A stretch of 64,000 bases of DNA, taken from contig JAGXAQ010000007.1 of the NCBI GenBank assembly GCA_018971485.1, positions 1 to 64,000 of the forward strand, written 5' to 3'. This DNA comes from Pseudomonadota bacterium. GTDB lineage: Bacteria; Pseudomonadota; Gammaproteobacteria; Burkholderiales; REEB80. Of the stretch, positions 1 to 64,000 are shown piece after piece. The position numbers and the translations under genes were made by a program. The notes beneath the pieces were generated by a model that was given only the letters and a program-made list of their open reading frames with translations, did no database searches and was not told where the DNA came from. How positions within the stretch are numbered: position 1 is the stretch's first letter; each line of letters begins with the position of its first letter.

Positions 1-31
1 TTATGATAATTTAGTAACTAATTTATCATAA
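1..31. promoter_or_regulatory. 31-bp near-perfect palindrome at window edge
   Basis: Positions 1-9 (TTATGATAA) pair with 23-31 (TTATCATAA), and the inner TTAGT/ACTAA pair around a central A at 16; only the pair 10/22 mismatches. The AT-rich symmetry looks like an operator for a dimeric repressor. The rest of 32-279 holds no gene I can support. Whether it controls the SRPBCC gene at 280 or a gene beyond the edge cannot be seen. Confidence 0.4.
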
Positions 32-279
32 TTAAACACCGGGTTCAACACCTGCCTGCCGGGGTAATCTCCTTCTTCATCCTGCCTATAGGGTTACTGG
101 AAGAGGAAATAAGACTGGCCGTTCTTGCTGGAAGCAGTCTTGAACGCTTCAAAAAAACTTCTGCGGGTTTTTACGGGCAGCCCATTGCACAGGCGAGGCT
201 GCAACCTGGCTTGACGGGTGGCAGCATCAAATCTAACCTAATCAGATGCATGATAATCCAAGGAAGAAAGGCCGCTGCC

Positions 280-756
280 ATGACTGACTCATTCGATTTA
301 ACCTTTGAGCGCATCGTACCGGTTCCTGCCTCATTTCTCTGGAAAGGCTGGACTGATCCCCAGGTACTGGTGAAATGGTTTACCCCTCACCCCTGGACCA
401 CCCGGACCTGCAGAATAGTGCTTGAAGCCGGCGGAGAGTTTTATGTGGAAATGGTGTCCCCTGACGGCCAGGTGTTAAAACAGGCCGGATGCTATCTTAA
501 AATTGTTCCGGAAGAAAAACTCATCTGGACCAATACCCTGAAATCCGGATTTGCCCCTGCAGCACTTTCGTCAGACAGCCCGGCCTCGTTTCCTTTCACG
601 GCACACCTCGATTTAAGCCCTGCTCCCACCGGAACACACTATCAGGCAACAGTGGTCCATGCGGATGAAGCAGGCTACAGGCAGCATCTGGCCATGGGGT
701 TTCACACAGGCTGGGGGCTTGCCCTTGACCAGCTGGTTGCACTTTATAACACCTGA
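280..756 (+). CDS. SRPBCC / AHSA1-like domain protein
   Basis: This 158-residue protein looks like a START/AHSA1-type ligand-pocket protein. It opens with a strand followed by VPVPASFLWKGWTDPQVLVK, the usual Vxa..vW.a.tdp..l..W pattern, and ends with an amphipathic helix (HTGWGLALDQLVALYN). The family binds hydrophobic ligands or assists Hsp90 in eukaryotes; bacterial members mostly have no known substrate and are often paired with ArsR regulators, which may lie outside the window here. The reading frame continues upstream to 211, but ATG 280 is preferred because AGGAAGAAAGG lies 8-18 bases upstream and the domain starts there. No signal peptide or membrane segment is present, so it is cytoplasmic. 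Confidence 0.75.
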   Translation: MTDSFDLTFERIVPVPASFLWKGWTDPQVLVKWFTPHPWTTRTCRIVLEAGGEFYVEMVSPDGQVLKQAGCYLKIVPEEKLIWTNTLKSGFAPAALSSDSPASFPFTAHLDLSPAPTGTHYQATVVHADEAGYRQHLAMGFHTGWGLALDQLVALYNT

Positions 757-841
757 CCCGGTGTGTGCCCCCAGGAACTTGTTATTACCCTGCCATCCCG
801 GATCGCATCGACCCAACCCGGGCTGGCAAAACCAGTCAAAG

Positions 842-1162
842 CTAGCGGTTCAGTTTTTTAAGCACTTCCATGAGTTCAGTGATGGCCTCATCCCCGTTAC
901 CCATCCGGATCGCCTTTTGCACACAGCCTTGAGTATGATCTTCAATCATGCGAAGGGCTACAGCATTCAGTGCTGACTGAACCGCACTCACCTGGGTCAG
1001 GATATCAATGCAGTAGCGATCCGACTCAACCATCTGCGTCACCCCCTTGATCTGGCCTGCAATCCGGTTTAGGCGATGGATGAGCTGTTTTTTTCCCGGC
1101 TGCACCACCTTTTTCTCATGACACCCTGCCTGCAAGGCCTGCTCTTCAATCGGCAACGCCAT
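842..1162 (-). CDS. csoR: CsoR-type copper-sensing repressor
   Basis: This 106-residue all-helical protein belongs to the CsoR/RcnR (DUF156) family. The Cu(I)-binding triad is visible as Cys51, His76 and Cys80, with the same 25- and 4-residue spacings as Cys36-His61-Cys65 of characterised CsoR, so copper is the likely effector rather than nickel or formaldehyde. The family binds DNA as a tetramer without copper and releases it on Cu(I) binding. The frame reaches a TTG at 1177, but ATG 1162 has GGGGAG at proper spacing. Its start overlaps the end of copZ by 17 bases, so it is the last gene of the copA-copZ-csoR operon and probably represses that operon through the palindromes near 3818-3848. 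Confidence 0.88.
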   Translation of the reverse strand: MALPIEEQALQAGCHEKKVVQPGKKQLIHRLNRIAGQIKGVTQMVESDRYCIDILTQVSAVQSALNAVALRMIEDHTQGCVQKAIRMGNGDEAITELMEVLKKLNR

Positions 1163-1358
1163 AACCCATCTCCCCAATAGCCGACTTCAACCGGGCAACC
1201 GCAACCTTCCCGGGATCATAGTCAATGACAGCTTTGCCTTCGGCAAGCAGGACACGATACCCTGTGACCCCTTCCACATGGGCCAGCACCCGCTCAATAC
1301 TTTTGACACAGCCCTCACAACTCATGCCGGTGATCTTGAATTCAACTGTATTCATCAT
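1146..1358 (-). CDS. copZ: CopZ-like copper chaperone (HMA domain)
   Basis: A 70-residue single heavy-metal-associated domain with the Cu(I)-binding motif GMSCEGC (Cys14, Cys17) in the first loop, followed by the usual babbab layout. Such chaperones pass Cu(I) in the cytoplasm to the P-type ATPase and to the CsoR repressor. ATG 1358 is chosen over the TTG at 1373 because GGAAAGGA lies just upstream with about 5 bases of spacing. It lies between copA (43-base gap) and csoR (overlap). Confidence 0.88.
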   Translation of the reverse strand: MMNTVEFKITGMSCEGCVKSIERVLAHVEGVTGYRVLLAEGKAVIDYDPGKVAVARLKSAIGEMGYGVAD

Positions 1359-1400
1359 TTTCGTCCTTTCCAAACAGGATGGTTAACACGGGTGCAGCAG

Positions 1401-3791
1401 CTAGCCCAACACAGTAACCGGCTTCCATCGACGAAGCCACAAGGAACTCACGACTACAGACACCGAACTTAAGGCCATTGCTGCACCCGCAAGAATCGGA
1501 TTGAGCATCCCGATAGCAGCCAGGGGAATACCCATGATATTGTAGATAAAGGCAAAAAAGAGGTTCTGCCTGATTTTTCTTACCGTTGCCCGGGATAAAT
1601 CAAGGGCATCCACCACTGCCAGCAAATCGGAGTGCATCAAGGTCATGTCTGCCGTCTCGAGCGCAATGTCCGAACCCGTTCCCATGGCAAAGCTGACGTC
1701 ACTCACAGCCAGGGCTGGAGCATCATTGATGCCGTCACCCACCATCCCCACATGGTGACCCTCCTGCTGCATCTGCCTGATTCGGGCTGCTTTCTCCTCT
1801 GGTATGAGTTGCGCGTAAAACTCCCTGATTCCAGCTTTTCGAGCCAGAACCTCGGCGGTTTTAAGATGATCGCCTGTCATCATGACCACCTTCACCCCCC
1901 GTTGCTGTAACCGGGTCACTGCCTCAATACTGCTCGGCCGCAAGGCATCAGAAATAGCCAGATAGCCTAACACCTCTTTTTCCCGGGCCAGTGCGACAAC
2001 TGTTTTCGCTTCGGCACGAAAAGCTTCAGTCTGTTTCTCATCAAGGGCAACACCCATCTGCCCCAACCAGTCCAAAGATCCCAGCCACAGGTGCTCTCCA
2101 CCTACCTTTGCACTGACACCATGACCTGTCTTGGCATAAAATTCATCTATCGGCAAAAGCGCCAGCCCTTCCTTTTGGGCCTGCTGTCGCACTGCATGGG
2201 CCAGGGGATGCTCGGAGTCCTGCTCCAGTGAGGCAGCCAGCTGTAGAAGGGTTAATGCATTCACCCTGTCTGCATGGGGCAGCCAATCAGTCAGAACAGG
2301 TTTACCCCAGGTCAGGGTTCCGGTCTTATCGACGACCAGGGTATCCACCTGTCTTGCCTGCTCCAGGGCCTGGGCGTTGCGGATGAGGATACCTTCCTGG
2401 GCTCCCCGTCCCGTTCCAACCATGATGGCAGTCGGAGTACCCAGTCCCAAAGCACAAGGACAGGCAATGACCATCACCGCAACGGCATTGATAAGGGCAA
2501 CAGCCAAACTACTGCCAGCAACCAGCCAGCCAATGAAAGTGACCGCACTGATCAGGATCACCACCGGTACAAATACAGCGGAAACCTGATCTGCCAGATG
2601 CTGGATAGGAGCCTTGGATCCCTGGGCATCGCTGACCAGGCGAATGATTTTGGAGAGCATGGTCGTGCTGCCCACTCCCGTTGCCTGACAGCGCAAGGAT
2701 CCCTGTCCATTGAGCGTGGCAGCGAACACCCTGGCACCTGCCTCCTTTAGCTGGGGCAGGCTTTCACCCGTAAGCATGGATTCATTGACCTGTGAGGATC
2801 CGGACAGCACGATTCCATCTACAGGCAGGCTTTCACCCGGACGTACCAGAAAAATATCCCCGGTATTAACCTGACTGACCGGCCGATCAAGAACTGCCCC
2901 TTCTACCTCAACATGGGCAAGTCCCGGCTGCAGCCGGATCAATTTCTCAATCGCCCTGGAAGCGACCCGCTTGGCCTTGGCTTCCAGGAGTTTTCCCATC
3001 AGGATAAGGGTAACCAGTGTGGCGCTGGCCTCAAAATAGACAGGCAGAGGGCTGCCCAGCAAAACCACAATCGTGCTATAGAAATAAGCCATGCCCGTCC
3101 CCAGCACAACAAGCACATCCATGTTGGCCCCTCCTCCCCGTAACGCTTTCCAGGCGCCAGTATAAAAGCGCCTTCCAATCCAGAACTGGACGGGGGTAGC
3201 CAGGGCCCACTGACCCCAAAGGGGCAGCAGATAAGAAGGGTGTCCTACCGCCATCACGGCCATCTGGATCAACAAGGGCAGCGTCAGCACGACTGACAGT
3301 CCAAGAAGCCGAAGATCGCGGGCGTATGCTGCCTCTTTTTCAGGCTGATCACTCCCCGGATCAAGATGCGTGATGTCCTCTGCCCCGTATCCCGTCTTCT
3401 TAACCGCTTCAATCAACTGATCAACCGTTACAAGTCCGGGAACATACTCCACCCGGGCCTGCTCTGTAGCAAGGTTGACCGTGGCACTCACCCCGGGCAA
3501 CTGATTCAGCTGCTTTTCAATACGGGCGACACACGAGGCGCAGGTCATACCCGAAATCGCCAGAGTTGCTGTCCTGCCGGCCACACCATATCCGGCGCGC
3601 TCAATTGCCGTAACCAGGTCTGCCGGGCTGGACTGTCCGGGATCAAACTCGATTTGCGCCTGCTCGCTCACCGCATTGACCGATGCACTGACGCCCGGGA
3701 GGCGATTCAGGCTGCTTTCAACCCGAAGTGCGCAGCTGGAACAGCTCATCCCTTCAACCGGCAGTTCTATCCTTTTCATTGCTGAGTCCAC
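1401..3791 (-). CDS. copA: Cu(I)-exporting P-type ATPase
   Basis: About 796 residues, normal length for a P1B-1 copper ATPase. Two N-terminal HMA domains carry GMSCSSC and GMTCASC. Then come the membrane helices, the actuator motif TGES, the ion-binding CPC, the phosphorylation motif DKTGTLT, the nucleotide-domain SEHPLA, and the hinge [10 protein letters not shown]. The last helices carry the YN and MALSS residues expected for Cu(I). It moves Cu(I) from cytoplasm to periplasm. The frame runs to a GTG at 3800; GTG 3791 is preferred because AGGAG is 8 bases before it, while the ATG at 3779 has no good ribosome site. It is the first gene of a leftward operon with copZ and csoR. Confidence 0.93.
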
Positions 3792-3817
3792 TGTAGCCAC
3801 TCCTGTTCAATATACCC

Positions 3818-3848
3818 TATACCGGTATAATATACCCCTATTGGGTAT
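3818..3848 (-). promoter_or_regulatory. Tandem CsoR-type operator upstream of copA
   Basis: Two palindromes sit 27-57 bases upstream of copA. One is ATACCC-N5-GGGTAT at 3832-3848, the TACCC/GGGTA form known for CsoR operators. The other is a perfect TATACCGGTATA at 3818-3829. Both overlap an AT-rich stretch that could hold the promoter. That CsoR encoded at the end of the operon binds here is inferred. Confidence 0.65.
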
Positions 3849-4193
3849 TTTTGCAATCCCATAAGATCCAAAAAAAACCACCCTGTTTCTCTTCTTTATC
3901 GATTAGCTTACTGCAAGAAGGGTCCTTTAAATCCCTACCGCAGACCATTTGATTCAGGCCAACGCTCTTTTTATAGCAGAACATAATGAAGCCCTGCGAA
4001 CCGAACGAAATAAATCACTTTATCCTGCCAGAAGATTTGAACGGTTTTTTTCCACCCGTTGCATCCTGATCCGGTGTCTTCCTATTGAAAGAATCCCAGA
4101 ATATACTTGTATTTCTAATTTAGACGATATATATTTCGCTTTAATACGAAATATACAACCGGGCATTTGACTACTTAATACAGGATCCTTCCC
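3849..4193. other. Intergenic region between divergent copA and arsR-type genes
   Basis: About 345 bases without a convincing gene. A 73-codon frame at 3949-4170 has no ribosome site and no recognisable domain. The only structure noted is the palindrome at 4130-4155 listed separately. Confidence 0.5.
4130..4155 (+). promoter_or_regulatory. Palindromic operator of the ArsR-type gene
   Basis: TATATTTCG at 4130-4138 is the exact inverse of CGAAATATA at 4147-4155, with an 8-base spacer, ending 38 bases before the ArsR-type start. A perfect 9+9 inverted repeat in the promoter position is typical of an autoregulated winged-helix repressor. Binding is inferred. Confidence 0.6.
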
Positions 4194-4514
4194 ATGACTG
4201 GCTCACCTGTCCTAACGCCTGACTTTGACGAGATTATCAAGGCGCTGGCCCATCCGGTTCGACGAAACATCCTCAGGTGGCTTAAAACCCCTGAAGAGTC
4301 TTTCACCAGCCAGGAGCACCCCTTTGAGTTCGGGGTGTGTGCCGGCAAGATTTTCAGCAAGGCTGACCTGTCACAATCTACCGTGTCGGCCCATCTGGCG
4401 ACCCTGCAGCACGCGGGACTTATCACACCACGCAAGATAGGCCAGTGGATTTTCTATTCCCGCAATGAACCCCTCATTGCCCAGTTTCTAGACCATATGC
4501 ACCATGATCTTTAA
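4194..4514 (+). CDS. ArsR/SmtB-type winged-helix regulator
   Basis: A 106-residue single-domain regulator. The N-terminal part reads ALAHPVRRNILRWL and the recognition helix region reads LSQSTVSAHLATLQHAGLI, both typical of ArsR-family winged helices. A single Cys lies in FGVCAGKIF just before the HTH; there is no ELCVCDL metal-binding motif, so a metal is unlikely and a redox or electrophile signal through Cys is possible. It is followed after 24 bases by an Old Yellow Enzyme gene, which by analogy with NemR-NemA suggests that it senses reactive electrophiles, though NemR itself is a TetR protein. Confidence 0.8.
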   Translation: MTGSPVLTPDFDEIIKALAHPVRRNILRWLKTPEESFTSQEHPFEFGVCAGKIFSKADLSQSTVSAHLATLQHAGLITPRKIGQWIFYSRNEPLIAQFLDHMHHDL

Positions 4515-4538
4515 CCGCTTTCATTCAAGGAGACCCCA

Positions 4539-5615
4539 TTGAACAGCTTATTTGACCCCATCCGGATTGGATCACTGATTCTGCCTAACCGCATCATCCT
4601 CGCTCCCCTGACGCGTTGCCGCGCCAGCAACGGACGTACCCCCAATGCACTGATGGCTGAATACTACGCCCAAAGGGCAAGTGCCGGCCTCATCCTGAGC
4701 GAGGCTACCTCAGTGACTCCCCAAGGCGTAGGTTACCCTGACACTCCTGGTATCTGGTCTGAGGACCAGGTTAAGGGATGGTCTGCTGTCACAAGAGCCG
4801 TCCATGCCGCAGGAGGCCGCATGTTCTTGCAGTTGTGGCACGTCGGCCGGGTCTCCCATCCCGATTTTCTGAATGGTGAGCTTCCGGTGGCGCCGAGCGC
4901 CATTGCGCCTGAAGGACATGTCAGCCTGCTTAAGCCTGCCAGGGATTACGTCACGCCCAGGGCTCTTGATCCGGATGAAATCCCGGGCATCATTGACGCC
5001 TATCGCCAGGGGGCAGAAAATGCCAAACGGGCAGGGTTTGACGGGGTGGAAATCCATGGGGCCAATGGTTACCTGCTCGACCAGTTCCTGCAAGACAGCA
5101 CCAACCAGCGTAAGGATGACTATGGCGGCTCAATCGAAAACCGGGCCCGCCTGATGCTGGAAGTGACCGATGCAGTCCTGTCCGTCTGGGGAGCCGATCG
5201 GGTCGGCATGCATCTTGCACCCCGGGGAGACGCCATGTCGATGGGCGACTCCAATCCCCTGGCCACCTTTGGTTATGTGGCACAGGAACTGGGCAAGCGC
5301 AAACTTGCCTTTATCTTCACCCGTGAACATCAGGGGCCAGACAGCATCGGCCCCCAACTGAAACACCACTTTGGAGGTCCTCTCATTGCCAATGAAGGCT
5401 ATACCCTGGAGTCAGCCTCAAATGCCTTAAAGCAGGGCAATGCAGATGCCATTGCTTTTGGCAAGCTCTTTATCGCCAACCCGGACTTACCTTACCGCCT
5501 GCACCTGAATGCACCGCTCAATGCCTTTCACCCTGAAACGTTTTATGGTTATGGGCTTGCGGATCACCGCATCGGCTATACAGACTACCCTGTCCTGGAA
5601 CAGAAAGTCGCGTAA
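4539..5615 (+). CDS. Old Yellow Enzyme, NemA-type alkene reductase
   Basis: This 358-residue FMN flavoprotein should reduce activated C=C bonds (enals, enones, nitroesters, maleimides) with NAD(P)H in the cytoplasm. It shows the classical OYE pieces: PLTRCRA near the N-terminus, LWHVGRVSHP, the substrate-binding pair His173/Asn176 in IHGANGYLLDQF, and the YGGSIENRARL loop. The start is a TTG at 4539 with a perfect AAGGAG six bases upstream; no ATG is better placed. It lies in the ArsR-OYE-SDR cluster and is probably co-regulated with the ArsR-type gene. Confidence 0.88.
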   Translation: MNSLFDPIRIGSLILPNRIILAPLTRCRASNGRTPNALMAEYYAQRASAGLILSEATSVTPQGVGYPDTPGIWSEDQVKGWSAVTRAVHAAGGRMFLQLWHVGRVSHPDFLNGELPVAPSAIAPEGHVSLLKPARDYVTPRALDPDEIPGIIDAYRQGAENAKRAGFDGVEIHGANGYLLDQFLQDSTNQRKDDYGGSIENRARLMLEVTDAVLSVWGADRVGMHLAPRGDAMSMGDSNPLATFGYVAQELGKRKLAFIFTREHQGPDSIGPQLKHHFGGPLIANEGYTLESASNALKQGNADAIAFGKLFIANPDLPYRLHLNAPLNAFHPETFYGYGLADHRIGYTDYPVLEQKVA

Positions 5616-5620
5616 GACAA

Positions 5621-5649
5621 ATTCCCCCGCCTCCTGCAGGCGGGGGAAT
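5621..5649. terminator. Strong GC hairpin between the OYE and SDR genes
   Basis: ATTCCCCCGCC at 5621-5631 pairs with GGCGGGGGAAT at 5639-5649, an 11-bp stem with a 7-base loop, starting 5 bases after the OYE stop codon. No T-run follows, so it may be an attenuator or an RNA-stability element rather than a full terminator. Confidence 0.5.
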
Positions 5650-5685
5650 CACTCCCATTGATAACCCCGTCTTCAAGGAGGCCTT

Positions 5686-6453
5686 ATGAATACACCCGTA
5701 TCCCCCTCACGCAGCGCCATCATTACAGGTGCCACATCCGGCATTGGAGAAGCGACAGCACGCCAGTTCATCGCCCATGGCATTAACGTGATCGGCAATG
5801 GCCACAGCCAGGCCAAGCTCGATGCGCTCAGGCAGGAACTGGGCCCAAACTTTTTCGGTGTGGCCGGAGATGCCAGTGAAGAGAACGTTCAGGACCGGCT
5901 TTTCTCATCCGCACAAGAACAGTTCGGACAACCGGCAAGCATCGTCGTGGTTAACGCAGGCCGCGGCCTGGGAGGATCCGTCAAGGATGCCGATCTGTCC
6001 CGGTTCGAAGCAGTGCTCAACATCAACCTGAAAGGGGCCTTGAGCCTCATGCAGAAAGCTGCCCGGCAGATGGTTGACATCCATCCGGCAGGGTTTCCCA
6101 ATCACGCCTCAGATATCATCATTCTAGGATCCGTAGTCGGGCGGTCAGTCTCCCCCTTCAGCGCCATTTATGGCGCCACCAAGTTTGCCATCCATTCCCT
6201 GGCTGAAAGCCTGCGCCGTGAAATCGGCCCCAGAGGGGTTCGCGTCTCCCTCATTGAACCAGGTATTGTCCTAAGCGGCTTTCAGGAAGGAGCAAGCTAC
6301 AGCAAAGAGATGATCAACCGGTTTGAACAGGATTTCGGCCCGCTGCTCAAAGGACAGGACATTGCCCAGGCCATCCATTTCATTGTAAGCCAGCCTGCCC
6401 ATATCCACGTCAGCGATATCGTCGTCCGGCCTACCCGACAGGATTATCCATAA
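5686..6453 (+). CDS. Short-chain dehydrogenase/reductase
   Basis: A 255-residue classical SDR. The cofactor motif TGATSGIG is near residue 14, VVNAGRG replaces the usual NNAG, and the catalytic Tyr162-x3-Lys166 is in YGATK. It is expected to be an NAD(P)-dependent oxidoreductase of unknown substrate. A strong AAGGAGG ribosome site precedes ATG 5686. It follows the OYE gene by 70 bases, with a hairpin between them, and a terminator follows it, so it may act on products of the OYE or on the same class of carbonyl compounds. Confidence 0.8.
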   Translation: MNTPVSPSRSAIITGATSGIGEATARQFIAHGINVIGNGHSQAKLDALRQELGPNFFGVAGDASEENVQDRLFSSAQEQFGQPASIVVVNAGRGLGGSVKDADLSRFEAVLNINLKGALSLMQKAARQMVDIHPAGFPNHASDIIILGSVVGRSVSPFSAIYGATKFAIHSLAESLRREIGPRGVRVSLIEPGIVLSGFQEGASYSKEMINRFEQDFGPLLKGQDIAQAIHFIVSQPAHIHVSDIVVRPTRQDYP

Positions 6454-6493
6454 CCTTAAGTGATCCATTTAACCCAGGCATCCGGACACCTTA

Positions 6494-6519
6494 AAAAGGG
6501 GGACAAAACACCCCCTTTT
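6494..6519 (+). terminator. Rho-independent terminator after the SDR gene
   Basis: AAAAGGGGG at 6494-6502 pairs with CCCCCTTTT at 6511-6519 around an 8-base loop. The A/T flanks make it usable in both directions, but the gene context is rightward. Confidence 0.75.
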
Positions 6520-6619
6520 CCTGCGTTCAATCCATTTAGCCTCCCCACCCCGCTTCAGGTCCAGCTGGCCATTTTGCTGTTTTAATCGCACAATAATCCT
6601 ATCCAGCCAGGGGAAAAAG

Positions 6620-7489
6620 ATGAACATTCTCATTTGTGGTGCATCCGGTTTTGTTGGCTCTCATCTCGCCCGATCATTACAGCAGGCCGGACACCAGGTG
6701 CTACGCGGGGTGCGCAACCCCCGAAGCAGCCATGACATTCATATTGACTATACCCGAGATACGACACCGGAGGCCTGGCTTCCCCGTCTTAAGACCTGTT
6801 CCGTGGTCATCAACGCTGTTGGGGCCTTGCGGAACACCCCGGGGAGTCCGCTGCAAAAACTGCATGATGAAGCCCCTTCAGCCCTCTTTTCTGCTGCGGC
6901 CGCATCCGGTATCCGCCATCTTGTCCAGATCTCTGCACTAGGCGTGGGCCGCGGCCTTAACACACCCTATTTTTCCACCAAGCTACACGCTGAAGCCAGG
7001 CTTCAGGGCCTGCCTGCTTCGGTAAAATGGCTGTGCCTTCGGCCATCGGTCATCTTTGGACAGGGAGGATCCAGCACCCGGCTCTTCCTCACTTTGGCAA
7101 AACTGCCCGTCCATATGCTTCCTGCCGGTGGAAAATCCCTGCTGCAGCCTGTCCATATTGACGATATTGCGCAGGCCGTGCTCATTTGGATCAACAATGA
7201 ACCAAGCTCAAGCCTGACCCTCGATGCCGTCGGGGCTGAAGCAACAACCCTGGCAGGCATGCTGGACGCCTACCGCCATCAGATGGGGTTTTCTCCTGCC
7301 CTGCATGTGAGCATTCCGGCCCTGCTGACCCGAATGGCAGCCCGATGTGGCGATTTCATTCCCGCCAGCCCCTTATGTAGCGATACACTCAACATGCTCT
7401 TGCTGGATAACACATCCCCTGCAGACCCTTTTACCAACCATCTGGGTCACTTGCCCAGAAGCTTCAGGCAGTTTATCAGCCCATCCTGA
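6620..7489 (+). CDS. NDUFA9-like atypical SDR (NAD(P)-binding)
   Basis: A 289-residue extended/atypical SDR. It starts with the Rossmann motif GASGFVGSHLARSL, has INAVGALRN where NDUFA9-like proteins have the same kind of loop, and FSTKLHAEARL at the position of the YxxxK helix, with Phe instead of the catalytic Tyr. LRPSVIFGQG and PVHIDDIAQAV follow in the usual order. Such proteins bind NAD(P)H and often act as assembly or regulatory factors or quinone-linked reductases rather than classical dehydrogenases. GGGGAAAAAG directly before ATG 6620 supports the start. It stands alone after the terminator at 6494-6519. Confidence 0.75.
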   Translation: MNILICGASGFVGSHLARSLQQAGHQVLRGVRNPRSSHDIHIDYTRDTTPEAWLPRLKTCSVVINAVGALRNTPGSPLQKLHDEAPSALFSAAAASGIRHLVQISALGVGRGLNTPYFSTKLHAEARLQGLPASVKWLCLRPSVIFGQGGSSTRLFLTLAKLPVHMLPAGGKSLLQPVHIDDIAQAVLIWINNEPSSSLTLDAVGAEATTLAGMLDAYRHQMGFSPALHVSIPALLTRMAARCGDFIPASPLCSDTLNMLLLDNTSPADPFTNHLGHLPRSFRQFISPS

Positions 7490-7609
7490 ATCCGCTCAAT
7501 TCACTCCTTTCCATCCATGCAATTCCTTCCCGGCAGCGCAATTGGCATCGTTTCACCCCAAAAGCCACCCTTGCCCTATTTTATTCAAGCAACCCTGCGC
7601 CCAAGATTT

Positions 7610-7639
7610 TTTCCATCAGCCAGCTTATCAGGCTATAAT
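7610..7639 (+). promoter_or_regulatory. Promoter giving a predicted leaderless mRNA
   Basis: A perfect -10 box TATAAT at 7634-7639 with TTTCCA at 7610-7615 (18-bp spacer, four of six matches to the -35 consensus). Seven bases after the -10 box is the A of ATG 7646, so transcription would begin at or beside the start codon. There is no ribosome site before that ATG, consistent with a leaderless message. Confidence 0.5.
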
Positions 7640-7645
7640 GGCGCC

Positions 7646-8143
7646 ATGCCTAGAACAAAAGATCCCGAAAAACTACCCGAATTCAGCAAAAGCCTGGCAC
7701 AGGCAGTGCGCAGTTCAGGACTCACGCAGGATGAATTCGCCGATCAGCTCACCAGCCTGACCGAGCGGGCAGTCAGTCGAGCCCGGCTGGCCTCGTGGAT
7801 TGCAGGGGTCATTCCCCGATCAGATGCAGAAGGTTACCTTGCTGCTGCAAAAGAAATCGCAGGGGGAGGCAAGATTCCTTTGCCGATCTGGGTGGAAGGA
7901 GCCATCGTTCAGGCCAAGATTCGATCCTGGCTCGACCGGGGCGTGAACCGGAAGATACTCTGGCTGGCCGCAGGGGTCCCGCAACAAACCCTGAGCATCT
8001 GGGAAACCGGGAGAGTCCGGGTCAAGCGACGCACCTGGATACGGGTCGAAGCCCTCATTGAAGCCTGGATCAAGGCCCTCGATGATGCTGTCAGGGCAGC
8101 CCATGACATTCAGGAGCAAGCCGCCGCAGGTAAGATGAAATAG
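7646..8143 (+). CDS. Protein with two helix-turn-helix segments
   Basis: I do not recognise the family. The 165-residue protein has an HTH-like region near residues 22-55 (SGLTQDEFADQL... RARLASWIAGV) and a second near 98-130 (GVNRKILWLAAGVPQQTLSIWETGRV), both similar to XRE/Cro-type folds, then a basic helix and a short charged tail. It is probably a DNA-binding regulator. The frame is open to 7517, but the ATG at 7646 lies exactly at the predicted transcription start of a TATAAT promoter. Its stop is only 6 bases from the stop of the convergent integrase, which suggests that it belongs to the same element, perhaps as repressor or excision control factor. Confidence 0.6.
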   Translation: MPRTKDPEKLPEFSKSLAQAVRSSGLTQDEFADQLTSLTERAVSRARLASWIAGVIPRSDAEGYLAAAKEIAGGGKIPLPIWVEGAIVQAKIRSWLDRGVNRKILWLAAGVPQQTLSIWETGRVRVKRRTWIRVEALIEAWIKALDDAVRAAHDIQEQAAAGKMK

Positions 8144-8149
8144 CAAGCA

Positions 8150-9184
8150 TCAGGCCTTTCCTGCCTTTTCAGGTTCCTGGATGGCTTTTTTTAAAGCAAC
8201 GCGCCGAACTACAGGTGAGCCGATATAGGCCGAAGTAATTCCCATGCGATGATGTCCGAGTTCCTCGGCAAGCCGTAACCGGATCTGCTCTACTGTCAAC
8301 CTGACTGGCACTATCTCCTGCTGCTGGCGCAACGGGGGCACCCATCCCCACTGCTCACAGCGATCATTGGCCCAACCATGACGCAGGCCATGGCTTGTGA
8401 CACCCAGTCCCTTCCTGGTCAGACCATATTTCGCCATGGTATTGGAAAAGTGCCTGATAGCCTGGCGCTGCGTATACCGTAAATCGCTTAAATGGGATCT
8501 CCGGGAAGCAGTCATCCTCTTGGCCTCATCAAGCACCTGTCGCTGATAGGCTGTGCTAATCACCACATCGCGAACCCGCCCGCCTTTCGTGCCTTCAGTC
8601 ACATACAGCCTGTCCCCATAGTCAGCCCGCCAGGGCCGGATCGACACCGCTTCTTCCCGGCGAAGACCAAAGGCATGCATCATCTTAAGCTCCATGGCCA
8701 CATAAGGATCGTCCCGGGCTATCCATTCAAACACATATTCAGGGTCAATTCCTTTTTTCAGCCAGGATTTTTCTTCCAGGGCAACATAATGGCGCCTGAT
8801 TCGGGACGGATCGCGAACATAGCGGATACTTTCCTTGACCATGCCCCGCTTGCCTATGCACTCATTGGCAAACACACGTAAATTGGAAATCCGGTTCTGC
8901 AAAGTCGAAGCAGACAAACCTTGCTCCTCCCACCTAAGCATCACCCAATGGACATGTTTTTCCTTGAGGTTGCGCGGCATGACCCTGTACCCATTCGCCC
9001 ACAGCACCCGAAAGGTCAAAAACAGGTTATGCTTGAATACATCCTTGGTCAGATCAGCCACATAACGACCCCTGGTCTTCGGATCAAAACGGGTCTTGAT
9101 ATACCCCATCAACTCGGCTTTCCAGGACAGGTAAGTCGGGTGCGGGAAAGGGTGTGACGTTCTATTGTGCATGATTTTTCCCAT
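8150..9184 (-). CDS. Tyrosine recombinase / integrase
   Basis: A 344-residue integrase of the kind with a phage-integrase N-terminal SAM-like domain followed by an Integrase_1 catalytic domain. Visible catalytic parts are Arg in FGLRREEAVSIRP, HGLRHGWANDR for the H-x-x-R box, and GHHRMGITSAYIG for the second H and the nucleophilic Tyr. It cuts and rejoins DNA between attachment sites in the cytoplasm. ATG 9184 is preferred over the TTG at 9346: AAAGGGA sits about 8 bases upstream. The enzyme appears intact. No flanking direct repeats or tRNA gene could be identified, so the element's ends remain unknown. Confidence 0.8.
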   Translation of the reverse strand: MGKIMHNRTSHPFPHPTYLSWKAELMGYIKTRFDPKTRGRYVADLTKDVFKHNLFLTFRVLWANGYRVMPRNLKEKHVHWVMLRWEEQGLSASTLQNRISNLRVFANECIGKRGMVKESIRYVRDPSRIRRHYVALEEKSWLKKGIDPEYVFEWIARDDPYVAMELKMMHAFGLRREEAVSIRPWRADYGDRLYVTEGTKGGRVRDVVISTAYQRQVLDEAKRMTASRRSHLSDLRYTQRQAIRHFSNTMAKYGLTRKGLGVTSHGLRHGWANDRCEQWGWVPPLRQQQEIVPVRLTVEQIRLRLAEELGHHRMGITSAYIGSPVVRRVALKKAIQEPEKAGKA

Positions 9185-9215
9185 GACGGATTCCCTTTGT
9201 AACCGGAGCAGAAAG

Positions 9216-9539
9216 TCAGGACACCAGGCCAGCCAGACGCCGTAAACCATCCAAGTCCTCCTGTGGGGCCTGAGCGATATGTAAAACGCCCTCGCACTTA
9301 TTCCCACAGGAGACACGGACAAACCGGCCCAACGCCTTATTTTCAACTTCCTGGTGATTCAGCAGATCCTTGTATTTCTGGCCGGATCTACCTCCTGGGC
9401 TAGGACGCGGCACAAGGCCGCGATCATCCGGTTTTTGATACCGGAAAACAGATATCCCATCCTGCTGGCTTATCATGAAGGGGCCATTCCCTGCTGCGAC
9501 CACAAGGACCTCATGGGCATATAAGCCAGGACAGTTCAT
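9216..9539 (-). CDS. Small hypothetical protein upstream of the integrase
   Basis: A 107-residue frame ending 31 bases before the integrase start, in the same direction. It is not recognised. The second half is hydrophilic and helix-prone (KYKDLLNHQEVENKALGRF, then CGNKCEG, then QEDLDGLRRLAGL), which looks more like real protein than noise, but there is no good ribosome site before ATG 9539. It could be the first gene of the integrase transcript. Confidence is limited. Confidence 0.4.
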   Translation of the reverse strand: MNCPGLYAHEVLVVAAGNGPFMISQQDGISVFRYQKPDDRGLVPRPSPGGRSGQKYKDLLNHQEVENKALGRFVRVSCGNKCEGVLHIAQAPQEDLDGLRRLAGLVS

Positions 9540-10264
9540 AAAACGACCAGAAAGACTTGCTCAAAACATTCACCAGCCCGGACCCGGACCAAGGATACCA
9601 GGCAAAACCAGGCTTACCGAACTGGATAGAGCTTGACTTAAGACGACCCAGGCTCCCGGCTCAAGGGATGAACATCCCGAACCTGCAGAAGCCATAAAAT
9701 CCATACCTGAAAAAAAGGGATCATCCTGACCCCCTTTGCAAAAAGAACCCGGTCAATTAAAACCATTCAACGCTCACCTGAGCCAGCAAGACCCAAAATG
9801 GGACTAAAACACGAACTGACGGCATCTCATTCAGAAAAAGCTGCGCCTGGAACACCATATAACCGATGATGAAAAAAATGACACGGAACAGACCCTGCCT
9901 GAACACAACACAGGGCACATTAACCAGTGAAACACATGAAAAAGGCATAACCAGAAGATCCCGCCCAAACGGGCACAGATCCTGTATTGAACCACTTGAA
10001 ATGCTTGCCTTGAATCGTGGGCCAGCTGCACGACCGAATAACTCTTCGACAGGACCCATCATATCGAGACCGCCCCCTTTTTGTCAACACACACAATGAC
10101 AGGCTCCATCAGGCTGCTTTCTGGACAGGCCCCGCCCGTTCTTTGCTTCTCTTCCTATCTCCTTATCACATAGAACGGCATTCCATTCACCCTGCAAGAT
10201 CAGCTATGCTTATAGGCGCATTTGTGATTCATTTAACCTTATCACCAGAAGGATACGCTGCCAG
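9540..10264. other. Sparse region flanking the integrase module
   Basis: About 725 bases with no gene I can support. A 101-codon leftward frame (9757-10062) encodes a hydrophobic stretch, but its ATG lies inside a predicted -10 box, so it is doubtful. A weak hairpin AAAGGG/CCCTTT lies at 9714-9737. The leftward promoter at 10058-10087 and the K+ channel promoter must also lie here. Confidence 0.5.
10058..10087 (-). promoter_or_regulatory. Near-consensus sigma70 promoter, leftward
   Basis: On the minus strand a perfect TTGACA (10082-10087) is followed after 18 bases by TATGAT (10058-10063). Transcription would start near 10050 and run left toward the hypothetical ORF and the integrase, with about 500 bases of apparently non-coding leader. 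Confidence 0.5.
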
Positions 10265-11455
10265 ATGAACCTGTTCCGGGCTGAAACAGTACACCGGGCT
10301 GTGCGACGGATCTACCGGCATCTTAAGATGGCCCTGTGGTTTCCCCACGGACCCCTCGCCTTGCTGGTCCTCATCAGCGGGTTCATCCTGCTTCGCAACG
10401 AACTGGGGGCCGACTGGTCAACCGATCTGTACGAACTTGTCTATGGAGCCCGATATCTCCAGCCCATCCGGCTGCCTGCCATCCTCATCAGTGGCGGCAT
10501 GTTCATCATGGCTCCTGGCCTGCTGTTTCGCTCCCGTACTGCCTGGATCATGACCCTGTTGCTGCTGCTGTCCTCCTGTATCACGTATTTTTTCATCCAG
10601 CCAGCGCATGAATACCGTTCCCTGGCTTTTTTTGCATTCCTGCTTCTGGCCCTGCTTTTAAGCTGGAAACAGTTCAGCCGCTCCAGCATCGCCGCAAGCT
10701 GGCTTTTTACCGCCGCATCGGCTCTCATGCTCATTCTTTTTGCAACCTTCGGCAGCTATTACCTGGGTTCAGGCTACAATCCACCCATCACCAACCTGCT
10801 GACTGCCTTTTACTATTCCATGGTAACCATGAGTACCGTCGGTTATGGGGATATCACCCCAAAATCCCAGGATGCCATGCTCTTTACGGTCTCCATCATC
10901 ATTCTGGGCATCACTGTATTTGCTACCTCACTCACGGCAGTTATCGTTCCATTGGTCAACCAGAACCTGCAACGTCTCCTTAACCATAAAGGTCAACGCA
11001 TGAAACGAGAAAACCATTTCATTGTCATCGGCAGAACCCCTCTTGCCATCAATACCTGGCGTGAACTGACCAAGCGGGACTGCCCTGTCACCCTCATTAC
11101 CCGCGAAGCCATGGAGACCCATGAATTTGATGGGGCTGATCTCATTGTAGGCGATCCCAGTGACGAAAATGTCCTTCGGCAGGCAGGAGCAGACAAGGCA
11201 ACCGCCATTCTCGCCATGCTCACCGATGACTCAGAAAACGCCTTTGTCATTCTTGCGGCCAAGGAGGTCGGAGGGCAGGCCAAGACCATCGCAGCCGTCA
11301 ACGATGGGCGCCACCTCAAACGCCTGAAGCTCGTCCAGCCCGACGTCATTATTGCGCCCCAGGTTCTGGGAGGCGAACTTCTGGCAATGATTCTTTCCGG
11401 GGAGGAAATCACCCCTGATTTTGTCATGCAGCGCCTGCTCCATCAGGACAACTGA
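10265..11455 (+). CDS. kch: Kch-type potassium channel with RCK (TrkA-N) domain
   Basis: A 396-residue inner-membrane K+ channel subunit closely matching the layout of E. coli Kch. About six hydrophobic segments fill residues 20-240, with the selectivity filter TVGYGD at 191-196 between the last two. The cytosolic RCK domain follows, starting HFIVIGRTPLAINTW and containing AGADKATAILAMLTDD. AGAAGGA lies about 12 bases before ATG 10265. An internal in-frame ATG at 11000 (Met246) has AAAGG seven bases upstream; it would yield the RCK domain alone, as known for E. coli Kch. Direct neighbours do not suggest an operon. Confidence 0.85.
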   Translation: MNLFRAETVHRAVRRIYRHLKMALWFPHGPLALLVLISGFILLRNELGADWSTDLYELVYGARYLQPIRLPAILISGGMFIMAPGLLFRSRTAWIMTLLLLLSSCITYFFIQPAHEYRSLAFFAFLLLALLLSWKQFSRSSIAASWLFTAASALMLILFATFGSYYLGSGYNPPITNLLTAFYYSMVTMSTVGYGDITPKSQDAMLFTVSIIILGITVFATSLTAVIVPLVNQNLQRLLNHKGQRMKRENHFIVIGRTPLAINTWRELTKRDCPVTLITREAMETHEFDGADLIVGDPSDENVLRQAGADKATAILAMLTDDSENAFVILAAKEVGGQAKTIAAVNDGRHLKRLKLVQPDVIIAPQVLGGELLAMILSGEEITPDFVMQRLLHQDN

Positions 11456-11639
11456 TCCGGTATCACACAGGGTGCATTCCGGTACTGCCGCACCCGGCAG
11501 GCGATAAGGCCGAACCGAATGGCTGCATATGAATAAACCGCCTTCGCACAACAGATCCGGTCTCCAGCAGACCTTCAACCCAGACACTGCCAGAAAAACC
11601 CGTTTCTTGCTGCAGGCGGACCGCACATGATAAAATAAA

Positions 11640-11790
11640 ATCATCATTGGGGAGTAGCCGCCCTCCGGATACGACGAGAGGGGTTAGCGTCAACATTCCT
11701 GCTGTTTCATTCAGCATGGCGTTAACAAGTCCAGTTCTGGCGAGACCTTTGATCATGCACCTCATAGGGCTGGGAGCGCTGCATGATCAC
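11640..11790 (+). ncRNA. yybP-ykoY manganese riboswitch
   Basis: The conserved landmarks occur in order: GGGGAGTAGC at 11649-11658, GTCAACATTC near 11688-11698, GTTAACAAGTCC near 11721-11732 and GGCGAGACCTTTG near 11739-11751. The expression platform is visible as GATCATGCA (11751-11759), which overlaps the 3' strand of P1 and is the exact inverse of TGCATGATC (11780-11788). Family knowledge: this RNA binds Mn2+ and controls Mn exporters. The next gene is a UPF0016 transporter, so Mn2+ probably switches its expression. Confidence 0.85.
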
Positions 11791-11816
11791 TGGATGACAC
11801 CAGCCGGAGCTTCAAG

Positions 11817-12404
11817 ATGCACGCTTTTCTTGTTTCCCTCGGTATTGTCTTCCTGGCCGAAATCGGAGATAAAACCCAAATCCTGTCCCTGGCCCTGGCA
11901 TCGCGCTACCGCCAGCCTATTCCCATCACCTTGGGTGTCTTCAGTGCCACACTCATCAGCCACGCCCTGGCTGGAGGAATCGGGCGTATCCTGTCCCATG
12001 TTCTCAACCCGTCATGGCTGAACTGGGCCATCGTTGCCTCCTTCATCCTGATGGGAGTATGGATGCTTGTCCCGGATTCACCAGAGTCTGATGAAACTGC
12101 CGAAGAACCAAAACGCTGGGGGATATTCAACACCACCTTAATCCTGTTTCTGGTAGCCGAAATGGGAGACAGAACCCAGATAGCCACCCTGGCCCTGGCC
12201 GCCCGCTATCATGACTTCTTTGAGGTTGTCGCAGGGGCCACTTTGGGCATGATGCTCGCGAATGTCCCGGTCATTTACCTCGGCCGGCGTTTTTCTGGAC
12301 AGCTACCGGAAAAAACCATCCGGATCCTGACCGCTCTCATTTTCGTAACCATGGGGGCCATGGCGCTCCACCACGCCCTGACCCAGCAAAACAGTCTGCC
12401 CTGA
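11817..12404 (+). CDS. UPF0016/Gdt1 family Mn2+ (Ca2+) exporter
   Basis: A 195-residue membrane protein with two homologous halves, each with the signature acidic motif: AEIGDKTQILSLALASRY near residue 14 and AEMGDRTQIATLALAARY near 112, linked by a charged loop (SPESDETAEEPKR). About six transmembrane helices are expected. Family members (TMEM165/Gdt1, bacterial Mnx/MneA) export Mn2+ or exchange Ca2+/Mn2+ with H+. GGAG lies eight bases before ATG 11817. The upstream yybP-ykoY riboswitch strongly supports Mn2+ as the regulating and probably transported ion. Confidence 0.88.
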   Translation: MHAFLVSLGIVFLAEIGDKTQILSLALASRYRQPIPITLGVFSATLISHALAGGIGRILSHVLNPSWLNWAIVASFILMGVWMLVPDSPESDETAEEPKRWGIFNTTLILFLVAEMGDRTQIATLALAARYHDFFEVVAGATLGMMLANVPVIYLGRRFSGQLPEKTIRILTALIFVTMGAMALHHALTQQNSLP

Positions 12405-12813
12405 TCCGGAACAGAAAAACCGGCTTGATTCATTATAATCAGGAGAACCAGCTTCTAATTTCACTGGATGGGGAACTAATTGCATAAAAACGGGTCTGTA
12501 CCGGACAGGTTAAAAAATGAACCCGAAAATATCTGTCCAGCTGACTATCCGGATTTATGTCTCCTGAAAGACAAAACAGCTTTCCTTTTGTGACCGGACC
12601 TGCTTTCATGTCTTGACAAAAGACCAAAAAACCGGCCTTTAACGGATAGGCCCAAGACCAGATTGGTTCAAATGACCTGAAAAGAACAAGACACATGAAA
12701 TCCGTCATCTACGCTCCAAGCCGTCATGTGCAAGGTATCCACAAATCAAGATGATTCAGAAGGGTTCCGAATCATCCGGATGAATATTGTTCATTATGAA
12801 GAGGAATCAGCCT
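12405..12813. other. Intergenic region before the glucoamylase operon
   Basis: About 409 bases with no credible gene; an 89-codon leftward frame at 12439-12708 has no domain. A TTGACA at 12613-12618 is not followed by a good -10 box. The promoter of the sugar operon is presumably here. Confidence 0.45.
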
Positions 12814-15180
12814 ATGGCAAACACCCAGGATGTCACCCCACGAAACGATGCCCCTCGGGCCTTGTCTGTCTATCCGGCCTGGTCCTGTGCGAAAAAGGAT
12901 GCTATCGGCAAGGCACTCGGAACATCGCGCCTGTGGTTTACTTTGGCCCAGGGTATTGTGACCGAAGTCTATTTTCCCCGGCCCGATATCCCGCAACTCA
13001 AGGATCTTGGATTTATCATCGCCGATAATGCAGGTTTCTGGGTAGAACTTCGGCGAATGAACCAGTATTCTGTCAGCTGGCACGAAGATGTAATCCCCGC
13101 TATCACCCTGACTCACCGTCACGAGCGGTTCACCTTTACACTCAGGATCTGTGTCGATCCCGATCGGGATGTACTGCTGCTGGATTTTTCCCTTGAAGGC
13201 GAACCCGGCCTGTACCCCTATGTCCTGGCTGCACCAAGGCTCGGAGAAAACGCCACATCCAATCTGGCCCTGGCTGCCGACTGGGAGGGCCATCCTACCC
13301 TATGGGTCGAGCAGGGGCCCTTTGGTCTCGCCCTGATGGCAACAAACCGCCAGAACAGGACTGCCTTCATGGAACGTTCTGTAGGTGAGGTAGGCGTCAG
13401 TGACGGCTGGCAGGATTTCAACCAGAATGGCCGGATGAACTGGCATTATGCCAAGGCTGGTCCATCAGATGTGGCGCTCACCGCAAAACTCTCCCGGAGC
13501 GGAACACTGGCCTTAGGCCTTGGAAGCAGCAAGGAAGCCGCGGCCACCCTGGCCCTGCAGTCGCTGGCCGCAGGCTTTGAATCGCGATGGACAGGCTACA
13601 CCCAATCCTGGAAAAGCTGGCTGGATGGCATTCACCTGCCTGCCTTGCTCCAGAAACTCGACAAGGCATCCAGGCTGCTCATTTTCCGCTCTGCGGTCGT
13701 CATCAAGAGCCATGAGGATGCCACGTTTCCAGGAGCCTGTGTGGCAAGCCTGTCTGTGCCCTGGGGAGAAAGCAGCGTCAGCCGGGGAGGATATCATCTG
13801 GTCTGGTCACGCGATCTCGTTGAAACCGCTGGAGCCCTCATTGCATTAGGCTGCCTGAACGAGGCAAGACGTATCCTGCTGTACCTGATGGCCACCCAGC
13901 AGGCCAATGGCCACTGGCTGCAGAACCAGTGGCTGGGGGGCAAGCCTTTCTGGCAGGGGATCCAGCTTGATGAAACCGCCTTTCCGGTCCTGCTGGCCAG
14001 TGCCCTGGCAGAACAGGATGCCCTTGAAGGAATTGATGTCACACACATGACTCGCCAGGCCCTGCGCTTCATTGCACAAGAAGGCCCTACCACCTCCCAG
14101 GACCGCTGGGAAGAAGATGCCGGCATCAATACCTTTACCCTGGCAGCTGCCATTTCAGCCTTGGTAGAAGGCAGCCGTTTCCTGAAAGGGAAGGAAGCCG
14201 AATGTGCCCTGATGCTTGCTGATTCCTGGAATAGCCAGCTGGAAAAATGGACCTGGGCATCTGATACGGCCTTATCCAGAAAACTGGGAATAGACGGATA
14301 TTACATGCGTTGCGCTCCAACTGATACGCTCATTCATGATGGGGCAAGACATGAAGCCCTGCTCATCAAGAACCGTGCCCAGGATCCGGGACTTAAGGCA
14401 GATGAGCAACTCGCCGGGGATTGCCTTCAGCTTGCCCGCTATGGACTTCGCCTTGCAACGGATCCCGCCTTGATGTCCAGTATCCAGGGCATTGATGCCC
14501 TGCTCAAGACCGATACACCCAATGGACCCGTCTGGCACCGCTACAATGGGGATGGATACGGGGAACACCGTGATGGATCCCCTTTTGATGGCTGTGGAAG
14601 AGGCCGTGGATGGCCTTTGCTGACCGGAGAGCGAGGTCACTTCGCCCTGCTGGCCGGAGAAAACGCCAGGCCCTATCTTCGGGCCATGACCAGAATGACA
14701 GGGCCGGGAGGATTATTGCCTGAACAGGTCTGGGACAGTGATCCGATTCCAGAGCACGATCTGTTTCCCGGACAGCCAAGCGGGTCGGCCATGCCACTGG
14801 TCTGGGCCCATGCCGAATATATCAAGCTGGCATTAAGCCTGGCTTCCAAAGCACCAGTCGATAGGCCTGCACGCACCTTTGCCCGTTATGGCGGAAAAAA
14901 ACCGGTCCTGGATTATGCCCTCTGGCAGCCCAAGGTTCAGCTGCATGAACTGGCCCAGGGCCAGGCATTACGGTTCCTGCTCCCTGAACCCGCACTCGTA
15001 CACTGGGGGAAAAATGGCTGGAAAACCATCCAGGATGAGCCAACGCAGGACTGGGGCTTAGGCCACGTCGCTATCCTGGCCACATCAGGCTTTTCCCGTG
15101 GCACCACCATCGAATTTACCTTTTACTGGCCTCAATCGAATACCTGGCAACAGGAAGATTTTCAAATCAACATCACCTGA
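12814..15180 (+). CDS. Glycoside hydrolase family 15 glucoamylase/glucodextranase
   Basis: A 788-residue protein: an N-terminal beta-sandwich domain of the bacterial glucodextranase type (residues 20-270), then the (a/a)6 catalytic barrel. GYHLVWSRDLVETAGAL binds the substrate; the putative general acid is Glu433 or Glu434 in DRWEEDAGINTFTLAA and the base Glu606 in LTGERGHFALL. It should release beta-glucose from non-reducing ends of alpha-glucans. No signal peptide is seen, so it acts in the cytoplasm, on maltodextrin, isomalto-oligosaccharide or trehalose rather than external starch. GAGGA lies eight bases before ATG 12814; earlier in-frame ATG 12796 and TTG 12787 are less likely. First gene of a four-gene operon. 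Confidence 0.88.
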   Translation: MANTQDVTPRNDAPRALSVYPAWSCAKKDAIGKALGTSRLWFTLAQGIVTEVYFPRPDIPQLKDLGFIIADNAGFWVELRRMNQYSVSWHEDVIPAITLTHRHERFTFTLRICVDPDRDVLLLDFSLEGEPGLYPYVLAAPRLGENATSNLALAADWEGHPTLWVEQGPFGLALMATNRQNRTAFMERSVGEVGVSDGWQDFNQNGRMNWHYAKAGPSDVALTAKLSRSGTLALGLGSSKEAAATLALQSLAAGFESRWTGYTQSWKSWLDGIHLPALLQKLDKASRLLIFRSAVVIKSHEDATFPGACVASLSVPWGESSVSRGGYHLVWSRDLVETAGALIALGCLNEARRILLYLMATQQANGHWLQNQWLGGKPFWQGIQLDETAFPVLLASALAEQDALEGIDVTHMTRQALRFIAQEGPTTSQDRWEEDAGINTFTLAAAISALVEGSRFLKGKEAECALMLADSWNSQLEKWTWASDTALSRKLGIDGYYMRCAPTDTLIHDGARHEALLIKNRAQDPGLKADEQLAGDCLQLARYGLRLATDPALMSSIQGIDALLKTDTPNGPVWHRYNGDGYGEHRDGSPFDGCGRGRGWPLLTGERGHFALLAGENARPYLRAMTRMTGPGGLLPEQVWDSDPIPEHDLFPGQPSGSAMPLVWAHAEYIKLALSLASKAPVDRPARTFARYGGKKPVLDYALWQPKVQLHELAQGQALRFLLPEPALVHWGKNGWKTIQDEPTQDWGLGHVAILATSGFSRGTTIEFTFYWPQSNTWQQEDFQINIT

Positions 15181-15192
15181 AAGGAGCCCATC

Positions 15193-15978
15193 ATGATTGG
15201 GATTGATTTATCCGGCCGTCGCGCACTGGTCACTGGAGCAAGCTCAGGACTGGGCCGCTCCATTGCCTGCCACCTGGCCCGGTGCGGTGCCAGGGTTGCC
15301 ATCAATTACCTCAAGGATGGCAAAGCTGCTGACGCTGTTGTAAGCGAAATCAGGCAGTCAGGTGGAGAGGCATTTGCCGTACAGGCCAATGTCAGTGAAA
15401 AGACGGAAGTGGACCGTCTTTTTTCCGCAGTGGACACGACATTGGGAGGGCTGGATATCCTGGTCAACAATGCCGGCATGGATGGCCTGCGCGAAAACTG
15501 TGCCCAGAGCGAACCGGACCACTGGGAATCGGTCCTGAAAGTTGATTTGTTCGGTCCTTATTACTGTACCCGGCAGGCCCTTTTACGCATGCAACCCCAG
15601 AAAAAAGGGGTCATCCTCCAGGTCACCTCCGTTCATGAATTCATTCCCTGGGCAGGCTATAGTGCCTATACCAGTGCCAAGGCAGCCTTATCCATGTTTA
15701 CCAAAAGCGTGGCCCAGGAAGTCGCCCAGGAGGGGATTCGCGTCCTTGCCATTGCCCCCGGAGCCATCCAGACTCCCATCAATCAGAGTGTCTGGGGCAA
15801 TCCGGACACCCTGCGGGATCTGGATCTCAAGATCGCCATGAACCGGCTGGGCCAGCCCGAGGAAATCGGGCGCGTGGCAGCTTTTCTGGTTAGCGATCTG
15901 GCAAGTTACATCACCGGTACGACCGTGGCCGTGGATGGCGGCATGCTCATTTATCCGGATTTCAGTCATGGCGGCTGA
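15193..15978 (+). CDS. Glucose 1-dehydrogenase-like SDR
   Basis: A 261-residue classical SDR, the length of Bacillus glucose 1-dehydrogenases, with the same C-terminal form (...DGGMLIYPDF). TGASSGLG binds the cofactor, VNNAG stabilises it, and the catalytic Tyr159-x3-Lys163 lies in YTSAK. The likely reaction is beta-D-glucose + NAD(P)+ to gluconolactone. Its position 12 bases after a glucoamylase gene supports glucose as substrate, since that enzyme releases free beta-glucose. AAGGAG precedes ATG 15193. It overlaps the GMC gene by 11 bases. Confidence 0.8.
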   Translation: MIGIDLSGRRALVTGASSGLGRSIACHLARCGARVAINYLKDGKAADAVVSEIRQSGGEAFAVQANVSEKTEVDRLFSAVDTTLGGLDILVNNAGMDGLRENCAQSEPDHWESVLKVDLFGPYYCTRQALLRMQPQKKGVILQVTSVHEFIPWAGYSAYTSAKAALSMFTKSVAQEVAQEGIRVLAIAPGAIQTPINQSVWGNPDTLRDLDLKIAMNRLGQPEEIGRVAAFLVSDLASYITGTTVAVDGGMLIYPDFSHGG

Positions 15979-17503
15979 TCTTGACGCAGATATCCTGATT
16001 ATCGGCAGCGGAGCAGGCGGGGGCACCCTGGCCCGGGCCCTGGCTCCTAGCGGCCTGTCCATCCTGGTTCTGGAACGCGGAGACTATTTGCCCCGGGAAA
16101 AGGAAAACTGGGATGCCTCGTCTGTCTTTCAGACCCATCGCTATCATACCGATGAACACTGGTATGACCGCACCAACGAACCTTTCTCGCCGATCACGGG
16201 ATATCAGGTAGGAGGGAACACCAAATTTTATGGGGCGGCGCTTTTACGACGCCGGGTCCAGGATTTTGAAAGCCGCACCCACGTCGACGGAACAACGCCC
16301 GCCTGGCCTCTTAAATATGATGATTTTGCGCCCTATTATGACCAGGCGGAATCGTGGTATTTCGTTCATGGAACAACCGGGCTGGATCCGAATGAACCCC
16401 CCCGCCTGGCCTATCCCTACCCCGCCTTGATGCAAGAACCCAGAATGGAAGCTATCCGCCTGGCCCTTCTAAAACAGGGACTGCATCCATTCCCCTTGCC
16501 CATGGCCTTGAACCGGAATGAAAGCGATCCCAGGAAAAGTCCTTGCATCCGCTGCGATACCTGTGACGGATTCCCCTGCCTGCTGCATGCCAAGGGGGAT
16601 GCTGAAACCTGTGGCATTACACCGGCCCTGGCTTATCCCAATGTGACACTGCTGACCCGAACCCGTGTCCTGCGCCTGCTAAGCAGCAAAGGGCGGCACC
16701 TTACAGGAGTAGAAGCACAAGGCCCTGATGGACCCCGGTGTTTCAGGGCAAAAATGTATGTCCTTGCTGCAGGCGCCATCCATTCAGCTGCCCTGCTCCT
16801 CCAGTCCGCCTGCGATGCAGCTCCGCAAGGCCTGGCCAATCGCTCTGACCAGGTTGGCCGCAATTACATGTGCCACCTGAATAGTGCCTGCATTGCCCTT
16901 GATCCCAGAAAAGCCAATCCAACCCTGTTTCAGAAAACACTCGCCATCAATGATTTTTATGATGACTCCCGAAACCCTGGCTTCCCCTTTCCCCTGGGCC
17001 ATATCCAGAACCTGGGCAAAGTCACCCCTGCCATCCTGCATGCCCAGCGCCCCCGCCTTCCTTCAGCATTATGCACCTGGATAGCCAGGCACTCTGTCGA
17101 TTGGTGGCTGACCACCGAAGATCTGCCCCACCCGGATAACCGGGTCATCCTCAAACCTGACGGCCATATCCAGTTATGCTACCGTCCCAGCAATGAAGAA
17201 GCCCACCTGCGCCTGCTCGTACAGTGGAAAAAGATCCTGCGCCAGCTCGGCTTCATCGGAGTCTTCTTTGAACGCATGGGAATTGGTGCGGTCGCCCACC
17301 AGGTCGGTACCCTGCGTTTTGGCGACCATCCGGAGCAAAGCGTACTCAACCGTGACTGCCGTACCCACGATATTGACAATCTCTATGTGGCTGATGCCTC
17401 ATTCATGCCTTCCATTTCGGCAGTCAACCCGTCCTTGACCATCATGGCCAATGCCCTGCGCATAGCCAGCCATCTGGGCCAGAAAGCGGCTGAAGGCCTG
17501 TGA
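15968..17503 (+). CDS. GMC family FAD oxidoreductase
   Basis: A 511-residue glucose-methanol-choline oxidoreductase. The FAD-binding motif GSGAGGG spans residues 13-19, LERGDYLPRE follows, and the catalytic pair is His444 (VAHQVGT) and Asn487 (SAVNPSLTIMANALR). A cysteine cluster CIRCDTCDGFPC lies near residue 195; similar clusters occur in GMC proteins of unknown substrate. No Tat or Sec signal is present, so it is cytoplasmic or membrane-associated. ATG 15968 overlaps the glucose dehydrogenase stop; an upstream ATG at 15935 lies inside that gene. The operon suggests a sugar or polyol substrate and electron transfer to a quinone or cytochrome, which is inference. Confidence 0.83.
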   Translation: MAADLDADILIIGSGAGGGTLARALAPSGLSILVLERGDYLPREKENWDASSVFQTHRYHTDEHWYDRTNEPFSPITGYQVGGNTKFYGAALLRRRVQDFESRTHVDGTTPAWPLKYDDFAPYYDQAESWYFVHGTTGLDPNEPPRLAYPYPALMQEPRMEAIRLALLKQGLHPFPLPMALNRNESDPRKSPCIRCDTCDGFPCLLHAKGDAETCGITPALAYPNVTLLTRTRVLRLLSSKGRHLTGVEAQGPDGPRCFRAKMYVLAAGAIHSAALLLQSACDAAPQGLANRSDQVGRNYMCHLNSACIALDPRKANPTLFQKTLAINDFYDDSRNPGFPFPLGHIQNLGKVTPAILHAQRPRLPSALCTWIARHSVDWWLTTEDLPHPDNRVILKPDGHIQLCYRPSNEEAHLRLLVQWKKILRQLGFIGVFFERMGIGAVAHQVGTLRFGDHPEQSVLNRDCRTHDIDNLYVADASFMPSISAVNPSLTIMANALRIASHLGQKAAEGL

Positions 17504-18660
17504 AGCCTTTCAGCTTTTTATCATCGGTTGCTCTTTATGGGGCCGGGTTTCTTCAAGGAAGTGCTTTTGTCCTGATTCCTGCCTTAGGCAATCTCTTAAG
17601 CCTGCCCCCCTATCATTTCAGTGCATCTGCCTATGGCCTGCTGTTTCTACCCCAGACAGCGGGCGCTATCCTCGGGGCGACCGCGGCTGGCAGTATCCAG
17701 CGACGGTTCGGCATGATTCGGCTCTATCGGCTCGGCCTTTTGTGCAACATCATCGCCTTGCTCCTGCTTTATGGTGCATCAACCCACCCGGGGCAGTTGA
17801 GCTATCCCCTGATACTTGCAGACAGCCTTTTCATGGGATTGGGCTTTGGCTGGACCGTAGCGGCCATCAACCATTATTCAGCCCATTTTTTCAGCGCAAG
17901 ATCCAGCATGGCCATCACACTGCTTAATGCCGTGATAGGAGGGGCTACCGCCTTGTCCCCCCTTTTACTCCATGCCCTGACCGAACAGGGTCACTGGGGA
18001 ACATGGCCATTGATACTGGCTATCGGCTGGATCCTCATTACCTTGATTCATCTGCCCCAGATTCTGGCCGATCCCCAGTCCATTTTCTGGCCGCGATCCC
18101 TGAGCCCTTTTTTCCTCATGGTCCTGGTTTATGCACTCTGTGAAGGAAGTTTTGGCAGCTGGGCCAGTGTTTATCTTCACACAACTGCCCATCCAGGCAG
18201 CCAGGCAGGCACACTTGCCCTGTCAGCCTTCTGGGGGAGCATGACCTGCTTTCGCCTCCTTCTTGCCCCCTTGCCCGAAACATGGCTCTCCCGCCGGAAA
18301 CTGCTGCTGCTCTCAGCAACCGGCATCGCCGCCTGTTTTATCCTCATCCCCCTTTCATCCAGTACAGGCGTGCTTATTGCCCTGTTTGCCTGCGCAGGAG
18401 CTGCCTGCAGCATTTATTACCCATTTACCATGGCATTAAGCCTTGCCCGTTTTCCAGAGGAAAACACCCAGGTTGCCGGATTGCTCGTGGCAGCACTCAT
18501 GATGGGAGAAGGAATCGGTTCCTATGGGATAGGCTGGCTGCAGGCCTTCTTCAGCCTAAAGAGCCTCTACCTTGCCAGCGCCGTGTGGGGGATTTTCCTG
18601 TTCATTGGTGCCTGGTACATGACCCGGGCACAACGCTCCACTTCCCCGCTCTCAAAATGA
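17500..18660 (+). CDS. Major facilitator superfamily transporter
   Basis: A 386-residue membrane protein with about twelve hydrophobic segments and the short GSIQRRFGMIRLYR loop between helices 2 and 3 typical of MFS proteins. The start is GTG 17500, which overlaps the stop of the GMC gene in GTGA, so translation is coupled. The substrate cannot be read from sequence; within this operon a sugar, oligosaccharide or aldonate is the most likely cargo. It is the last gene of the GH15-GDH-GMC-MFS operon. Confidence 0.8.
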   Translation: MKPFSFLSSVALYGAGFLQGSAFVLIPALGNLLSLPPYHFSASAYGLLFLPQTAGAILGATAAGSIQRRFGMIRLYRLGLLCNIIALLLLYGASTHPGQLSYPLILADSLFMGLGFGWTVAAINHYSAHFFSARSSMAITLLNAVIGGATALSPLLLHALTEQGHWGTWPLILAIGWILITLIHLPQILADPQSIFWPRSLSPFFLMVLVYALCEGSFGSWASVYLHTTAHPGSQAGTLALSAFWGSMTCFRLLLAPLPETWLSRRKLLLLSATGIAACFILIPLSSSTGVLIALFACAGAACSIYYPFTMALSLARFPEENTQVAGLLVAALMMGEGIGSYGIGWLQAFFSLKSLYLASAVWGIFLFIGAWYMTRAQRSTSPLSK

Positions 18661-18931
18661 CTTCGTCCTTTACATCGCAGGCCGGAAAAAAAGAGCCGGG
18701 ATTATGCCAGAATGAGCATACTTTCCCCATCAGACACTAGAACTTGCACCAGCAATCTAGTAAAGTGCCATCCTATGGGGACAGCTCATCCAGGATGACT
18801 GGCTGTCCGGGGAGCCCCCTCATCCTGTCGATACCAGATGGAGCAAAACAGAACGTGCTAAGGAAATGGATCATACTTCAAACCGCCTTGACTGCTCTCT
18901 TGGAGAAAAATCCTTACCTCGGAGATCATGC

Positions 18932-19660
18932 ATGAAGGCTCACGGCAGACTTATCCTCGTTCGCCATGGTCAATCCATCTGGAACCGTCAGAACCGGTTT
19001 ACCGGCTGGGTGGATGTTTCCTTAAGTCCGACCGGTATCCTTGAAGCCGAAAAAGCAGGCGATCTGCTCAAAGACTATGCCATAGATGCCGTTTATACCT
19101 CGGCGTTGCTTCGGGCCCAGAATACCGCCTATGAAATCCTCAAACGCAACCAATACGCGCAACAGTACATCCGTATCCAGGATAGTGCGAATCCCTGGTA
19201 TCAACAGGTAGTCCCAACGGAAGAACCCGACCAGGAACTCTACGTTCATGTATCAGAACAGCTCAATGAGCGCCATTATGGGGATCTTCAGGGGATGAAC
19301 AAGACAACGGCTTCTGAACTCTATGGAAAAGAGCAGCTTCATCTGTGGCGCAGAAGCTATGATATCCCCCCTCCCCAGGGTGAAAGCCTTAAAATGACTG
19401 CCGAGCGGGTTCTACCCTATTACCATGCATCCATTGAACCTGAACTGAAAAAAGGCAAGACCTTGCTCATCTGTGCCCATGGCAATTCGCTCCGTGCCCT
19501 GGTAATGTTTATCGAAAAACTTTCGCCCGAACAAATCATGGTTCACACCCTGGCTACTGGAGTACCTTATATCTACCATTTTAATACCGAGCTTAACCTG
19601 GTGGATAAGGAAACACTAGCTGGTAATAAGCCTTCCGAAAGCCAGGCCGTTTCTCGCTAG
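18932..19660 (+). CDS. gpmA: 2,3-bisphosphoglycerate-dependent phosphoglycerate mutase
   Basis: A 242-residue histidine-phosphatase-fold enzyme interconverting 3- and 2-phosphoglycerate in glycolysis. The phosphorylated His12 is in LVRHGQSIWN, the substrate loop FTGWVDVSLS follows, ERHYGDLQGMNK holds the acid/base Glu, and CAHGNSLRALV holds the second His. Length is slightly shorter than E. coli GpmA at the C-terminus. ATG 18932 is chosen because GGAG is 7 bases upstream; the frame remains open to 18866. It is monocistronic, 271 bases after the MFS gene. Confidence 0.9.
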   Translation: MKAHGRLILVRHGQSIWNRQNRFTGWVDVSLSPTGILEAEKAGDLLKDYAIDAVYTSALLRAQNTAYEILKRNQYAQQYIRIQDSANPWYQQVVPTEEPDQELYVHVSEQLNERHYGDLQGMNKTTASELYGKEQLHLWRRSYDIPPPQGESLKMTAERVLPYYHASIEPELKKGKTLLICAHGNSLRALVMFIEKLSPEQIMVHTLATGVPYIYHFNTELNLVDKETLAGNKPSESQAVSR

Positions 19661-20080
19661 ACATGCCCATGGGCACACATCGGTTAAAACGTTTTATCCC
19701 TGTTCACCTCCCCCATCGGGTTCAAGCAGATGGATTGCCGCAGCCATGGGTTAAGCCATGCCAGAAACAGGTCAGCCAAGCAGGCGAAAGAAAACAGGGG
19801 CCTCACCTTCCTTATCAGCCCTTTTGCATAACAAACCGACAAAGACGATTCTAAAGGAGCTCCGGCCTCCGAAGATCCCTTTTCTCAACCTTGAATCAGA
19901 AGGCGTACCCCACACAGGTTTCACTGTTGTGTAACGAGTAGAACTGGCCAGTTCCGAGGGCGTTACGCTTTCCTTGCAATGACGGCGCTTCATAATGCCG
20001 TATTTCCACAAAACCCGCGTTTCAACCCGCTTCAACTCCTTGGTTTAGCAGATCAGATATTTCGTTGGAATTTAAAAAAT
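19661..20080. other. Gene-poor region after gpmA
   Basis: About 420 bases without a supported gene. The 87-codon leftward frame at 19772-20035 is very basic and matches nothing I know. I searched the leftward strand here for the PIN-like toxin that often follows DUF433 genes and saw no sign of one. Confidence 0.4.
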
Positions 20081-20770
20081 CTAAAGCAAATTGAAATCAC
20101 CTTGCTCGTTAAGCTTAATCCGAACGCCTTGTTTCAGATCCCATGTGGGATTCAGTTCGGCAAACCTGGGCGGCCTGCCTCGACGAGGATTGGTTTTAGC
20201 CCATACTGTGGATGCTCCCAGCATTTCTTCATTTAATGAAGGATACGACTCCAAAATCTGGCGATCTGGAATTCCGTGCTCTATCCAGGCTGCGACAGTT
20301 CTAACTGGCACGCGCGTTCCTGAGAACACAGGTTCTCCGCCAAGAATTTCAGTATCACTGACTACCAGTTATTCAGCTCGGCAAACGTTGTCTGCCCGCA
20401 TTTTAGTTTCTTGCGCAAAAAGGGTTAACCTGATGTTTAATGCATTTAAGGTCACCACCCAATCCAGTTCACTCAAAGCTCTTTGCGCCAGTGACAGAAA
20501 ATCATCGCGATAACGATACTTTTCAACTCGTTCAGCAATTACATTCGCAGCCATTTGACGCGCTTTTTTCGATAACAATTCTTCTTCACGAAAATAAAAG
20601 GACGCCAAGGCACAACCTAAGAGCGAAAACTTACGGCCATTGTCACTAACATCAAAAAAAACAGATGGGAGTATATTCTCGTCAACGATCCTGTTGGCCT
20701 CCCTCTCACTAATGTCGGCTATAAATGCCGCCTTAGCAACATTAGCATTATAGTTAGCAACAGTTCTCAT
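20081..20770 (-). pseudogene. DUF433 antitoxin-like gene split by an in-frame stop
   Basis: Two adjacent frames read as one protein interrupted by a single TAA at 20369-20371. The upstream part (133 residues from ATG 20770, GGAG six bases before) has an N-terminal HTH-like segment (AFIADISEREANRIVDE). The downstream part continues in the same frame with VVSDTEILGGEPVFSGTRVPVRT, the DUF433 core, then WIEHGIPDRQILESYPSL. Proteins of this kind are normally one chain of about 220 residues and usually act as antitoxins next to a PIN-like toxin; no toxin is visible. With no frameshift and an otherwise intact frame, the mutation looks recent. A GTG at 20329 could in theory restart translation, but no ribosome site supports it. 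Confidence 0.75.
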
Positions 20771-20781
20771 AACACACTCCA

Positions 20782-20811
20782 ATATATATTCCGATTAATC
20801 GGGATATATAT
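20782..20811 (-). promoter_or_regulatory. 30-bp palindrome at the DUF433 promoter
   Basis: ATATATAT at 20782-20789 and 20804-20811 flank CCGATTAATCGG at 20791-20802; only the pair 20790/20803 breaks the symmetry. It starts 12 bases upstream of the DUF433 start codon, the usual place for antitoxin autorepression. Confidence 0.6.
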
Positions 20812-20944
20812 TTATAACCTAGACATTTTCAAGGGCTTGTACTGGTTCATTACCTACTGCACTGTGGATTAAGCTTGAGGAGGTATTGTCCAGAAGGCAT
20901 AGGCATATTGTCTTCAGAGGTGGTTTTTTAGGGTTGGGTCGTGA

Positions 20945-20990
20945 GTGCGCCCTGCCGGGCGCACCAAAAAAAAGGCCGCAAAATGCGGCC
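20945..20990 (-). terminator. Rho-independent terminator of the ggt-porin operon
   Basis: On the minus strand the stem GGCCGCA/TGCGGCC (20974-20990) is followed by eight T residues (complement of 20966-20973), a textbook intrinsic terminator 71 bases after the porin stop. A second perfect 8-bp stem GTGCGCCC/GGGCGCAC (20945-20964) lies just beyond it. Confidence 0.88.
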
Positions 20991-21061
20991 CAGGGAGAGT
21001 CGTACACAGTGGAAAAAACGGGTAATGCTATACAAAACGGCCTGCCTTAAACCAGAGCGCC

Positions 21062-22309
21062 TTAAAAATCGTACTGGACCATCAGCCGGTTTTGAACAAA
21101 ATGATGGCTCGCTCCAGCCTGGGTGGCATAACCTAGCATGTCGCTAAGCTTGACTCCCTTGAAATAGCCTTGAGGCAAATAGGACAGGCTGACAACGTAT
21201 TCGTTCATGGGTGAGGCAGCTGTATTGCTTGAAGTCTGATTAAACCGGTTATAGGCCGCCCAGCCTGACCACTGGCTATTAAAGACATGACTGCCAGAGA
21301 GCACATAGGCATTACCACTCCCTAGCCCTTCCGTTGGAAAGAGCATGTTGCCAGTATACAGTGCAGCTGATCCATACCCATCCGTATAAGGGGAAACCAG
21401 CCCGCCATTATTGAAAGCCCCCACCCGGGCAGGAATATGGATGGCGCCAACAGAAACACTGTCCTGGCCTAACCCGGCTCCAAGTGTTGCCCCGTAGGCC
21501 CTGGCATTTACCGGACCAAAAAGCTGTGCGCCTTCACCCTTCTCATTGGCATACTGCACCCCGACAAAAGGGCTAAAGGAGGACGATTCCTTGAATGCCA
21601 GTTTCTCATCAATGAAAACAAGATGGGCAATATTGGAAAAATCATAATACCACCCCTGGCTGGTCAGGGACTGGGACTGAAGGGCCAGTTCATGATGGAT
21701 GCCGGCATACCAGAACCCGTTGGTACTGATATTGGAAAATTTGGCAAAAGGTCCCGCTGTCTCATTATCAGTCCGATCAAAGGTGGAACTGGTCCAGCTC
21801 TTATAGCGGTTGATGCGGCCCAATGTAATATCAAGACTTGCAAATGGATGGTAGTTAAGGGTTGCACCTTCATACAAGGCTGGAATCATGCGATAGTCCG
21901 CGCTGTTGGCAAACGGGGTATCGATTTTCTGGCGTCCTATCCGGACCTTCAGCGGGCCATTGGCATAATTCAGATAGGCTTCACCAAGCGTGTCAATATC
22001 AGTACCAAGTGTTGGTTCAGACTGGTTCGGATTCGATGAAACCCCTGGACTGTGGGCTGTATAAAAGGCTGCCCCAACCGAAAAATGATCAATTTCGCCG
22101 CTGATGACCTTAAGCTTTCCCCCCACGACGAAGGTGTTATTGTCCGTTCCTGAGAAATAACGGTTGTGGTTGCTCCATTCATAGGCCCGCAAATAACCGT
22201 TAACCTTCCCGGAATGAACAAGATCACTAAAAGAAGCGGCCTGGGCCAGTGAAGTGGCCAGTAAGGCAGTCATGGCCGCACCTGCGATCCTTGATAAGTT
22301 ATATGTCAT
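21062..22309 (-). CDS. OprD-type outer-membrane porin
   Basis: A 415-residue precursor with a signal peptide ending near AQA at residue 24 and a C-terminal Phe (MVQYDF), the mark of a beta-barrel inserted by BAM. SGKVNGYLRAYEW at the start of the mature part and LKVRIGRQKIDTPFANSADYRMIP, EGATL further in resemble OprD/OpdK channels, which take up basic amino acids or carboxylates. It is the last gene of a leftward operon with GGT, an amidohydrolase and DUF1097, so it probably admits the substrate of that pathway. A homologue lies at 30387-31718. Confidence 0.75.
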   Translation of the reverse strand: MTYNLSRIAGAAMTALLATSLAQAASFSDLVHSGKVNGYLRAYEWSNHNRYFSGTDNNTFVVGGKLKVISGEIDHFSVGAAFYTAHSPGVSSNPNQSEPTLGTDIDTLGEAYLNYANGPLKVRIGRQKIDTPFANSADYRMIPALYEGATLNYHPFASLDITLGRINRYKSWTSSTFDRTDNETAGPFAKFSNISTNGFWYAGIHHELALQSQSLTSQGWYYDFSNIAHLVFIDEKLAFKESSSFSPFVGVQYANEKGEGAQLFGPVNARAYGATLGAGLGQDSVSVGAIHIPARVGAFNNGGLVSPYTDGYGSAALYTGNMLFPTEGLGSGNAYVLSGSHVFNSQWSGWAAYNRFNQTSSNTAASPMNEYVVSLSYLPQGYFKGVKLSDMLGYATQAGASHHFVQNRLMVQYDF

Positions 22310-22387
22310 ATCCTGTTTCCCCTGTAATTAATACCCTGTCAATTAGTTCTGTTCATACTCAACTATCATGCAACCCACCCGGGCCAT

Positions 22388-22891
22388 CTATGCAGGATGG
22401 TCCCGGTGAGATGCACAGTGATAATTAATCCATGCATAGGCCGGACCGATTGCATTCATGATGACAACAGCCACAAAAGCGGCATACGGATTCTTTGGAA
22501 TTGGCCCAAAACCACCAAACATCGTTGCAAAATAGGAGGCAAAACCAAAAAACATGCCTGGTGGGAACGAAAATGGCTTGAAACGGGCAATAAGCAGCAA
22601 AACCGTATTAAGCACGAACAGGATTGCCATCTGGGCAATAATGAAACTTGTCCCGCTAAAATAATGGGATGCCTTGAAAAACGACAAGGTGATGAGCATG
22701 GCAAAAAACGACCCTACCGGCATTACGCGCCAGATGCGCCCCATGTTCTCCCGGCTGGGCCCGCCCATTGCAAATGTGCCGGCCCAGCTGATAAAGACAG
22801 CCCAGGGGGGCAGGTTATATGGAGGCAAAGACAATAGAACCGTCGTAATCGCCAGCAAGGACGCGACGATTTCGGCTGGTGGTTTTTTCAT
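22388..22891 (-). CDS. DUF1097 membrane protein
   Basis: A 167-residue integral membrane protein with about five hydrophobic segments, most like DUF1097 (E. coli YcdZ type). FPPGMFFGFASYFATMFGGFGP forms a conserved-looking segment. The function of the family is unknown. The start overlaps the amidohydrolase stop in ATGA (22888-22891), so the two are translationally coupled, and the porin follows 78 bases later; a role in uptake of the operon's substrate is possible but unproven. Confidence 0.6.
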   Translation of the reverse strand: MKKPPAEIVASLLAITTVLLSLPPYNLPPWAVFISWAGTFAMGGPSRENMGRIWRVMPVGSFFAMLITLSFFKASHYFSGTSFIIAQMAILFVLNTVLLLIARFKPFSFPPGMFFGFASYFATMFGGFGPIPKNPYAAFVAVVIMNAIGPAYAWINYHCASHRDHPA

Positions 22892-24162
22892 TGATGATCT
22901 CCTAAATGGGAAGAATGGTTAATGTCACATCGGTGATGCGTTACAACGGTAATCCTGCCTCGCTTGATAACCCAGGAGCGAACCGGGATATCCAGAAGGG
23001 CATCGGCTACTTCCAGCGTATCGAGTATCACCAGATCCGCCTGCCTGCCAACTTCCAGGCCATAGCCATCAGCCAGCCCCATGGCCCGCGCGGCATTCTG
23101 GGTCCCCATGCGAAGAATGGCGGCCTGGTTTTCCAGGGTGCCAAACTGGATGGCATGAGCGAGCATATTGCCAATCACAAGCGGATCAGCCTTGCCAAAC
23201 GGCGTAAAAGCATTACGGATATTATTGGAGGAATAGGCAACATTGACTCCGGCACTCGTGAGCGCCCGAACGGGGGTCAGCCCTCTGCGCTGGTTTTTGG
23301 TATCCTTGCGCCCCCCCAGATACAGGTCGGTTGCAGGCAGGGTAACAATATGGATATCTGCCTCACGCAACAGCTCAATCACGGGCTTGGCCTCATCCGG
23401 GTCCAGTGCGCCCAGACTCGTGACATGGCCTAAGGCCACTTTCCCCTGATAGCCGGTGGCAATGGTCTTCTGGGCGATATAGGTCGCAGCGGCAAAACGC
23501 TGATCTGTCGCCTCATCGGCAAAATCAGCATGCATGTCGATGGCCACCCCATGTTTCTGGGCCATCTCGAACACCAGATCAATATGACGCCGGGTATCGT
23601 TCCAGGACATTTCGTTATAGGGACAGCCCCCAACGACATCAGCTCCCATGACCATCGCCTCTTCCATCAGATCATAGGTTCCCATCGACTTGATGATGCC
23701 CTCCTGGGGAAAGGCGACAATCTGGATATCCAGACAGTCCTGATATTCCTCCTTGAGTTCCAGAAGGGTCTCCACTCCAATCAACCCCTGAATCAGGTCC
23801 ACATCGGGGTGTGCCCGAATAGCAATGGTGCCGTTTTTAATGGCCATCTCCAGCACACGACGGGACCGGGCCAGCACATCCTTGCGCTCCTGCTTTCCCT
23901 TAAGAATACCGGTGACCCGGATGGCTTCTTCCAGCGTACCCTGGACAGCAGGCAGACGTCGATGCAAAAAGGCCTTGTCCAGATGCAGGTGGGGTTCTAC
24001 AAACCCGGGCAGCGCTACCCGCCCTTCGACATCAATTGATTCTTGGGCATCGGCTGTAATGTGATCCTCAATGGCAACAATCCTGCCCTCACGGATACCT
24101 ATATCCTTCAGAGACTGGCCATCCTGTATCCTCGCCTGCCTGACTAGCAAATCCATATCCAT
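22888..24162 (-). CDS. Cytosine deaminase-like amidohydrolase, altered active site
   Basis: A 424-residue TIM-barrel amidohydrolase of the CodA/AtzC branch. Metal ligands are visible as His58 and His60 (EPHLHLDK), His211 (DMHADF) and His246 (LGHVTSL), and LDIQIVAFPQEG matches CodA closely. Yet the CodA catalytic Glu217 corresponds to Phe214 here, and the Asp313/Asp314 pair to Asn313/Asn314 (YSSNNIRN). Cytosine deamination is therefore unlikely; hydrolysis of another cyclic amide, amidine or N-substituted ring is more plausible. It follows the GGT gene by 27 bases and overlaps DUF1097 by 4. Cytoplasmic. Confidence 0.75.
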   Translation of the reverse strand: MDMDLLVRQARIQDGQSLKDIGIREGRIVAIEDHITADAQESIDVEGRVALPGFVEPHLHLDKAFLHRRLPAVQGTLEEAIRVTGILKGKQERKDVLARSRRVLEMAIKNGTIAIRAHPDVDLIQGLIGVETLLELKEEYQDCLDIQIVAFPQEGIIKSMGTYDLMEEAMVMGADVVGGCPYNEMSWNDTRRHIDLVFEMAQKHGVAIDMHADFADEATDQRFAAATYIAQKTIATGYQGKVALGHVTSLGALDPDEAKPVIELLREADIHIVTLPATDLYLGGRKDTKNQRRGLTPVRALTSAGVNVAYSSNNIRNAFTPFGKADPLVIGNMLAHAIQFGTLENQAAILRMGTQNAARAMGLADGYGLEVGRQADLVILDTLEVADALLDIPVRSWVIKRGRITVVTHHRCDINHSSHLGDHQ

Positions 24163-24189
24163 CCTGACTCCTCCTTGTTCAACCGGTTT

Positions 24190-25782
24190 TCAGTACCCCA
24201 GTGCCAACCCTTCCCCTCTTGGATCTGCCCCGCCCTCAAAACAGGGTGACCAGGGCCCCTTCAGGCGAATCGCCTGGGCTGTCCCCAAACGCGGATAAGG
24301 CCAGGGAACCGTTTCAGGCTGATGCCCCATACGGGCCAAAACATCCAGAATGGCATCCCCTGCCCTATCCTCAATCAAGAGACGGTTGGCCTCATCCCCC
24401 CAGGTTCGTCCATACAGGATCCTGGGGGCCTCAATAGCAGCCTGAACATCTTCCCCGAAATCCAGCACACGGGTCAGAATGGACGTCTGGGTCTGGGGCT
24501 GCCCTTCCCCACCTTGTGTGCCATAGACCAGATAGGGCAATCCATCCTTGAAGGCCATGGCTGACATCAACGTGGAAGCTGACTGCTTGCCAGGCTTCAG
24601 CACATTAGGGTGATGCGGGTCCAGTGAAAAGAAATGGCCCCGGTTCTGCAGCATGACTCCGGTTCCAGGATCCGCAACACAGGATCCAAAATCAAAATAC
24701 AGGCTTTGAACCAGACCAACGACATTGCCCTCCCCATCAGCCGTACAGATAAAACTGGTATCCTCACCACCTTGACGGTTCTCATGTGTGCGATTCGCAT
24801 CCTGAAGCCAGCCTGTTCTTTCCTTATCGGCCAGAGCCGGATCAAGCAGCCGTGCCACCGGAACATCCATGAAGAGTGGATCGGACAGATAGCGATCCCG
24901 TTTACTGAAGGCCCATTTCACCGCCTGAATCAGCGCATGATAATAATCTGGCGAATGCTGTCCCATGGCGGACAAATCCAGCCCATTGAGAAAATTCAGA
25001 ATCAGGAGCCCGGCCAGCCCCTGGGATGGCGGAGGAACCTGGTGAACCTGGTACCCCCGATAAGACACAGAAATCGGATCGACCCAGCGCGCATGGTAAT
25101 GGGCGAAATCTTCTGCCCGTAACAGTCCTCCCTGGCTTTGCAGGTAAGTGGCTATGCTTTGGGCCGTGTGGGAATAAAAGTGGCGCGCGCCATGGCGGGC
25201 CAGTGCCTCCAGTGTTGATGCCAGGGCAGGCTGTTTCAGGATCTGTGCCGGCTGATAGGCCTGCCCCTTATCCAGGAAAAGACTGGCTGCTCCCGGATCG
25301 GCCCGCAGATCCGTTTCATCCTCGCTCATCCAGCGACTCATATCAGAGCTCACAGGACAGCCTTGACTGGCATAACCAATGGCAGGTTCAAGCAGGCGCG
25401 CCCAGGGCAGGCGGCCATGCCGGGCATGGGCCTCGTTCCAGCTATCAACCGCCCCGGCCACAGTAATGGCTGACAGGGGGCCCCGGGCGGGAATGGACTG
25501 TCGCCCTTCATACGATCCGAGATTGATGGCCCCGCCACACCCCCCGCTGCCGTTCAATGCACTCAGTGTCCGGGTTCGGGCATCATAAATCATCCAGAAG
25601 GCATCTCCACCAAGACCAATCATGTGGGGCAGAACCACACCCAGGGTCGCTGCTGCACAAATGGCAGCATCAACCGCGCTACCCCCTTCCTTTAGCACAT
25701 CCAGGGCCTGGGTGGACGCCAGATAGTGGGCCGTACTGACCATGCCTTGTCCTGCTCGGCAAACCGGTCGGGTTAAACGCAT
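24190..25782 (-). CDS. Gamma-glutamyltransferase family protein (cytoplasmic)
   Basis: A 530-residue Ntn-hydrolase of the GGT family without signal peptide, closest in appearance to YwrD-like members. The expected self-cleavage and nucleophilic residue is Thr342 in GGEDTSFICTAD; QSLYFDFGS, LQNRGHFFSLDP and the glycine loop GTQGGEGQPQ follow in order. The motif has Phe where secreted GGTs have His (T-T-H), typical of the acylase-like branch. The likely chemistry is hydrolysis or transfer of a gamma-glutamyl or similar acyl amide. It is the first gene of the four-gene operon ending in the OprD porin. Confidence 0.8.
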   Translation of the reverse strand: MRLTRPVCRAGQGMVSTAHYLASTQALDVLKEGGSAVDAAICAAATLGVVLPHMIGLGGDAFWMIYDARTRTLSALNGSGGCGGAINLGSYEGRQSIPARGPLSAITVAGAVDSWNEAHARHGRLPWARLLEPAIGYASQGCPVSSDMSRWMSEDETDLRADPGAASLFLDKGQAYQPAQILKQPALASTLEALARHGARHFYSHTAQSIATYLQSQGGLLRAEDFAHYHARWVDPISVSYRGYQVHQVPPPSQGLAGLLILNFLNGLDLSAMGQHSPDYYHALIQAVKWAFSKRDRYLSDPLFMDVPVARLLDPALADKERTGWLQDANRTHENRQGGEDTSFICTADGEGNVVGLVQSLYFDFGSCVADPGTGVMLQNRGHFFSLDPHHPNVLKPGKQSASTLMSAMAFKDGLPYLVYGTQGGEGQPQTQTSILTRVLDFGEDVQAAIEAPRILYGRTWGDEANRLLIEDRAGDAILDVLARMGHQPETVPWPYPRLGTAQAIRLKGPWSPCFEGGADPRGEGLALGY

Positions 25783-26040
25783 GACACCTCCAACATCAAA
25801 CGATATGAACAGTCATCATAGGCGCTAAAACGCCGCAACTTAATCAGCCGATTCTGAAAATGATCTAGGAATTTTCTGAGGGATGTTTCATGAAACGGGC
25901 TGCAAAACCGGCTCAAAAGAACCAGTATGGCCTAGCCCATGCAGCTAAAGAGGACACAAGGGGCAGGACTTCCATATTATATACTGTCCGATTAAGTATC
26001 CGTGATGACTGAAACGGCATTACATGCGGAACAGAATACC

Positions 26041-26703
26041 CTACTCATCCTCGGCAGGGGTCAGAATCTGCTCATCAAACAGATGGTGACGTATGGCGTA
26101 ATGAACAAGTCCTGCCGTGCTGGCCATTTCCATTTTATGGAGAATGTTCACCTTGTGCGTACTGACTGTCTTCACACTCAGGGACAAGGTGGCGGCAATC
26201 GCTGAGAGCTTCTGTCCTTCGACAAGCATGTGAAAAATCTGGAACTCCCGCGAGGACAGGTTGGCATGAGGCAAATCATGGCTCGGGTGACGTAACTGCA
26301 GGGCCAGCTTTTCAGCAATGGCCGGACTCATTGACAGACCCTTGGCATGCACTTTCCGGATTGCATCTATCAGCTGGCCCGTCGCACTGTTCTTGGTAAT
26401 ATACCCCGAAGCGCCTGCCCTGATGGCCTGAATGGCAAACTGATTTTCATGATGCATGCTCAAAACCAGGACAGGTAAATCAGGATGGGAGGCCTTGATT
26501 TGCTGAATGAGGGCTATCCCGTTCTTGCCTGGCATTGACATATCCAGTATCAGGACATCCCAGAAGCGGTCCCGCAGCTGGCGTAACACATCCTGGCCAT
26601 CGACGGCTTCACCTGCAACCTGCATATCCTGCTCGTCATGGATAATCTGCTTGAGCCCTTCCCGAAAAAGGGTGTGATCATCGGCAATCAGAATATCAAT
26701 CAA
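26041..26703 (-). CDS. NarL/FixJ-type response regulator
   Basis: A 220-residue two-domain regulator. The receiver domain has the acidic pair ADD near residue 7-9, the phospho-acceptor Asp54 (LILDMSMPG), Ser/Thr and the Lys in YITKNSA. The C-terminal LuxR-type HTH reads LSSREFQIFHMLVEGQ and LSVKTVSTHKVNILHKM. The start is a TTG at 26703 overlapping the kinase stop in TTGA, with GGAGGG upstream. It is the partner of the PAS histidine kinase encoded just before it. Confidence 0.87.
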   Translation of the reverse strand: MIDILIADDHTLFREGLKQIIHDEQDMQVAGEAVDGQDVLRQLRDRFWDVLILDMSMPGKNGIALIQQIKASHPDLPVLVLSMHHENQFAIQAIRAGASGYITKNSATGQLIDAIRKVHAKGLSMSPAIAEKLALQLRHPSHDLPHANLSSREFQIFHMLVEGQKLSAIAATLSLSVKTVSTHKVNILHKMEMASTAGLVHYAIRHHLFDEQILTPAEDE

Positions 26704-28298
26704 GCCTCGACCCTCCTGTGATTTTTGGGAATGACAACCTCAATTTGCGTGCCTGTTTTTTCTGCACTGGATAACACCAGGGACCCTCCCAGCATATAAG
26801 CCCGTTCACGCATGCCAACAAGCCCAAGGCTTTTTCTGTATGCGTCTCCAATATCCGGGATACCACACCCGTTATCCTGGATTCTCATCTGAATATCGGC
26901 CTCGGTTTCACGAATGTCAATATGCACCCAGCTTGCCTTGGCATGACGGCTGACATTGGTCAAGGATTCCTGCAAGATCCTGAACAAGGCTGTATTCGTA
27001 TCTTCATCAAACCGGACAGTCACCAGGTCACAGTGAAAATCAACCTGTATGGCACTTTGACTGGAAAAGGTTTCAACCAGCCACTCCATCGACGGTTCAA
27101 GCCCCAACTCATCCAGCATGAGCGGACGCAGATCCGAGGCTATCCTTCGAACGGTTTCAGTTGTAACCCGGGTTAGATGAATCAATGAACCCAATCGCTC
27201 CTGGCCCTCGGTATTGCGCAAGGAAACATCTTTTTTAAGCCGCTGCAGCCCCATGCCCAATGCAGTCAGGGTTTGCCCCAGTTCATCATGGAGTTCACGG
27301 CAGACATGCAGCCGTTCTTCCTCGCGAACCTTCTGCAGGTACGCGGACAATTCCCGCAGCTGGCGTCTTGATTCCAGCAAATCCTCCTCCGCCTGCAAAC
27401 GACGCCTCGCTTCAACCATGGCGGTCAGCGAATAAGACAGATCTGCAATCAGTTCACGCATAAGGGATACAATATCTTCTGAAAAAAAATGCTCTTCTTT
27501 CGCCAGAAGAAACAGGATCCCGATGAATTTTCTTCCTTCAACCAAGGGAAACAGGGCGAAACTGGATGATCGATAATGCCGGGTAAACCGGGGCAGAGGG
27601 AAGAGGGGTTCACACAACTGTGCCTCATTACAGATAAAAGGATGCGTACGTATCGACTTAAATCTTTCTTTCTCCCGTGATGACCAGTCTGCCAGCAACT
27701 GTTTCATCCTGCGGGTCATGACGCTTCTTTTCGGAAAACAGGCCCGCGTATCAAGTTGATGATCCGTCGAACTGAACAGGCCTATTGAGGCAGCCTTAAG
27801 GCCACCTTCCTCCACAAGAATCTGGCAGGTTTTGGCAAACAGGCTCTGACGATTCCGGGTTCGGGCTATCATCTGGTTGATCCGGCTGCGTACGGCATAA
27901 AACCGGTTTAACCGTGCCAGCTCTTCTTCTGCCTTTTTTCGCTGGGTGATATCACGGGAAATCCCTGTTGTGCCTATAATCTCTCCTTGTGAATTACGAA
28001 AAGGGGTTTTGATGGTATCAAACCAGCGCAACTGGCCATCCGGATCATAACGCCATTCTTCATAGCGTTTCCGCTTGCCTGTCCTCATCACCTCCTCATC
28101 AGTCTGAAGATACGTTTTCCCCCACTCCTGGGGCCAGATTTCCAGGGGGGTCCGATTCAGGATCTGATGCTCCTTGAGACCACTTGCAGCAACATAAGCC
28201 TCATTCACGGCAAGATAACGTGACTGCCTGTCTTTAAGCCAGGCCATGTCAGGAATGGTATTGAACAGGGCTTTTTGCAAATCCTCTATTTCATTCAT
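26700..28298 (-). CDS. PAS-GAF sensor histidine kinase (NarX-like, HisKA_3)
   Basis: A 532-residue soluble kinase without transmembrane segments. A PAS domain (residues 5-120; NTIPDMAWLKD... IIGTTGISRDITQRK) is followed by a GAF-like domain (about 140-290), a coiled linker, the dimerisation box with phospho-His in RELHDELGQTLTALG, and an HATPase with NVSRHAKAS and DNGCGIPD. ATG 28298 is chosen because AAGGA is about 7 bases upstream. It likely senses a cytoplasmic redox or small-molecule signal and phosphorylates the overlapping NarL-type regulator. Confidence 0.85.
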   Translation of the reverse strand: MNEIEDLQKALFNTIPDMAWLKDRQSRYLAVNEAYVAASGLKEHQILNRTPLEIWPQEWGKTYLQTDEEVMRTGKRKRYEEWRYDPDGQLRWFDTIKTPFRNSQGEIIGTTGISRDITQRKKAEEELARLNRFYAVRSRINQMIARTRNRQSLFAKTCQILVEEGGLKAASIGLFSSTDHQLDTRACFPKRSVMTRRMKQLLADWSSREKERFKSIRTHPFICNEAQLCEPLFPLPRFTRHYRSSSFALFPLVEGRKFIGILFLLAKEEHFFSEDIVSLMRELIADLSYSLTAMVEARRRLQAEEDLLESRRQLRELSAYLQKVREEERLHVCRELHDELGQTLTALGMGLQRLKKDVSLRNTEGQERLGSLIHLTRVTTETVRRIASDLRPLMLDELGLEPSMEWLVETFSSQSAIQVDFHCDLVTVRFDEDTNTALFRILQESLTNVSRHAKASWVHIDIRETEADIQMRIQDNGCGIPDIGDAYRKSLGLVGMRERAYMLGGSLVLSSAEKTGTQIEVVIPKNHRRVEA

Positions 28299-28632
28299 CG
28301 GTTTTCCTTGGCACCAACATGACCCTAATTCTTGGCACAAGCGCTCCTAAATGGCAAGAGATGGCACCCTGAAACCGGTACAGTGGATAAAAACGGTCCT
28401 TGATCCTGGATGCTGAAAAAAACCAATACCCTATCCTCGTAACCAGATTCAAAAGATTACGTCGTGACACGGATAAGAAATCCAATAGGGCCGCCCGATT
28501 TATGAGAGAATAACATTAGAAAGAGGAGGAGGTTTTGTCGTCCTGACCAGGAGTAAGGCAGCTGCGCTTAACGGCCATAACCTTATCCCATCCCCAGACA
28601 GATATAGCCAGGAAAACATAAGGAGAGCAAAA
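28299..28632. other. Intergenic region between divergent genes
   Basis: About 334 bases holding the divergent promoters of the histidine kinase (left) and of the secreted His-rich protein (right). I see no gene or clear palindrome; only the purine-rich stretch near 28521-28531 stands out. Confidence 0.4.
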
Positions 28633-29448
28633 ATGCGCTACGTTCTGGTCTTGTTGTCTTTGTTATTTTGCTTGCCGGCTCTTAGTTTCGCGGACACCCG
28701 GATCTCGATAGGCATTGCCCTGCCTGGAACCAGCATTGGCATTAACATGCCCTACTATCCCCAACTGACACCCATTCCGGGCTATCCGGTCTATTATGAC
28801 CCTGCAGCCAATTACAATTTTTTCTTCTACGATGGCCTATACTGGGTTTTTCGTAACGATCACTGGTATTCAAGCAGCTGGTACAATGGCCCCTGGTATC
28901 AGGTCAACCCTTACAATGTACCGGCTTTCATCTTGCGTATTCCCATCCGCTATTATCGTCGCCCTCCCGTCTTTTTCCATGACTGGGATCGGGACGGGCC
29001 TCCACGCTGGGGAGCTTTTTGGGGGCATGACTGGGACAGGCGCCGTCAAGGCTGGGACAGATGGAACCCTCACAACGCTCCCCATCCTGCACCATTGCCA
29101 CAATATCAAAGAGCCTATTCAGGCCGCCACTATCCTCATGAAATCAACTATCAGGACAGGATCCGGTCCCAACACTACCGGTTTCAGCCCCATGATTCGA
29201 ATGCAAGACAGTACTATTATCACCAGCATGAATCCCCGCAAATGAGGCATGGCCCCCAACAGGAACAGCAGCACGCTTACATGCCGATGGGTCAACCTCA
29301 GCAGCATTATCCAGGCGGAGCGGTTCATCATGGTGGCCCAGGCCATCCGGGTGGCCCCGAACATCAGGGGAATGACCATCAGCACGGCCATGGCGATAAC
29401 GGCCACGGACACGGCCATGAGGAACAAGGGCCTTCCGGTGGCTATTAA
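28633..29448 (+). CDS. Secreted protein with aromatic core and His/Gly-rich tail
   Basis: A 271-residue precursor with a clear Sec signal peptide (cleavage near SFA at residue 20). The mature N-terminal half (residues 21-105) is rich in Tyr, Trp, Phe and Pro (YYDPAANYNFFFYDGLYWVF, WYSSSWYNGPWYQ), resembling small YXWGXW-type secreted proteins. From about residue 110 it becomes Trp/Asp/Arg-rich, and the last 70 residues are dominated by His, Gly, Gln and Pro (HHGGPGHPGG, HGHGDNGHGHGHEE). The His-rich tail probably binds Ni, Zn or Cu in the periplasm or at the surface. AAGGAG precedes ATG 28633. No function is known to me. Confidence 0.75.
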   Translation: MRYVLVLLSLLFCLPALSFADTRISIGIALPGTSIGINMPYYPQLTPIPGYPVYYDPAANYNFFFYDGLYWVFRNDHWYSSSWYNGPWYQVNPYNVPAFILRIPIRYYRRPPVFFHDWDRDGPPRWGAFWGHDWDRRRQGWDRWNPHNAPHPAPLPQYQRAYSGRHYPHEINYQDRIRSQHYRFQPHDSNARQYYYHQHESPQMRHGPQQEQQHAYMPMGQPQQHYPGGAVHHGGPGHPGGPEHQGNDHQHGHGDNGHGHGHEEQGPSGGY

Positions 29449-29551
29449 CCTGGATAAAACGGTCTCTGGTAGAAAGAACTGAACAGGGTTTTGTGCATCA
29501 TCCAGAAGAAAGCCGTCTGATGCAGCATTAAAACAGGAGACAGAACACGAC

Positions 29552-30313
29552 ATGGATCAGCAATCGCTCATCAAGCAGCAGTTTGGTGAAATGGCGCAGA
29601 ATTATCTGACGAGTCCGGTGCATGCAAGAGGGGCCGATCTCGACAAGCTTGCCTATCTGACCAATAAACTGCAGCCCTTGCGTGTTCTGGATCTTGGCTG
29701 TGGAGCCGGGCATGCCAGTTTTGCCATGGCTTCGGGAGGGGCCTTGAACATTACGGCTTATGACCTGTCCGAAACCATGCTTGCCATCGTTCAGAACGAG
29801 GCGGCCTCACGAGGCTTCCAGTCGATTACAACCTGTCAGGGGCCTGTCGAGCGGCTGCCTTTCGAAAACGGCCTGTTTGATCTCATTGTCACTCGTTTCT
29901 CTGCCCACCACTGGCAGGACATGGATGCTGCGCTGGCAGAAATAGCCCGGGTAGCCAGCCCTCAAGGCACCCTTGTTGTCATTGACATTGTCGCCCCTGA
30001 AGTCCCGCTTTATGACACGGTACTCCAGAGCGTTGAGCTGCTGCGGGATGCCTCCCATGTGCGGGATTACCGTCTGACCGAATGGAAATCGATGCTGGAG
30101 AAAAAAGGGTTCCTCTGGTCCGATTCTTTCCAGTGGAAGCTACACCTTGAATTTAATAGCTGGATTACCCGAATTGGCACATCCTTGAAAAGGGTGGAAG
30201 CCTTGAAGATTACCCTGGATGAACTCCCTCAGGAGGTCAAGCAGTATTTCTGTCTTGGAACGGATTATTCATTCTCGATTGACAGCGCCTGGATTCAGGC
30301 CCGCCGTTTATAA
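29552..30313 (+). CDS. Class I SAM-dependent methyltransferase
   Basis: A 253-residue Methyltransf_11-type enzyme. Motif I LDLGCGAGHASFAMA lies near residue 50, the acidic end of strand 2 is YDLSETML, and motif post-II is GPVERLPFENGLFDLIVTRFSAHHW. The substrate is not visible. AGGAG is 12 bases before ATG 29552. It stands 103 bases after the secreted protein gene and may share its transcript; a bidirectional terminator follows. Confidence 0.8.
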   Translation: MDQQSLIKQQFGEMAQNYLTSPVHARGADLDKLAYLTNKLQPLRVLDLGCGAGHASFAMASGGALNITAYDLSETMLAIVQNEAASRGFQSITTCQGPVERLPFENGLFDLIVTRFSAHHWQDMDAALAEIARVASPQGTLVVIDIVAPEVPLYDTVLQSVELLRDASHVRDYRLTEWKSMLEKKGFLWSDSFQWKLHLEFNSWITRIGTSLKRVEALKITLDELPQEVKQYFCLGTDYSFSIDSAWIQARRL

Positions 30314-30344
30314 TTCCGGCTAAAGACCCGGCGCAAAACCAGAT

Positions 30345-30373
30345 GAGCTATCAGGTCTTGAACCTGATAGCTC
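30345..30373. terminator. Bidirectional terminator between convergent genes
   Basis: GAGCTATCAGGT (30345-30356) is the exact inverse of ACCTGATAGCTC (30362-30373), a perfect 12-bp stem with a 5-base loop followed by TTTT at 30374-30377. It lies between the stop codons of the methyltransferase (rightward) and the second OprD porin (leftward). Confidence 0.85.
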
Positions 30374-30386
30374 TTTTCATTGACCG

Positions 30387-31718
30387 CTAGAACTTGTAGG
30401 CCACCATGACACGGTTATAGACAAATGATTTTTCACCTGAACCGGGGAACAGGTTCAGACCGCCATTTGCCACTTCCACCTGGTCACGAAGGGAGAGGCC
30501 CTGATAGCGCCCACCCGGGAAATAGGTCACACTGAAATGGGTCCAGTTGCTTTTTCCGGAAAAATAGGTATTAAACCGGGAATAGCCCGAGGTCAGCTTG
30601 ACCTTATGCTGACACACCCAGTACGCTGCACGCAATCTCCAGCCGTGGCCAGGTCCCACACCCACAAGCCCTTGAATCATGGCATCCACATAGAGGGGAT
30701 CCGCCGTATAGCCAACAGTATAAGGGGACACAATCGCTCCGCCGCCTAATGCACCCTGATGCAGCCGGGTCGTGTCATACGCCCAATAGATACTGCCTTT
30801 CGAGAAACTGACGCCGGTTTTGATTCCATAAGCCGTGCTGTCCACTGCTTCCCCGGTCTGGCCAAAGAGCTGGGTTCCAGTCTGGGAGAATGCGTTATTC
30901 GCTTTCCATTCGCGAACAAACTGGGCTGCTGCAAAAGGCTTGAACACATTCTGGGTAGGGAAGCTGTACTGGCCTGATCCATAGAACATGTTGGCGAAAT
31001 CATTAAAATTATAGTACCAGGCATGCAGCTTGGCCTGATCGATGGAATACTTGGCACCAAAGGCTACAGCACCATTGGAGGGGGATGCATTCGCAGGCAG
31101 GTTGTTTGGACCTCCATACAGCGCATCTCCATTGTAGCTTGTTGGATAATAGAGGTTATCCCGATAGAAGCCATTGGAGGTCCGGCTTTTCCAGCCATCG
31201 ACACGCAAACCAATCAGGTTAAGGTTATCAAAAGGGGTAAACCGTGCATAAACGCCCCGATAAGTCACCGGTATTACACGCCCTCCAACCCGGTTAAGCC
31301 ATGGGGTGTTAATCAGCTGATCTCCGGCACGAATGGTAAAGAGCTGTTGATTATATTCAATAAAGGCCTGGCCTAACGTATTGATGGATGAGCCTGTCCC
31401 CATCAGTGTCTTATCGATACGGGAAGGATCACTGCTTTGTGTGCCAAGGGAATTAGCCGTGTAAAAGCTCGTTCCGACATGAAAGCCGCCCAGAAACGGG
31501 GCGGTCAGGATATTAAGGCGTCCTGCCAGCGAAAAGGCATTCGCGTGAGGAACTGCTGAAGTGCCATAATCCCGGCTAAAATAGTAGGCCCGTATCTGGC
31601 CATCTATCTTACTTTTACCAAAAAACTGTGACAGGGTTTCCGCTTGGCCAGGCACGCTGGTGAGCAAAAGCCCCCCCATTGCTGCAATAAGGCTTAAGGA
31701 AAGGATTTTTGTTCGCAT
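30387..31718 (-). CDS. OprD-type outer-membrane porin, second copy
   Basis: A 443-residue precursor with a signal peptide (cleavage near GQA, residue 26), a mature start KIDGQIRAYYFSRDYG like the other porin in this window, and a terminal Phe (VMVAYKF). FTIRAGDQLINTPWLNRVGGRVIP mirrors the OprD-type loop at the same position in the first porin. It follows a periplasmic binding protein gene by 76 bases in the same direction and ends at a strong terminator, so the two probably form one uptake operon. Confidence 0.75.
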   Translation of the reverse strand: MRTKILSLSLIAAMGGLLLTSVPGQAETLSQFFGKSKIDGQIRAYYFSRDYGTSAVPHANAFSLAGRLNILTAPFLGGFHVGTSFYTANSLGTQSSDPSRIDKTLMGTGSSINTLGQAFIEYNQQLFTIRAGDQLINTPWLNRVGGRVIPVTYRGVYARFTPFDNLNLIGLRVDGWKSRTSNGFYRDNLYYPTSYNGDALYGGPNNLPANASPSNGAVAFGAKYSIDQAKLHAWYYNFNDFANMFYGSGQYSFPTQNVFKPFAAAQFVREWKANNAFSQTGTQLFGQTGEAVDSTAYGIKTGVSFSKGSIYWAYDTTRLHQGALGGGAIVSPYTVGYTADPLYVDAMIQGLVGVGPGHGWRLRAAYWVCQHKVKLTSGYSRFNTYFSGKSNWTHFSVTYFPGGRYQGLSLRDQVEVANGGLNLFPGSGEKSFVYNRVMVAYKF

Positions 31719-31794
31719 AGTATCTTCCGTTTCACACTCATGATTAGAAATAAAATACAGGGCATGCCTGATAGTCCAGAAATGCCCTCCTTGC

Positions 31795-32745
31795 TTATTT
31801 ACCCGGCCAGGCCTGGGTCAACTTCTGAAGCGGTTGGGGGACATGCTGACGGTTGGCAGCATAAGCCCGGTTCATCACGATAAAGCCATCCTGCTTCATG
31901 ATCTTCCGGCCTTTAGGGCCCAGAAGGAAAGCCACATATTTTTCGGCCGCAGGAGTATGGGCCGCACCTTTGATAATGGTCAACGCATAAATAATGGGCC
32001 TTCCAGTTACCACACCATTTTTGGTCACGGCTTTGCCCTTAGCATAATTGGCACTGTATCTGGCATTGGACAGGTTGATTTGATCCGGCAGATGGAGATA
32101 CTCGAAATGATGCTGTATGGCATCCGAACGATAAATGGCCAGGTAATCGATCTGCCCTACCTGCAAGGCGGAAATCAGATCCGTTTCGGTATCCCGCATG
32201 TTGGACTGGGGGGCATTGGCCAGAACCGACTGTTCAAGTTTTGGATCATGATAGTAGCTGTTAGCCAGGTTAAGCATCTGGATAATCTGGTAACCGGAAG
32301 GATCGGTGTTGGGGCTAGAACGGCCAATTTCAACTCCGGGTTCAGCCATAACCTTATACCAGTTGCTGGCGTTAATCTTGCTGGCGCCCTTGCTCTTCGG
32401 TGTATAGGTAAAGGTGATTTCATTGCCTACAAATCCAATGTACCAATTGGCATAGGCAGGCGAGGTTCCATGGGCATACAGGTACTTGGGGATAACGCTA
32501 TAGTCTGCTGAAGCCACAATATCAGCCGGTTCATGCAGTTCCGTCACCATTTTGGCCATCTTGACGCTTCCACCAAAAACAGGTTCGACCTGAATGTTGG
32601 GGTACTGCCGATGAAATTCGGCATCAATCTGGCGGAAAGGCAACGCAAGCGTACCTGCTGCCAGAACCCGCAAATTGGTCATGGCCATGGCCTGACCTGA
32701 ACACAGAACGAAAAGCGCAGCGCCTGTGACTAGCATCTTTTTCAT
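31795..32745 (-). CDS. Periplasmic binding protein, molybdate/tungstate (WtpA/ModA) type
   Basis: A 316-residue secreted solute-binding protein with a signal peptide ending near AMA (residue 21). LRVLAAGTLALPFRQIDAEF, ADIVASADYSVIPK, GRSSPNTDPSGYQ and the C-terminal AEKYVAFLLGPKGRKIM are typical of the WtpA-like oxyanion-binding branch. ATG 32745 has AAGGTG six bases upstream; a GTG at 32754 is also in frame. No ABC permease or ATPase gene is nearby; instead an OprD-type porin follows. The ligand may be tungstate, molybdate or another small anion. Confidence 0.75.
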   Translation of the reverse strand: MKKMLVTGAALFVLCSGQAMAMTNLRVLAAGTLALPFRQIDAEFHRQYPNIQVEPVFGGSVKMAKMVTELHEPADIVASADYSVIPKYLYAHGTSPAYANWYIGFVGNEITFTYTPKSKGASKINASNWYKVMAEPGVEIGRSSPNTDPSGYQIIQMLNLANSYYHDPKLEQSVLANAPQSNMRDTETDLISALQVGQIDYLAIYRSDAIQHHFEYLHLPDQINLSNARYSANYAKGKAVTKNGVVTGRPIIYALTIIKGAAHTPAAEKYVAFLLGPKGRKIMKQDGFIVMNRAYAANRQHVPQPLQKLTQAWPGK

Positions 32746-33053
32746 GATATTCACCTTTTTACAAAATAAGGAAATGAAAGGAAAGAATTAAAAGGCCCGT
32801 TTGATGCCGGCAATGGTAGCACCTGAATGTCATAAATCAAATATGATATTTTTTGCCAATTTAAAAACTGCCTTTCAAGAAGGCAAGGAAATTCCCCTGC
32901 AACAGGGTAAAAAAAGATTCCAGCCAGACAAGATGCGCGAAACGGAGCAATTCTGCTCTGGCCGCACCCGTACCCTTGTGCGGGCAGGATGATTTTTCAA
33001 TGAACAACAGGGAATAAAGACGGAGGACAAGACGCAGGAAGCGCCTGAAAAAA
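32746..33053. other. Intergenic region before the binding-protein gene
   Basis: About 308 bases without a supported gene. Two small hairpins occur at 32945-32958 (GAGCA/TGCTC) and 32962-32983 (CCGCAC/GTGCGG), downstream of the zinc-ribbon gene on the minus strand; neither has a T-run. Confidence 0.4.
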
Positions 33054-33296
33054 TCAATCCGGTATCAAAAAGGTGATATTGCAGTATCCACACACTATCG
33101 GCTGAATGCCCGTATGCGCTCCCAAAACCATCAATGCATGTTCCTCGCCATTATTAACGAAACAGTTCGGACAAGGATAGGCTGACATTGAACCAAGGCT
33201 GTCCAGATGTTTTTCATACGCCTTGATTTCAGCGTGGGAACTGTTGTTTTTTTTTAGCCAGTAAATCAGGTTGGAACGAATCCAGTCGGTATTCAT
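33054..33296 (-). CDS. Small zinc-ribbon-like hypothetical protein
   Basis: An 80-residue protein with an N-terminal helical part (WIRSNLIYWLKKNNSSHAEIK) and two CxxC knuckles, CPNC near residue 42 and CGYC near residue 70, which suggests one zinc site. I do not recognise the family. The start ATG 33296 (or GTG 33302 two codons earlier) has only a weak ribosome site. It lies alone between the aspS terminator and the binding-protein gene. Confidence 0.55.
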   Translation of the reverse strand: MNTDWIRSNLIYWLKKNNSSHAEIKAYEKHLDSLGSMSAYPCPNCFVNNGEEHALMVLGAHTGIQPIVCGYCNITFLIPD

Positions 33297-33368
33297 TGTC
33301 ACATCAAGCCACTCGTTAATGTGCCATTAATATGCAATGAAACAGCTATAAATGCAACAGTTTGATGC

Positions 33369-33388
33369 AAAAAAGGGGCTCACAGCCC
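33369..33388 (-). terminator. Intrinsic terminator of the aspS operon
   Basis: On the minus strand GGGCT-GTG-AGCCC is followed by C and six T residues (complement of 33369-33374). It begins 80 bases after the aspS stop codon. Confidence 0.7.
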
Positions 33389-33467
33389 TCTGGAAGGGCC
33401 CAGCCTGGCATGGCATGGATCCCTTCAGAAGCAGACCGAATTAAAAAGAGGGAAAGCAGGGTATGCC

Positions 33468-35231
33468 TTATTTCCCCATTTTCAGGATATGAAGCTCCCT
33501 GAGCTGGGCCTCACTGACCGTATTGGGAGCCTGGGTCAACAGGCAGGCAGAACGCTGGGTTTTCGGAAAGGCAATGACATCACGAATCGATTCTGCATGG
33601 GCCATCAGGGCAACCAGGCGATCCAGCCCGAAAGCAAGCCCCCCATGAGGCGGGGCTCCAAAAGAAAGCGCTTCAAGCAAAAACCCGAACTTTTCCTGAG
33701 CTTCCTGCTCAGAAATACCCAATGCATCAAACACTTTGGCCTGAACCTCGGCATGATGAATACGAATCGAACCTCCTCCGATTTCCCAGCCATTAAGAAC
33801 CATGTCATAGGCACGAGACAATGCACGCCCTGGATCAGTACCGAGAAGATCCTCATGGCCTTTCTGGGGGCTGGTAAAAGGATGGTGCAAGGCCACCCAC
33901 CGTTGATGCTCGTCATCATATTCAAACATAGGGAAATCAACGACCCACAGGGGCCTCCATCCAGCGGATGCATGCCCTTTTTCATGACCTATCCGGGTAC
34001 GCAAAGCCCCTAGTGCCTCATAAACTATTTTGGCTCTGTCTGCCCCGAAAAAGACAATGTCCCCATCTTGGGCGCCCACGCAGTCCAACACCTCATTCAT
34101 GACCGGCATGAGAAACTTGACAATGGGCGACTGCAGTCCAGCCTCTCCTTTTGAGCGTTCATTAACCTTGATCCAGGCCAGGCCCTTGGCCCCATATATC
34201 TTTACATACTCAGTCCAGGTATCAATTTCGGACCGGGCAAAGGAGCCTCCGCCAGGCACACGCAAAGCAGCTACACGGCCATCACTCAAATGGGCCGCAT
34301 CCTTGAACACCTTAAACTCAACCTCTTTCATCAGGGTGGTCAGGTCAGTCAGTTCAAGGTCAACCCTCAGATCGGGCTTGTCCGAACCATAACGGGCCAT
34401 TGCCTCATGCCAGCTTATACGCGGAAACGGAGAGGGCAGTTCAACCTGAAGCACTTCGCGGAACAAACGCCGTATTCCTTCTTCTACCAGCGTCATGATA
34501 TCCGCCTCATCCATGAATGACGTCTCGATATCCACCTGCGTAAACTCAGGCTGACGATCAGCCCGCAAGTCCTCATCACGAAAACAGCGTGTAATCTGGA
34601 AGTAGCGGTCAAAGCCTGAAACCATCAACATCTGCTTGAAAAGCTGGGGAGACTGGGGCAAGGCGAAAAACTGGCCCGGATAAACCCGTGATGGAACCAG
34701 ATAATCCCTGGCACCCTCAGGGGTGGACCGGGTCAGCATCGGTGTTTCGATTTCCATGAACCCCTGGCTGTCAAGATAATGCCTCAGGGCTTTGGACACC
34801 TCGTATCTTAACCTGAGATTAGCCTGCATGGCAGGGCGACGCAAATCCAGGTATCGATGGGTCAGGCGGGTATTCTCATTGAGGTTGTCATCATCCAGCA
34901 TAAAAGGAGGGGTAGCAGACACATTCATGATTTCAATATGCCTGGCGACCACCTCGATTTCTCCACTGGCCATATTGGGATTAAACGTTCCGACCGGTCT
35001 TTCGGCAACCTGGCCGGTGATGCAGAGGACATATTCATTACGTATTTTTTCCGCCAACACAAACAGGGCATTGTCATCCGGGTTAAACACAATCTGGGCG
35101 ATGCCTGAACGATCCCGCAAATCCACAAAAATAACGCCTCCATGATCCCGGCGGCGATTGGCCCAGCCACAAAGCGTGACGGACTGGTTCAAGTTCTGGC
35201 GGTTCAGTTCCCCGCAATAATGAGTTCGCAT
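33468..35231 (-). CDS. aspS: Aspartyl-tRNA synthetase
   Basis: A 587-residue class IIb synthetase of normal bacterial length. The N-terminal OB-fold anticodon domain contains [19 protein letters not shown]; motif 2 is [26 protein letters not shown]; the GAD insertion occupies the middle; motif 3 is [14 protein letters not shown]. It charges tRNA-Asp (and possibly tRNA-Asn in a non-discriminating form) in the cytoplasm. It follows fmdB-like and DUF502 genes, an arrangement common in beta- and gammaproteobacteria, 14 bases after DUF502. Confidence 0.96.
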
Positions 35232-35245
35232 AATTAACCTGTAAG

Positions 35246-35884
35246 TTACGGGCTCGGCGAGCCTGATTTGGGGGGCAAGGATCCCGGGGGAGCCACAACA
35301 CCCATTGAGATGATATATTTCAGCGCTTCATCCACGCTCATATCGAGTTCTCTTGTTTCACTTTTGGCCAGTATAAGAAAAAACCCGCTGGTTGGATTCG
35401 GTGTGGTTGGAACATAAACACTCACATACCCTTCAGTCAGCGGGGCACTGATTTCCTCCGCAGGCTGGCCAGTCATAAAGGCAATCGTATAGACCCCTTT
35501 ACGCGGATACTCGATTAAGAGCGCCTTACGAAAAGCGTCCCCATTACCGGATAACACTGTATCAGAGACCTGCTTGACTGACGTATAAATGGTCTTGACC
35601 ACCGGAATCCGTGTCAGAAGGGTTTCACCAATCCGGACAAGCGTACGGCCAAAAAAATTGGTAGCAAATACACCGGTCAGAAATACGACAACCAGGGTCA
35701 ATAGCACACCAAGCCCTGGAATATCCATTCCAAATAGATGATAAGGCCGCAAGGACTCGGGCAGGAACAAAAGGCTCTTATCCAAAGTGCTCAGCAGCAG
35801 GTGCAGAATCCAGAAGGTAATGCCAAGCGGGACCCAGATCAGCAAACCGGTGATGAAATATTTCTTGATGAGAAATTTATTCAT
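35246..35884 (-). CDS. DUF502 family membrane protein
   Basis: A 212-residue inner-membrane protein with two transmembrane segments (residues 8-33 and 52-78), [25 protein letters not shown] and [21 protein letters not shown] typical of DUF502. Function unknown; often next to aspS. The start overlaps the preceding FmdB-like gene in ATGA (35881-35884). Confidence 0.88.
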
Positions 35885-36192
35885 TTGGCTTCCGCTGGGG
35901 TCTTGGCATCAGCCGGACCGGCAGAGGGAGTAGCAGGCACAGTCGTCGAATCATTGTTTTTGGTCGAATCATTGTTTTTGGATGTTGCCTCGTTCGGAAC
36001 AGCCTGGGGCTTGCCCTTAAAATCGGTTGCATACCACCCGCTCCCCTTCAGCTGAAATCCTGGAGCCGACAGCAGCTTTGAAAAAGTCTGGGCCCGGCAT
36101 TGCGGACATTGCGTCAATGGCGGCTCCCCAATCTTTTGCAGGACATCCTTTTGAAACCCGCACACACTACATTTATACCCATAAATCGGCAT
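35881..36192 (-). CDS. FmdB family zinc-ribbon protein
   Basis: A 103-residue small zinc-binding protein. MPIYGYKCSVCGFQKDVLQK and CPQC at residues 34-37 form the four-Cys FmdB ribbon, and SAPGFQLKGSGWYATDF is the usual second segment. The C-terminal third is a low-complexity Lys/Asn/Asp/Ser/Thr and Ala/Pro tail with a duplicated KNNDST unit encoded by a perfect 2 x 18-bp repeat. Family annotation as a formamidase regulator is historical and untested. First gene of the fmdB-DUF502-aspS operon. Confidence 0.88.
   Translation of the reverse strand: MPIYGYKCSVCGFQKDVLQKIGEPPLTQCPQCRAQTFSKLLSAPGFQLKGSGWYATDFKGKPQAVPNEATSKNNDSTKNNDSTTVPATPSAGPADAKTPAEAK
35945..35980. repeat. Perfect 2 x 18-bp tandem repeat inside the FmdB gene
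   Basis: Positions 35945-35962 and 35963-35980 are identical (unit starts GTCGAATCATTG). The repeat keeps frame and duplicates six residues of the disordered tail; such a repeat can change copy number by slippage. Confidence 0.85.
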
Positions 36193-36650
36193 GGCTGCCC
36201 TCCACGATTAACACCCGGACATGACTCATCATTCTTCTGATTCTATCAGCAACATAAGGCCAGGCAGAAAAAATTCAAGGGGTCACACTAAACCCCATCC
36301 CTATCCTGCCTGTCGGCAAACAACCCGGCCGCATGACCCCCTAAGGCACATCAACCCGGAAACAGGCCATTATACAACAACTAACCTGATATCAAGGACT
36401 TTTTACTATAGATGACAACTGGATACAGTCCTCAGGTTTGCAAGAAACAAGGGCCCTCACCCTGCCGATAGATTGGGCTTCCCCCATCGTGTGAACTTGC
36501 ATTTCTTGCTTCTTTTACCTTGTTTTCCCGGCCCGGCAGCATCAAAGAACCTGTCTATCCCCCATGCACAACAGAATCCCAGATCTTGCATAAACCTTCT
36601 GTTTCCGCTATAAATGAATTTCTTACATCAAGGAGCCTGTGCCCTAACCT
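36193..36650. other. Intergenic region between fmdB and hemerythrin genes
   Basis: About 458 bases between divergent genes. Apart from the hemerythrin promoter at 36586-36614, no gene, RNA or notable repeat was seen. Confidence 0.5.
36586..36614 (+). promoter_or_regulatory. Sigma70-like promoter of the hemerythrin gene
   Basis: TTGCAT (36586-36591) and TATAAA (36609-36614) with the ideal 17-bp spacer, ending 36 bases before ATG 36651. AAGGAG lies downstream of it but 15 bases from the ATG, longer than usual. Confidence 0.55.
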
Positions 36651-37103
36651 ATGGATATTTTCAGTAGCATGGAACTGGAACACGAGGCTATCCGTGGCCA
36701 GTTCCTAAAAATTCAGAACCTTCCCATAAACCAAATACATGCCCGTGAAGAACAGTTCGAGCAATTAAAGGATGCTATCAACCTGCACCTTGATACTGAA
36801 GAACAGACCTTATATTCCGTTCTAAACCAGATACTTCCCCGCTCCAGACTGTTACGTGAAGCCCAGGAAGAACACCATCTCATTCGAACCCAGGTTGAAC
36901 AGCTCGCCAGAATCCCCCTAGATGAGCCCGGCTGGCAGGAGCGTTTTGAAGCCCTCTCCCACCTGTTTATCCGGCATACTCTACAGGAAGAAATGGATAT
37001 TTTTCCGCAGGCCTGGAATAAGCTGGAAGCATCAACACAAGCACGCCCTGCCTCCTATCAATCCGACAATGGGATGACGCCGTACCCACAACCTCCAAAC
37101 TGA
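36651..37103 (+). CDS. Hemerythrin HHE-domain protein
   Basis: A 150-residue four-helix protein with the di-iron ligand pattern spread over the helices: EHEAIRGQF, HLDTEEQTLY, EEHHLIRTQ and RHTLQEEMDIFP. Such proteins bind O2, NO or act in iron and oxidative-stress handling. It lacks other domains. It is a single gene convergent with the MBL-fold gene, 14 bases from it. Confidence 0.83.
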   Translation: MDIFSSMELEHEAIRGQFLKIQNLPINQIHAREEQFEQLKDAINLHLDTEEQTLYSVLNQILPRSRLLREAQEEHHLIRTQVEQLARIPLDEPGWQERFEALSHLFIRHTLQEEMDIFPQAWNKLEASTQARPASYQSDNGMTPYPQPPN

Positions 37104-37117
37104 GGCCGGCAAGAAAA

Positions 37118-38080
37118 TTAGGCAGAAGCAGAAGCGGATGACAAGGCCCATATCAGCAGACCCTGGGCATTAAGGCGAACATCGCTATCCAGAAGGGCCC
37201 GGATCCCATCGTCATCAAGTCTAACCCCATGCTGATGAACCCGATCCAGTAAAAAACGCATCAAGGCTTCATACAGAAGTGCTTCCTGATCCTCTTTTGA
37301 GCCGGCAAGGCGTCTGGCCATGACTGCGAAATGATCCAGGAATTCATGCAGCTGAGCTGCAAGCTGTGGGCGGGCTTCAATTTGGCTGTAATGCATCAGG
37401 TAAAAGCGCTCGGGATTAAAACCCATCAGCCGATCAATGGATGCGTGTGCTGCTTCAAGATCAAACTGGGTCGGGCTGGTTGTCGGGAATACAAACGGCC
37501 CCTCAACCGTATCAAGCTCGCGGAAAGACACCCCGAAAGTATCCCCCGTGAATATCGAACGGCTGGCTTCATCAACCACACAGACATGATGGCGGGCATG
37601 GCCCGGAGTTTCCAGAAAACGTAAGGGGCGACCCTTGAAATCCAGAACAAACCCTTCAGGTGCTTCTCGAACCCGTGAGGCCTCAACCGGAAGAATCGCA
37701 CCATAATGCCTCTTCACATAAGCCGGACCATAAATGGCCTCGGTAGCCTCAACCAGACGCCCCGGATTTATCATATGTCTTGCGCCTGAAGGATGGACCA
37801 CAAGCTGGGCCAAAGGAGCCAGCTCAAGGAATCTGCCTGCCCCGCTGGCGTGGTCCAGATGAACATGTGTCAAAATCAGGTAGTCGACCTGCTCAAGCGG
37901 GATCTGCAGTTGATGGAGGGCCCGGGCCACGTCTTCTGCCGAATAGGCCGTACCGACATCCACTACCGCCGCTCTGCCCTCCTGGACAATCACATGAGCA
38001 CAGGCCATCCCTGGCCGAACAAAACGGCAATCGACCCCTACGATCCCATGTGAGTAGGAATGCAGGATGGGTCGAGTCAT
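37118..38080 (-). CDS. MBL-fold metallo-hydrolase
   Basis: A 320-residue metallo-beta-lactamase-fold enzyme. The dinuclear site is visible in HVHLDHASGAG, then TPGHARHHVCVVD, FTGDTFGV and the late His in YLMHYS. The extra C-terminal helical domain of about 90 residues suggests a glyoxalase II-like or lactonase-like branch; the substrate is not evident. The gene overlaps the RmlD-like gene by 4 bases, so both are co-translated. Confidence 0.8.
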   Translation of the reverse strand: MTRPILHSYSHGIVGVDCRFVRPGMACAHVIVQEGRAAVVDVGTAYSAEDVARALHQLQIPLEQVDYLILTHVHLDHASGAGRFLELAPLAQLVVHPSGARHMINPGRLVEATEAIYGPAYVKRHYGAILPVEASRVREAPEGFVLDFKGRPLRFLETPGHARHHVCVVDEASRSIFTGDTFGVSFRELDTVEGPFVFPTTSPTQFDLEAAHASIDRLMGFNPERFYLMHYSQIEARPQLAAQLHEFLDHFAVMARRLAGSKEDQEALLYEALMRFLLDRVHQHGVRLDDDGIRALLDSDVRLNAQGLLIWALSSASASA

Positions 38081-38964
38081 TCATCTGTTCCCTGCAAACA
38101 CTGCAGCAAGGCAAGACGCCAGTCGGGCAGGCCAAATCCAAAGGCTTGCTCAAACTTAAGACTGCTTAAAGTCGAATTAAGCGGCCTTAAAACGCTCAAG
38201 CCCTGCTCAAGCGTGGTAACTGGTTTCAAACGGGCCAGACGGGTCCGCCCCTGCTGTTCCAGGCAGTCAGATACAGCCTGCGCTAAACCGAACCAGCTCG
38301 TCTTGCCGCTCGAAGCCAAATGATAGAGCCCTTTTTTGCATGCAATATATCCGGTTTCCAGCCCTTCACGTGACAGCAGGATCAATAGCGCCGCTGCAAC
38401 CTGTTTTACCCAGGTTGGGTTGCCAATCTGATCATCAACCACCTGGATTTCCTCTTCCCTGGAAAGCCGGTTTTTCATTCCAACCACAAAATTAGTCCGG
38501 CGAAGGCTGTAGCGCCAGCCTGTCCTGAAAATGAGATAGTCTCCTCCGGCAGCCTCAATCCCTTGTTCTGCCTGCCATTGGCTCAGGCCATAGGCATTGA
38601 CAGGATTAGGCCTATCCGTTTCTTCGTAAGCTTCAGATTTAGTACCATCAAATACATACCCGGTTGTAAAATGAACCAGCACCCCTTTAGTCTTCCTTAA
38701 TTCTTCAGCCATCAGAACAGGGGCCTGGGTATTGATGGCCAGAACCCTTTGAGCTTCTTTCTGGGCAGCTTCCACTGCCATGTAGGCAGCCGCATTGATA
38801 ACCCAGTCCGGCTTGAACTGACGAATCACCTGCCGAACCGACAAAGGTTCGGCCAAATCAAGCTCATGACGGTTTAAAGCCAATACCTCACCCAGAAGGG
38901 AAAGAACCTGCATCAGCTCATAACCCAGCTGACCGGTAGCACCCGTCAAAAGAATACGCCTCAT
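38077..38964 (-). CDS. RmlD-like sugar-nucleotide-binding protein lacking catalytic residues
   Basis: A 295-residue extended SDR of the dTDP-4-dehydrorhamnose reductase family, with GATGQLGYELMQVL for cofactor binding and VINAAAYMAVEAAQ as in RmlD. Two active-site positions are changed: the usual S/T-D-YVFDG motif reads TTGYVFDG (Gly102 for Asp) and the YxxxK pair reads Tyr125-GLS-Gln129, so the catalytic Lys is missing. No other rml gene is near. A regulatory or binding role, or a different reductase activity, is possible. It lies between a 5'-nucleotidase and an MBL hydrolase gene. Confidence 0.75.
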   Translation of the reverse strand: MRRILLTGATGQLGYELMQVLSLLGEVLALNRHELDLAEPLSVRQVIRQFKPDWVINAAAYMAVEAAQKEAQRVLAINTQAPVLMAEELRKTKGVLVHFTTGYVFDGTKSEAYEETDRPNPVNAYGLSQWQAEQGIEAAGGDYLIFRTGWRYSLRRTNFVVGMKNRLSREEEIQVVDDQIGNPTWVKQVAAALLILLSREGLETGYIACKKGLYHLASSGKTSWFGLAQAVSDCLEQQGRTRLARLKPVTTLEQGLSVLRPLNSTLSSLKFEQAFGFGLPDWRLALLQCLQGTDE

Positions 38965-39036
38965 AGATTCCTCAGCAAAAGACCCGCAACTTCACCACGG
39001 GCTATTACAGGCCGGTTCATGCCTGAAGGAGATTCA

Positions 39037-39981
39037 TCAGGACCGGGATGCCTTCTTACCGGGTATCCCCTTTTCGTTGGCCACACCATGAGGCACATGA
39101 CCTGTCGCAACATGGCGGCTGGCAGAATTGCAGTGGCCGGTTTGATCATCGAAAAAAATATCTGCTCCAAAGGATTTAAGAAACTCTCCCTTGGGTAATC
39201 CACCAAGAAAAAAGGATTCATCAATCCGGATGTCCCAGGCACGAAGGGTCCGGACCACCCGCTCATGGCTTGGAGCAGAACGTGCCGTAATCAAAGCAGT
39301 ACGAATCGGAGACGCATCCGTCGGAAATTCACTCTGAATATGATGGAGCATGGACAGGAAAGTCTTGAAAGGGCCACCGGACATAGGTTTGCGCGCCGCC
39401 TGAATCTCATTGCTCGTAAAGGCTTCCAGCCCCCCTGACTGATAGATGCGTTCTGATTCATCAGAAAATATGACCGCATCCCCATCAAAGGCAATACGCA
39501 GCTCTTCCCCGGAACTTGGCTGGGCCGAAGAAGGAAGAATGGTTGCCGCAGCATGACCATGCTCTAATGCCTGGCGAACATCTTCCGGATCTGCAGAAAG
39601 AAACAGGTGTGCTCCAAACGGAGCAACATACGTCCAGGTAGACACACCCCCTGTAAAAGCGGCACGGGTAATGGCCAGATTATAGTGACGGATGGAATTG
39701 AAGATGCGAAGTCCGGTATCTGAACTGTTGCGGGACAAGAGGATCACCTCAACCCGGGGTCCGCCGGTAATTCTTGAGTTGATCGCCAGTAATTTTTCAA
39801 CCATGGGAAAGGCCACGCCAGGCTTGAGAACCTCATCCTCATGTTCTAGCTGATATCGCCGATAGGCATCCACTCCCTGTGTTTCAAACACGGCATGGGA
39901 TGCACTCAGATCAAAAAGGGCGCGACTCGAAATGGCAACGACCAGCCGGGGCTTAACATTTTCTGGCATGCTCATACCCAT
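39037..39981 (-). CDS. 5'-nucleotidase, NT5C1-like
   Basis: A 314-residue protein of the cytosolic 5'-nucleotidase I family. VVAISSRALFDL is the degenerate first motif, EVILLSRNSSDTG the second, and RIAFDGDAVIFSDESE carries the HAD-type DxD-like residues. Such enzymes dephosphorylate nucleoside monophosphates such as AMP. The end of the chain is basic (NEKGIPGKKASRS). The gene heads the leftward cluster with the RmlD-like and MBL-fold genes, 72 bases upstream of the former. Confidence 0.8.
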   Translation of the reverse strand: MGMSMPENVKPRLVVAISSRALFDLSASHAVFETQGVDAYRRYQLEHEDEVLKPGVAFPMVEKLLAINSRITGGPRVEVILLSRNSSDTGLRIFNSIRHYNLAITRAAFTGGVSTWTYVAPFGAHLFLSADPEDVRQALEHGHAAATILPSSAQPSSGEELRIAFDGDAVIFSDESERIYQSGGLEAFTSNEIQAARKPMSGGPFKTFLSMLHHIQSEFPTDASPIRTALITARSAPSHERVVRTLRAWDIRIDESFFLGGLPKGEFLKSFGADIFFDDQTGHCNSASRHVATGHVPHGVANEKGIPGKKASRS

Positions 39982-40194
39982 GAAAATCCATGCATCAGAT
40001 CATGCGCCAAAAACAGCATGTATACAAGATTCCCTTATCCTTGGCCTTCCGGCAGCAAACGCATGAGGGCTTAAAAGAAATCCTGAATCCTGGAATCACC
40101 TTTTTGTTCTTCTGCTATCCTGCTTTCCTGAAACCAACACTTCCTCTAGAATGCGCTCATCCGGGAACCTTATTATCCAGAACCGATACAGCCC

Positions 40195-40698
40195 ATGACA
40201 AATACCCCATTTAACCTCCTGTATAAAAACAGCCTGGCGCAATCCTTCATGCTGGCCCTTCGGGCCTGCCTTGCCAGTGTCCTTGCCGTAGGCACTACAG
40301 AGTTTCTTCATTTGGCCTATCCCATCTATGCCCTTATCGCTGCGGTTATTGTCACGGATGCATCAAATTCCGTTACCCGGAAACTGGGAGGATACAGGAT
40401 TCTTGGAACTGGATTAGGCGCCCTTTTCGGAGCAGCATTGAGTCTCACCCTGGGACATTCACTGCTTGCCATTGGTCTTGGCGTTGGTATCATGATGCTG
40501 GCCCTGACCCTCGCCGGCTACAACGAAGCAGCCAAACTAGCCGGTTATGTCGCAGCACTTGTTGTACTCGATCATAGCAGCCAGCCTTGGGTCTATGCCC
40601 TGGATCGTTTCATTGAAACCACACTCGGCATTGTTGCAGCACTTGCAGTCAGCTTCTGCGTCCCGGGGCGTTCCAGCCCAGAAAAACCCATACCCTGA
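40195..40698 (+). CDS. FUSC / aromatic acid exporter-like membrane protein
   Basis: A 167-residue membrane protein with about five hydrophobic helices, LRACLASVLAVGTTEFLHLAYPIYALIAAVIV and RFIETTLGIVAALAVSF being typical of the FUSC/ArAE membrane domain. It is half the size of full exporters and lacks the cytosolic part, so it may oligomerise. The substrate is unknown. Ribosome site weak. It is convergent with the YqjM-type gene, 21 bases away. Confidence 0.7.
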   Translation: MTNTPFNLLYKNSLAQSFMLALRACLASVLAVGTTEFLHLAYPIYALIAAVIVTDASNSVTRKLGGYRILGTGLGALFGAALSLTLGHSLLAIGLGVGIMMLALTLAGYNEAAKLAGYVAALVVLDHSSQPWVYALDRFIETTLGIVAALAVSFCVPGRSSPEKPIP

Positions 40699-40719
40699 AA
40701 ACCCGGGCACAAGGGTTCA

Positions 40720-41796
40720 TTACCGCCAGCTGTGCCGCCTCCTGGCCCGCTCATACTGTTTAGGCCAGGGCACATCCACTTCCAATTCCTGTGCAGCATG
40801 CAAGGCCCAGTAGGGATCCCGCAATGTTTCGCGAGCCAGAAAAACCACATCGGCCTCCCCTGTTGACAAGAGCGCCTCAGCGTGTCCTGCTTCAGTAATA
40901 AAGCCAACCGCCCCTGTTGCCACACCCGCCTCATGCCTGATCTTGGCACTAAAGGGAACCTGAAAGCCTGGTCCTGCCGGAATCTTGGCATAAGGCACCA
41001 AACCTCCTGTCGAACAGTCCACCAGATCCACTTCCAGCGTCTTGAGCCTGCGGGCCAATTGGACCGAATCGTCGCCACTCCAGCCCCCTTCTGCCCAATC
41101 CGTTGCCGAAATCCTCACCAAAAGGGGCAAATCATCCGGCCAAACAGCCCGAACTGCACGAACCACCTCAAGCGGAAACCGAATCCGGTGCTCAAAGCTG
41201 CCCCCATACCCATCGCCTCGATGATTGGACAAGGGAGACAGGAACTCGTGTAAGAGATAGCCATGGGCCATATGGATTTCAATCACCTTAAATCCAGCTT
41301 CAAGACTGTATCTTGCAGCTTGAACAAAGGCTTCCTTTACCTCCTTTATCTGCACCTCTGTCATGGCCTGGGGCTCAGGATAGCCCTTGTCAAAAGCCAG
41401 TGCCGACGGTGCCAAGGTCAACCAGCCCTTACCCGGATCAACCGGACCACCCCCAAGCCATGGCGCAGCGGTCGACGCTTTCCGTCCAGCGTGGGCAAGC
41501 TGGATGGCAGGAATGGCACCTTGTTCAGCAATAAACCGGGTAATCGGCCTAAAGGCGTCTACATGGGCTGGCGACCAGATTCCCGAATCATCTGGGCTAA
41601 TCCTGCCTTCAGGGCTTACCGCGCTGGCTTCAACCATTACAAGGCCAAATCCTCCTACCGCCCGACTGCCCAGATGAACCATGTGCCAATCGGTCGGAAG
41701 ACCTTCCTTACTCGAATACTGGCACATAGGAGAAACAAATGCGCGATTACGAAACGTGACGTTACGCAATGAAAACGATTCAAATAATTTACTCAT
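40720..41796 (-). CDS. YqjM-type Old Yellow Enzyme
   Basis: A 358-residue FMN-dependent ene-reductase of the YqjM (thermophilic-like) class. The diagnostic Cys in SPMCQYSSKEG, IQLAHAGRKAS, the substrate pair in IHMAHGYLLHEFLSPLSNHR and the loop YGGSFEHRIRFP are all present. It reduces activated alkenes with NADPH and may serve in electrophile or oxidative-stress defence. It is distinct from the class I OYE at 4539. A perfect TTGGCCGGCCAA palindrome (41830-41841) lies 34 bases upstream of its start and could be an operator. Confidence 0.88.
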   Translation of the reverse strand: MSKLFESFSLRNVTFRNRAFVSPMCQYSSKEGLPTDWHMVHLGSRAVGGFGLVMVEASAVSPEGRISPDDSGIWSPAHVDAFRPITRFIAEQGAIPAIQLAHAGRKASTAAPWLGGGPVDPGKGWLTLAPSALAFDKGYPEPQAMTEVQIKEVKEAFVQAARYSLEAGFKVIEIHMAHGYLLHEFLSPLSNHRGDGYGGSFEHRIRFPLEVVRAVRAVWPDDLPLLVRISATDWAEGGWSGDDSVQLARRLKTLEVDLVDCSTGGLVPYAKIPAGPGFQVPFSAKIRHEAGVATGAVGFITEAGHAEALLSTGEADVVFLARETLRDPYWALHAAQELEVDVPWPKQYERARRRHSWR

Positions 41797-41829
41797 TGTT
41801 GTTCCAGTTCATTCATATTTATTTACCGC

Positions 41830-41841
41830 TTGGCCGGCCAA
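41830..41841 (-). promoter_or_regulatory. 12-bp palindrome upstream of the YqjM-type gene
   Basis: TTGGCCGGCCAA is perfectly symmetric and lies in the promoter position of the leftward OYE gene. Function is inferred only from position. Confidence 0.3.
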
Positions 41842-41914
41842 ATGCTAGGCAAGAATTAAACGGGCAGGCACTGGCATAATACGGGCACAGCCAAAATAAA
41901 CCGCTTGTTAAGCT

Positions 41915-42508
41915 CTATAAGGACAAAGGCACAGGATAAGGGGCCTGGTTCCATCCCAGCAGGGCCCGTGTTTCACGCTCATAGCCCAAAAGGCTCACTG
42001 AACCTGCATTCAGCACGAAAAGCCGACCCGCGTCAGGAGAAAGCCGCAACCAGCACGCAGCAAGAATACGAAGGACATGGCCATGTGCAAAAAGCGCCAC
42101 CTCTGCCCCGGTTGCAAGACAACGACTGATCACGGACTGAACCCGTTGTGCCACTTCATCCAGGGTCTCTCCATCCTTCATGGTTGCATTCCAGACAGAC
42201 CAGCCCGGTTCAGTAGCACGGATCTCCTGGGTTGTTCGCCCTTCATAGATGCCATAATCCCATTCCAGGAGATTGGCATCAACCACAGCTTGCCTCTCAT
42301 AACCTGCTATCTGGCAGGTTTGTCTTGCCCGCTGCATGGGACTTGTCAAAACCAGATCAAAGGGATGGGACTCTAGCATAAGACGCAGTGCTCGCGCCTG
42401 CATTTGCCCTTCCTCAGTCAGCGGGATATCTGTATGACTCGTATGGGCCCCGGAGTGACTCCAGGCCGTCTGCCCATGACGAATGAGCCATATTCTTGTC
42501 TTACTCAT
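41915..42508 (-). CDS. Histidine phosphatase family protein
   Basis: A 197-residue protein of the phosphoglycerate-mutase/CobC fold. The phospho-His11 lies in LIRHGQTAWS, TSPMQRARQT and LLEWDYGIYEGRT follow, and FAHGHVLRIL holds the second His. It is a phosphatase, not a mutase, given the short insert; substrate unknown. ATG 42508 is chosen with AAGG about 10 bases upstream; the frame is open to 42556. It follows DUF190 by 44 bases and may be part of the fluoride operon. Confidence 0.78.
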   Translation of the reverse strand: MSKTRIWLIRHGQTAWSHSGAHTSHTDIPLTEEGQMQARALRLMLESHPFDLVLTSPMQRARQTCQIAGYERQAVVDANLLEWDYGIYEGRTTQEIRATEPGWSVWNATMKDGETLDEVAQRVQSVISRCLATGAEVALFAHGHVLRILAACWLRLSPDAGRLFVLNAGSVSLLGYERETRALLGWNQAPYPVPLSL

Positions 42509-42552
42509 AACACGTTTACCTTCTTCAAGATTCAAGCCGGACTGATGTCGAT

Positions 42553-42930
42553 TCAATTATCCTTCAAAGAAGCACTGGTGCCTGATGAAATCGGACCGGT
42601 CTTGTCCTCAAGGGAGCTGAGGGTCATTTCAAACTCTGCAAGGGTGCGGATATAAAAAATATCCAGCCCTTCCTTGCGCAAATCAGCCAAGAAACGTTCA
42701 GCCTGCCCAGATGAAACAGCAAATACGATTTCAACAGGGAGATCACCTTGCAACTCAAAAAAATGATCCTCATGCAATTTGTGGTGGCGTCCAAAACCAG
42801 CCATTGCCCGAAAAGCCGAGCCTCCGCGGATTCCTGATTTTCGGGCATGCTCAAGAAGCCATTCATAAACAGGCAGATGCTGGTGCATCTGTTTTTCAAG
42901 AACAAAAAATTTAAGATAGATCCCTTTCAT
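42553..42930 (-). CDS. DUF190 family protein
   Basis: A 125-residue DUF190 protein (KGIYLKFFVLEKQMHQHLPVYEWLLEHARKSGIRGGSAFRA, FGRHHKLHEDHFFELQGDLPVEIVFAV). DUF190 proteins frequently accompany crcB fluoride channels; their biochemical role is unclear. ATG 42930 has GGGAGAGG just upstream; the longer frame to 42951 would overlap crcB. It lies 13 bases after crcB. Confidence 0.83.
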   Translation of the reverse strand: MKGIYLKFFVLEKQMHQHLPVYEWLLEHARKSGIRGGSAFRAMAGFGRHHKLHEDHFFELQGDLPVEIVFAVSSGQAERFLADLRKEGLDIFYIRTLAEFEMTLSSLEDKTGPISSGTSASLKDN

Positions 42931-42943
42931 CACCCTCTCCCGC

Positions 42944-43324
42944 TCACGCAAGCATCTTGATGAGATTAATCCCTGCGAAAGTCATGATCAATGAACCACT
43001 GACATGAACCAGAACCTCTATTCCCGCCCACAGGAATTCCCTGTTAATGAGCAGGGTGGTCGTTTCAGCCGAAAAAGTGGAGAACGTGGTTAATCCTCCC
43101 AGAAAGCCTGTGGTGACAAAAAGCTTGAACTCACTTGGCAGCGCCGTATTCAAGGCAAAATAGCCTAGCGCCATACCCATGATAAAAGCACCGAGCAGGT
43201 TAGCTGTCAAGGTTCCAAGCGGAATAGTCGGAAAAAAACTGTTGAGGACATTAGACAACAGCCAGCGTAACAAGGCTCCCAGTGCTGCACCTGTCGCGAC
43301 TGCCACGATTGAAGTCAAGTTCAT
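42944..43324 (-). CDS. crcB: CrcB/Fluc fluoride channel
   Basis: A 126-residue four-helix membrane protein. GAALGALLRWLLSN, PLGTLTANLLGAFIMG with the pore Asn, and TTGFLGGLTTFSTFS, the fluoride-path Phe box, identify Fluc. It works as an antiparallel dimer and lets F- leave the cytoplasm, which matters most in acid surroundings where HF enters cells. The ATG at 43324 is preceded by GGGGAA, which can be masked by an upstream anti-Shine-Dalgarno. A fluoride riboswitch lies 66 bases upstream. Confidence 0.93.
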   Translation of the reverse strand: MNLTSIVAVATGAALGALLRWLLSNVLNSFFPTIPLGTLTANLLGAFIMGMALGYFALNTALPSEFKLFVTTGFLGGLTTFSTFSAETTTLLINREFLWAGIEVLVHVSGSLIMTFAGINLIKMLA

Positions 43325-43328
43325 GTTA

Positions 43329-43376
43329 TTCCCCGTTCTGGTTTAGGGGAAAGAAGAAGTACAGGCCTACTTTCCC
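43329..43376 (-). promoter_or_regulatory. Expression platform of the fluoride riboswitch
   Basis: On the minus strand three segments compete. The ribosome site GGGGAA (complement of 43329-43334) can pair with TTCCCC (43346-43351). The same segment can instead pair with GGGAAAG (43370-43376) through CTTTCCC (43347-43353). The second pairing would free the ribosome site. This suggests translational control. Confidence 0.6.
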
Positions 43377-43390
43377 AAAAAGGGTTCAAA

Positions 43391-43440
43391 GCAGGCATCA
43401 TCAGCACTATGCGGTTATAAGGAGGAATGCCATCTCCTGG
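43391..43440 (-). ncRNA. Fluoride riboswitch (crcB motif)
   Basis: Read on the minus strand the conserved elements occur in order: GGAGATGGCATTCCTCC for P1/pseudoknot, then ATAACCGC, then GCTGATGATGCCTGC, as in the known fluoride aptamer. It lies directly upstream of crcB. Fluoride binding should raise expression of crcB and the genes after it. Confidence 0.88.
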
Positions 43441-43674
43441 CAACTGGCGACTATACTAACGAGAGATCAGAATAGATTCAAGAGATCTGGCTTCCTTTTG
43501 CAGGAAAACCCTCAAAACTGCTGTTTGTGAAAAACCCCAGGACAAACATCAAAAGAACGAAAAAGAAACCGCTTCAGCCATCTCAACAACCCACCATCAC
43601 TTCACAGTCGCCAATATGGAAAAAACAGGCCTATCATGCCAGCCTGGTTCATCACTGTAACAGCCTGCCCTTTT

Positions 43675-45267
43675 TTATTTATAAACCCCACAGCCAATCA
43701 CAAAGTCATCCACTTTCTGGATAAAGGACGTTTTCTGTTCAACCTGCCCGCTATCCGGGTTAAGAAACTGGTAATCCTGCCAGCCCGCCCCTTTGGTCTG
43801 GGCCAGCTGGATGCGATTCTGAATGAAAAGGACCCCATTGGCATCCCTTGCATCCCGCATATCCTTGCCAATCAGGGACCCATTTCCACCATGGGCCAGC
43901 ACCCGTCCATCCAGGCTGTAGACAAAAATGTACATATCCCGCTGAATGAATTCACCAGCAGGATCATTATAGGCAGCAAAAGCCTTGTTTCGCCCATTGG
44001 CATGGTAGTACTGGATGGCCTTTTCAACAAACAGCTTGGCTTCATTGGCTGTACCACCAACAAACTGGCTGATTGATTTCTTCAGTGACTCGGCAATCTT
44101 GTCCAGCTCTTTTGATTCGACAAGCATCTTGTCTACATAACCCGAATTTTCCTCAGCCATCTGGGAAATCCTGCAGACATGATTTGCGATTTCATCACTA
44201 GCCGTGCTCTGTTCCTTGATGGCTGCAGCAATATCATGAACCATGCCCACCATGCGCTGGGAGCCTTCATTGATTTTTTTCAAGGCATCTCCTGCCTGTA
44301 AGGCAAGATCGACACCAGCCTGAACCTGGGATGCGCCGGATTCCATGCTGGAGACTGCAGTCTTGGTCTCATTCTGGATGGACAGAATCATCTCACCAAT
44401 TTCAATGGTTGCATTACTGGTGCGTTCAGCCAGTTTCCTGACTTCATCTGCCACAACGGCAAACCCTCTGCCCTGCTCTCCGGCACGAGCAGCCTCGATG
44501 GCTGCATTCAGGGCAAGCAGGTTGGTTTGATCGGCAATATCCCGAATTACTTTTACAATGCCGGAAATCTCATCCGAACGCTGTCCCAACCCTGAAATTC
44601 TCTGGGCCGTTTCCTTGACCGATTCATCAAGCCGGTTCATTTCACTTGAGGCCTGCAGCACGACACCTTCGCCCCGCTTGGAAATCTCACTGGTTTCATT
44701 GGAAACAATTTCCGCCTCTGCTGTATGGTCTGCAACCGTATGAATGCTGGCAGCCATTTCTTCCACGCTAGCTGCCGTGCTCATGGCAGCCTGGCTTTGC
44801 TCCTGGGAACCTCGCGCGACCTCACTCGCCTGTTCACTAAACTGATGGGCTGACTCGGCAACTGTCATGGCGTGGGAAGATACATTGGCTATCATCCGGC
44901 GGATTTCGCGTGCCATTTCGTTAAAGCCGTTGGCAATCTGCACCATTTCATCCTGGGTCGACAGCTTGATTCGGGCGGACAGATCACCTTTAGCCATGCG
45001 CATGATGGAAACCTTGAAGTTCTCAATGGTTTCACATATCGAATAATAAAGGGAGCTTAAAAGATAGATATCCAGAATGACGCCGGCCAGAGCTACGCCC
45101 CCTACGACGTAGCGCACCATATTGCTCAGGTACTCTCCCCAACCTATCATGGCGATAAGACTGCCTGTCGGGATCAGCATCACACAGGATATCAGAAAAA
45201 ACTTCTTGGTATAATTCAACCGGTTATTCAACGCCACACCAGGTGAGAATAATCCCCTCATGCTCAT
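43675..45267 (-). CDS. Methyl-accepting chemotaxis protein with C-terminal Cache-like domain
   Basis: A 530-residue chemoreceptor. Two hydrophobic segments (about 25-45 and 52-75) are separated by only a few residues, so almost no periplasmic domain exists. A HAMP-like region (80-130) is followed by the MCP signalling hairpin, whose tip reads [40 protein letters not shown]. After it, residues 410-530 form an unusual C-terminal sensor resembling a single Cache_2 domain ([50 protein letters not shown]). Sensing is thus expected in the cytoplasm. No che genes are adjacent. Confidence 0.85.
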
Positions 45268-45564
45268 CTCCGCTCTTATTGGTTATCCGATTTTTATTGT
45301 TCTGTATCCTAGTTATCGGCAGCAAAAAAGGTTACTTGAGCCGAAAATTTCAAAAATCCTGCAAAAACCTTCCCTTCAGGCCTCCATGGGTCATCCGTGC
45401 TTCCCTGTAACAGGCCTGTTAAGTTACGGATATGTAACACATCTCAATCTACCCCCATCCAGAAATAAAAGAGCAAAATGTACTTGCGGCAACAATTCTT
45501 TGTACATACAATCAGGCAACCATGGCCTTTTTACCCATGTCCATGTCGGCTTTCTTGACCCACC
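45268..45564. other. Divergent promoter region, chemoreceptor and GGDEF genes
   Basis: About 297 bases (351 if the GGDEF protein starts at 45619). The short frame 45260-45592 has no domain. No palindrome of note was seen. Confidence 0.4.
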
Positions 45565-47400
45565 ATGGCCTACAAGCCGATTAAAAAATTGATTTTTTCG
45601 GTGGCATCAAAAAAAACAATGAAAGCAACAGCAACCCCGACAGAAATTGCACGAGAAACATTAAGGCTGCTGGCAGCACGCAAGCTGTTGCCAACTCCGG
45701 AAAACTACTTAACCATCTATGAAGAAGTCGCGGGTGCGAACCATGCCACCTTCACCCCGACCCATGCCCTTCAAAACCTGGTTCATGCCCTTCCACGCAA
45801 CACTGCCAGACACATTCGGCTCATCGACAACCTTGAAAAACTCCTGCAGGACCATCGCTGGCAGGAGATAAGCCAGCATCTGGGCGACATCCTTCGCACC
45901 AACACCCTGCAGACTGACAACAAATCCTGGCCACCGCTACTGCTGGAACTGGTCAAGCACTGGTCCCTTCCCCATGCAGGTCTCACCCAGAAACACAAGA
46001 CCCATGATCTGCAAAAAATCTTTGAGCTCTCCGGAGATGATGCACTCATTCTGTATCAAAACCTTCAGGACATGCTGCACAGATGGTCGGAAATCCCTTT
46101 AGCCCGGCAACCCATGAGCCTCGTCGCGAGCGACGGCTCCGATACCGCGAACCATGATAAGGCACGCGAAGAAGATCTGGCAATATGTGGCAGGCTCATT
46201 CAGCAATTATTGAAAAATGGCCTGGCCCATCAGCTTGATCATGCCCCCGCACTGAAACAGACCGCCCTGGAGCTTTCAGATAAAGCAGCCCTATGCAAAA
46301 AACCAAACGATTTCATGGTACTGGAAACAGCTCTCAAGTCCTTCTGGATGAAGCTCGCCATGGAAGAACAGACGCATCAAGCGCTGCAGGAAGGACTGAT
46401 ACGGCTATTACGGCTGCTGGTCGATAACGTCGCTGAACTTCTCTCTGATGATCAATGGCTCAAAAGCCAGCTGGATCTTATCCGGGATATGACAAACCAA
46501 CCCATCAGCCTTGAACTGATTCATCACGCCGAACAAAGTATTACCGAAATCATCTACAAGCAGGGCCTGCTCAAGCACAGCCTCAATGAGGCACGCTCGA
46601 CGATGCAGAACATGCTGACCATGTTCATCGAACGACTTGGAGCCCTTTCTACTTCCACGGGGGAGCATAACAAAAAACTGGATGGTTATGCCAAACAGAT
46701 TCGCCAGGCCGAGGATATCAGGAAACTCAACACCCTTCTGGATGAGCTTCTGCGGGAAACAGGCAGCATCCAGATTGATATGCTTCGTTCCCACGAGGAT
46801 CTGTCCAGCATGAGAAAACGGGTGGATGATGCTGACGCACGCATCCGCTCGCTTGAATCCGAACTGGAACATATTGGTGAAAAAGTAAGGGAAGACCAGC
46901 TTACCAGTGCTTTTAACCGGCGCGGACTGGCCTCTGAATTTGAGCGTGAGGCGGCTCGTGCCACCCGGACGGGCTCTGCCTTGTGCCTCGCCATGCTGGA
47001 TATCGACAACTTCAAGAACCTTAATGATACTTATGGACACAAGGTTGGCGATGACGCCCTCTTGCATCTGGTCGCCGTCATGCAATCTGTCTTGCGGCCC
47101 AGCGACATCATCGCCCGCTATGGCGGCGAGGAATTCGTTATCCTGTTAACGGATACTCCCCTGAAAGAAGGAATAAAGGTCATTACCCGGGTTCAGCGCG
47201 AACTGACCAAAAAGTTCTTCCTGCACAACAACGAACGCATGCTCATTACCTTCAGTGCCGGTATCACTCTGGTCGATCCCTTCGAGTCCCAGGAAACCAC
47301 CATTGAGCGGGCGGACCAGGCGATGTACGAAGCCAAACGCATGGGCAAGAACCGGGTCGTTGCAGCAGAACCTGCAGAACCGAAACTAAAAAAACGGTAG
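45565..47400 (+). CDS. GGDEF diguanylate cyclase with long helical N-terminus
   Basis: A 611-residue soluble protein. The first 440 residues are mostly helical without a recognisable sensor; residues 400-445 form a coiled coil (DLSSMRKRVDDADARIRSLESELEHIGEKVRED). The catalytic domain begins DQLTSAFNRRGL and has the active signature GGEEF at 520-524, so it should make c-di-GMP from two GTP. No RxxD inhibitory site is evident just before the signature. The start is unsure: ATG 45565 and ATG 45619 both lack a good ribosome site. Single gene. Confidence 0.85.
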   Translation: MAYKPIKKLIFSVASKKTMKATATPTEIARETLRLLAARKLLPTPENYLTIYEEVAGANHATFTPTHALQNLVHALPRNTARHIRLIDNLEKLLQDHRWQEISQHLGDILRTNTLQTDNKSWPPLLLELVKHWSLPHAGLTQKHKTHDLQKIFELSGDDALILYQNLQDMLHRWSEIPLARQPMSLVASDGSDTANHDKAREEDLAICGRLIQQLLKNGLAHQLDHAPALKQTALELSDKAALCKKPNDFMVLETALKSFWMKLAMEEQTHQALQEGLIRLLRLLVDNVAELLSDDQWLKSQLDLIRDMTNQPISLELIHHAEQSITEIIYKQGLLKHSLNEARSTMQNMLTMFIERLGALSTSTGEHNKKLDGYAKQIRQAEDIRKLNTLLDELLRETGSIQIDMLRSHEDLSSMRKRVDDADARIRSLESELEHIGEKVREDQLTSAFNRRGLASEFEREAARATRTGSALCLAMLDIDNFKNLNDTYGHKVGDDALLHLVAVMQSVLRPSDIIARYGGEEFVILLTDTPLKEGIKVITRVQRELTKKFFLHNNERMLITFSAGITLVDPFESQETTIERADQAMYEAKRMGKNRVVAAEPAEPKLKKR

Positions 47401-47524
47401 CAACTACGCGCACTAACCTGCTGGATACCTGAACCTGTCCTCAGCAGAAGGTATGTAAGAGACCTATGCCTCAGGACAGGGTAGCGTTACAATATCCGCT
47501 GCCTTTATTGTGAAAGCGTTCAAA

Positions 47525-48436
47525 ATGGCCTGTGACACAATGGATACGGAACATGTCATCGAAACATTTGATTTATCGAGCTGGGCCTCTCCTGTAGCAG
47601 ACTCTTTAAGCCAGAAAGCGCTTACTGCGCTCGAATCAGGTAAAGTGCTGTATTTCCCGAAACTGGATTTTCCCCTGGATGCCCATGAAACCCGTTTCCT
47701 GGATCCCAGGTGGTCTGACCCTAAATCCAAAAACATCAGTTTCAGCCAGACAACCGGGTTACTGAAAGGAGCACTTGGAAACCCGCAGGATCAGGCAGGA
47801 CTTGCCCGCATGCTCTCACGCTACGCCAGTTTCAGCACAACTCTCCTGCGTGCCCTCTTTCCCCAGTATGGGGACAACCTTAAACTCGCCCGGACCAGTT
47901 TTCGCCCCGCTGAAGTCAATCGGCGGGCCTTAAGTCCCAGAAAAGATGACAGCCGCCTGCACGTGGATGCATTTCCTGCTTCGCCAACGGGAGGCAACCG
48001 AATATTAAGGGTTTTTACCAATGTCCATCCCAACGGGAAGACCCGGGACTGGCGACTCGGAGAGCCTTTTGAACAGGTAGCCGAGCATTTCCTGTCCGGT
48101 ATACGTCCTTTTTCCCCCGCCTGGTCTAGCCTCATGCGCACCCTGGGCATTACCCGGGGATACCGTAGTGCCTATGATCACTACATGCTCCATCTTCACG
48201 ACACCATGAAAGCCGATGAAGCCTATCAGAAACAGGCCCGGCAGATTCCGTTCAGTTTTCCAGCCCACAGCAGCTGGATAGTCTATACCGATCTCGTCTC
48301 CCATGCAGCCATGGCCGGACAGTTTGCCTTCGAACAGACCTGTCATCTGCCGGATTTTGCACACGCTCACCCGGAAACAACTCCATTGGCCAGACTTGAA
48401 GCCCTTCTCCACCGAAAACTGACCCATGGCTCTTGA
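47525..48436 (+). CDS. kdoO: Kdo 3-hydroxylase (Fe(II)/2-oxoglutarate dioxygenase)
   Basis: A 303-residue protein of the Kdo hydroxylase family, which converts the outer Kdo of lipopolysaccharide to Ko. The iron ligands are His146 and Asp148 in LHVDAF and the distal His260 in VSHAAMAGQ; FTNVHPNGKTRDWRLGEPFEQVAEHF is family-typical. Ko substitution makes the inner-core linkage more acid-stable, by published work on this family. ATG 47525 is chosen; a GTG at 47510 is also possible. The end overlaps the DUF1345 gene by 11 bases. Confidence 0.85.
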   Translation: MACDTMDTEHVIETFDLSSWASPVADSLSQKALTALESGKVLYFPKLDFPLDAHETRFLDPRWSDPKSKNISFSQTTGLLKGALGNPQDQAGLARMLSRYASFSTTLLRALFPQYGDNLKLARTSFRPAEVNRRALSPRKDDSRLHVDAFPASPTGGNRILRVFTNVHPNGKTRDWRLGEPFEQVAEHFLSGIRPFSPAWSSLMRTLGITRGYRSAYDHYMLHLHDTMKADEAYQKQARQIPFSFPAHSSWIVYTDLVSHAAMAGQFAFEQTCHLPDFAHAHPETTPLARLEALLHRKLTHGS

Positions 48437-49103
48437 ACCTGCACTGGAGCATCCGCTTCTGACCATAAACCGCAGACTGGGTGTAGGGGTAATCATTGCT
48501 CTGGCTGCCTATCCCGTTTTACCTGGATTTTTGCCCCGCGTTATCCGTCTCTTCAGCGCATGGGATCTAGGCTGCCTTAGTTTTCTTGCACTCACTTTCT
48601 ACGTGCTCAGCCGCTACCATTCCAGCGCAATGCGCCAGATCTTCAAGGACAATGATGCAAGCCTGATGGCCATCCGGCTACTGGTAGTCATAGCCGCCTG
48701 CATGAGCCTGCTGGCAATCGCCCTTTTGCTCAAGCACACTCATCAACTGCCGCAGCTCATGCAGACCATCGGGATCATGCTTGGCCTGTTAGCCATTCTG
48801 CTGTCCTGGATGCTGGTTCATACAATGTTCGCCACCCATTATGCCCACCGCTATTATGGCGATGGGCCCAGAACAAAGGATCAACAGCAGACCAAAGGGC
48901 TTGCCTTCCCGGGAGGGAAAGAACCCAATTTCCTCGATTTTCTCTATTTCTCGTTTGTAATCGGGATGACAGCACAGGTTTCCGATGTCCAGATCACGTC
49001 CACCAGCATGCGTCGACTGGTGCTCATTCATGGCATGCTATCGTTTTTCTTTTACGCTTTCATTCTGGCCCTGACCATCAATATGGTAGCCAGCCTCATG
49101 TAA
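48426..49103 (+). CDS. DUF1345 membrane protein
   Basis: A 225-residue integral membrane protein with about five transmembrane helices. WMLVHTMFATHYAHRYYGD, LAFPGGKEPNFLDFLYFSFVIGMTAQVSDVQI and HGMLSFFFYAFILALTIN are the DUF1345 hallmarks. Function unknown. Its start lies within the end of the Kdo hydroxylase gene, so they are co-translated. Confidence 0.85.
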   Translation: MALEPALEHPLLTINRRLGVGVIIALAAYPVLPGFLPRVIRLFSAWDLGCLSFLALTFYVLSRYHSSAMRQIFKDNDASLMAIRLLVVIAACMSLLAIALLLKHTHQLPQLMQTIGIMLGLLAILLSWMLVHTMFATHYAHRYYGDGPRTKDQQQTKGLAFPGGKEPNFLDFLYFSFVIGMTAQVSDVQITSTSMRRLVLIHGMLSFFFYAFILALTINMVASLM

Positions 49104-49129
49104 CAGCCTGGCAATCGTTCAGACCCGCA

Positions 49130-50770
49130 TCACTTCATCCGTCCCAATGTTGCAAGCAGCAAGGGCCCGCGCTTTTCAGACGGATCCAGCCTGATGACCC
49201 GCTCAGCCAGTTCGCGGCCTTCATGCAACAGCCGGGAATTCTTGCCATGTTTTTGCATGTACAGCACCATGACCTGGCAATAGTTCAACAGGATTTTCGG
49301 GTTGTCCGGCAGCTTTAGCGCAGCCTGGCGCAGCAACTCAAGAGCATCCTCAAGCTTGCCTTCCTTGGCAAGCAAAACACCCTTGTTATTGATTTCCACC
49401 ACTTCCTTGCGTGAGGATTCAATCAGTTTCTGGCCTTCTTCCTGTAAATTGGCCTCAATGAAGATATCCTTGACCTGGGCAATGACCTCATCATTATCCG
49501 AATTATTCTTGATGACCTGGGAAAATACGGTGCTGGCCCGCTCCTTATCTCCCAGATCCAGCAGGACTTTCGCTGCATCCAGCGCAATGGGAGTCGCTAC
49601 CTTTGTCCCAAGCCTTTCCATGACCTTCAAGGCTTCCGCCAGTGACTTCTGGGCCTGTTCCTTGTCCCCCATCCGGTTCAGGATATCCCCGGCTGTCACA
49701 GCAGCATGCAATTCGACTTCCGCATTTCCCTTGAATTCGGAACGGGCCTGCTCCAGTGTTTTCATGGCCGCATCGCTTTGCCCTCCTTCCGCATGGGCCT
49801 TGGCGAGACCAATATAGGCCGAGGAGGATTTCAGGATAGAGTATTTTCCCAGGGCAATGGTCTGTTCAAATGCCTCACGAGCCACTGTGACATCTTTTCG
49901 CTTCAGGGCAATATCCCCAATCACCTTCTGGCGCTGGATGGCATTAGGAGACATCTCGGCAGCACGCATCAGAACATCCTGGGCTTTATCAAGTTCGCCC
50001 AGCATCTCGTAGGTCTGTGCCAGGTAATCATAGGCTTCCAGATAGGTTCTTGAGTCTTCGATGACCTCTTCAAACAAGGAACGTGCCTCCAGATAATCCT
50101 TGTTCATGAGATGAATGCGACCCAGGCCTATTCTGGCCCAAGGCAGGCTCCGGTCTTCCAGGATCTGCACAAAAATCTCCCGGGCTTCATCCAGCTTCCC
50201 GGTTTGCAGGCAAAGCTGTGTTTTCATGCGCAGCAGATCATACGCATTGGAGTCATCGGATTTAGCCTTGCTCTCACACAAGGCGATGGCCTGTTCATAC
50301 TCCTTGTTGCGAATTGCCTTGTCAATTTCGGTAAACACCTCCTTGCGAAGGAGAATTTTTTCCAGCCGGGTACGCAAGGCTCCTTCATTAATAGGCTTGA
50401 TGATATAATCATCGGGCTGATATTCAGCAGCCCCCATGACCATATCCATGGTTTTTTCAGCTGTAATCATGATCCAGGCGCTATTGGTCGGGATGTAGCC
50501 CTTAATTTTTGCTTCTTCCAGAATATTCTGTCCGCTTTTACCCTCACCCAGATTATAGTCACACAGCACGACATCATAACGTTTCCGGCCCAGATAATTG
50601 AGCGCCTGGATGCCATCGCTCGCCGTATCGATATCCACGGCTCCATATGCCTTGAGCATTTCACGCAACATTGTACGGATACCCTGGAAATCATCAATGA
50701 TAATTACTTTCTTATCGCGGAAATCGACATGATCGCCAACCGCGCTGGTATTAAAAAAGACGCCAGCCAT
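49130..50770 (-). CDS. Response regulator with TPR repeats
   Basis: A 546-residue protein: an N-terminal receiver domain (about 18-140) with the acidic pair IIDD, the phospho-acceptor Asp in VVLCDYNLGEGKSG and the Lys in YIIKPINEG, then some 380 residues of tetratricopeptide repeats (for example AYDYLAQTYEMLGELDKAQDVLMRAAEMSPNA). There is no DNA-binding or enzymatic output, so it probably works by protein contact. AAAGGA lies 12 bases before ATG 50770. It follows the small histidine kinase gene by 21 bases; the pair forms a two-component module. Confidence 0.85.
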   Translation of the reverse strand: MAGVFFNTSAVGDHVDFRDKKVIIIDDFQGIRTMLREMLKAYGAVDIDTASDGIQALNYLGRKRYDVVLCDYNLGEGKSGQNILEEAKIKGYIPTNSAWIMITAEKTMDMVMGAAEYQPDDYIIKPINEGALRTRLEKILLRKEVFTEIDKAIRNKEYEQAIALCESKAKSDDSNAYDLLRMKTQLCLQTGKLDEAREIFVQILEDRSLPWARIGLGRIHLMNKDYLEARSLFEEVIEDSRTYLEAYDYLAQTYEMLGELDKAQDVLMRAAEMSPNAIQRQKVIGDIALKRKDVTVAREAFEQTIALGKYSILKSSSAYIGLAKAHAEGGQSDAAMKTLEQARSEFKGNAEVELHAAVTAGDILNRMGDKEQAQKSLAEALKVMERLGTKVATPIALDAAKVLLDLGDKERASTVFSQVIKNNSDNDEVIAQVKDIFIEANLQEEGQKLIESSRKEVVEINNKGVLLAKEGKLEDALELLRQAALKLPDNPKILLNYCQVMVLYMQKHGKNSRLLHEGRELAERVIRLDPSEKRGPLLLATLGRMK

Positions 50771-50791
50771 TGATGTTATTATCCTTTGTTA

Positions 50792-51487
50792 TTATGGAAG
50801 AATGATACGGAAACAACCCCCGCCATAGGTGCCACCATTTTCAAGGTGGACCTGACCGCTTCGCCCCTTGTTTCGATGAAGCGCTGCCACCATGGCAGCA
50901 AACCTCAGGCCAAGCCCTGTGCTTCCGGTTCTAAAATTCACACCCGTGCTCATTTCTCCTACCTCCCCTACAAGGGTATCGGGATAACCGGGGCCGTCAT
51001 CTTCAACACGAATGACAAGCACCCCGTTTTCCTTGCCGGCCACAAGCCCAATTTTCCGGGCTGCATAGCGAAACGCATTGTTCAGGGCCGTGTTGACTGC
51101 ACTGCCCAAGAGATCACGCTCCACAAACCAGATAAGATCAGGGGAGCAGTCGACATAAAGCTCCACATTCTTAAGGGAAGCCTGTGCTTCAATCTGCATG
51201 GCTATTTCACTAAACAGCTCATAAATGGAACAAGGAGCAATCTCTACTGGATAAAGACGCTTGTCCATCTTGTAAAGAGTGAGCAACTGCATGAGATTGC
51301 CGCTAACCCGCCGGGTCTCATAGAGCATCTGTCCCATTTTTCGACAGGCGGGCAAATCAGGCTGGTTGATTTCTTTCAGTACGTCTTCCATGGATTGCAT
51401 GAGCAAAGCAATCGAATTTTTCATGTCATGCACGGAAGAAGCGAGCACAGCTGAAAAATCAGGACTTCGTTTGTTATCGGTCAACAC
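50792..51487 (-). CDS. Small cytosolic sensor histidine kinase
   Basis: A 231-residue kinase without transmembrane or sensor domain. The phospho-acceptor is in SSVHDMKNSIALLMQSMED (H-D-x-K-N form), followed by an HATPase domain with NTALNNAFRYAARK (N box), VEDDGPGYPD (G1) and STGLGLRFAAMV (G2). It probably gets its input from another protein. It is transcribed leftward just before the response regulator-TPR gene and is its likely partner. Confidence 0.82.
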   Translation of the reverse strand: MLTDNKRSPDFSAVLASSVHDMKNSIALLMQSMEDVLKEINQPDLPACRKMGQMLYETRRVSGNLMQLLTLYKMDKRLYPVEIAPCSIYELFSEIAMQIEAQASLKNVELYVDCSPDLIWFVERDLLGSAVNTALNNAFRYAARKIGLVAGKENGVLVIRVEDDGPGYPDTLVGEVGEMSTGVNFRTGSTGLGLRFAAMVAALHRNKGRSGQVHLENGGTYGGGCFRIILP

Positions 51488-51694
51488 TTTCCCCCTAAAT
51501 CCCCTTCAAGCGCATGTTAACCAAATTTTTCAAAATACAATATAGGAAAATTAAAAAAACTGCATATGAAAGAGGAATCAACCTAATAGTAACATTTCGC
51601 AGAAAAACTATCTGTCTGGATAAAGTTCTAGGCCAAACCGGGGATTTTGGGGATAATAAGCACTTGTGCCATGATAACCTAGCATAACAACAAT

Positions 51695-53281
51695 ATGCAC
51701 TTGCGTCTTTGTACCTTCATTCTGGCTTTTTTCCTGCTCAACCTTTCTGAGATGGCCAGCGCATCTGGAATCACCCCCTACCCTGGCCCAACCCATGGGA
51801 TCGTTTTTCTTACAAAAGGGTTCTACAGAATTACCTATGAAAATGTCCACATGCCGGATCACGATCCCAACATGGGATTTGTTGGGCTAAATTACCTGGT
51901 CCATGTCACCCCGCGATTCTATCTGGGAGGAGCAGCCTACAGCGCACAGCGCGGCATACGTGGAGGATTTTTCACTGTTGGCCTTGAAGGAGGGTTCCAA
52001 TATCCCCTGATGACCCGATTGAAGTTCGATACCGGGATATTCATTGGCGGAGGTGGCGGTAGTGGTGGCCAGCAAGGGGGTGGACTGATGCTCAGACCGC
52101 ATGTCGGACTGATTTATCACTTCAGGCCACTTGACCTGAGCCTCAATTACGATGAGATCCATTTTCCAAACGGACGTATTAATTCCAAAGAGGTCAGCCT
52201 GGGTATTGATATCCCGTTCAAAACCATCATGGCTAATGGTAGCTATCGTGATCTCATGATAGGCTCACCCAATAACCTGCCACGATCACTTAGGCATCAT
52301 ATTGCCTATGCAGGTGAAACCACCCTGTTTACCGTCAGCCAGTACCACCCAACGCGAACGGGCGTCGTCCCGGGAGCCGTGCCTTTAAGTCACAGCATCA
52401 GCCTGGCCGGCTTCGAATTGCAAAAGGATCTAACCCCGCGAGCATTTTTTATTCTTGAGGCTTCAGGGGCAGCCGGAGGAAATGCAGACGGCTATGCAGA
52501 ACTTCTTATGGGATTGGGCTATAGGATAAGTCCTGATAACTGGCCTGTCCAGTTTAATGCCCACATGACTTTTGGGGGGGCAGGAGGCGGCCATATTGAT
52601 ACCGGAGGTGGCAGTATCCTCAAATGGGGATTAAATGCGGACTACCCGTTGGGACATCATTATATTGCCGGCCTGGACATCGGCGAACTACACCCTATAG
52701 GGGGTAATTTTTCTGCACGGACTTTCAGTATCGACTTAGGGTATGAAACGGATATTGCCCAATATAACGGGGGATACCAACCGGCTCATGCTGATGACCG
52801 ACTAAAACTATCAGGCTACCGTATCCGCGCCTCCACCGAAGAATACCTTCATACCCAGCATAAAACAGGCTATAGCGGCGCCAGTCGCATCGGGATGATC
52901 GCAATCAAGATCGACCGGTTCATCCAAAATGGATTTTATCTGACAGGCCAGGCCATGGGGGCCAATAGCGGCGGGGCAGGAGGCTATGCTGTAGGGCTGG
53001 TGGGGGCAGGTCTTGAAACAGCTCCCCTCATCGGTCCCATCGGCATGGATACGGAGCTACTCGTCGGGGCCAGCGGAGGTGGCGGGGTTGCTGTCGGAGG
53101 AGGCGCCATCGTCCAGGCCATGGCAGGTGCCTATGCCAACATGGGCCATAATCTCAGTTTCAACTGCTCCATTGGAGAGGTCAAATCACTCAGGGGCACA
53201 CTACAAAGCCCGCTCATTGATATTGGAATTGGCTACTCCTTTTCCAGTATTGACCATTTGACAACCTATTCCCGGCACTAG
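51695..53281 (+). CDS. Exported protein with threefold internal repeat
   Basis: I do not recognise the family. The 528-residue precursor has a signal peptide (cleavage near SAS, residue 24). The mature chain contains three similar units of about 170 residues. Each has a glycine-rich strand (FIGGGGGSGGQQGGG near 116, FGGAGGGHIDTGGG near 292, GASGGGGVAVGGG near 458) followed after 25-35 residues by a strand pair like LDIGELHPIGGNFSARTFSIDLGY. Alternating hydrophobic and Gly residues suggest an outer-membrane or periplasmic beta-structure built by triplication, though the end (TYSRH) is not a classical barrel C-terminus. No neighbour explains its role. Confidence 0.7.
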   Translation: MHLRLCTFILAFFLLNLSEMASASGITPYPGPTHGIVFLTKGFYRITYENVHMPDHDPNMGFVGLNYLVHVTPRFYLGGAAYSAQRGIRGGFFTVGLEGGFQYPLMTRLKFDTGIFIGGGGGSGGQQGGGLMLRPHVGLIYHFRPLDLSLNYDEIHFPNGRINSKEVSLGIDIPFKTIMANGSYRDLMIGSPNNLPRSLRHHIAYAGETTLFTVSQYHPTRTGVVPGAVPLSHSISLAGFELQKDLTPRAFFILEASGAAGGNADGYAELLMGLGYRISPDNWPVQFNAHMTFGGAGGGHIDTGGGSILKWGLNADYPLGHHYIAGLDIGELHPIGGNFSARTFSIDLGYETDIAQYNGGYQPAHADDRLKLSGYRIRASTEEYLHTQHKTGYSGASRIGMIAIKIDRFIQNGFYLTGQAMGANSGGAGGYAVGLVGAGLETAPLIGPIGMDTELLVGASGGGGVAVGGGAIVQAMAGAYANMGHNLSFNCSIGEVKSLRGTLQSPLIDIGIGYSFSSIDHLTTYSRH

Positions 53282-53437
53282 GCAAACACCTCCCTTATAT
53301 AAAAACCATCTCCTTCGGAACGAAGCTCTACCACTTTCGAAGAAAGTGAACAACACAAACCATGAAAAATCCATTGACTCTTATTAAGACACCAGCTAAA
53401 AAGTCAACATGATCGCTTCATGGATCCTGGTGCTGAC

Positions 53438-53632
53438 ATGACAACCAAAAAAACAAACCGATGCTGGTACTGGCTGCTGCTCATCCCGCTGGCAAGCCTT
53501 TGGACTCCAGGCTACAACCAGGTTAACCCTGAAATAGGAGGGATCCCTTTCTTTTACTGGTACCAGCTGCTCTGGGTCCTTCTCAGTGCTGCCATTACCG
53601 GAATCGTTTTTTTCAAAACCCGTCGACAGTGA
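53438..53632 (+). CDS. DUF3311 small membrane protein
   Basis: A 64-residue protein with two transmembrane helices (WYWLLLIPLASLWTP and FYWYQLLWVLLSAAITGIVFF) of the DUF3311 type, which typically sits immediately before an SSS symporter gene and is presumed to be an accessory subunit. ATG 53438 is preferred over 53420. The symporter starts 9 bases after its stop. Confidence 0.78.
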   Translation: MTTKKTNRCWYWLLLIPLASLWTPGYNQVNPEIGGIPFFYWYQLLWVLLSAAITGIVFFKTRRQ

Positions 53633-53641
53633 GCCCTTTTC

Positions 53642-55222
53642 ATGAACTGGACTGCCCTGGCTGTTTTTACCTTCTTTTTTCTGCTCATTACCCTCCTGGG
53701 GTTCATGGCGGCACACTGGCGCAAGGGAAACCTCAACCATCTGGATGAATGGGGTCTCGGAGGCAGAAGATTTGGTACCTTGATCACCTGGTTCCTGTTA
53801 GGAGGCGATCTTTACACGGCCTATACTTTCATTGCCATTCCTGCCTTGATGTTTGGCCAGGGCGCAATCGGGTTTTTTGCCCTGCCCTATACCATCATCA
53901 TCTACCCCTTCGTCTTCATGGTCTTCCCACGACTCTGGGCTGTATCGAAAAAGCACGGTTTCGTTACCTCGGCCGATTTTGTTCATGCCCGCTATGGCAG
54001 CAAATATCTGGCACTGGCCATTGCGCTAACCGGCATCATCGCTACCTTGCCCTATATTGCCTTGCAGCTGGTTGGGATTCAGGTCATCATTGGTGCCCTG
54101 GGATTTACGACAACCGGGTGGATGGGGGATCTCCCCCTTATCCTGGCTTTTGCCATTCTGGCAGCGTATACCTATACCAGCGGGCTTCGCGCCCCGGCAA
54201 TGATTGCCATCGTAAAAGATCTGCTTATCTATATCACCATACTGGCTGCCATCATTTACATTCCTTCAAAACTGGGCGGATTCGGCCATATTTTTTCTGC
54301 GGTTCCTGCCCGGATGCTCCTGCTCAAAGCGCCTTCGGGCGGAAACCTCAATGCCTTTAGTGCCTATTCCACCCTCGCCCTGGGATCCGCGCTCGCCTTG
54401 TTTCTCTACCCGCATTCCATCACAGCTGTACTCAGTGCAGACAGTGGCAATACCATCCGGCGCAATTCAGCTCTCCTGCCCGCCTATTCGCTTCTATTGG
54501 GGCTCATCGCCCTGCTTGGATACATGGCCATTGCTGCAGGAGTCAGTCACCTGCCTGAATACACCGCCTACTTCAAACAGTATGGAAGCAGCTTTGCCGT
54601 TCCTGCATTATTCCTGCACCTGTTTCCTGCCTGGTTTGTCGGATTTGCCTTTGCAGCCATTGCCATCGGTGCACTCGTTCCTGCTGCCATCATGTCCATA
54701 GCTGCAGCCAATCTTTATACGCGCAACATCCACTGCCTGTTCATCAACAAGACCTGTCAGGCAGAGGCCCAGACCCGCATGGCCAAGAATGTCTCCCTTG
54801 TGGTGAAGCTAGGGGCCCTGGCCTTTATTCTGTTCCTTCCCCAGCAGTATGCCATCCAGCTCCAGCTTCTTGGAGGCATCTGGATTATCCAGACCCTTCC
54901 AGCAATTATTTTTGGACTTTATACCCGCTGGCTGGACTATCGGGCCCTTCTGGCCGGATGGGTCATCGGCATCCTGAATGGCACTGCCATGGCTGCCACC
55001 CTGCATTTCAAATCCTCTATTTATCCCCTGCATTTAGGCCACCTGATCATTCCTGGTTATGCTGCCCTGTATTCCCTCATCGTCAATATTCTGGTTACCC
55101 TCATCCTGACCTGGGTTATCCGGATGTTCCGCTTGCCTGCCGGTTCCGATCAGACCACCGAGGCAGACTATGACGATACCGACCTCAAAACCCAGGGTAC
55201 AGAGTTCGGGGAAATCGTCTGA
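53642..55222 (+). CDS. Sodium:solute symporter, MctP-like
   Basis: A 526-residue membrane protein with about thirteen helices of the SSS family. DEWGLGGRRFGTLITWFLLGGDLYTAYTF, FVTSADFVHARYGSK and FAAIAIGALVPAAIMSIAAANLYTRNI are typical of the monocarboxylate (MctP) branch, which takes up lactate, pyruvate, acetate or alanine. The preceding DUF3311 gene supports this branch. The C-terminus is acidic (TTEADYDDTDLK). Confidence 0.82.
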   Translation: MNWTALAVFTFFFLLITLLGFMAAHWRKGNLNHLDEWGLGGRRFGTLITWFLLGGDLYTAYTFIAIPALMFGQGAIGFFALPYTIIIYPFVFMVFPRLWAVSKKHGFVTSADFVHARYGSKYLALAIALTGIIATLPYIALQLVGIQVIIGALGFTTTGWMGDLPLILAFAILAAYTYTSGLRAPAMIAIVKDLLIYITILAAIIYIPSKLGGFGHIFSAVPARMLLLKAPSGGNLNAFSAYSTLALGSALALFLYPHSITAVLSADSGNTIRRNSALLPAYSLLLGLIALLGYMAIAAGVSHLPEYTAYFKQYGSSFAVPALFLHLFPAWFVGFAFAAIAIGALVPAAIMSIAAANLYTRNIHCLFINKTCQAEAQTRMAKNVSLVVKLGALAFILFLPQQYAIQLQLLGGIWIIQTLPAIIFGLYTRWLDYRALLAGWVIGILNGTAMAATLHFKSSIYPLHLGHLIIPGYAALYSLIVNILVTLILTWVIRMFRLPAGSDQTTEADYDDTDLKTQGTEFGEIV

Positions 55223-55342
55223 ACGTTTAAATGCGGTCTACCCCCGAACGCCGTCCGACCTGCCTTCCAACAAAACAAGAAAGGCATCCTGGTAGATTCA
55301 GGCCTGTGTTAATTTTTATAAAGGGTTTTATTTCATTTAATA

Positions 55343-55361
55343 TAGGACTATAATTGTCCTA
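55343..55361 (+). promoter_or_regulatory. Rrf2-type operator overlapping the -10 box
   Basis: TAGGAC (55343-55348) and GTCCTA (55356-55361) flank a 7-base spacer that contains most of a perfect TATAAT (55349-55354). A repressor on this palindrome would block RNA polymerase directly. It lies 21 bases before the regulator's start codon, which suggests autoregulation of the whole suf operon. Confidence 0.65.
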
Positions 55362-55382
55362 ATTAATCCGGAATCAAAGCCC

Positions 55383-55871
55383 ATGTTACGCATCAACAAG
55401 CTGACAGACTATGGCACGATCATCCTCGCCCTGATGGCCCAAAACCCTGAAGATCTCTACAGTGCTGCAGGAATTGCCAAGCGCATCCATCTTGCCCTGC
55501 CCACGGTAGGCAAAGTGCTCAAAATCCTGGCCCGGGGACAGATTATCAATGCAACCCGGGGTAGCCAGGGCGGCTATACCTTAAGCCGGGCACCGACCCA
55601 GATTTCAATTGCCCAGATTATTGATGCCCTGGAAGAACAGCCCTTTGGATTAACCGAATGTACAAGCATTGCAGGGTTATGCCTGCAAGAGAGCCACTGC
55701 CACGTCCGGGCCAACTGGATGCGCATCAATGAGTCAATCAGGCTGGCCCTTGAGAACCTGACCCTGGCTGATCTCGTGGCTGAGCCTGCCTCCTCCCTTG
55801 CAACAACACATAAGATTCCGATACAGGAAATCGACTCAACCCGATGGAGAACCAGCCATGAACACGGCTAA
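55383..55871 (+). CDS. Rrf2-family SUF operon regulator
   Basis: A 162-residue Rrf2/IscR-like winged-helix protein of the kind annotated as SUF system assembly regulator. [19 protein letters not shown] and the recognition segment [19 protein letters not shown] are typical. Three Cys (93, 100, 106; [15 protein letters not shown]) can hold an Fe-S cluster, so it likely senses cluster status. It starts the operon; sufB begins inside its last codons (overlap 14 bases). Confidence 0.87.
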
Positions 55872-57306
55872 TCGTGAAATCGATACCCTTATCAACCGGG
55901 ACTATGCATATGGCTTTGAATCCGATATCGAATCAGATATTGCACCAAAAGGTCTAAGCGAGGACATCATCCGTTTCATCTCGGCTAAAAAGCAGGAGCC
56001 AGACTTTTTACTGGAATGGCGCCTGAAAGCCTACAAGCACTGGCTCACCATGGATGTGCCTACCTGGTCAAGCGTCCATTATCCGCCCATTGACTTTCAG
56101 GACATCATTTACTATTCCGCCCCCAAGCCACGAGGGGATGGACCAAAAAGCCTGGATGACATTGATCCGGAACTGTTGCGCACCTATGACAGGCTGGGGA
56201 TTCCCCTCAAGGAACAGGAACTGCTCGCAGGGGTGGCTGTGGATGCTGTCTTTGACAGCGTTTCCGTTGCCACGACATTCAGGAAACGCCTGGCCCAGGA
56301 AGGCATCATTTTCTGTTCCTTTTCAGAAGCAGCAAGAACCCACCCGAATCTGGTCAGGCAATATATGGGATCCGTCGTCTCCTACATGGACAACTTCTAC
56401 GCCACCCTCAATTCAGCTGTCTTCAGCGACGGAACGTTCTGCTATATCCCGCCCGGGGTCAAATGCCCGATGGAGCTGTCCACCTATTTTCGTATCAATG
56501 CCAAAAACAGCGGGCAATTCGAGCGAACGCTCATCATTGCCGACAAAGGGGCACGGGTGAGCTATCTTGAAGGATGCACAGCTCCAATGCGTGACGAGAA
56601 CCAACTCCATGCCGCGGTGGTTGAGCTTATTGCCCTGGACGATGCCGAAATCAAGTATTCAACCGTACAGAACTGGTATCCTGGAGACAAAAACGGCCAG
56701 GGTGGCATCTTCAACTTTGTCACCAAGCGCGGAGACTGCCGTGGAGCCCGTTCCAAGATATCCTGGACCCAGGTTGAAACGGGTTCAGCCATCACATGGA
56801 AATATCCCAGCGTCATTTTGCGGGGTGAGCAGTCCACAGGCGAATTCTATTCAGTCGCCCTGACCAATCATTTCCAGCAGGCCGATACCGGAACCAAGAT
56901 GATCCATATCGGACGCGACACCCACAGCACCATTGTTTCAAAAGGTATTTCAGCAGGGCATGGGCACAATGCCTACCGGGGTCTGGTAAAAGTGCTAAAA
57001 GGGGCCCAGGGGGCGCGCAATTTTTCCCAATGTGATTCCTTGCTCCTGGGGCATGAATGTGCCGCCCATACCTTCCCCTATATTGAGGTCAAGAATCCAA
57101 CAGCTCAAATAGAACACGAAGCAACCACTTCACGCATTGGCGACGATCAGCTGTTCTACTGCATGCAGCGCGGACTATCCGCTGAGGATGCTGTTTCCAT
57201 GATCGTCAATGGATTCTGCCGTGAAGTATTCAAGAAACTCCCCATGGAATTTGCCGTCGAAGCCCAGAAATTACTCGGGGTCAGCCTCGAAGGCAGTATT
57301 GGTTAA
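55858..57306 (+). CDS. sufB: SufB, Fe-S cluster scaffold subunit
   Basis: A 482-residue SufB. It joins SufC2 and SufD to form the scaffold on which sulfide and iron assemble. [35 protein letters not shown] and the conserved C-terminal region [22 protein letters not shown]...[21 protein letters not shown] are as in other SufB proteins. GGAG sits nine bases before ATG 55858; an upstream in-frame start at 55798 lies inside the regulator gene. Confidence 0.95.
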
Positions 57307-57316
57307 AGGATCACAT

Positions 57317-58075
57317 ATGCTTGATATCAGAAACCTTCATGTTGCCATTGGTGACAAACCCATTCTCAAAGGAATAGACCTGCAGGTTAAGCCAGGAGAG
57401 GTCCATGCCATCATGGGGCCCAATGGATCAGGAAAAAGCACACTGGCCCAGGTCCTGGCAGGACGGGAAGGCTACCATATCACCGCAGGTGAAATCCGGT
57501 ACGAACAGCAGGATCTCCTGAAGCTCGCCCCGGAAATCCGCGCACGGGAAGGCCTTTTTCTTGCCTTTCAGTACCCTGTCGAAATTCCCGGGGTAACCAA
57601 TATCTACCTGCTCAAGGCCGCCCTGAATGCCAGGCGAAAACATCTGGGCCTGCCTGAACTGGATGCCATCGACTTTCTTCAGCTCGTCAAGGATAAACTC
57701 AAGCTCGTTAACATGGATGAGGCTTTTCTCTACCGCCCGGTTAATGAAGGGTTTTCTGGCGGAGAAAAAAAACGCAACGAGATTCTCCAGATGATTCTCC
57801 TGGAACCCAAGCTTGCCCTGCTGGATGAAACCGATTCCGGCCTTGATATTGATGCGCTGAAAACCGTATCCGAAGGGGTCAATACAATGCGCGATCCGGC
57901 TCGTTCCATTCTTCTTATCACCCATTACCAGCGGCTTCTTGATTACATCAAGCCTGACGTGGTCCATGTGCTGGCCCAAGGTAAAATCATCCACTCCGGA
58001 GGGCCAGATCTTGCGCGTACCCTGGAAGATCGCGGATATGGCTGGCTTGACACCGATCAGGAGGTAGCCGTATGA
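57317..58075 (+). CDS. sufC: SufC, Fe-S assembly ATPase
   Basis: A 252-residue ABC-type ATPase. Walker A GPNGSGKST spans residues 34-42, the signature is FSGGEKKRNEILQM, and Walker B is LALLDETDSGLDID. It drives conformational change in SufBCD. AAAGGA is six bases before ATG 57317. It overlaps sufD in ATGA. Confidence 0.95.
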   Translation: MLDIRNLHVAIGDKPILKGIDLQVKPGEVHAIMGPNGSGKSTLAQVLAGREGYHITAGEIRYEQQDLLKLAPEIRAREGLFLAFQYPVEIPGVTNIYLLKAALNARRKHLGLPELDAIDFLQLVKDKLKLVNMDEAFLYRPVNEGFSGGEKKRNEILQMILLEPKLALLDETDSGLDIDALKTVSEGVNTMRDPARSILLITHYQRLLDYIKPDVVHVLAQGKIIHSGGPDLARTLEDRGYGWLDTDQEVAV

Positions 58076-59397
58076 CCCGAAGCCATACGGAAACTGCCCA
58101 GGCCTGGCTGTCCGGTTTTCAGGCCGAATTTACCCGAAAGGAAACGGATCTGGCCTGGCTTGGGGCGCTGAGAAATCAGGCCAGGGCAACATTCCAGAAG
58201 CAGGGCTTGCCTACAACCCGAACCGAAAGCTGGAAATACACAAGCCTTGCTCCACTTCTGGATACCGAGTACCACTTGGCTCAAACAGAAGAGGAAGCGG
58301 CAGCTCAACCCTATGTGCCTTCAACGGAGGGCTTCAGGATAGTCCTTGTCAACGGCCATTTTGCTCCCGGGCTGTCCAGGCTGCCCCAGACCGAGGAATG
58401 GGGCCTGATGTCTTTGTATGAAGCCAGTCGCCTTACCCCGGGGAGGCTGGAAGATCATCTGCTGCATCCCAATCTGGAAAGCGGTTTTTCTTCCCTGAAC
58501 GAAGCCTTCTGGGAGGACGGGGTATTCTTGTACCTTAACCCCGCGGCCCAGGTAAAGGAACCCGTCTGGATCATCTGTGTCAATGTGGCGCATCAGGCCA
58601 GCATAAGCCACCCACGGCTGGCCATCAGCCTGGGAAGGCATTCAAGGCTTGCCTTAATCGAATACCATGTCGGCCAGGGCCCATATCTATCTAACATTCG
58701 AAGCACCATCCATCTGGATGAAAATGCCCATCTTGATTACCTGCGCCTGCAGTGTGAGCATCCTCTGGCCCACCATATTGCAGATATTGAGTTCACCCAA
58801 CGTGCGGGGGCAACACTGCAATCCCATTCCTTTACCCTTGGTGGTGCCTTGTCCAGAATATCTTTATCGACCTGCCTATCAGACGCAAAGGCATCCTGCA
58901 GGCTTTTCGGACTGATGCTCGGACAAAATCACCAGCATCAGGATGAACACACGCATATCCGGCATGCGGCCGCCCACACCCACAGTGAGGAACATTACCG
59001 CAGCATTCAGGATGATGCCTCACACGGCATATTTTGTGGGCGCATTAAGGTGGAAGCAGGTGCACTACAATGCACAGCCAAACAAACCAGCCATAATCTG
59101 CTGCTTTCTCCTTCAGCCGAGGCCACTACGCTACCCCAGTTGGAAATCCTGAATGATGACATTACCTGCAGCCACGGGGCGACCGTCGGACAGCTTGATG
59201 AAACCGCCCTGTTTTACCTCATCTCCCGCGGACTCGATCCGGATGAGGCTCGTGCCCTGCTCAAGCAGGCATTCGCGAAAACCATACTCGACTCCATACC
59301 CAATCCAGCCCTAAAGGATAAAATATCCCGCCTCATCCAGGAGAAACTGGGCCAACCCTTGAGACAAGGAGGCGCTCATGTCTTCTTCCATGATTAA
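58072..59397 (+). CDS. sufD: SufD, Fe-S scaffold partner
   Basis: A 441-residue SufD with the N-terminal helical part (PTTRTESWKYTSLAPLL) and the beta-helix core. SHNLLLSPSAEATTLPQLEILNDDITCSHGATVGQLDETALFYLISRGLD is the conserved C-terminal section shared with SufB. It forms SufBC2D. It overlaps both sufC (4 bases) and sufS (20 bases). Confidence 0.94.
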   Translation: MTRSHTETAQAWLSGFQAEFTRKETDLAWLGALRNQARATFQKQGLPTTRTESWKYTSLAPLLDTEYHLAQTEEEAAAQPYVPSTEGFRIVLVNGHFAPGLSRLPQTEEWGLMSLYEASRLTPGRLEDHLLHPNLESGFSSLNEAFWEDGVFLYLNPAAQVKEPVWIICVNVAHQASISHPRLAISLGRHSRLALIEYHVGQGPYLSNIRSTIHLDENAHLDYLRLQCEHPLAHHIADIEFTQRAGATLQSHSFTLGGALSRISLSTCLSDAKASCRLFGLMLGQNHQHQDEHTHIRHAAAHTHSEEHYRSIQDDASHGIFCGRIKVEAGALQCTAKQTSHNLLLSPSAEATTLPQLEILNDDITCSHGATVGQLDETALFYLISRGLDPDEARALLKQAFAKTILDSIPNPALKDKISRLIQEKLGQPLRQGGAHVFFHD

Positions 59398-60640
59398 CAC
59401 CCAACCGCGCCTGTCCCATGAATTCGATGTGGGATCGGTTCGGCAGGATTTCCCTATCCTGAATACCTCGGTCCACCACCAGAAACTGGTCTACCTCGAC
59501 AATGCGGCCACGACCCAGAAACCCCAGGCTGTCCTGGATGCCCTGACGCATTATTACCAGCATGACAATGCCAATGTCCATCGTGGGGTCCATGCCCTGT
59601 CAGAACGGGCAACCCAGGCTTTTGAGGCAGCCAGGGAAACAGTACGTCATTTCATTGGTGCCCGCCATGCCCAGGAAATCATATTCGTACGTAGCACAAC
59701 CGAAGCCATCAATCTCGTGGCAGGCAGCTTTGCCAGACCCCGTCTGAAACCGGATGATGAAATCCTGATTACAGAAATGGAGCACCACTCCAATATTGTT
59801 CCCTGGCAACTGGTTTGCCAACAAACTGGAGCCTGCTTAAAAGTTGCACCCATGGATGATCAGGGCATCTTGCAGATGCACGAATTTGAAAAACAGATTG
59901 GGCCGAGAACAAGGCTGGTCGCACTGACCCATGTCTCCAATGCCCTGGGTAGCATCAACCCCCTTCAGGAGATTATCCATCTGGCCAAATCTCGCGGAGC
60001 AGTCGTCCTCATTGATGGGGCCCAGGCGGTTGCCCACCTGCCAGTCAATGTCAGTCAGCTCAATTGCGATTTCTATGCCTTTTCCGGCCACAAGCTGTAT
60101 GGCCCGACAGGAACCGGTGTACTGTACGGCCGGGCTGAATTACTTGAATCCATGCCTCCATGGCAAGGAGGTGGGGACATGATCCGTTCTGTAACCTTTG
60201 AACATACGGAATACAACGACATTCCCTATAAATTTGAGGCCGGTACACCAGACATTGCAGGGGTCATCGGACTTGCTGCGGCCATTCGTTATCTGGAAAA
60301 TCTGGGGCTGGGCCCTATCCATGCCCATGAACAGACCCTGCTTCACTATGCTACCGAACGCCTGTCCAACCTGCCTGGACTGCGAATCATCGGACAATCC
60401 CCGCAAAAATCTTCCCTGATTTCATTTGTCATGGACGGGGTTCATCCCCATGATATCGGCACTATCCTGGATGGGGAAGGGATTGCCATACGAACCGGAC
60501 ACCACTGTGCCATGCCGATCATGGATCATTTTAAGGTTCCTGCCACGGCACGCGCCTCCTTTGCCCTTTATAACACAACCGAAGAAATCGATGCACTTGT
60601 ATCAGGCCTTAATCACGTTACTCAATGGTTTGGAAAATGA
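59378..60640 (+). CDS. sufS: SufS, group II cysteine desulfurase
   Basis: A 420-residue PLP enzyme that takes sulfur from cysteine as a persulfide. The PLP Lys239 is in SGHKLYGPTG and the active Cys377 in RTGHHCAMPIM, the short-loop form of group II enzymes that need a SufE or SufU partner. A strong AGGAGG is five bases before ATG 59378, inside the end of sufD. It overlaps the SufU start in ATGA. Confidence 0.94.
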   Translation: MSSSMINTQPRLSHEFDVGSVRQDFPILNTSVHHQKLVYLDNAATTQKPQAVLDALTHYYQHDNANVHRGVHALSERATQAFEAARETVRHFIGARHAQEIIFVRSTTEAINLVAGSFARPRLKPDDEILITEMEHHSNIVPWQLVCQQTGACLKVAPMDDQGILQMHEFEKQIGPRTRLVALTHVSNALGSINPLQEIIHLAKSRGAVVLIDGAQAVAHLPVNVSQLNCDFYAFSGHKLYGPTGTGVLYGRAELLESMPPWQGGGDMIRSVTFEHTEYNDIPYKFEAGTPDIAGVIGLAAAIRYLENLGLGPIHAHEQTLLHYATERLSNLPGLRIIGQSPQKSSLISFVMDGVHPHDIGTILDGEGIAIRTGHHCAMPIMDHFKVPATARASFALYNTTEEIDALVSGLNHVTQWFGK

Positions 60641-61086
60641 ACGAATTAAGAGATCTTTATCAGCAGGTCATACTGGATCACTACAAACAGCCCAGGAACT
60701 TTTACAGGCTTAAGCCGGCTACCCATCATGCAAAAGGGCATAACCCGCTTTGCGGGGATGAGGTAGATATCTGGCTGGACATCCAGGACAACATCATCCG
60801 CGATATCGGGTTTACCGGGCAAGGCTGCGCCATCTCCACAGCCTCGGCTTCCCTGATGACAGAAGCCTTACGTGGAAAAACACTCAGCGAGGCCCATCAG
60901 ATCTTTGATGAGGTCCGGGCCATGGTAACCACGGATACTCAGCTCACCAGTCCAGCAGGCAAGCTCATGGTCCTGGCCGGAGTCAGGCAGTTTCCTGCCC
61001 GTGTCAAATGCGCCATGCTGGCCTGGCATACCCTCAATGCGGCCCTGAACCATCAGACCAAACCAGTCAGTACGGAGCAAACATGA
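60637..61086 (+). CDS. sufU: SufU-like sulfur transfer/scaffold protein
   Basis: A 149-residue NifU-N/IscU-fold protein. The ligand residues Cys39-Gly-Asp41 (NPLCGDEV), Cys64 (GQGCAIS) and Cys125 (RVKCAML) are conserved as in SufU, which binds zinc and accepts persulfide from SufS. The SufU-type insertion between the second and third Cys is present. Start and stop overlap the neighbouring genes (ATGA at both ends). Confidence 0.92.
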   Translation: MNELRDLYQQVILDHYKQPRNFYRLKPATHHAKGHNPLCGDEVDIWLDIQDNIIRDIGFTGQGCAISTASASLMTEALRGKTLSEAHQIFDEVRAMVTTDTQLTSPAGKLMVLAGVRQFPARVKCAMLAWHTLNAALNHQTKPVSTEQT

Positions 61087-61451
61087 GCGAGAACGAGATA
61101 TCCGGCACACAGGCCTTTATCACCGATCCCGACGTAGGATATGACATTTCACCCATTCGGGAGCACATCATAAAGACACTCCAGACGCTCTATGATCCCG
61201 AGATTCCAGTCAATATTTATGATCTGGGGCTCATTTATGAACTTGGTTTTTCTAAGGATCATGGCATATGTATCAGGATGACCCTGACTACGCCTCATTG
61301 CCCCGTTGCCCAATCCCTGCCCCAAGAAGTAAAAGCAGCCATTGAGGCACTACCTGATATCGCTTATGCCCATGTGGAAGTCGTCTGGGATCCGCCCTGG
61401 TCAAGCGATCGCATGTCCGATGCAGCCAAGCTTCAACTCGGAATGCTCTAG
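61083..61451 (+). CDS. sufT: SufT, MIP18/DUF59 Fe-S maturation factor
   Basis: A 122-residue DUF59 protein ([75 protein letters not shown]) with the conserved Cys in PHCP. Such proteins help deliver clusters to targets. It ends the suf operon; its stop codon region overlaps the end of the convergent xfp gene by 4 bases. Confidence 0.9.
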
Positions 61452-63838
61452 CCCCCTTTCCATGTCCAGTCACGAATCTCGGGCATGTCTTCACCATGCT
61501 CCCGGGTATAAAGAACATGCTCCCTTAACTTGTCATAAAGATACTGCCTGGCCTGAGCAGCACTCTCACTAAGGCCTGGAACACGCTCAATCACGTCCAG
61601 GACAAGATGAAACCGGTCCATGTCATTTAGTACCAGCATGTCAAAAGGAGTCGTTGTCGTTCCGTTCTCCTTATAGCCACGCACATGAAAATGGGCATGA
61701 TTGGTTCGCCTGTAGACCAGCCGGTGAATAAGCCAGGGGTAACCATGAAATGCGAAGATGACCGGTTTATCCCGCGTAAACAGGGCATCAAAATCCTCAT
61801 CCGCAAGCCCATGTGGATGTTCCGTTTCAGGCTGGAGGGTCATCAGATCCACAATGTTGATCACCCTGACCCTAAGACGGGGAAACCACTGCCGGACAAT
61901 CATGACCGCTGCAAGGGTTTCAAGCGTAGGTACATCACCACAGCAGACCATCACGACATCCGGTTCCGCTCCATTATCAGTACTGGCCCATTGCCAGATA
62001 CCCAGCCCCTGCGTGCAGTGACGAACAGCCTCTTCCATATCTAACCACTGCCACTCCATCTGCTTTCCCGCCACGATCACGTTAACGAAATCCCTGCTGC
62101 GCAGGCAATGATCCGTAACAGAAAGGAGCGTATTGGCATCCGGGGGCAGATAAACCCGGATAATATCCGCCTTCTTGTTCACAACATGGTCGATAAAACC
62201 AGGATCCTGATGACTGAACCCATTATGATCCTGCCTCCAGACATGGGATGTCAGCACTATGTTTAATGAAGCTATGGGTCGTCGCCATGGAATCTCCTTA
62301 GAGACTTTCAGCCATTTTGCGTGCTGGTTGAACATGGAATCCACAATATGGATGAACGCCTCATAACAGGAAAAAATCCCATGCCGCCCCGTCAGAAGAT
62401 AGCCCTCAAGCCACCCCTGACACTGATGTTCGCTGAGCATTTCCATGACCCGGCCATCCTGGGCAACATGCTCATCGCCTGGTAGAAGGGTGGCAACCGA
62501 ACAGCGGTCCGTTACTTCAAACAAGGCATTCCAGCGATTTGACGCTGTTTCATCAGGGCTAAAGACCCTGAAATTGGCCGATTCCATATTAAGCTGCATG
62601 ACATCGCGGATATAGGTGCCCTGAACACGGGTCGCTTCTGCCTGGATAGCCCCTGGATAGGGCACTTGAAGCGCATAGTGATGAAAATCAGGCAAGTGCA
62701 GATCCTTCAGCAAAAGCCCTCCATTGGCATGAGGGTTGGCTCCAAGCCTGCGTTCCCCTTTGGGGGCAATGTCGGCCCAATCTGCCTTGGGACATCCTGC
62801 CGAATCAAAAAGCATTTCTGGATGATAGCTTTTCATCCAGGTTTCCAGAATCTGAAGATGATGGGGATGATCCCGAAAATCTGTAACAGGGACCTGATGT
62901 GCGCGAAAGGTTCCCTCAATCGCTTTACCATCCACCTGCTTTGGTCCAGTCCAGCCCTTGGGGGATACCAGGATAATCATGGGCCAGCGAGGACGGCTGA
63001 ATTTCTTTTTCCGTCTTGCCTCATTCTGAATCTGTCTGATTATGGCAGTCACCTCATCCAGGGTCGCTGCCATCTTCTGGTGCATGAAACAGGGATCCTC
63101 CCCTTCCACAAAATAAGGTCTGTATCCATATCCTAAAAAAAGTGACCTCAGTTCCTGCCTGCTCATGCGGGCCAGCACAGTCGGACCAGCAATCTTGTAT
63201 CCATTCAGATGCAAGATGGGCAGGACCGCACCATCCCGTATCGGATTAAGAAACTTATTGGAATGCCACCCCGTTGCAAGTGGACCTGTTTCCGCTTCCC
63301 CATCCCCGACAACACATGCAACCAGCAAATCGGGGTGATCAAATGCTGCGCCATAAGCATGGGCAAGACAGTAGCCCAGCTCCCCGCCTTCATGAATAGA
63401 ACCAGGGGTCTCCGGCGCTGCATGGCTGGGAATGCCTCCAGGAAAGGAAAACTGCCTGAACAGTTTTTTTAATCCCGGGGCATCCCGGGTAACCTCCGGA
63501 TAACGCTCGGTGTAACTTCCTTCCAGGTAAGTCTGGGCGATGAGGGCAGGTCCACCATGACCCGGGCCGGTAATCAGGATCATGTCCTTATCCTGTTCAG
63601 TGATAATCCGGTTAAGGTGAACATAAATAAAATTCAGGCCAGGCGTTGTTCCCCAGTGCCCCAGCAGCCGCGGCTTGACATGACTCAGATGAAAGGGGGT
63701 CTGCAGCAACGGATTGTCCAGCAGATAAATCTGGCCCACTGAAAGGTAATTGGCCGCCCGCCAGTATGCATCCATTTTCTGCATCCATTCAGGCATGGGA
63801 TTTTTTTGCTGGATTGGGCGCAAGCCTGCGGTCATCAT
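61448..63838 (-). CDS. xfp: Phosphoketolase (Xfp)
   Basis: A 796-residue thiamine-diphosphate enzyme of normal length. It splits xylulose 5-phosphate (and often fructose 6-phosphate) with phosphate into acetyl phosphate and an aldose phosphate. [19 protein letters not shown] near residue 90, the ThDP fold [30 protein letters not shown], and the C-terminal domain ending [19 protein letters not shown] are all family-typical. Its ATG overlaps the stop of ackA in ATGA, so acetyl phosphate is passed to acetate kinase to make ATP. Confidence 0.95.
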
Positions 63839-64000
63839 GATTCCCCCTTGTTCTGATCCATTTCATCACACACAAGACGACAGGCCTGTCTTGCAATCAT
63901 CCTTTCTTCATCCGTGGGCAGAACATAGACCATCACATCACTATCAGGACTTGAGATAATCTCGTCATCTGCTGCATTCCTGCGCTCATCAAGCCGTACT
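63835..64000 (-). CDS. ackA: Acetate kinase, C-terminal part (cut by window edge)
   Basis: The last 55 codons of a gene whose start lies beyond the right edge. The translation [20 protein letters not shown], then [15 protein letters not shown], matches the C-terminal end of acetate kinases (...ISTPDS...V.VIPTDEE..IA). It makes acetate and ATP from acetyl phosphate. Its stop codon overlaps the xfp start (63835-63838), and the pair forms a phosphoketolase-acetate kinase operon. Confidence 0.85.

Follow-up and report, generated by a model that had tools for sequence, protein, structure and literature searches.

A four-gene operon that may oxidise glucose from stored alpha-glucan inside the cell, beside a second, phosphorylating route

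Four adjacent genes in the window, that is, the whole stretch of 64,000 nucleotides that was analysed, encode a GH15 glucosidase, an SDR dehydrogenase, a GMC flavoprotein and an MFS transporter, and we consider that they may form a cytosolic operon which oxidises the glucose of stored glucan without ATP, next to a separate route in the same genome that phosphorylates it. The probability that we attach to this reading is roughly 0.5. The identities of the GH15 and SDR enzymes, the linkage of the genes and the existence of the second route are supported by sequence and gene context. Judging by titles and the openings of abstracts, a literature search returned no account of the four-gene operon.

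Results

The sequence-only reading had described four genes joined by a 12-base gap and two overlaps, and indeed all of the frames were found, as follows:

12814..15180, + strand, GH15 glucosidase, 788 aa
15181..15186, + strand, AAGGAG ribosome-binding site of the SDR, within the 12-base GH15-SDR gap
15193..15978, + strand, SDR, 261 aa
15968..17503, + strand, GMC flavoprotein, 511 aa from ATG 15968 (longest frame from 15935)
17500..18660, + strand, MFS transporter, 386 aa

Overlap with the SDR gene amounts to 44 bases for the longest GMC frame and to 11 for the frame from ATG 15968; the latter codon, 33 bases 3' of the longest-frame start, is probably the true start, since several relatives start nearby. 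The GMC and MFS genes share 4 bases (GTGA, 17500-17503). The gene order is kept in relatives, and a chance arrangement is therefore very unlikely. Promoter-like sites (1, on the minus strand, against 3.4 expected) and terminator-like sites (11 against 6.7 expected) were not used in the interpretation.

The GH15 protein matches Glucodextran_N (PF09137, E 1.3e-69) and Glyco_hydro_15 (PF00723, E 9.8e-28; 97.6 bits, cut-off 22), and its PDB matches are the glucodextranase 1ug9 and the glucoamylase 1lf6. Two glutamates, whose codons were checked, align with Glu438 and Glu636 of 1lf6, which we take to be the general acid and the general base, respectively:

14110..14112, + strand, GH15 Glu433, aligned with Glu438 of 1lf6
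14722..14724, + strand, GH15 Glu637, aligned with Glu636 of 1lf6

Having the catalytic domain and both catalytic positions, the protein belongs to glycoside hydrolase family 15, and it is likely an alpha-glucosidase of the glucodextranase/glucoamylase type, which would release beta-D-glucose from alpha-glucan. It resembles 1ug9 and 1lf6 in combining Glucodextran_N with the catalytic domain and the two glutamates, and departs from that type in scoring 563.4 bits with TIGR01535 (the glucan 1,4-alpha-glucosidase equivalog), under the cut-off of 741.9, and in the signal peptide: a simple hydropathy scan showed no signal-peptide-like hydrophobic stretch at the N-terminus, so that its earlier description as cytosolic is reasonable.

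The SDR has Bacillus glucose 1-dehydrogenases as best PDB matches (1rwb, E 2.9e-56), and shares with this NAD(P)-dependent type a length of 261 residues, the YxxxK motif, the YPxF C-terminal tail and, as the alignment shows, the following motif:

15628..15639, + strand, SVHE motif of the SDR

Its score is above the cut-off of NF005559 (224.7 bits against 215) and below the curated cut-off of NF006493 (235.6 against 420), and it differs from the Bacillus type also in sitting in an operon with a GMC enzyme and a glucosidase. That it is glucose 1-dehydrogenase-like, as had been proposed, is supported by its nearest solved structures, and two operons in which an unrelated glucose dehydrogenase takes its place (see below) are in keeping with a role in glucose oxidation.

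The third protein carries the Pfam domains GMC_oxred_N/C, and its AlphaFold2 model (pLDDT 90.1) finds 9jqa and 8grj as best matches by Foldseek and VIA-align, with a VIA Z of about 37; as modelled, it has the fold of the membrane FAD glucose/fructose dehydrogenases. Three sites are relevant to its function:

16544..16579, + strand, cysteine cluster CIRCDTCDGFPC (Cys193, 196, 199, 204), probable Fe-S ligands
17297..17299, + strand, catalytic His444, aligned with His476 of Burkholderia cepacia FAD glucose dehydrogenase (BcGDH), invariant in 48/48 sequences
17426..17428, + strand, Asn487, aligned with BcGDH Asn519, invariant in 48/48 sequences

A CxxCxxC cluster had been reported from the sequence; the cluster is present, although the motif is in fact the one listed above, and its near-invariant cysteines (193, 196 and 204) are spaced CX2CX7C, the middle Cys199 being variable in distant members. 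These three are kept in all 48 aligned sequences, a biased set, and in 13 of 14 plasmid members; their conservation is partly built in, because the cysteine motif is one of the six peptide patterns with which GMC loci were found. The fold, the His/Asn pair and a cysteine cluster in the corresponding position are common to this protein and the large subunits of BcGDH and of Gluconobacter fructose dehydrogenase. There are, however, several differences. The known enzymes form a complex with a Gluconate_2-dh3 small subunit, whereas this family (PF13618, the one tested) has 0 matches in the genome; no cytochrome gene is found among the four operon genes; and the BcGDH type, which holds a [3Fe-4S] cluster on three cysteines, has the spacing CX5CX3C instead of CX2CX7C. 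In PMC6719666, BcGDH His476 is described as catalytic, Asn475 as an expected glucose contact and His105 as bound covalently to FAD: the flavin-linking His105 is replaced by Phe87, and the position of Asn475 is occupied by Ala443 (Ala in 37 and Gly in 10 of the 48 aligned sequences). The fourth protein matches MFS_1 in Pfam and was modelled by AlphaFold2 with a pLDDT of 88.6; its sequence profile had no match in the PDB and its fold matches are generic, and nothing was concluded from structure about its substrate.

The genomic surroundings of the GMC gene were compared in the best 80 of 198 loci recovered with the six patterns, 38 of which form a close group. Given as raw counts, with no random-gene background, an SDR lies beside the GMC gene in 35 of these 38 loci, an MFS transporter in 35, a GH15 in 24 and all four genes in 19, the shortfalls owing in part to contig ends; the 14 loci in which GH15 was unmatched include 4 whose contigs are too short upstream to judge and 10 where this does not apply. 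The expectation that the four genes would be linked in relatives is thus borne out. In two loci (L027 and L036), whose GH15 belongs to the glucokinase-linked lineage in a tree of 37 rows, the GMC and MFS genes are retained and a zinc glucose dehydrogenase match replaces the SDR, as confirmed by Pfam Glu_dehyd_C in L027 and by tblastn (48%) in L036. That a glucose dehydrogenase unrelated to the SDR can stand in for it agrees with a role in glucose oxidation, and in our view no other evidence speaks as strongly for a joint function of glucosidase, glucose dehydrogenase, GMC enzyme and MFS transporter as this swap does.

Members of this GMC family in other phyla have MGH1/GH63-like genes (13 of 42 loci) or trehalase-type GH15 genes (3 of 42) near them, and SVHE is absent there from the SDR in 17 of the 30 loci with an SDR match, most of these being a different SDR type. 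The GMC gene recurs with glucose-oxidising genes across many unrelated bacteria. A further 14 plasmid loci were picked so as to cover varied organisms; they came from 30 of the rows listed for 475 matching records. Six were taken at the outset and eight once the neighbours of those six were known; the neighbours of a given locus were in every case examined after it had been chosen. Two of the loci (L094 and L100) are unannotated and were read through tblastn alone. Genes for quinol or cytochrome oxidases lie near the GMC gene in 6 of the 14 (L091, L092, L093, L095, L100 and L101), a count that excludes a 'cyoA' match in L096 because no other oxidase gene accompanies it; a gluconolactonase match occurs in 4, and in one (L093) a gluconokinase adjoins the GMC gene. 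These links stem from members just 46-53% identical, and matches of each of the three kinds near the GMC gene number 0 in the 38 close loci. An NDH-2-like flavoprotein is matched near the operon in 9 of the 38 (L006, L015, L020, L026, L030, L031, L037, L038 and L071); this association is a lead only, since the NDH2_C match is under its cut-off and no NCBIfam cut-off was reached.

The sequence-only reading had proposed that glucose is oxidised directly instead of being phosphorylated. This second part did not hold: the genome encodes a glucokinase, recognised by TIGR00749 above its cut-off, whose gene is convergent with that of a second GH15 protein (the C4 paralogue, which passes TIGR01535 with 743.1 bits against 741.9), as well as a glgA/glgB/glgC glycogen locus and zwf-pgl-gnd. 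Phosphorylation is therefore available alongside, and a genome that oxidises glucose rather than phosphorylating it was ruled out by the glucokinase. As to gluconate, re-entry by gluconokinase or by the Entner-Doudoroff route was rejected, the families not being found in the genome: TIGR01313 and PF00370, the two gluconokinase families searched from among the kinases, are absent; the sole ILVD_EDD protein is IlvD, so that the gluconate dehydratase sought has no Edd-type candidate; and KDPG aldolase is absent as PF01081, the search being confined to that family. With neither gluconokinase (two families) nor KDPG aldolase found, no return route for the oxidised product is apparent.

Discussion

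In the pathway that we propose, GH15 would cut beta-D-glucose off stored alpha-glucan in the cytosol, a placement that we infer, and the SDR, using NAD(P)+, would turn this glucose into gluconolactone by oxidation at C1; both steps are well supported by sequence. The GMC enzyme, seen as a soluble protein akin to the membrane-bound FAD sugar dehydrogenases, might then use FAD to oxidise the sugar or sugar acid a second time, its electrons leaving through a cysteine-bound cluster to an acceptor, probably the quinone pool, and the MFS transporter would export the oxidised product; we infer here the substrate and acceptor of the GMC enzyme, the nature of its cluster and the direction of transport. 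In parallel, the second GH15 and the glucokinase would feed zwf-pgl-gnd. Acetic acid bacteria and pseudomonads have a comparable direct oxidation, in which glucose goes to gluconate and is further oxidised with no phosphorylation, although there the process takes place in the periplasm, on glucose from outside the cell. Against the proposed pathway stands the fact that excretion of a sugar acid is costly to a cell that builds glycogen. The close loci that lack a GH15 match, the lack of oxidase, gluconolactonase and gluconokinase matches throughout the close group, the scores under the TIGR01535 and NF006493 cut-offs, the loss of the glucose-contacting Asn475 and the SDRs devoid of SVHE in other phyla likewise count against it.

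Other assignments of the same genes have to be weighed. The SDR and the GMC enzyme could both oxidise C1 of glucose, one with NAD(P)+ and the other through FAD to the quinone pool, the GMC enzyme being a soluble glucose dehydrogenase. This is unlikely, yet worth keeping in mind, as the nearest solved structures by sequence are of FAD glucose dehydrogenase and the catalytic His/Asn pair is retained; on the other hand, the glucose-contacting Asn475 of BcGDH is not conserved, the matches to the fructose dehydrogenase fold are equally good, so that the fold does not fix the substrate, and a second C1 dehydrogenase in the operon would be redundant. A distinctly improbable variant has the GMC enzyme acting on a glucoside or on C2/C3 of glucose, and the SDR handling or reducing the ketone so formed, in the manner of 3-keto-sugar pathways. 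Sugar-modifying GMC enzymes of the pyranose 2-oxidase and C-glycoside oxidase kind are known, and their folds are the next structural group (Z about 30-32), but the SDR resembles a C1 glucose dehydrogenase, a zinc glucose dehydrogenase substitutes where it is missing, and the linked glycosidases are ordinary hydrolases.

The source of the glucose can be questioned in a similar manner. With the MFS protein as an importer, the operon would serve to take up glucose or maltodextrin from the surroundings and to use it, GH15 acting on imported oligosaccharides; many sugar symporters belong to the MFS superfamily, and FucP is among the Foldseek matches. We hold this to be improbable: the MFS profile matches no solved transporter by sequence, the best aligned folds are of antiporter type (such as VMAT; SotB and NorA are further matches) and leave the direction undecided, and the glycogen locus supplies an internal substrate. 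Trehalose had been named together with glucan as the source of glucose. Of the two, alpha-glucan is favoured, trehalose being the less likely substrate because the GH15 protein has Glucodextran_N and, in Pfam (E up to 0.001), no match to TREH_N (PF19291), a domain present in the GH15 of L058; in the tree, too, it is placed away from the trehalase-type sequences. Trehalase function was rejected on account of the wrong N-terminal domain, and the idea that trehalose replaces glucan as the substrate appears very improbable, in spite of trehalase-type GH15 genes near distant GMC members (L058, L066, L079, L092, L093 and L100).

Oxidation of stored glucan, as we prefer to read the operon, would point to an overlooked, ATP-free way of burning it inside the cell. 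A broader proposal is tentative and, on balance, doubtful: the GMC enzyme could be the founding member of a class of iron-sulfur flavin dehydrogenases, widespread and mobile, that are soluble in the cytosol, need neither a small nor a cytochrome subunit and deliver electrons from intracellular sugar straight to the quinone pool. Around such an enzyme many phyla would repeatedly have assembled a 'sugar respiration' module, with a glucosidase drawn from one of several families, a glucose dehydrogenase belonging to one or the other of two unrelated folds, either a transporter or an aquaporin, and in some cases an oxidase of its own. No characterised member of the GMC subgroup was found, and knowledge of the substrate would help to name many genes across phyla now called 'GMC family oxidoreductase', 475 plasmid records being matched.

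With regard to the glucosidases, this genome has two separate GH15 genes, one with glucokinase and one with glucose dehydrogenase.

Organization of the operon and proposed pathway

The sequence-only reading had placed four linked genes in the window, and their frames and Pfam families bear this out:

12814-15180, + strand: GH15 (Pfam Glucodextran_N and Glyco_hydro_15)
15193-15978, + strand: SDR (Pfam SDR)
15935-17503 (longest frame), + strand: GMC (Pfam GMC)
17500-18660, + strand: MFS (Pfam MFS_1)

The 12-base gap between GH15 and SDR contains AAGGAG, and GTGA is common to the GMC and MFS genes. The GMC start is more likely ATG 15968 than that of the longest frame, because several relatives begin near there. 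An integrase-like ORF (Integrase_1; 8150-9346, - strand) lies ~3.5 kb upstream of the operon, and the window also carries a phosphoketolase (XFP_N, XFP, XFP_C; 61448-63838, - strand).

The operon most likely provides a route beside the standard one, in which GH15 would convert stored alpha-glucan into beta-glucose, SDR would oxidise this to gluconolactone, GMC would carry out a second flavin-dependent step and MFS would remove the product. Sequence and linkage are the basis for the GH15 and SDR steps, and we infer those of GMC and MFS. Judging by titles and abstract openings, no paper on the four-gene operon was found in the literature searched.

Conservation of the gene set

Scanning genome contigs with the GMC yielded 198 relatives. 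We retained the best 80, and 38 of these 80 loci are close (58-75% identity), their hosts being Acidithiobacillus, Igneacidithiobacillus, Sulfuriferula, Gallionellaceae, a Steroidobacteraceae bin and proteobacterial bins. The proposed linkage extends to these relatives: SDR and MFS are each near the GMC in 35/38, GH15 in 24/38 and all four genes in 19/38, the order being GH15-GMC-MFS-SDR in four of the 19 complete loci (L028, L032, L034, L035). SDR is missing from L071, which is cut by a contig end, and from L027 and L036, where a zinc glucose dehydrogenase match replaces it (Pfam Glu_dehyd_C and tblastn 48%, respectively). A frame guessed in L036 had no Pfam match, as it falls in the GH15 frame. 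MFS is missing from L029 and L033, which are cut, and from L006. GH15 is missing in 14 close loci; L023, L026, L030 and L071 end too early to judge. Frames in this stretch are broken in L031 and L038.

In a 37-row GH15 tree, whose program-flagged long branches fall outside the groups discussed, the window GH15 clusters with other operon copies (17 rows, 96/100; 21 rows, 96/99), and a separate group (100/99) holds the second GH15 of the window's own genome, its same-genus counterpart and the GH15 of L027 and L036. Together with the zinc glucose dehydrogenase matches, this grouping indicates convergent assembly: in L027 and L036 the same GMC and MFS are joined to a GH15 from a different lineage and to a glucose dehydrogenase unrelated to the SDR.

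An NDH-2-like flavoprotein match lies near the operon in 9/38 close loci (L006, L015, L020, L026, L030, L031, L037, L038, L071), and could pass SDR-made NADH to quinone. In L004, the SDR-GMC-MFS genes are preceded upstream by a GH92 protein (1457-5074) that ends in a C-terminal lactonase-like propeller.

Of the other 42 genome loci, 30 have an SDR near the GMC (13 of them of the SVHE type), five a zinc glucose dehydrogenase, 13 a GH63/MGH1-like hydrolase, three a trehalase-type GH15 and 12 an aquaporin-family gene; many of the remaining loci, mostly from filamentous cyanobacteria, carry another kind of SDR and differ in their neighbours. A plasmid search with the GMC matched 475 records, and 14 loci were examined from 30 among the matches listed. 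Cytochrome or quinol oxidase genes are near the GMC in six of these 14 (L091, L092, L093, L095, L100, L101), gluconolactonase in four and gluconokinase in one; in L101 (7923-13455) a 4-base overlap joins the GMC to downstream quinol-oxidase genes. The other 42 genome loci have oxidase genes in two cases (L069, L076) and gluconolactonase in three, and the close loci have neither (0/38 each). These neighbours point to sugar acids and respiration, in members only 46-53% identical to the window GMC. A VOC (glyoxalase-like) protein of ~365 aa (e.g. L042 9499-10602) occurs near the GMC across several phyla, in 7/42 genome and 5/14 plasmid loci.

GH15 and SDR enzymes

GH15 enzymes are inverting and release beta-glucose. 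Glucodextranase 1ug9 and glucoamylase 1lf6 match the window GH15 across most of its length, and Glu433 and Glu637 align with the catalytic residues Glu438 and Glu636 of 1lf6; a simple hydropathy scan revealed no signal peptide. The closest solved relatives of the SDR are Bacillus glucose 1-dehydrogenases (1rwb, E 2.9e-56), with which it has SVHE, YxxxK and a YPxF tail in common. It scores over the NF005559 cut-off and under that of NF006493.

Fold and active site of the GMC

By sequence, the closest solved relatives of the GMC come from two enzymes, FAD glucose dehydrogenase of Burkholderia and fructose dehydrogenase of Gluconobacter, in each case the large subunit, and the predicted fold (pLDDT 90.1) gives the same ones (top Foldseek match 9jqa, TM-score 0.84 on query; VIA alignment Z 37.7, rmsd 3.0, 485 aligned). 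The His/Asn pair is retained (His444 and Asn487, 48/48 aligned sequences). In the Burkholderia enzyme, according to PMC6719666, Cys212, Cys218 and Cys222 hold a 3Fe-4S cluster, FAD is attached to His105 and Asn475 is positioned for glucose recognition, whereas the window GMC has a CX2CX7C spacing (193, 196, 204; 199 in between), Phe87 at the His105 position and Ala443 at that of Asn475. Parallel oxidation of glucose by SDR and GMC is a less likely reading than a second flavin-dependent step by the GMC. Cysteines 193, 196 and 204 occur in 48/48 aligned sequences, the cysteine motif having been one search pattern, and in 13/14 plasmid members found without it; Cys199 is present in 5/14. The exception, L101, lacks cysteines 193 and 204. 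The small-subunit family Gluconate_2-dh3 has zero matches in the window's genome; given this, the changed cysteine spacing, Phe87 and Ala443, the GMC shares the fold of the three-subunit membrane enzymes yet is not a member of them as defined.

Glucose and gluconate in the host genome

The genome comprises 1.93 Mb in 35 contigs and is rated as 100% complete. Its second GH15 passes TIGR01535 (743.1 vs 741.9) and is convergent with a glucokinase passing TIGR00749; the genus's other genome has retained the pair:

L086 7529-10972 (contig C4 of the window's genome): second GH15 and glucokinase, 3' ends overlapping
L133 6783-10193 (same-genus genome): same pair

The genome can thus, by its gene content, phosphorylate glucose, and the earlier proposal of oxidation instead of phosphorylation does not hold. 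Contig C32 carries glgA, gnd, zwf, pgl, pgi, glgB, glgC and a GH57 gene. Neither KDPG aldolase nor a GntK-type or FGGY gluconokinase was found in this genome, and where gluconate dehydratase was looked for the sole ILVD_EDD protein is IlvD; none of the families searched therefore offers gluconate an entry.

In a search of 41 genomes, the window's own plus 40 relatives, a high-identity GMC occurs only in the two genomes of the genus, the copies of G026 and G023 being at 52% and 48%. For four Ferrovum strains, PMC4886054 describes glucokinase and apparent glucose-polymer storage only in the F. myxofaciens strains. On L086, a TonB-receptor-like frame (12079-14136, - strand) has a mid-protein run of >20 glycines.
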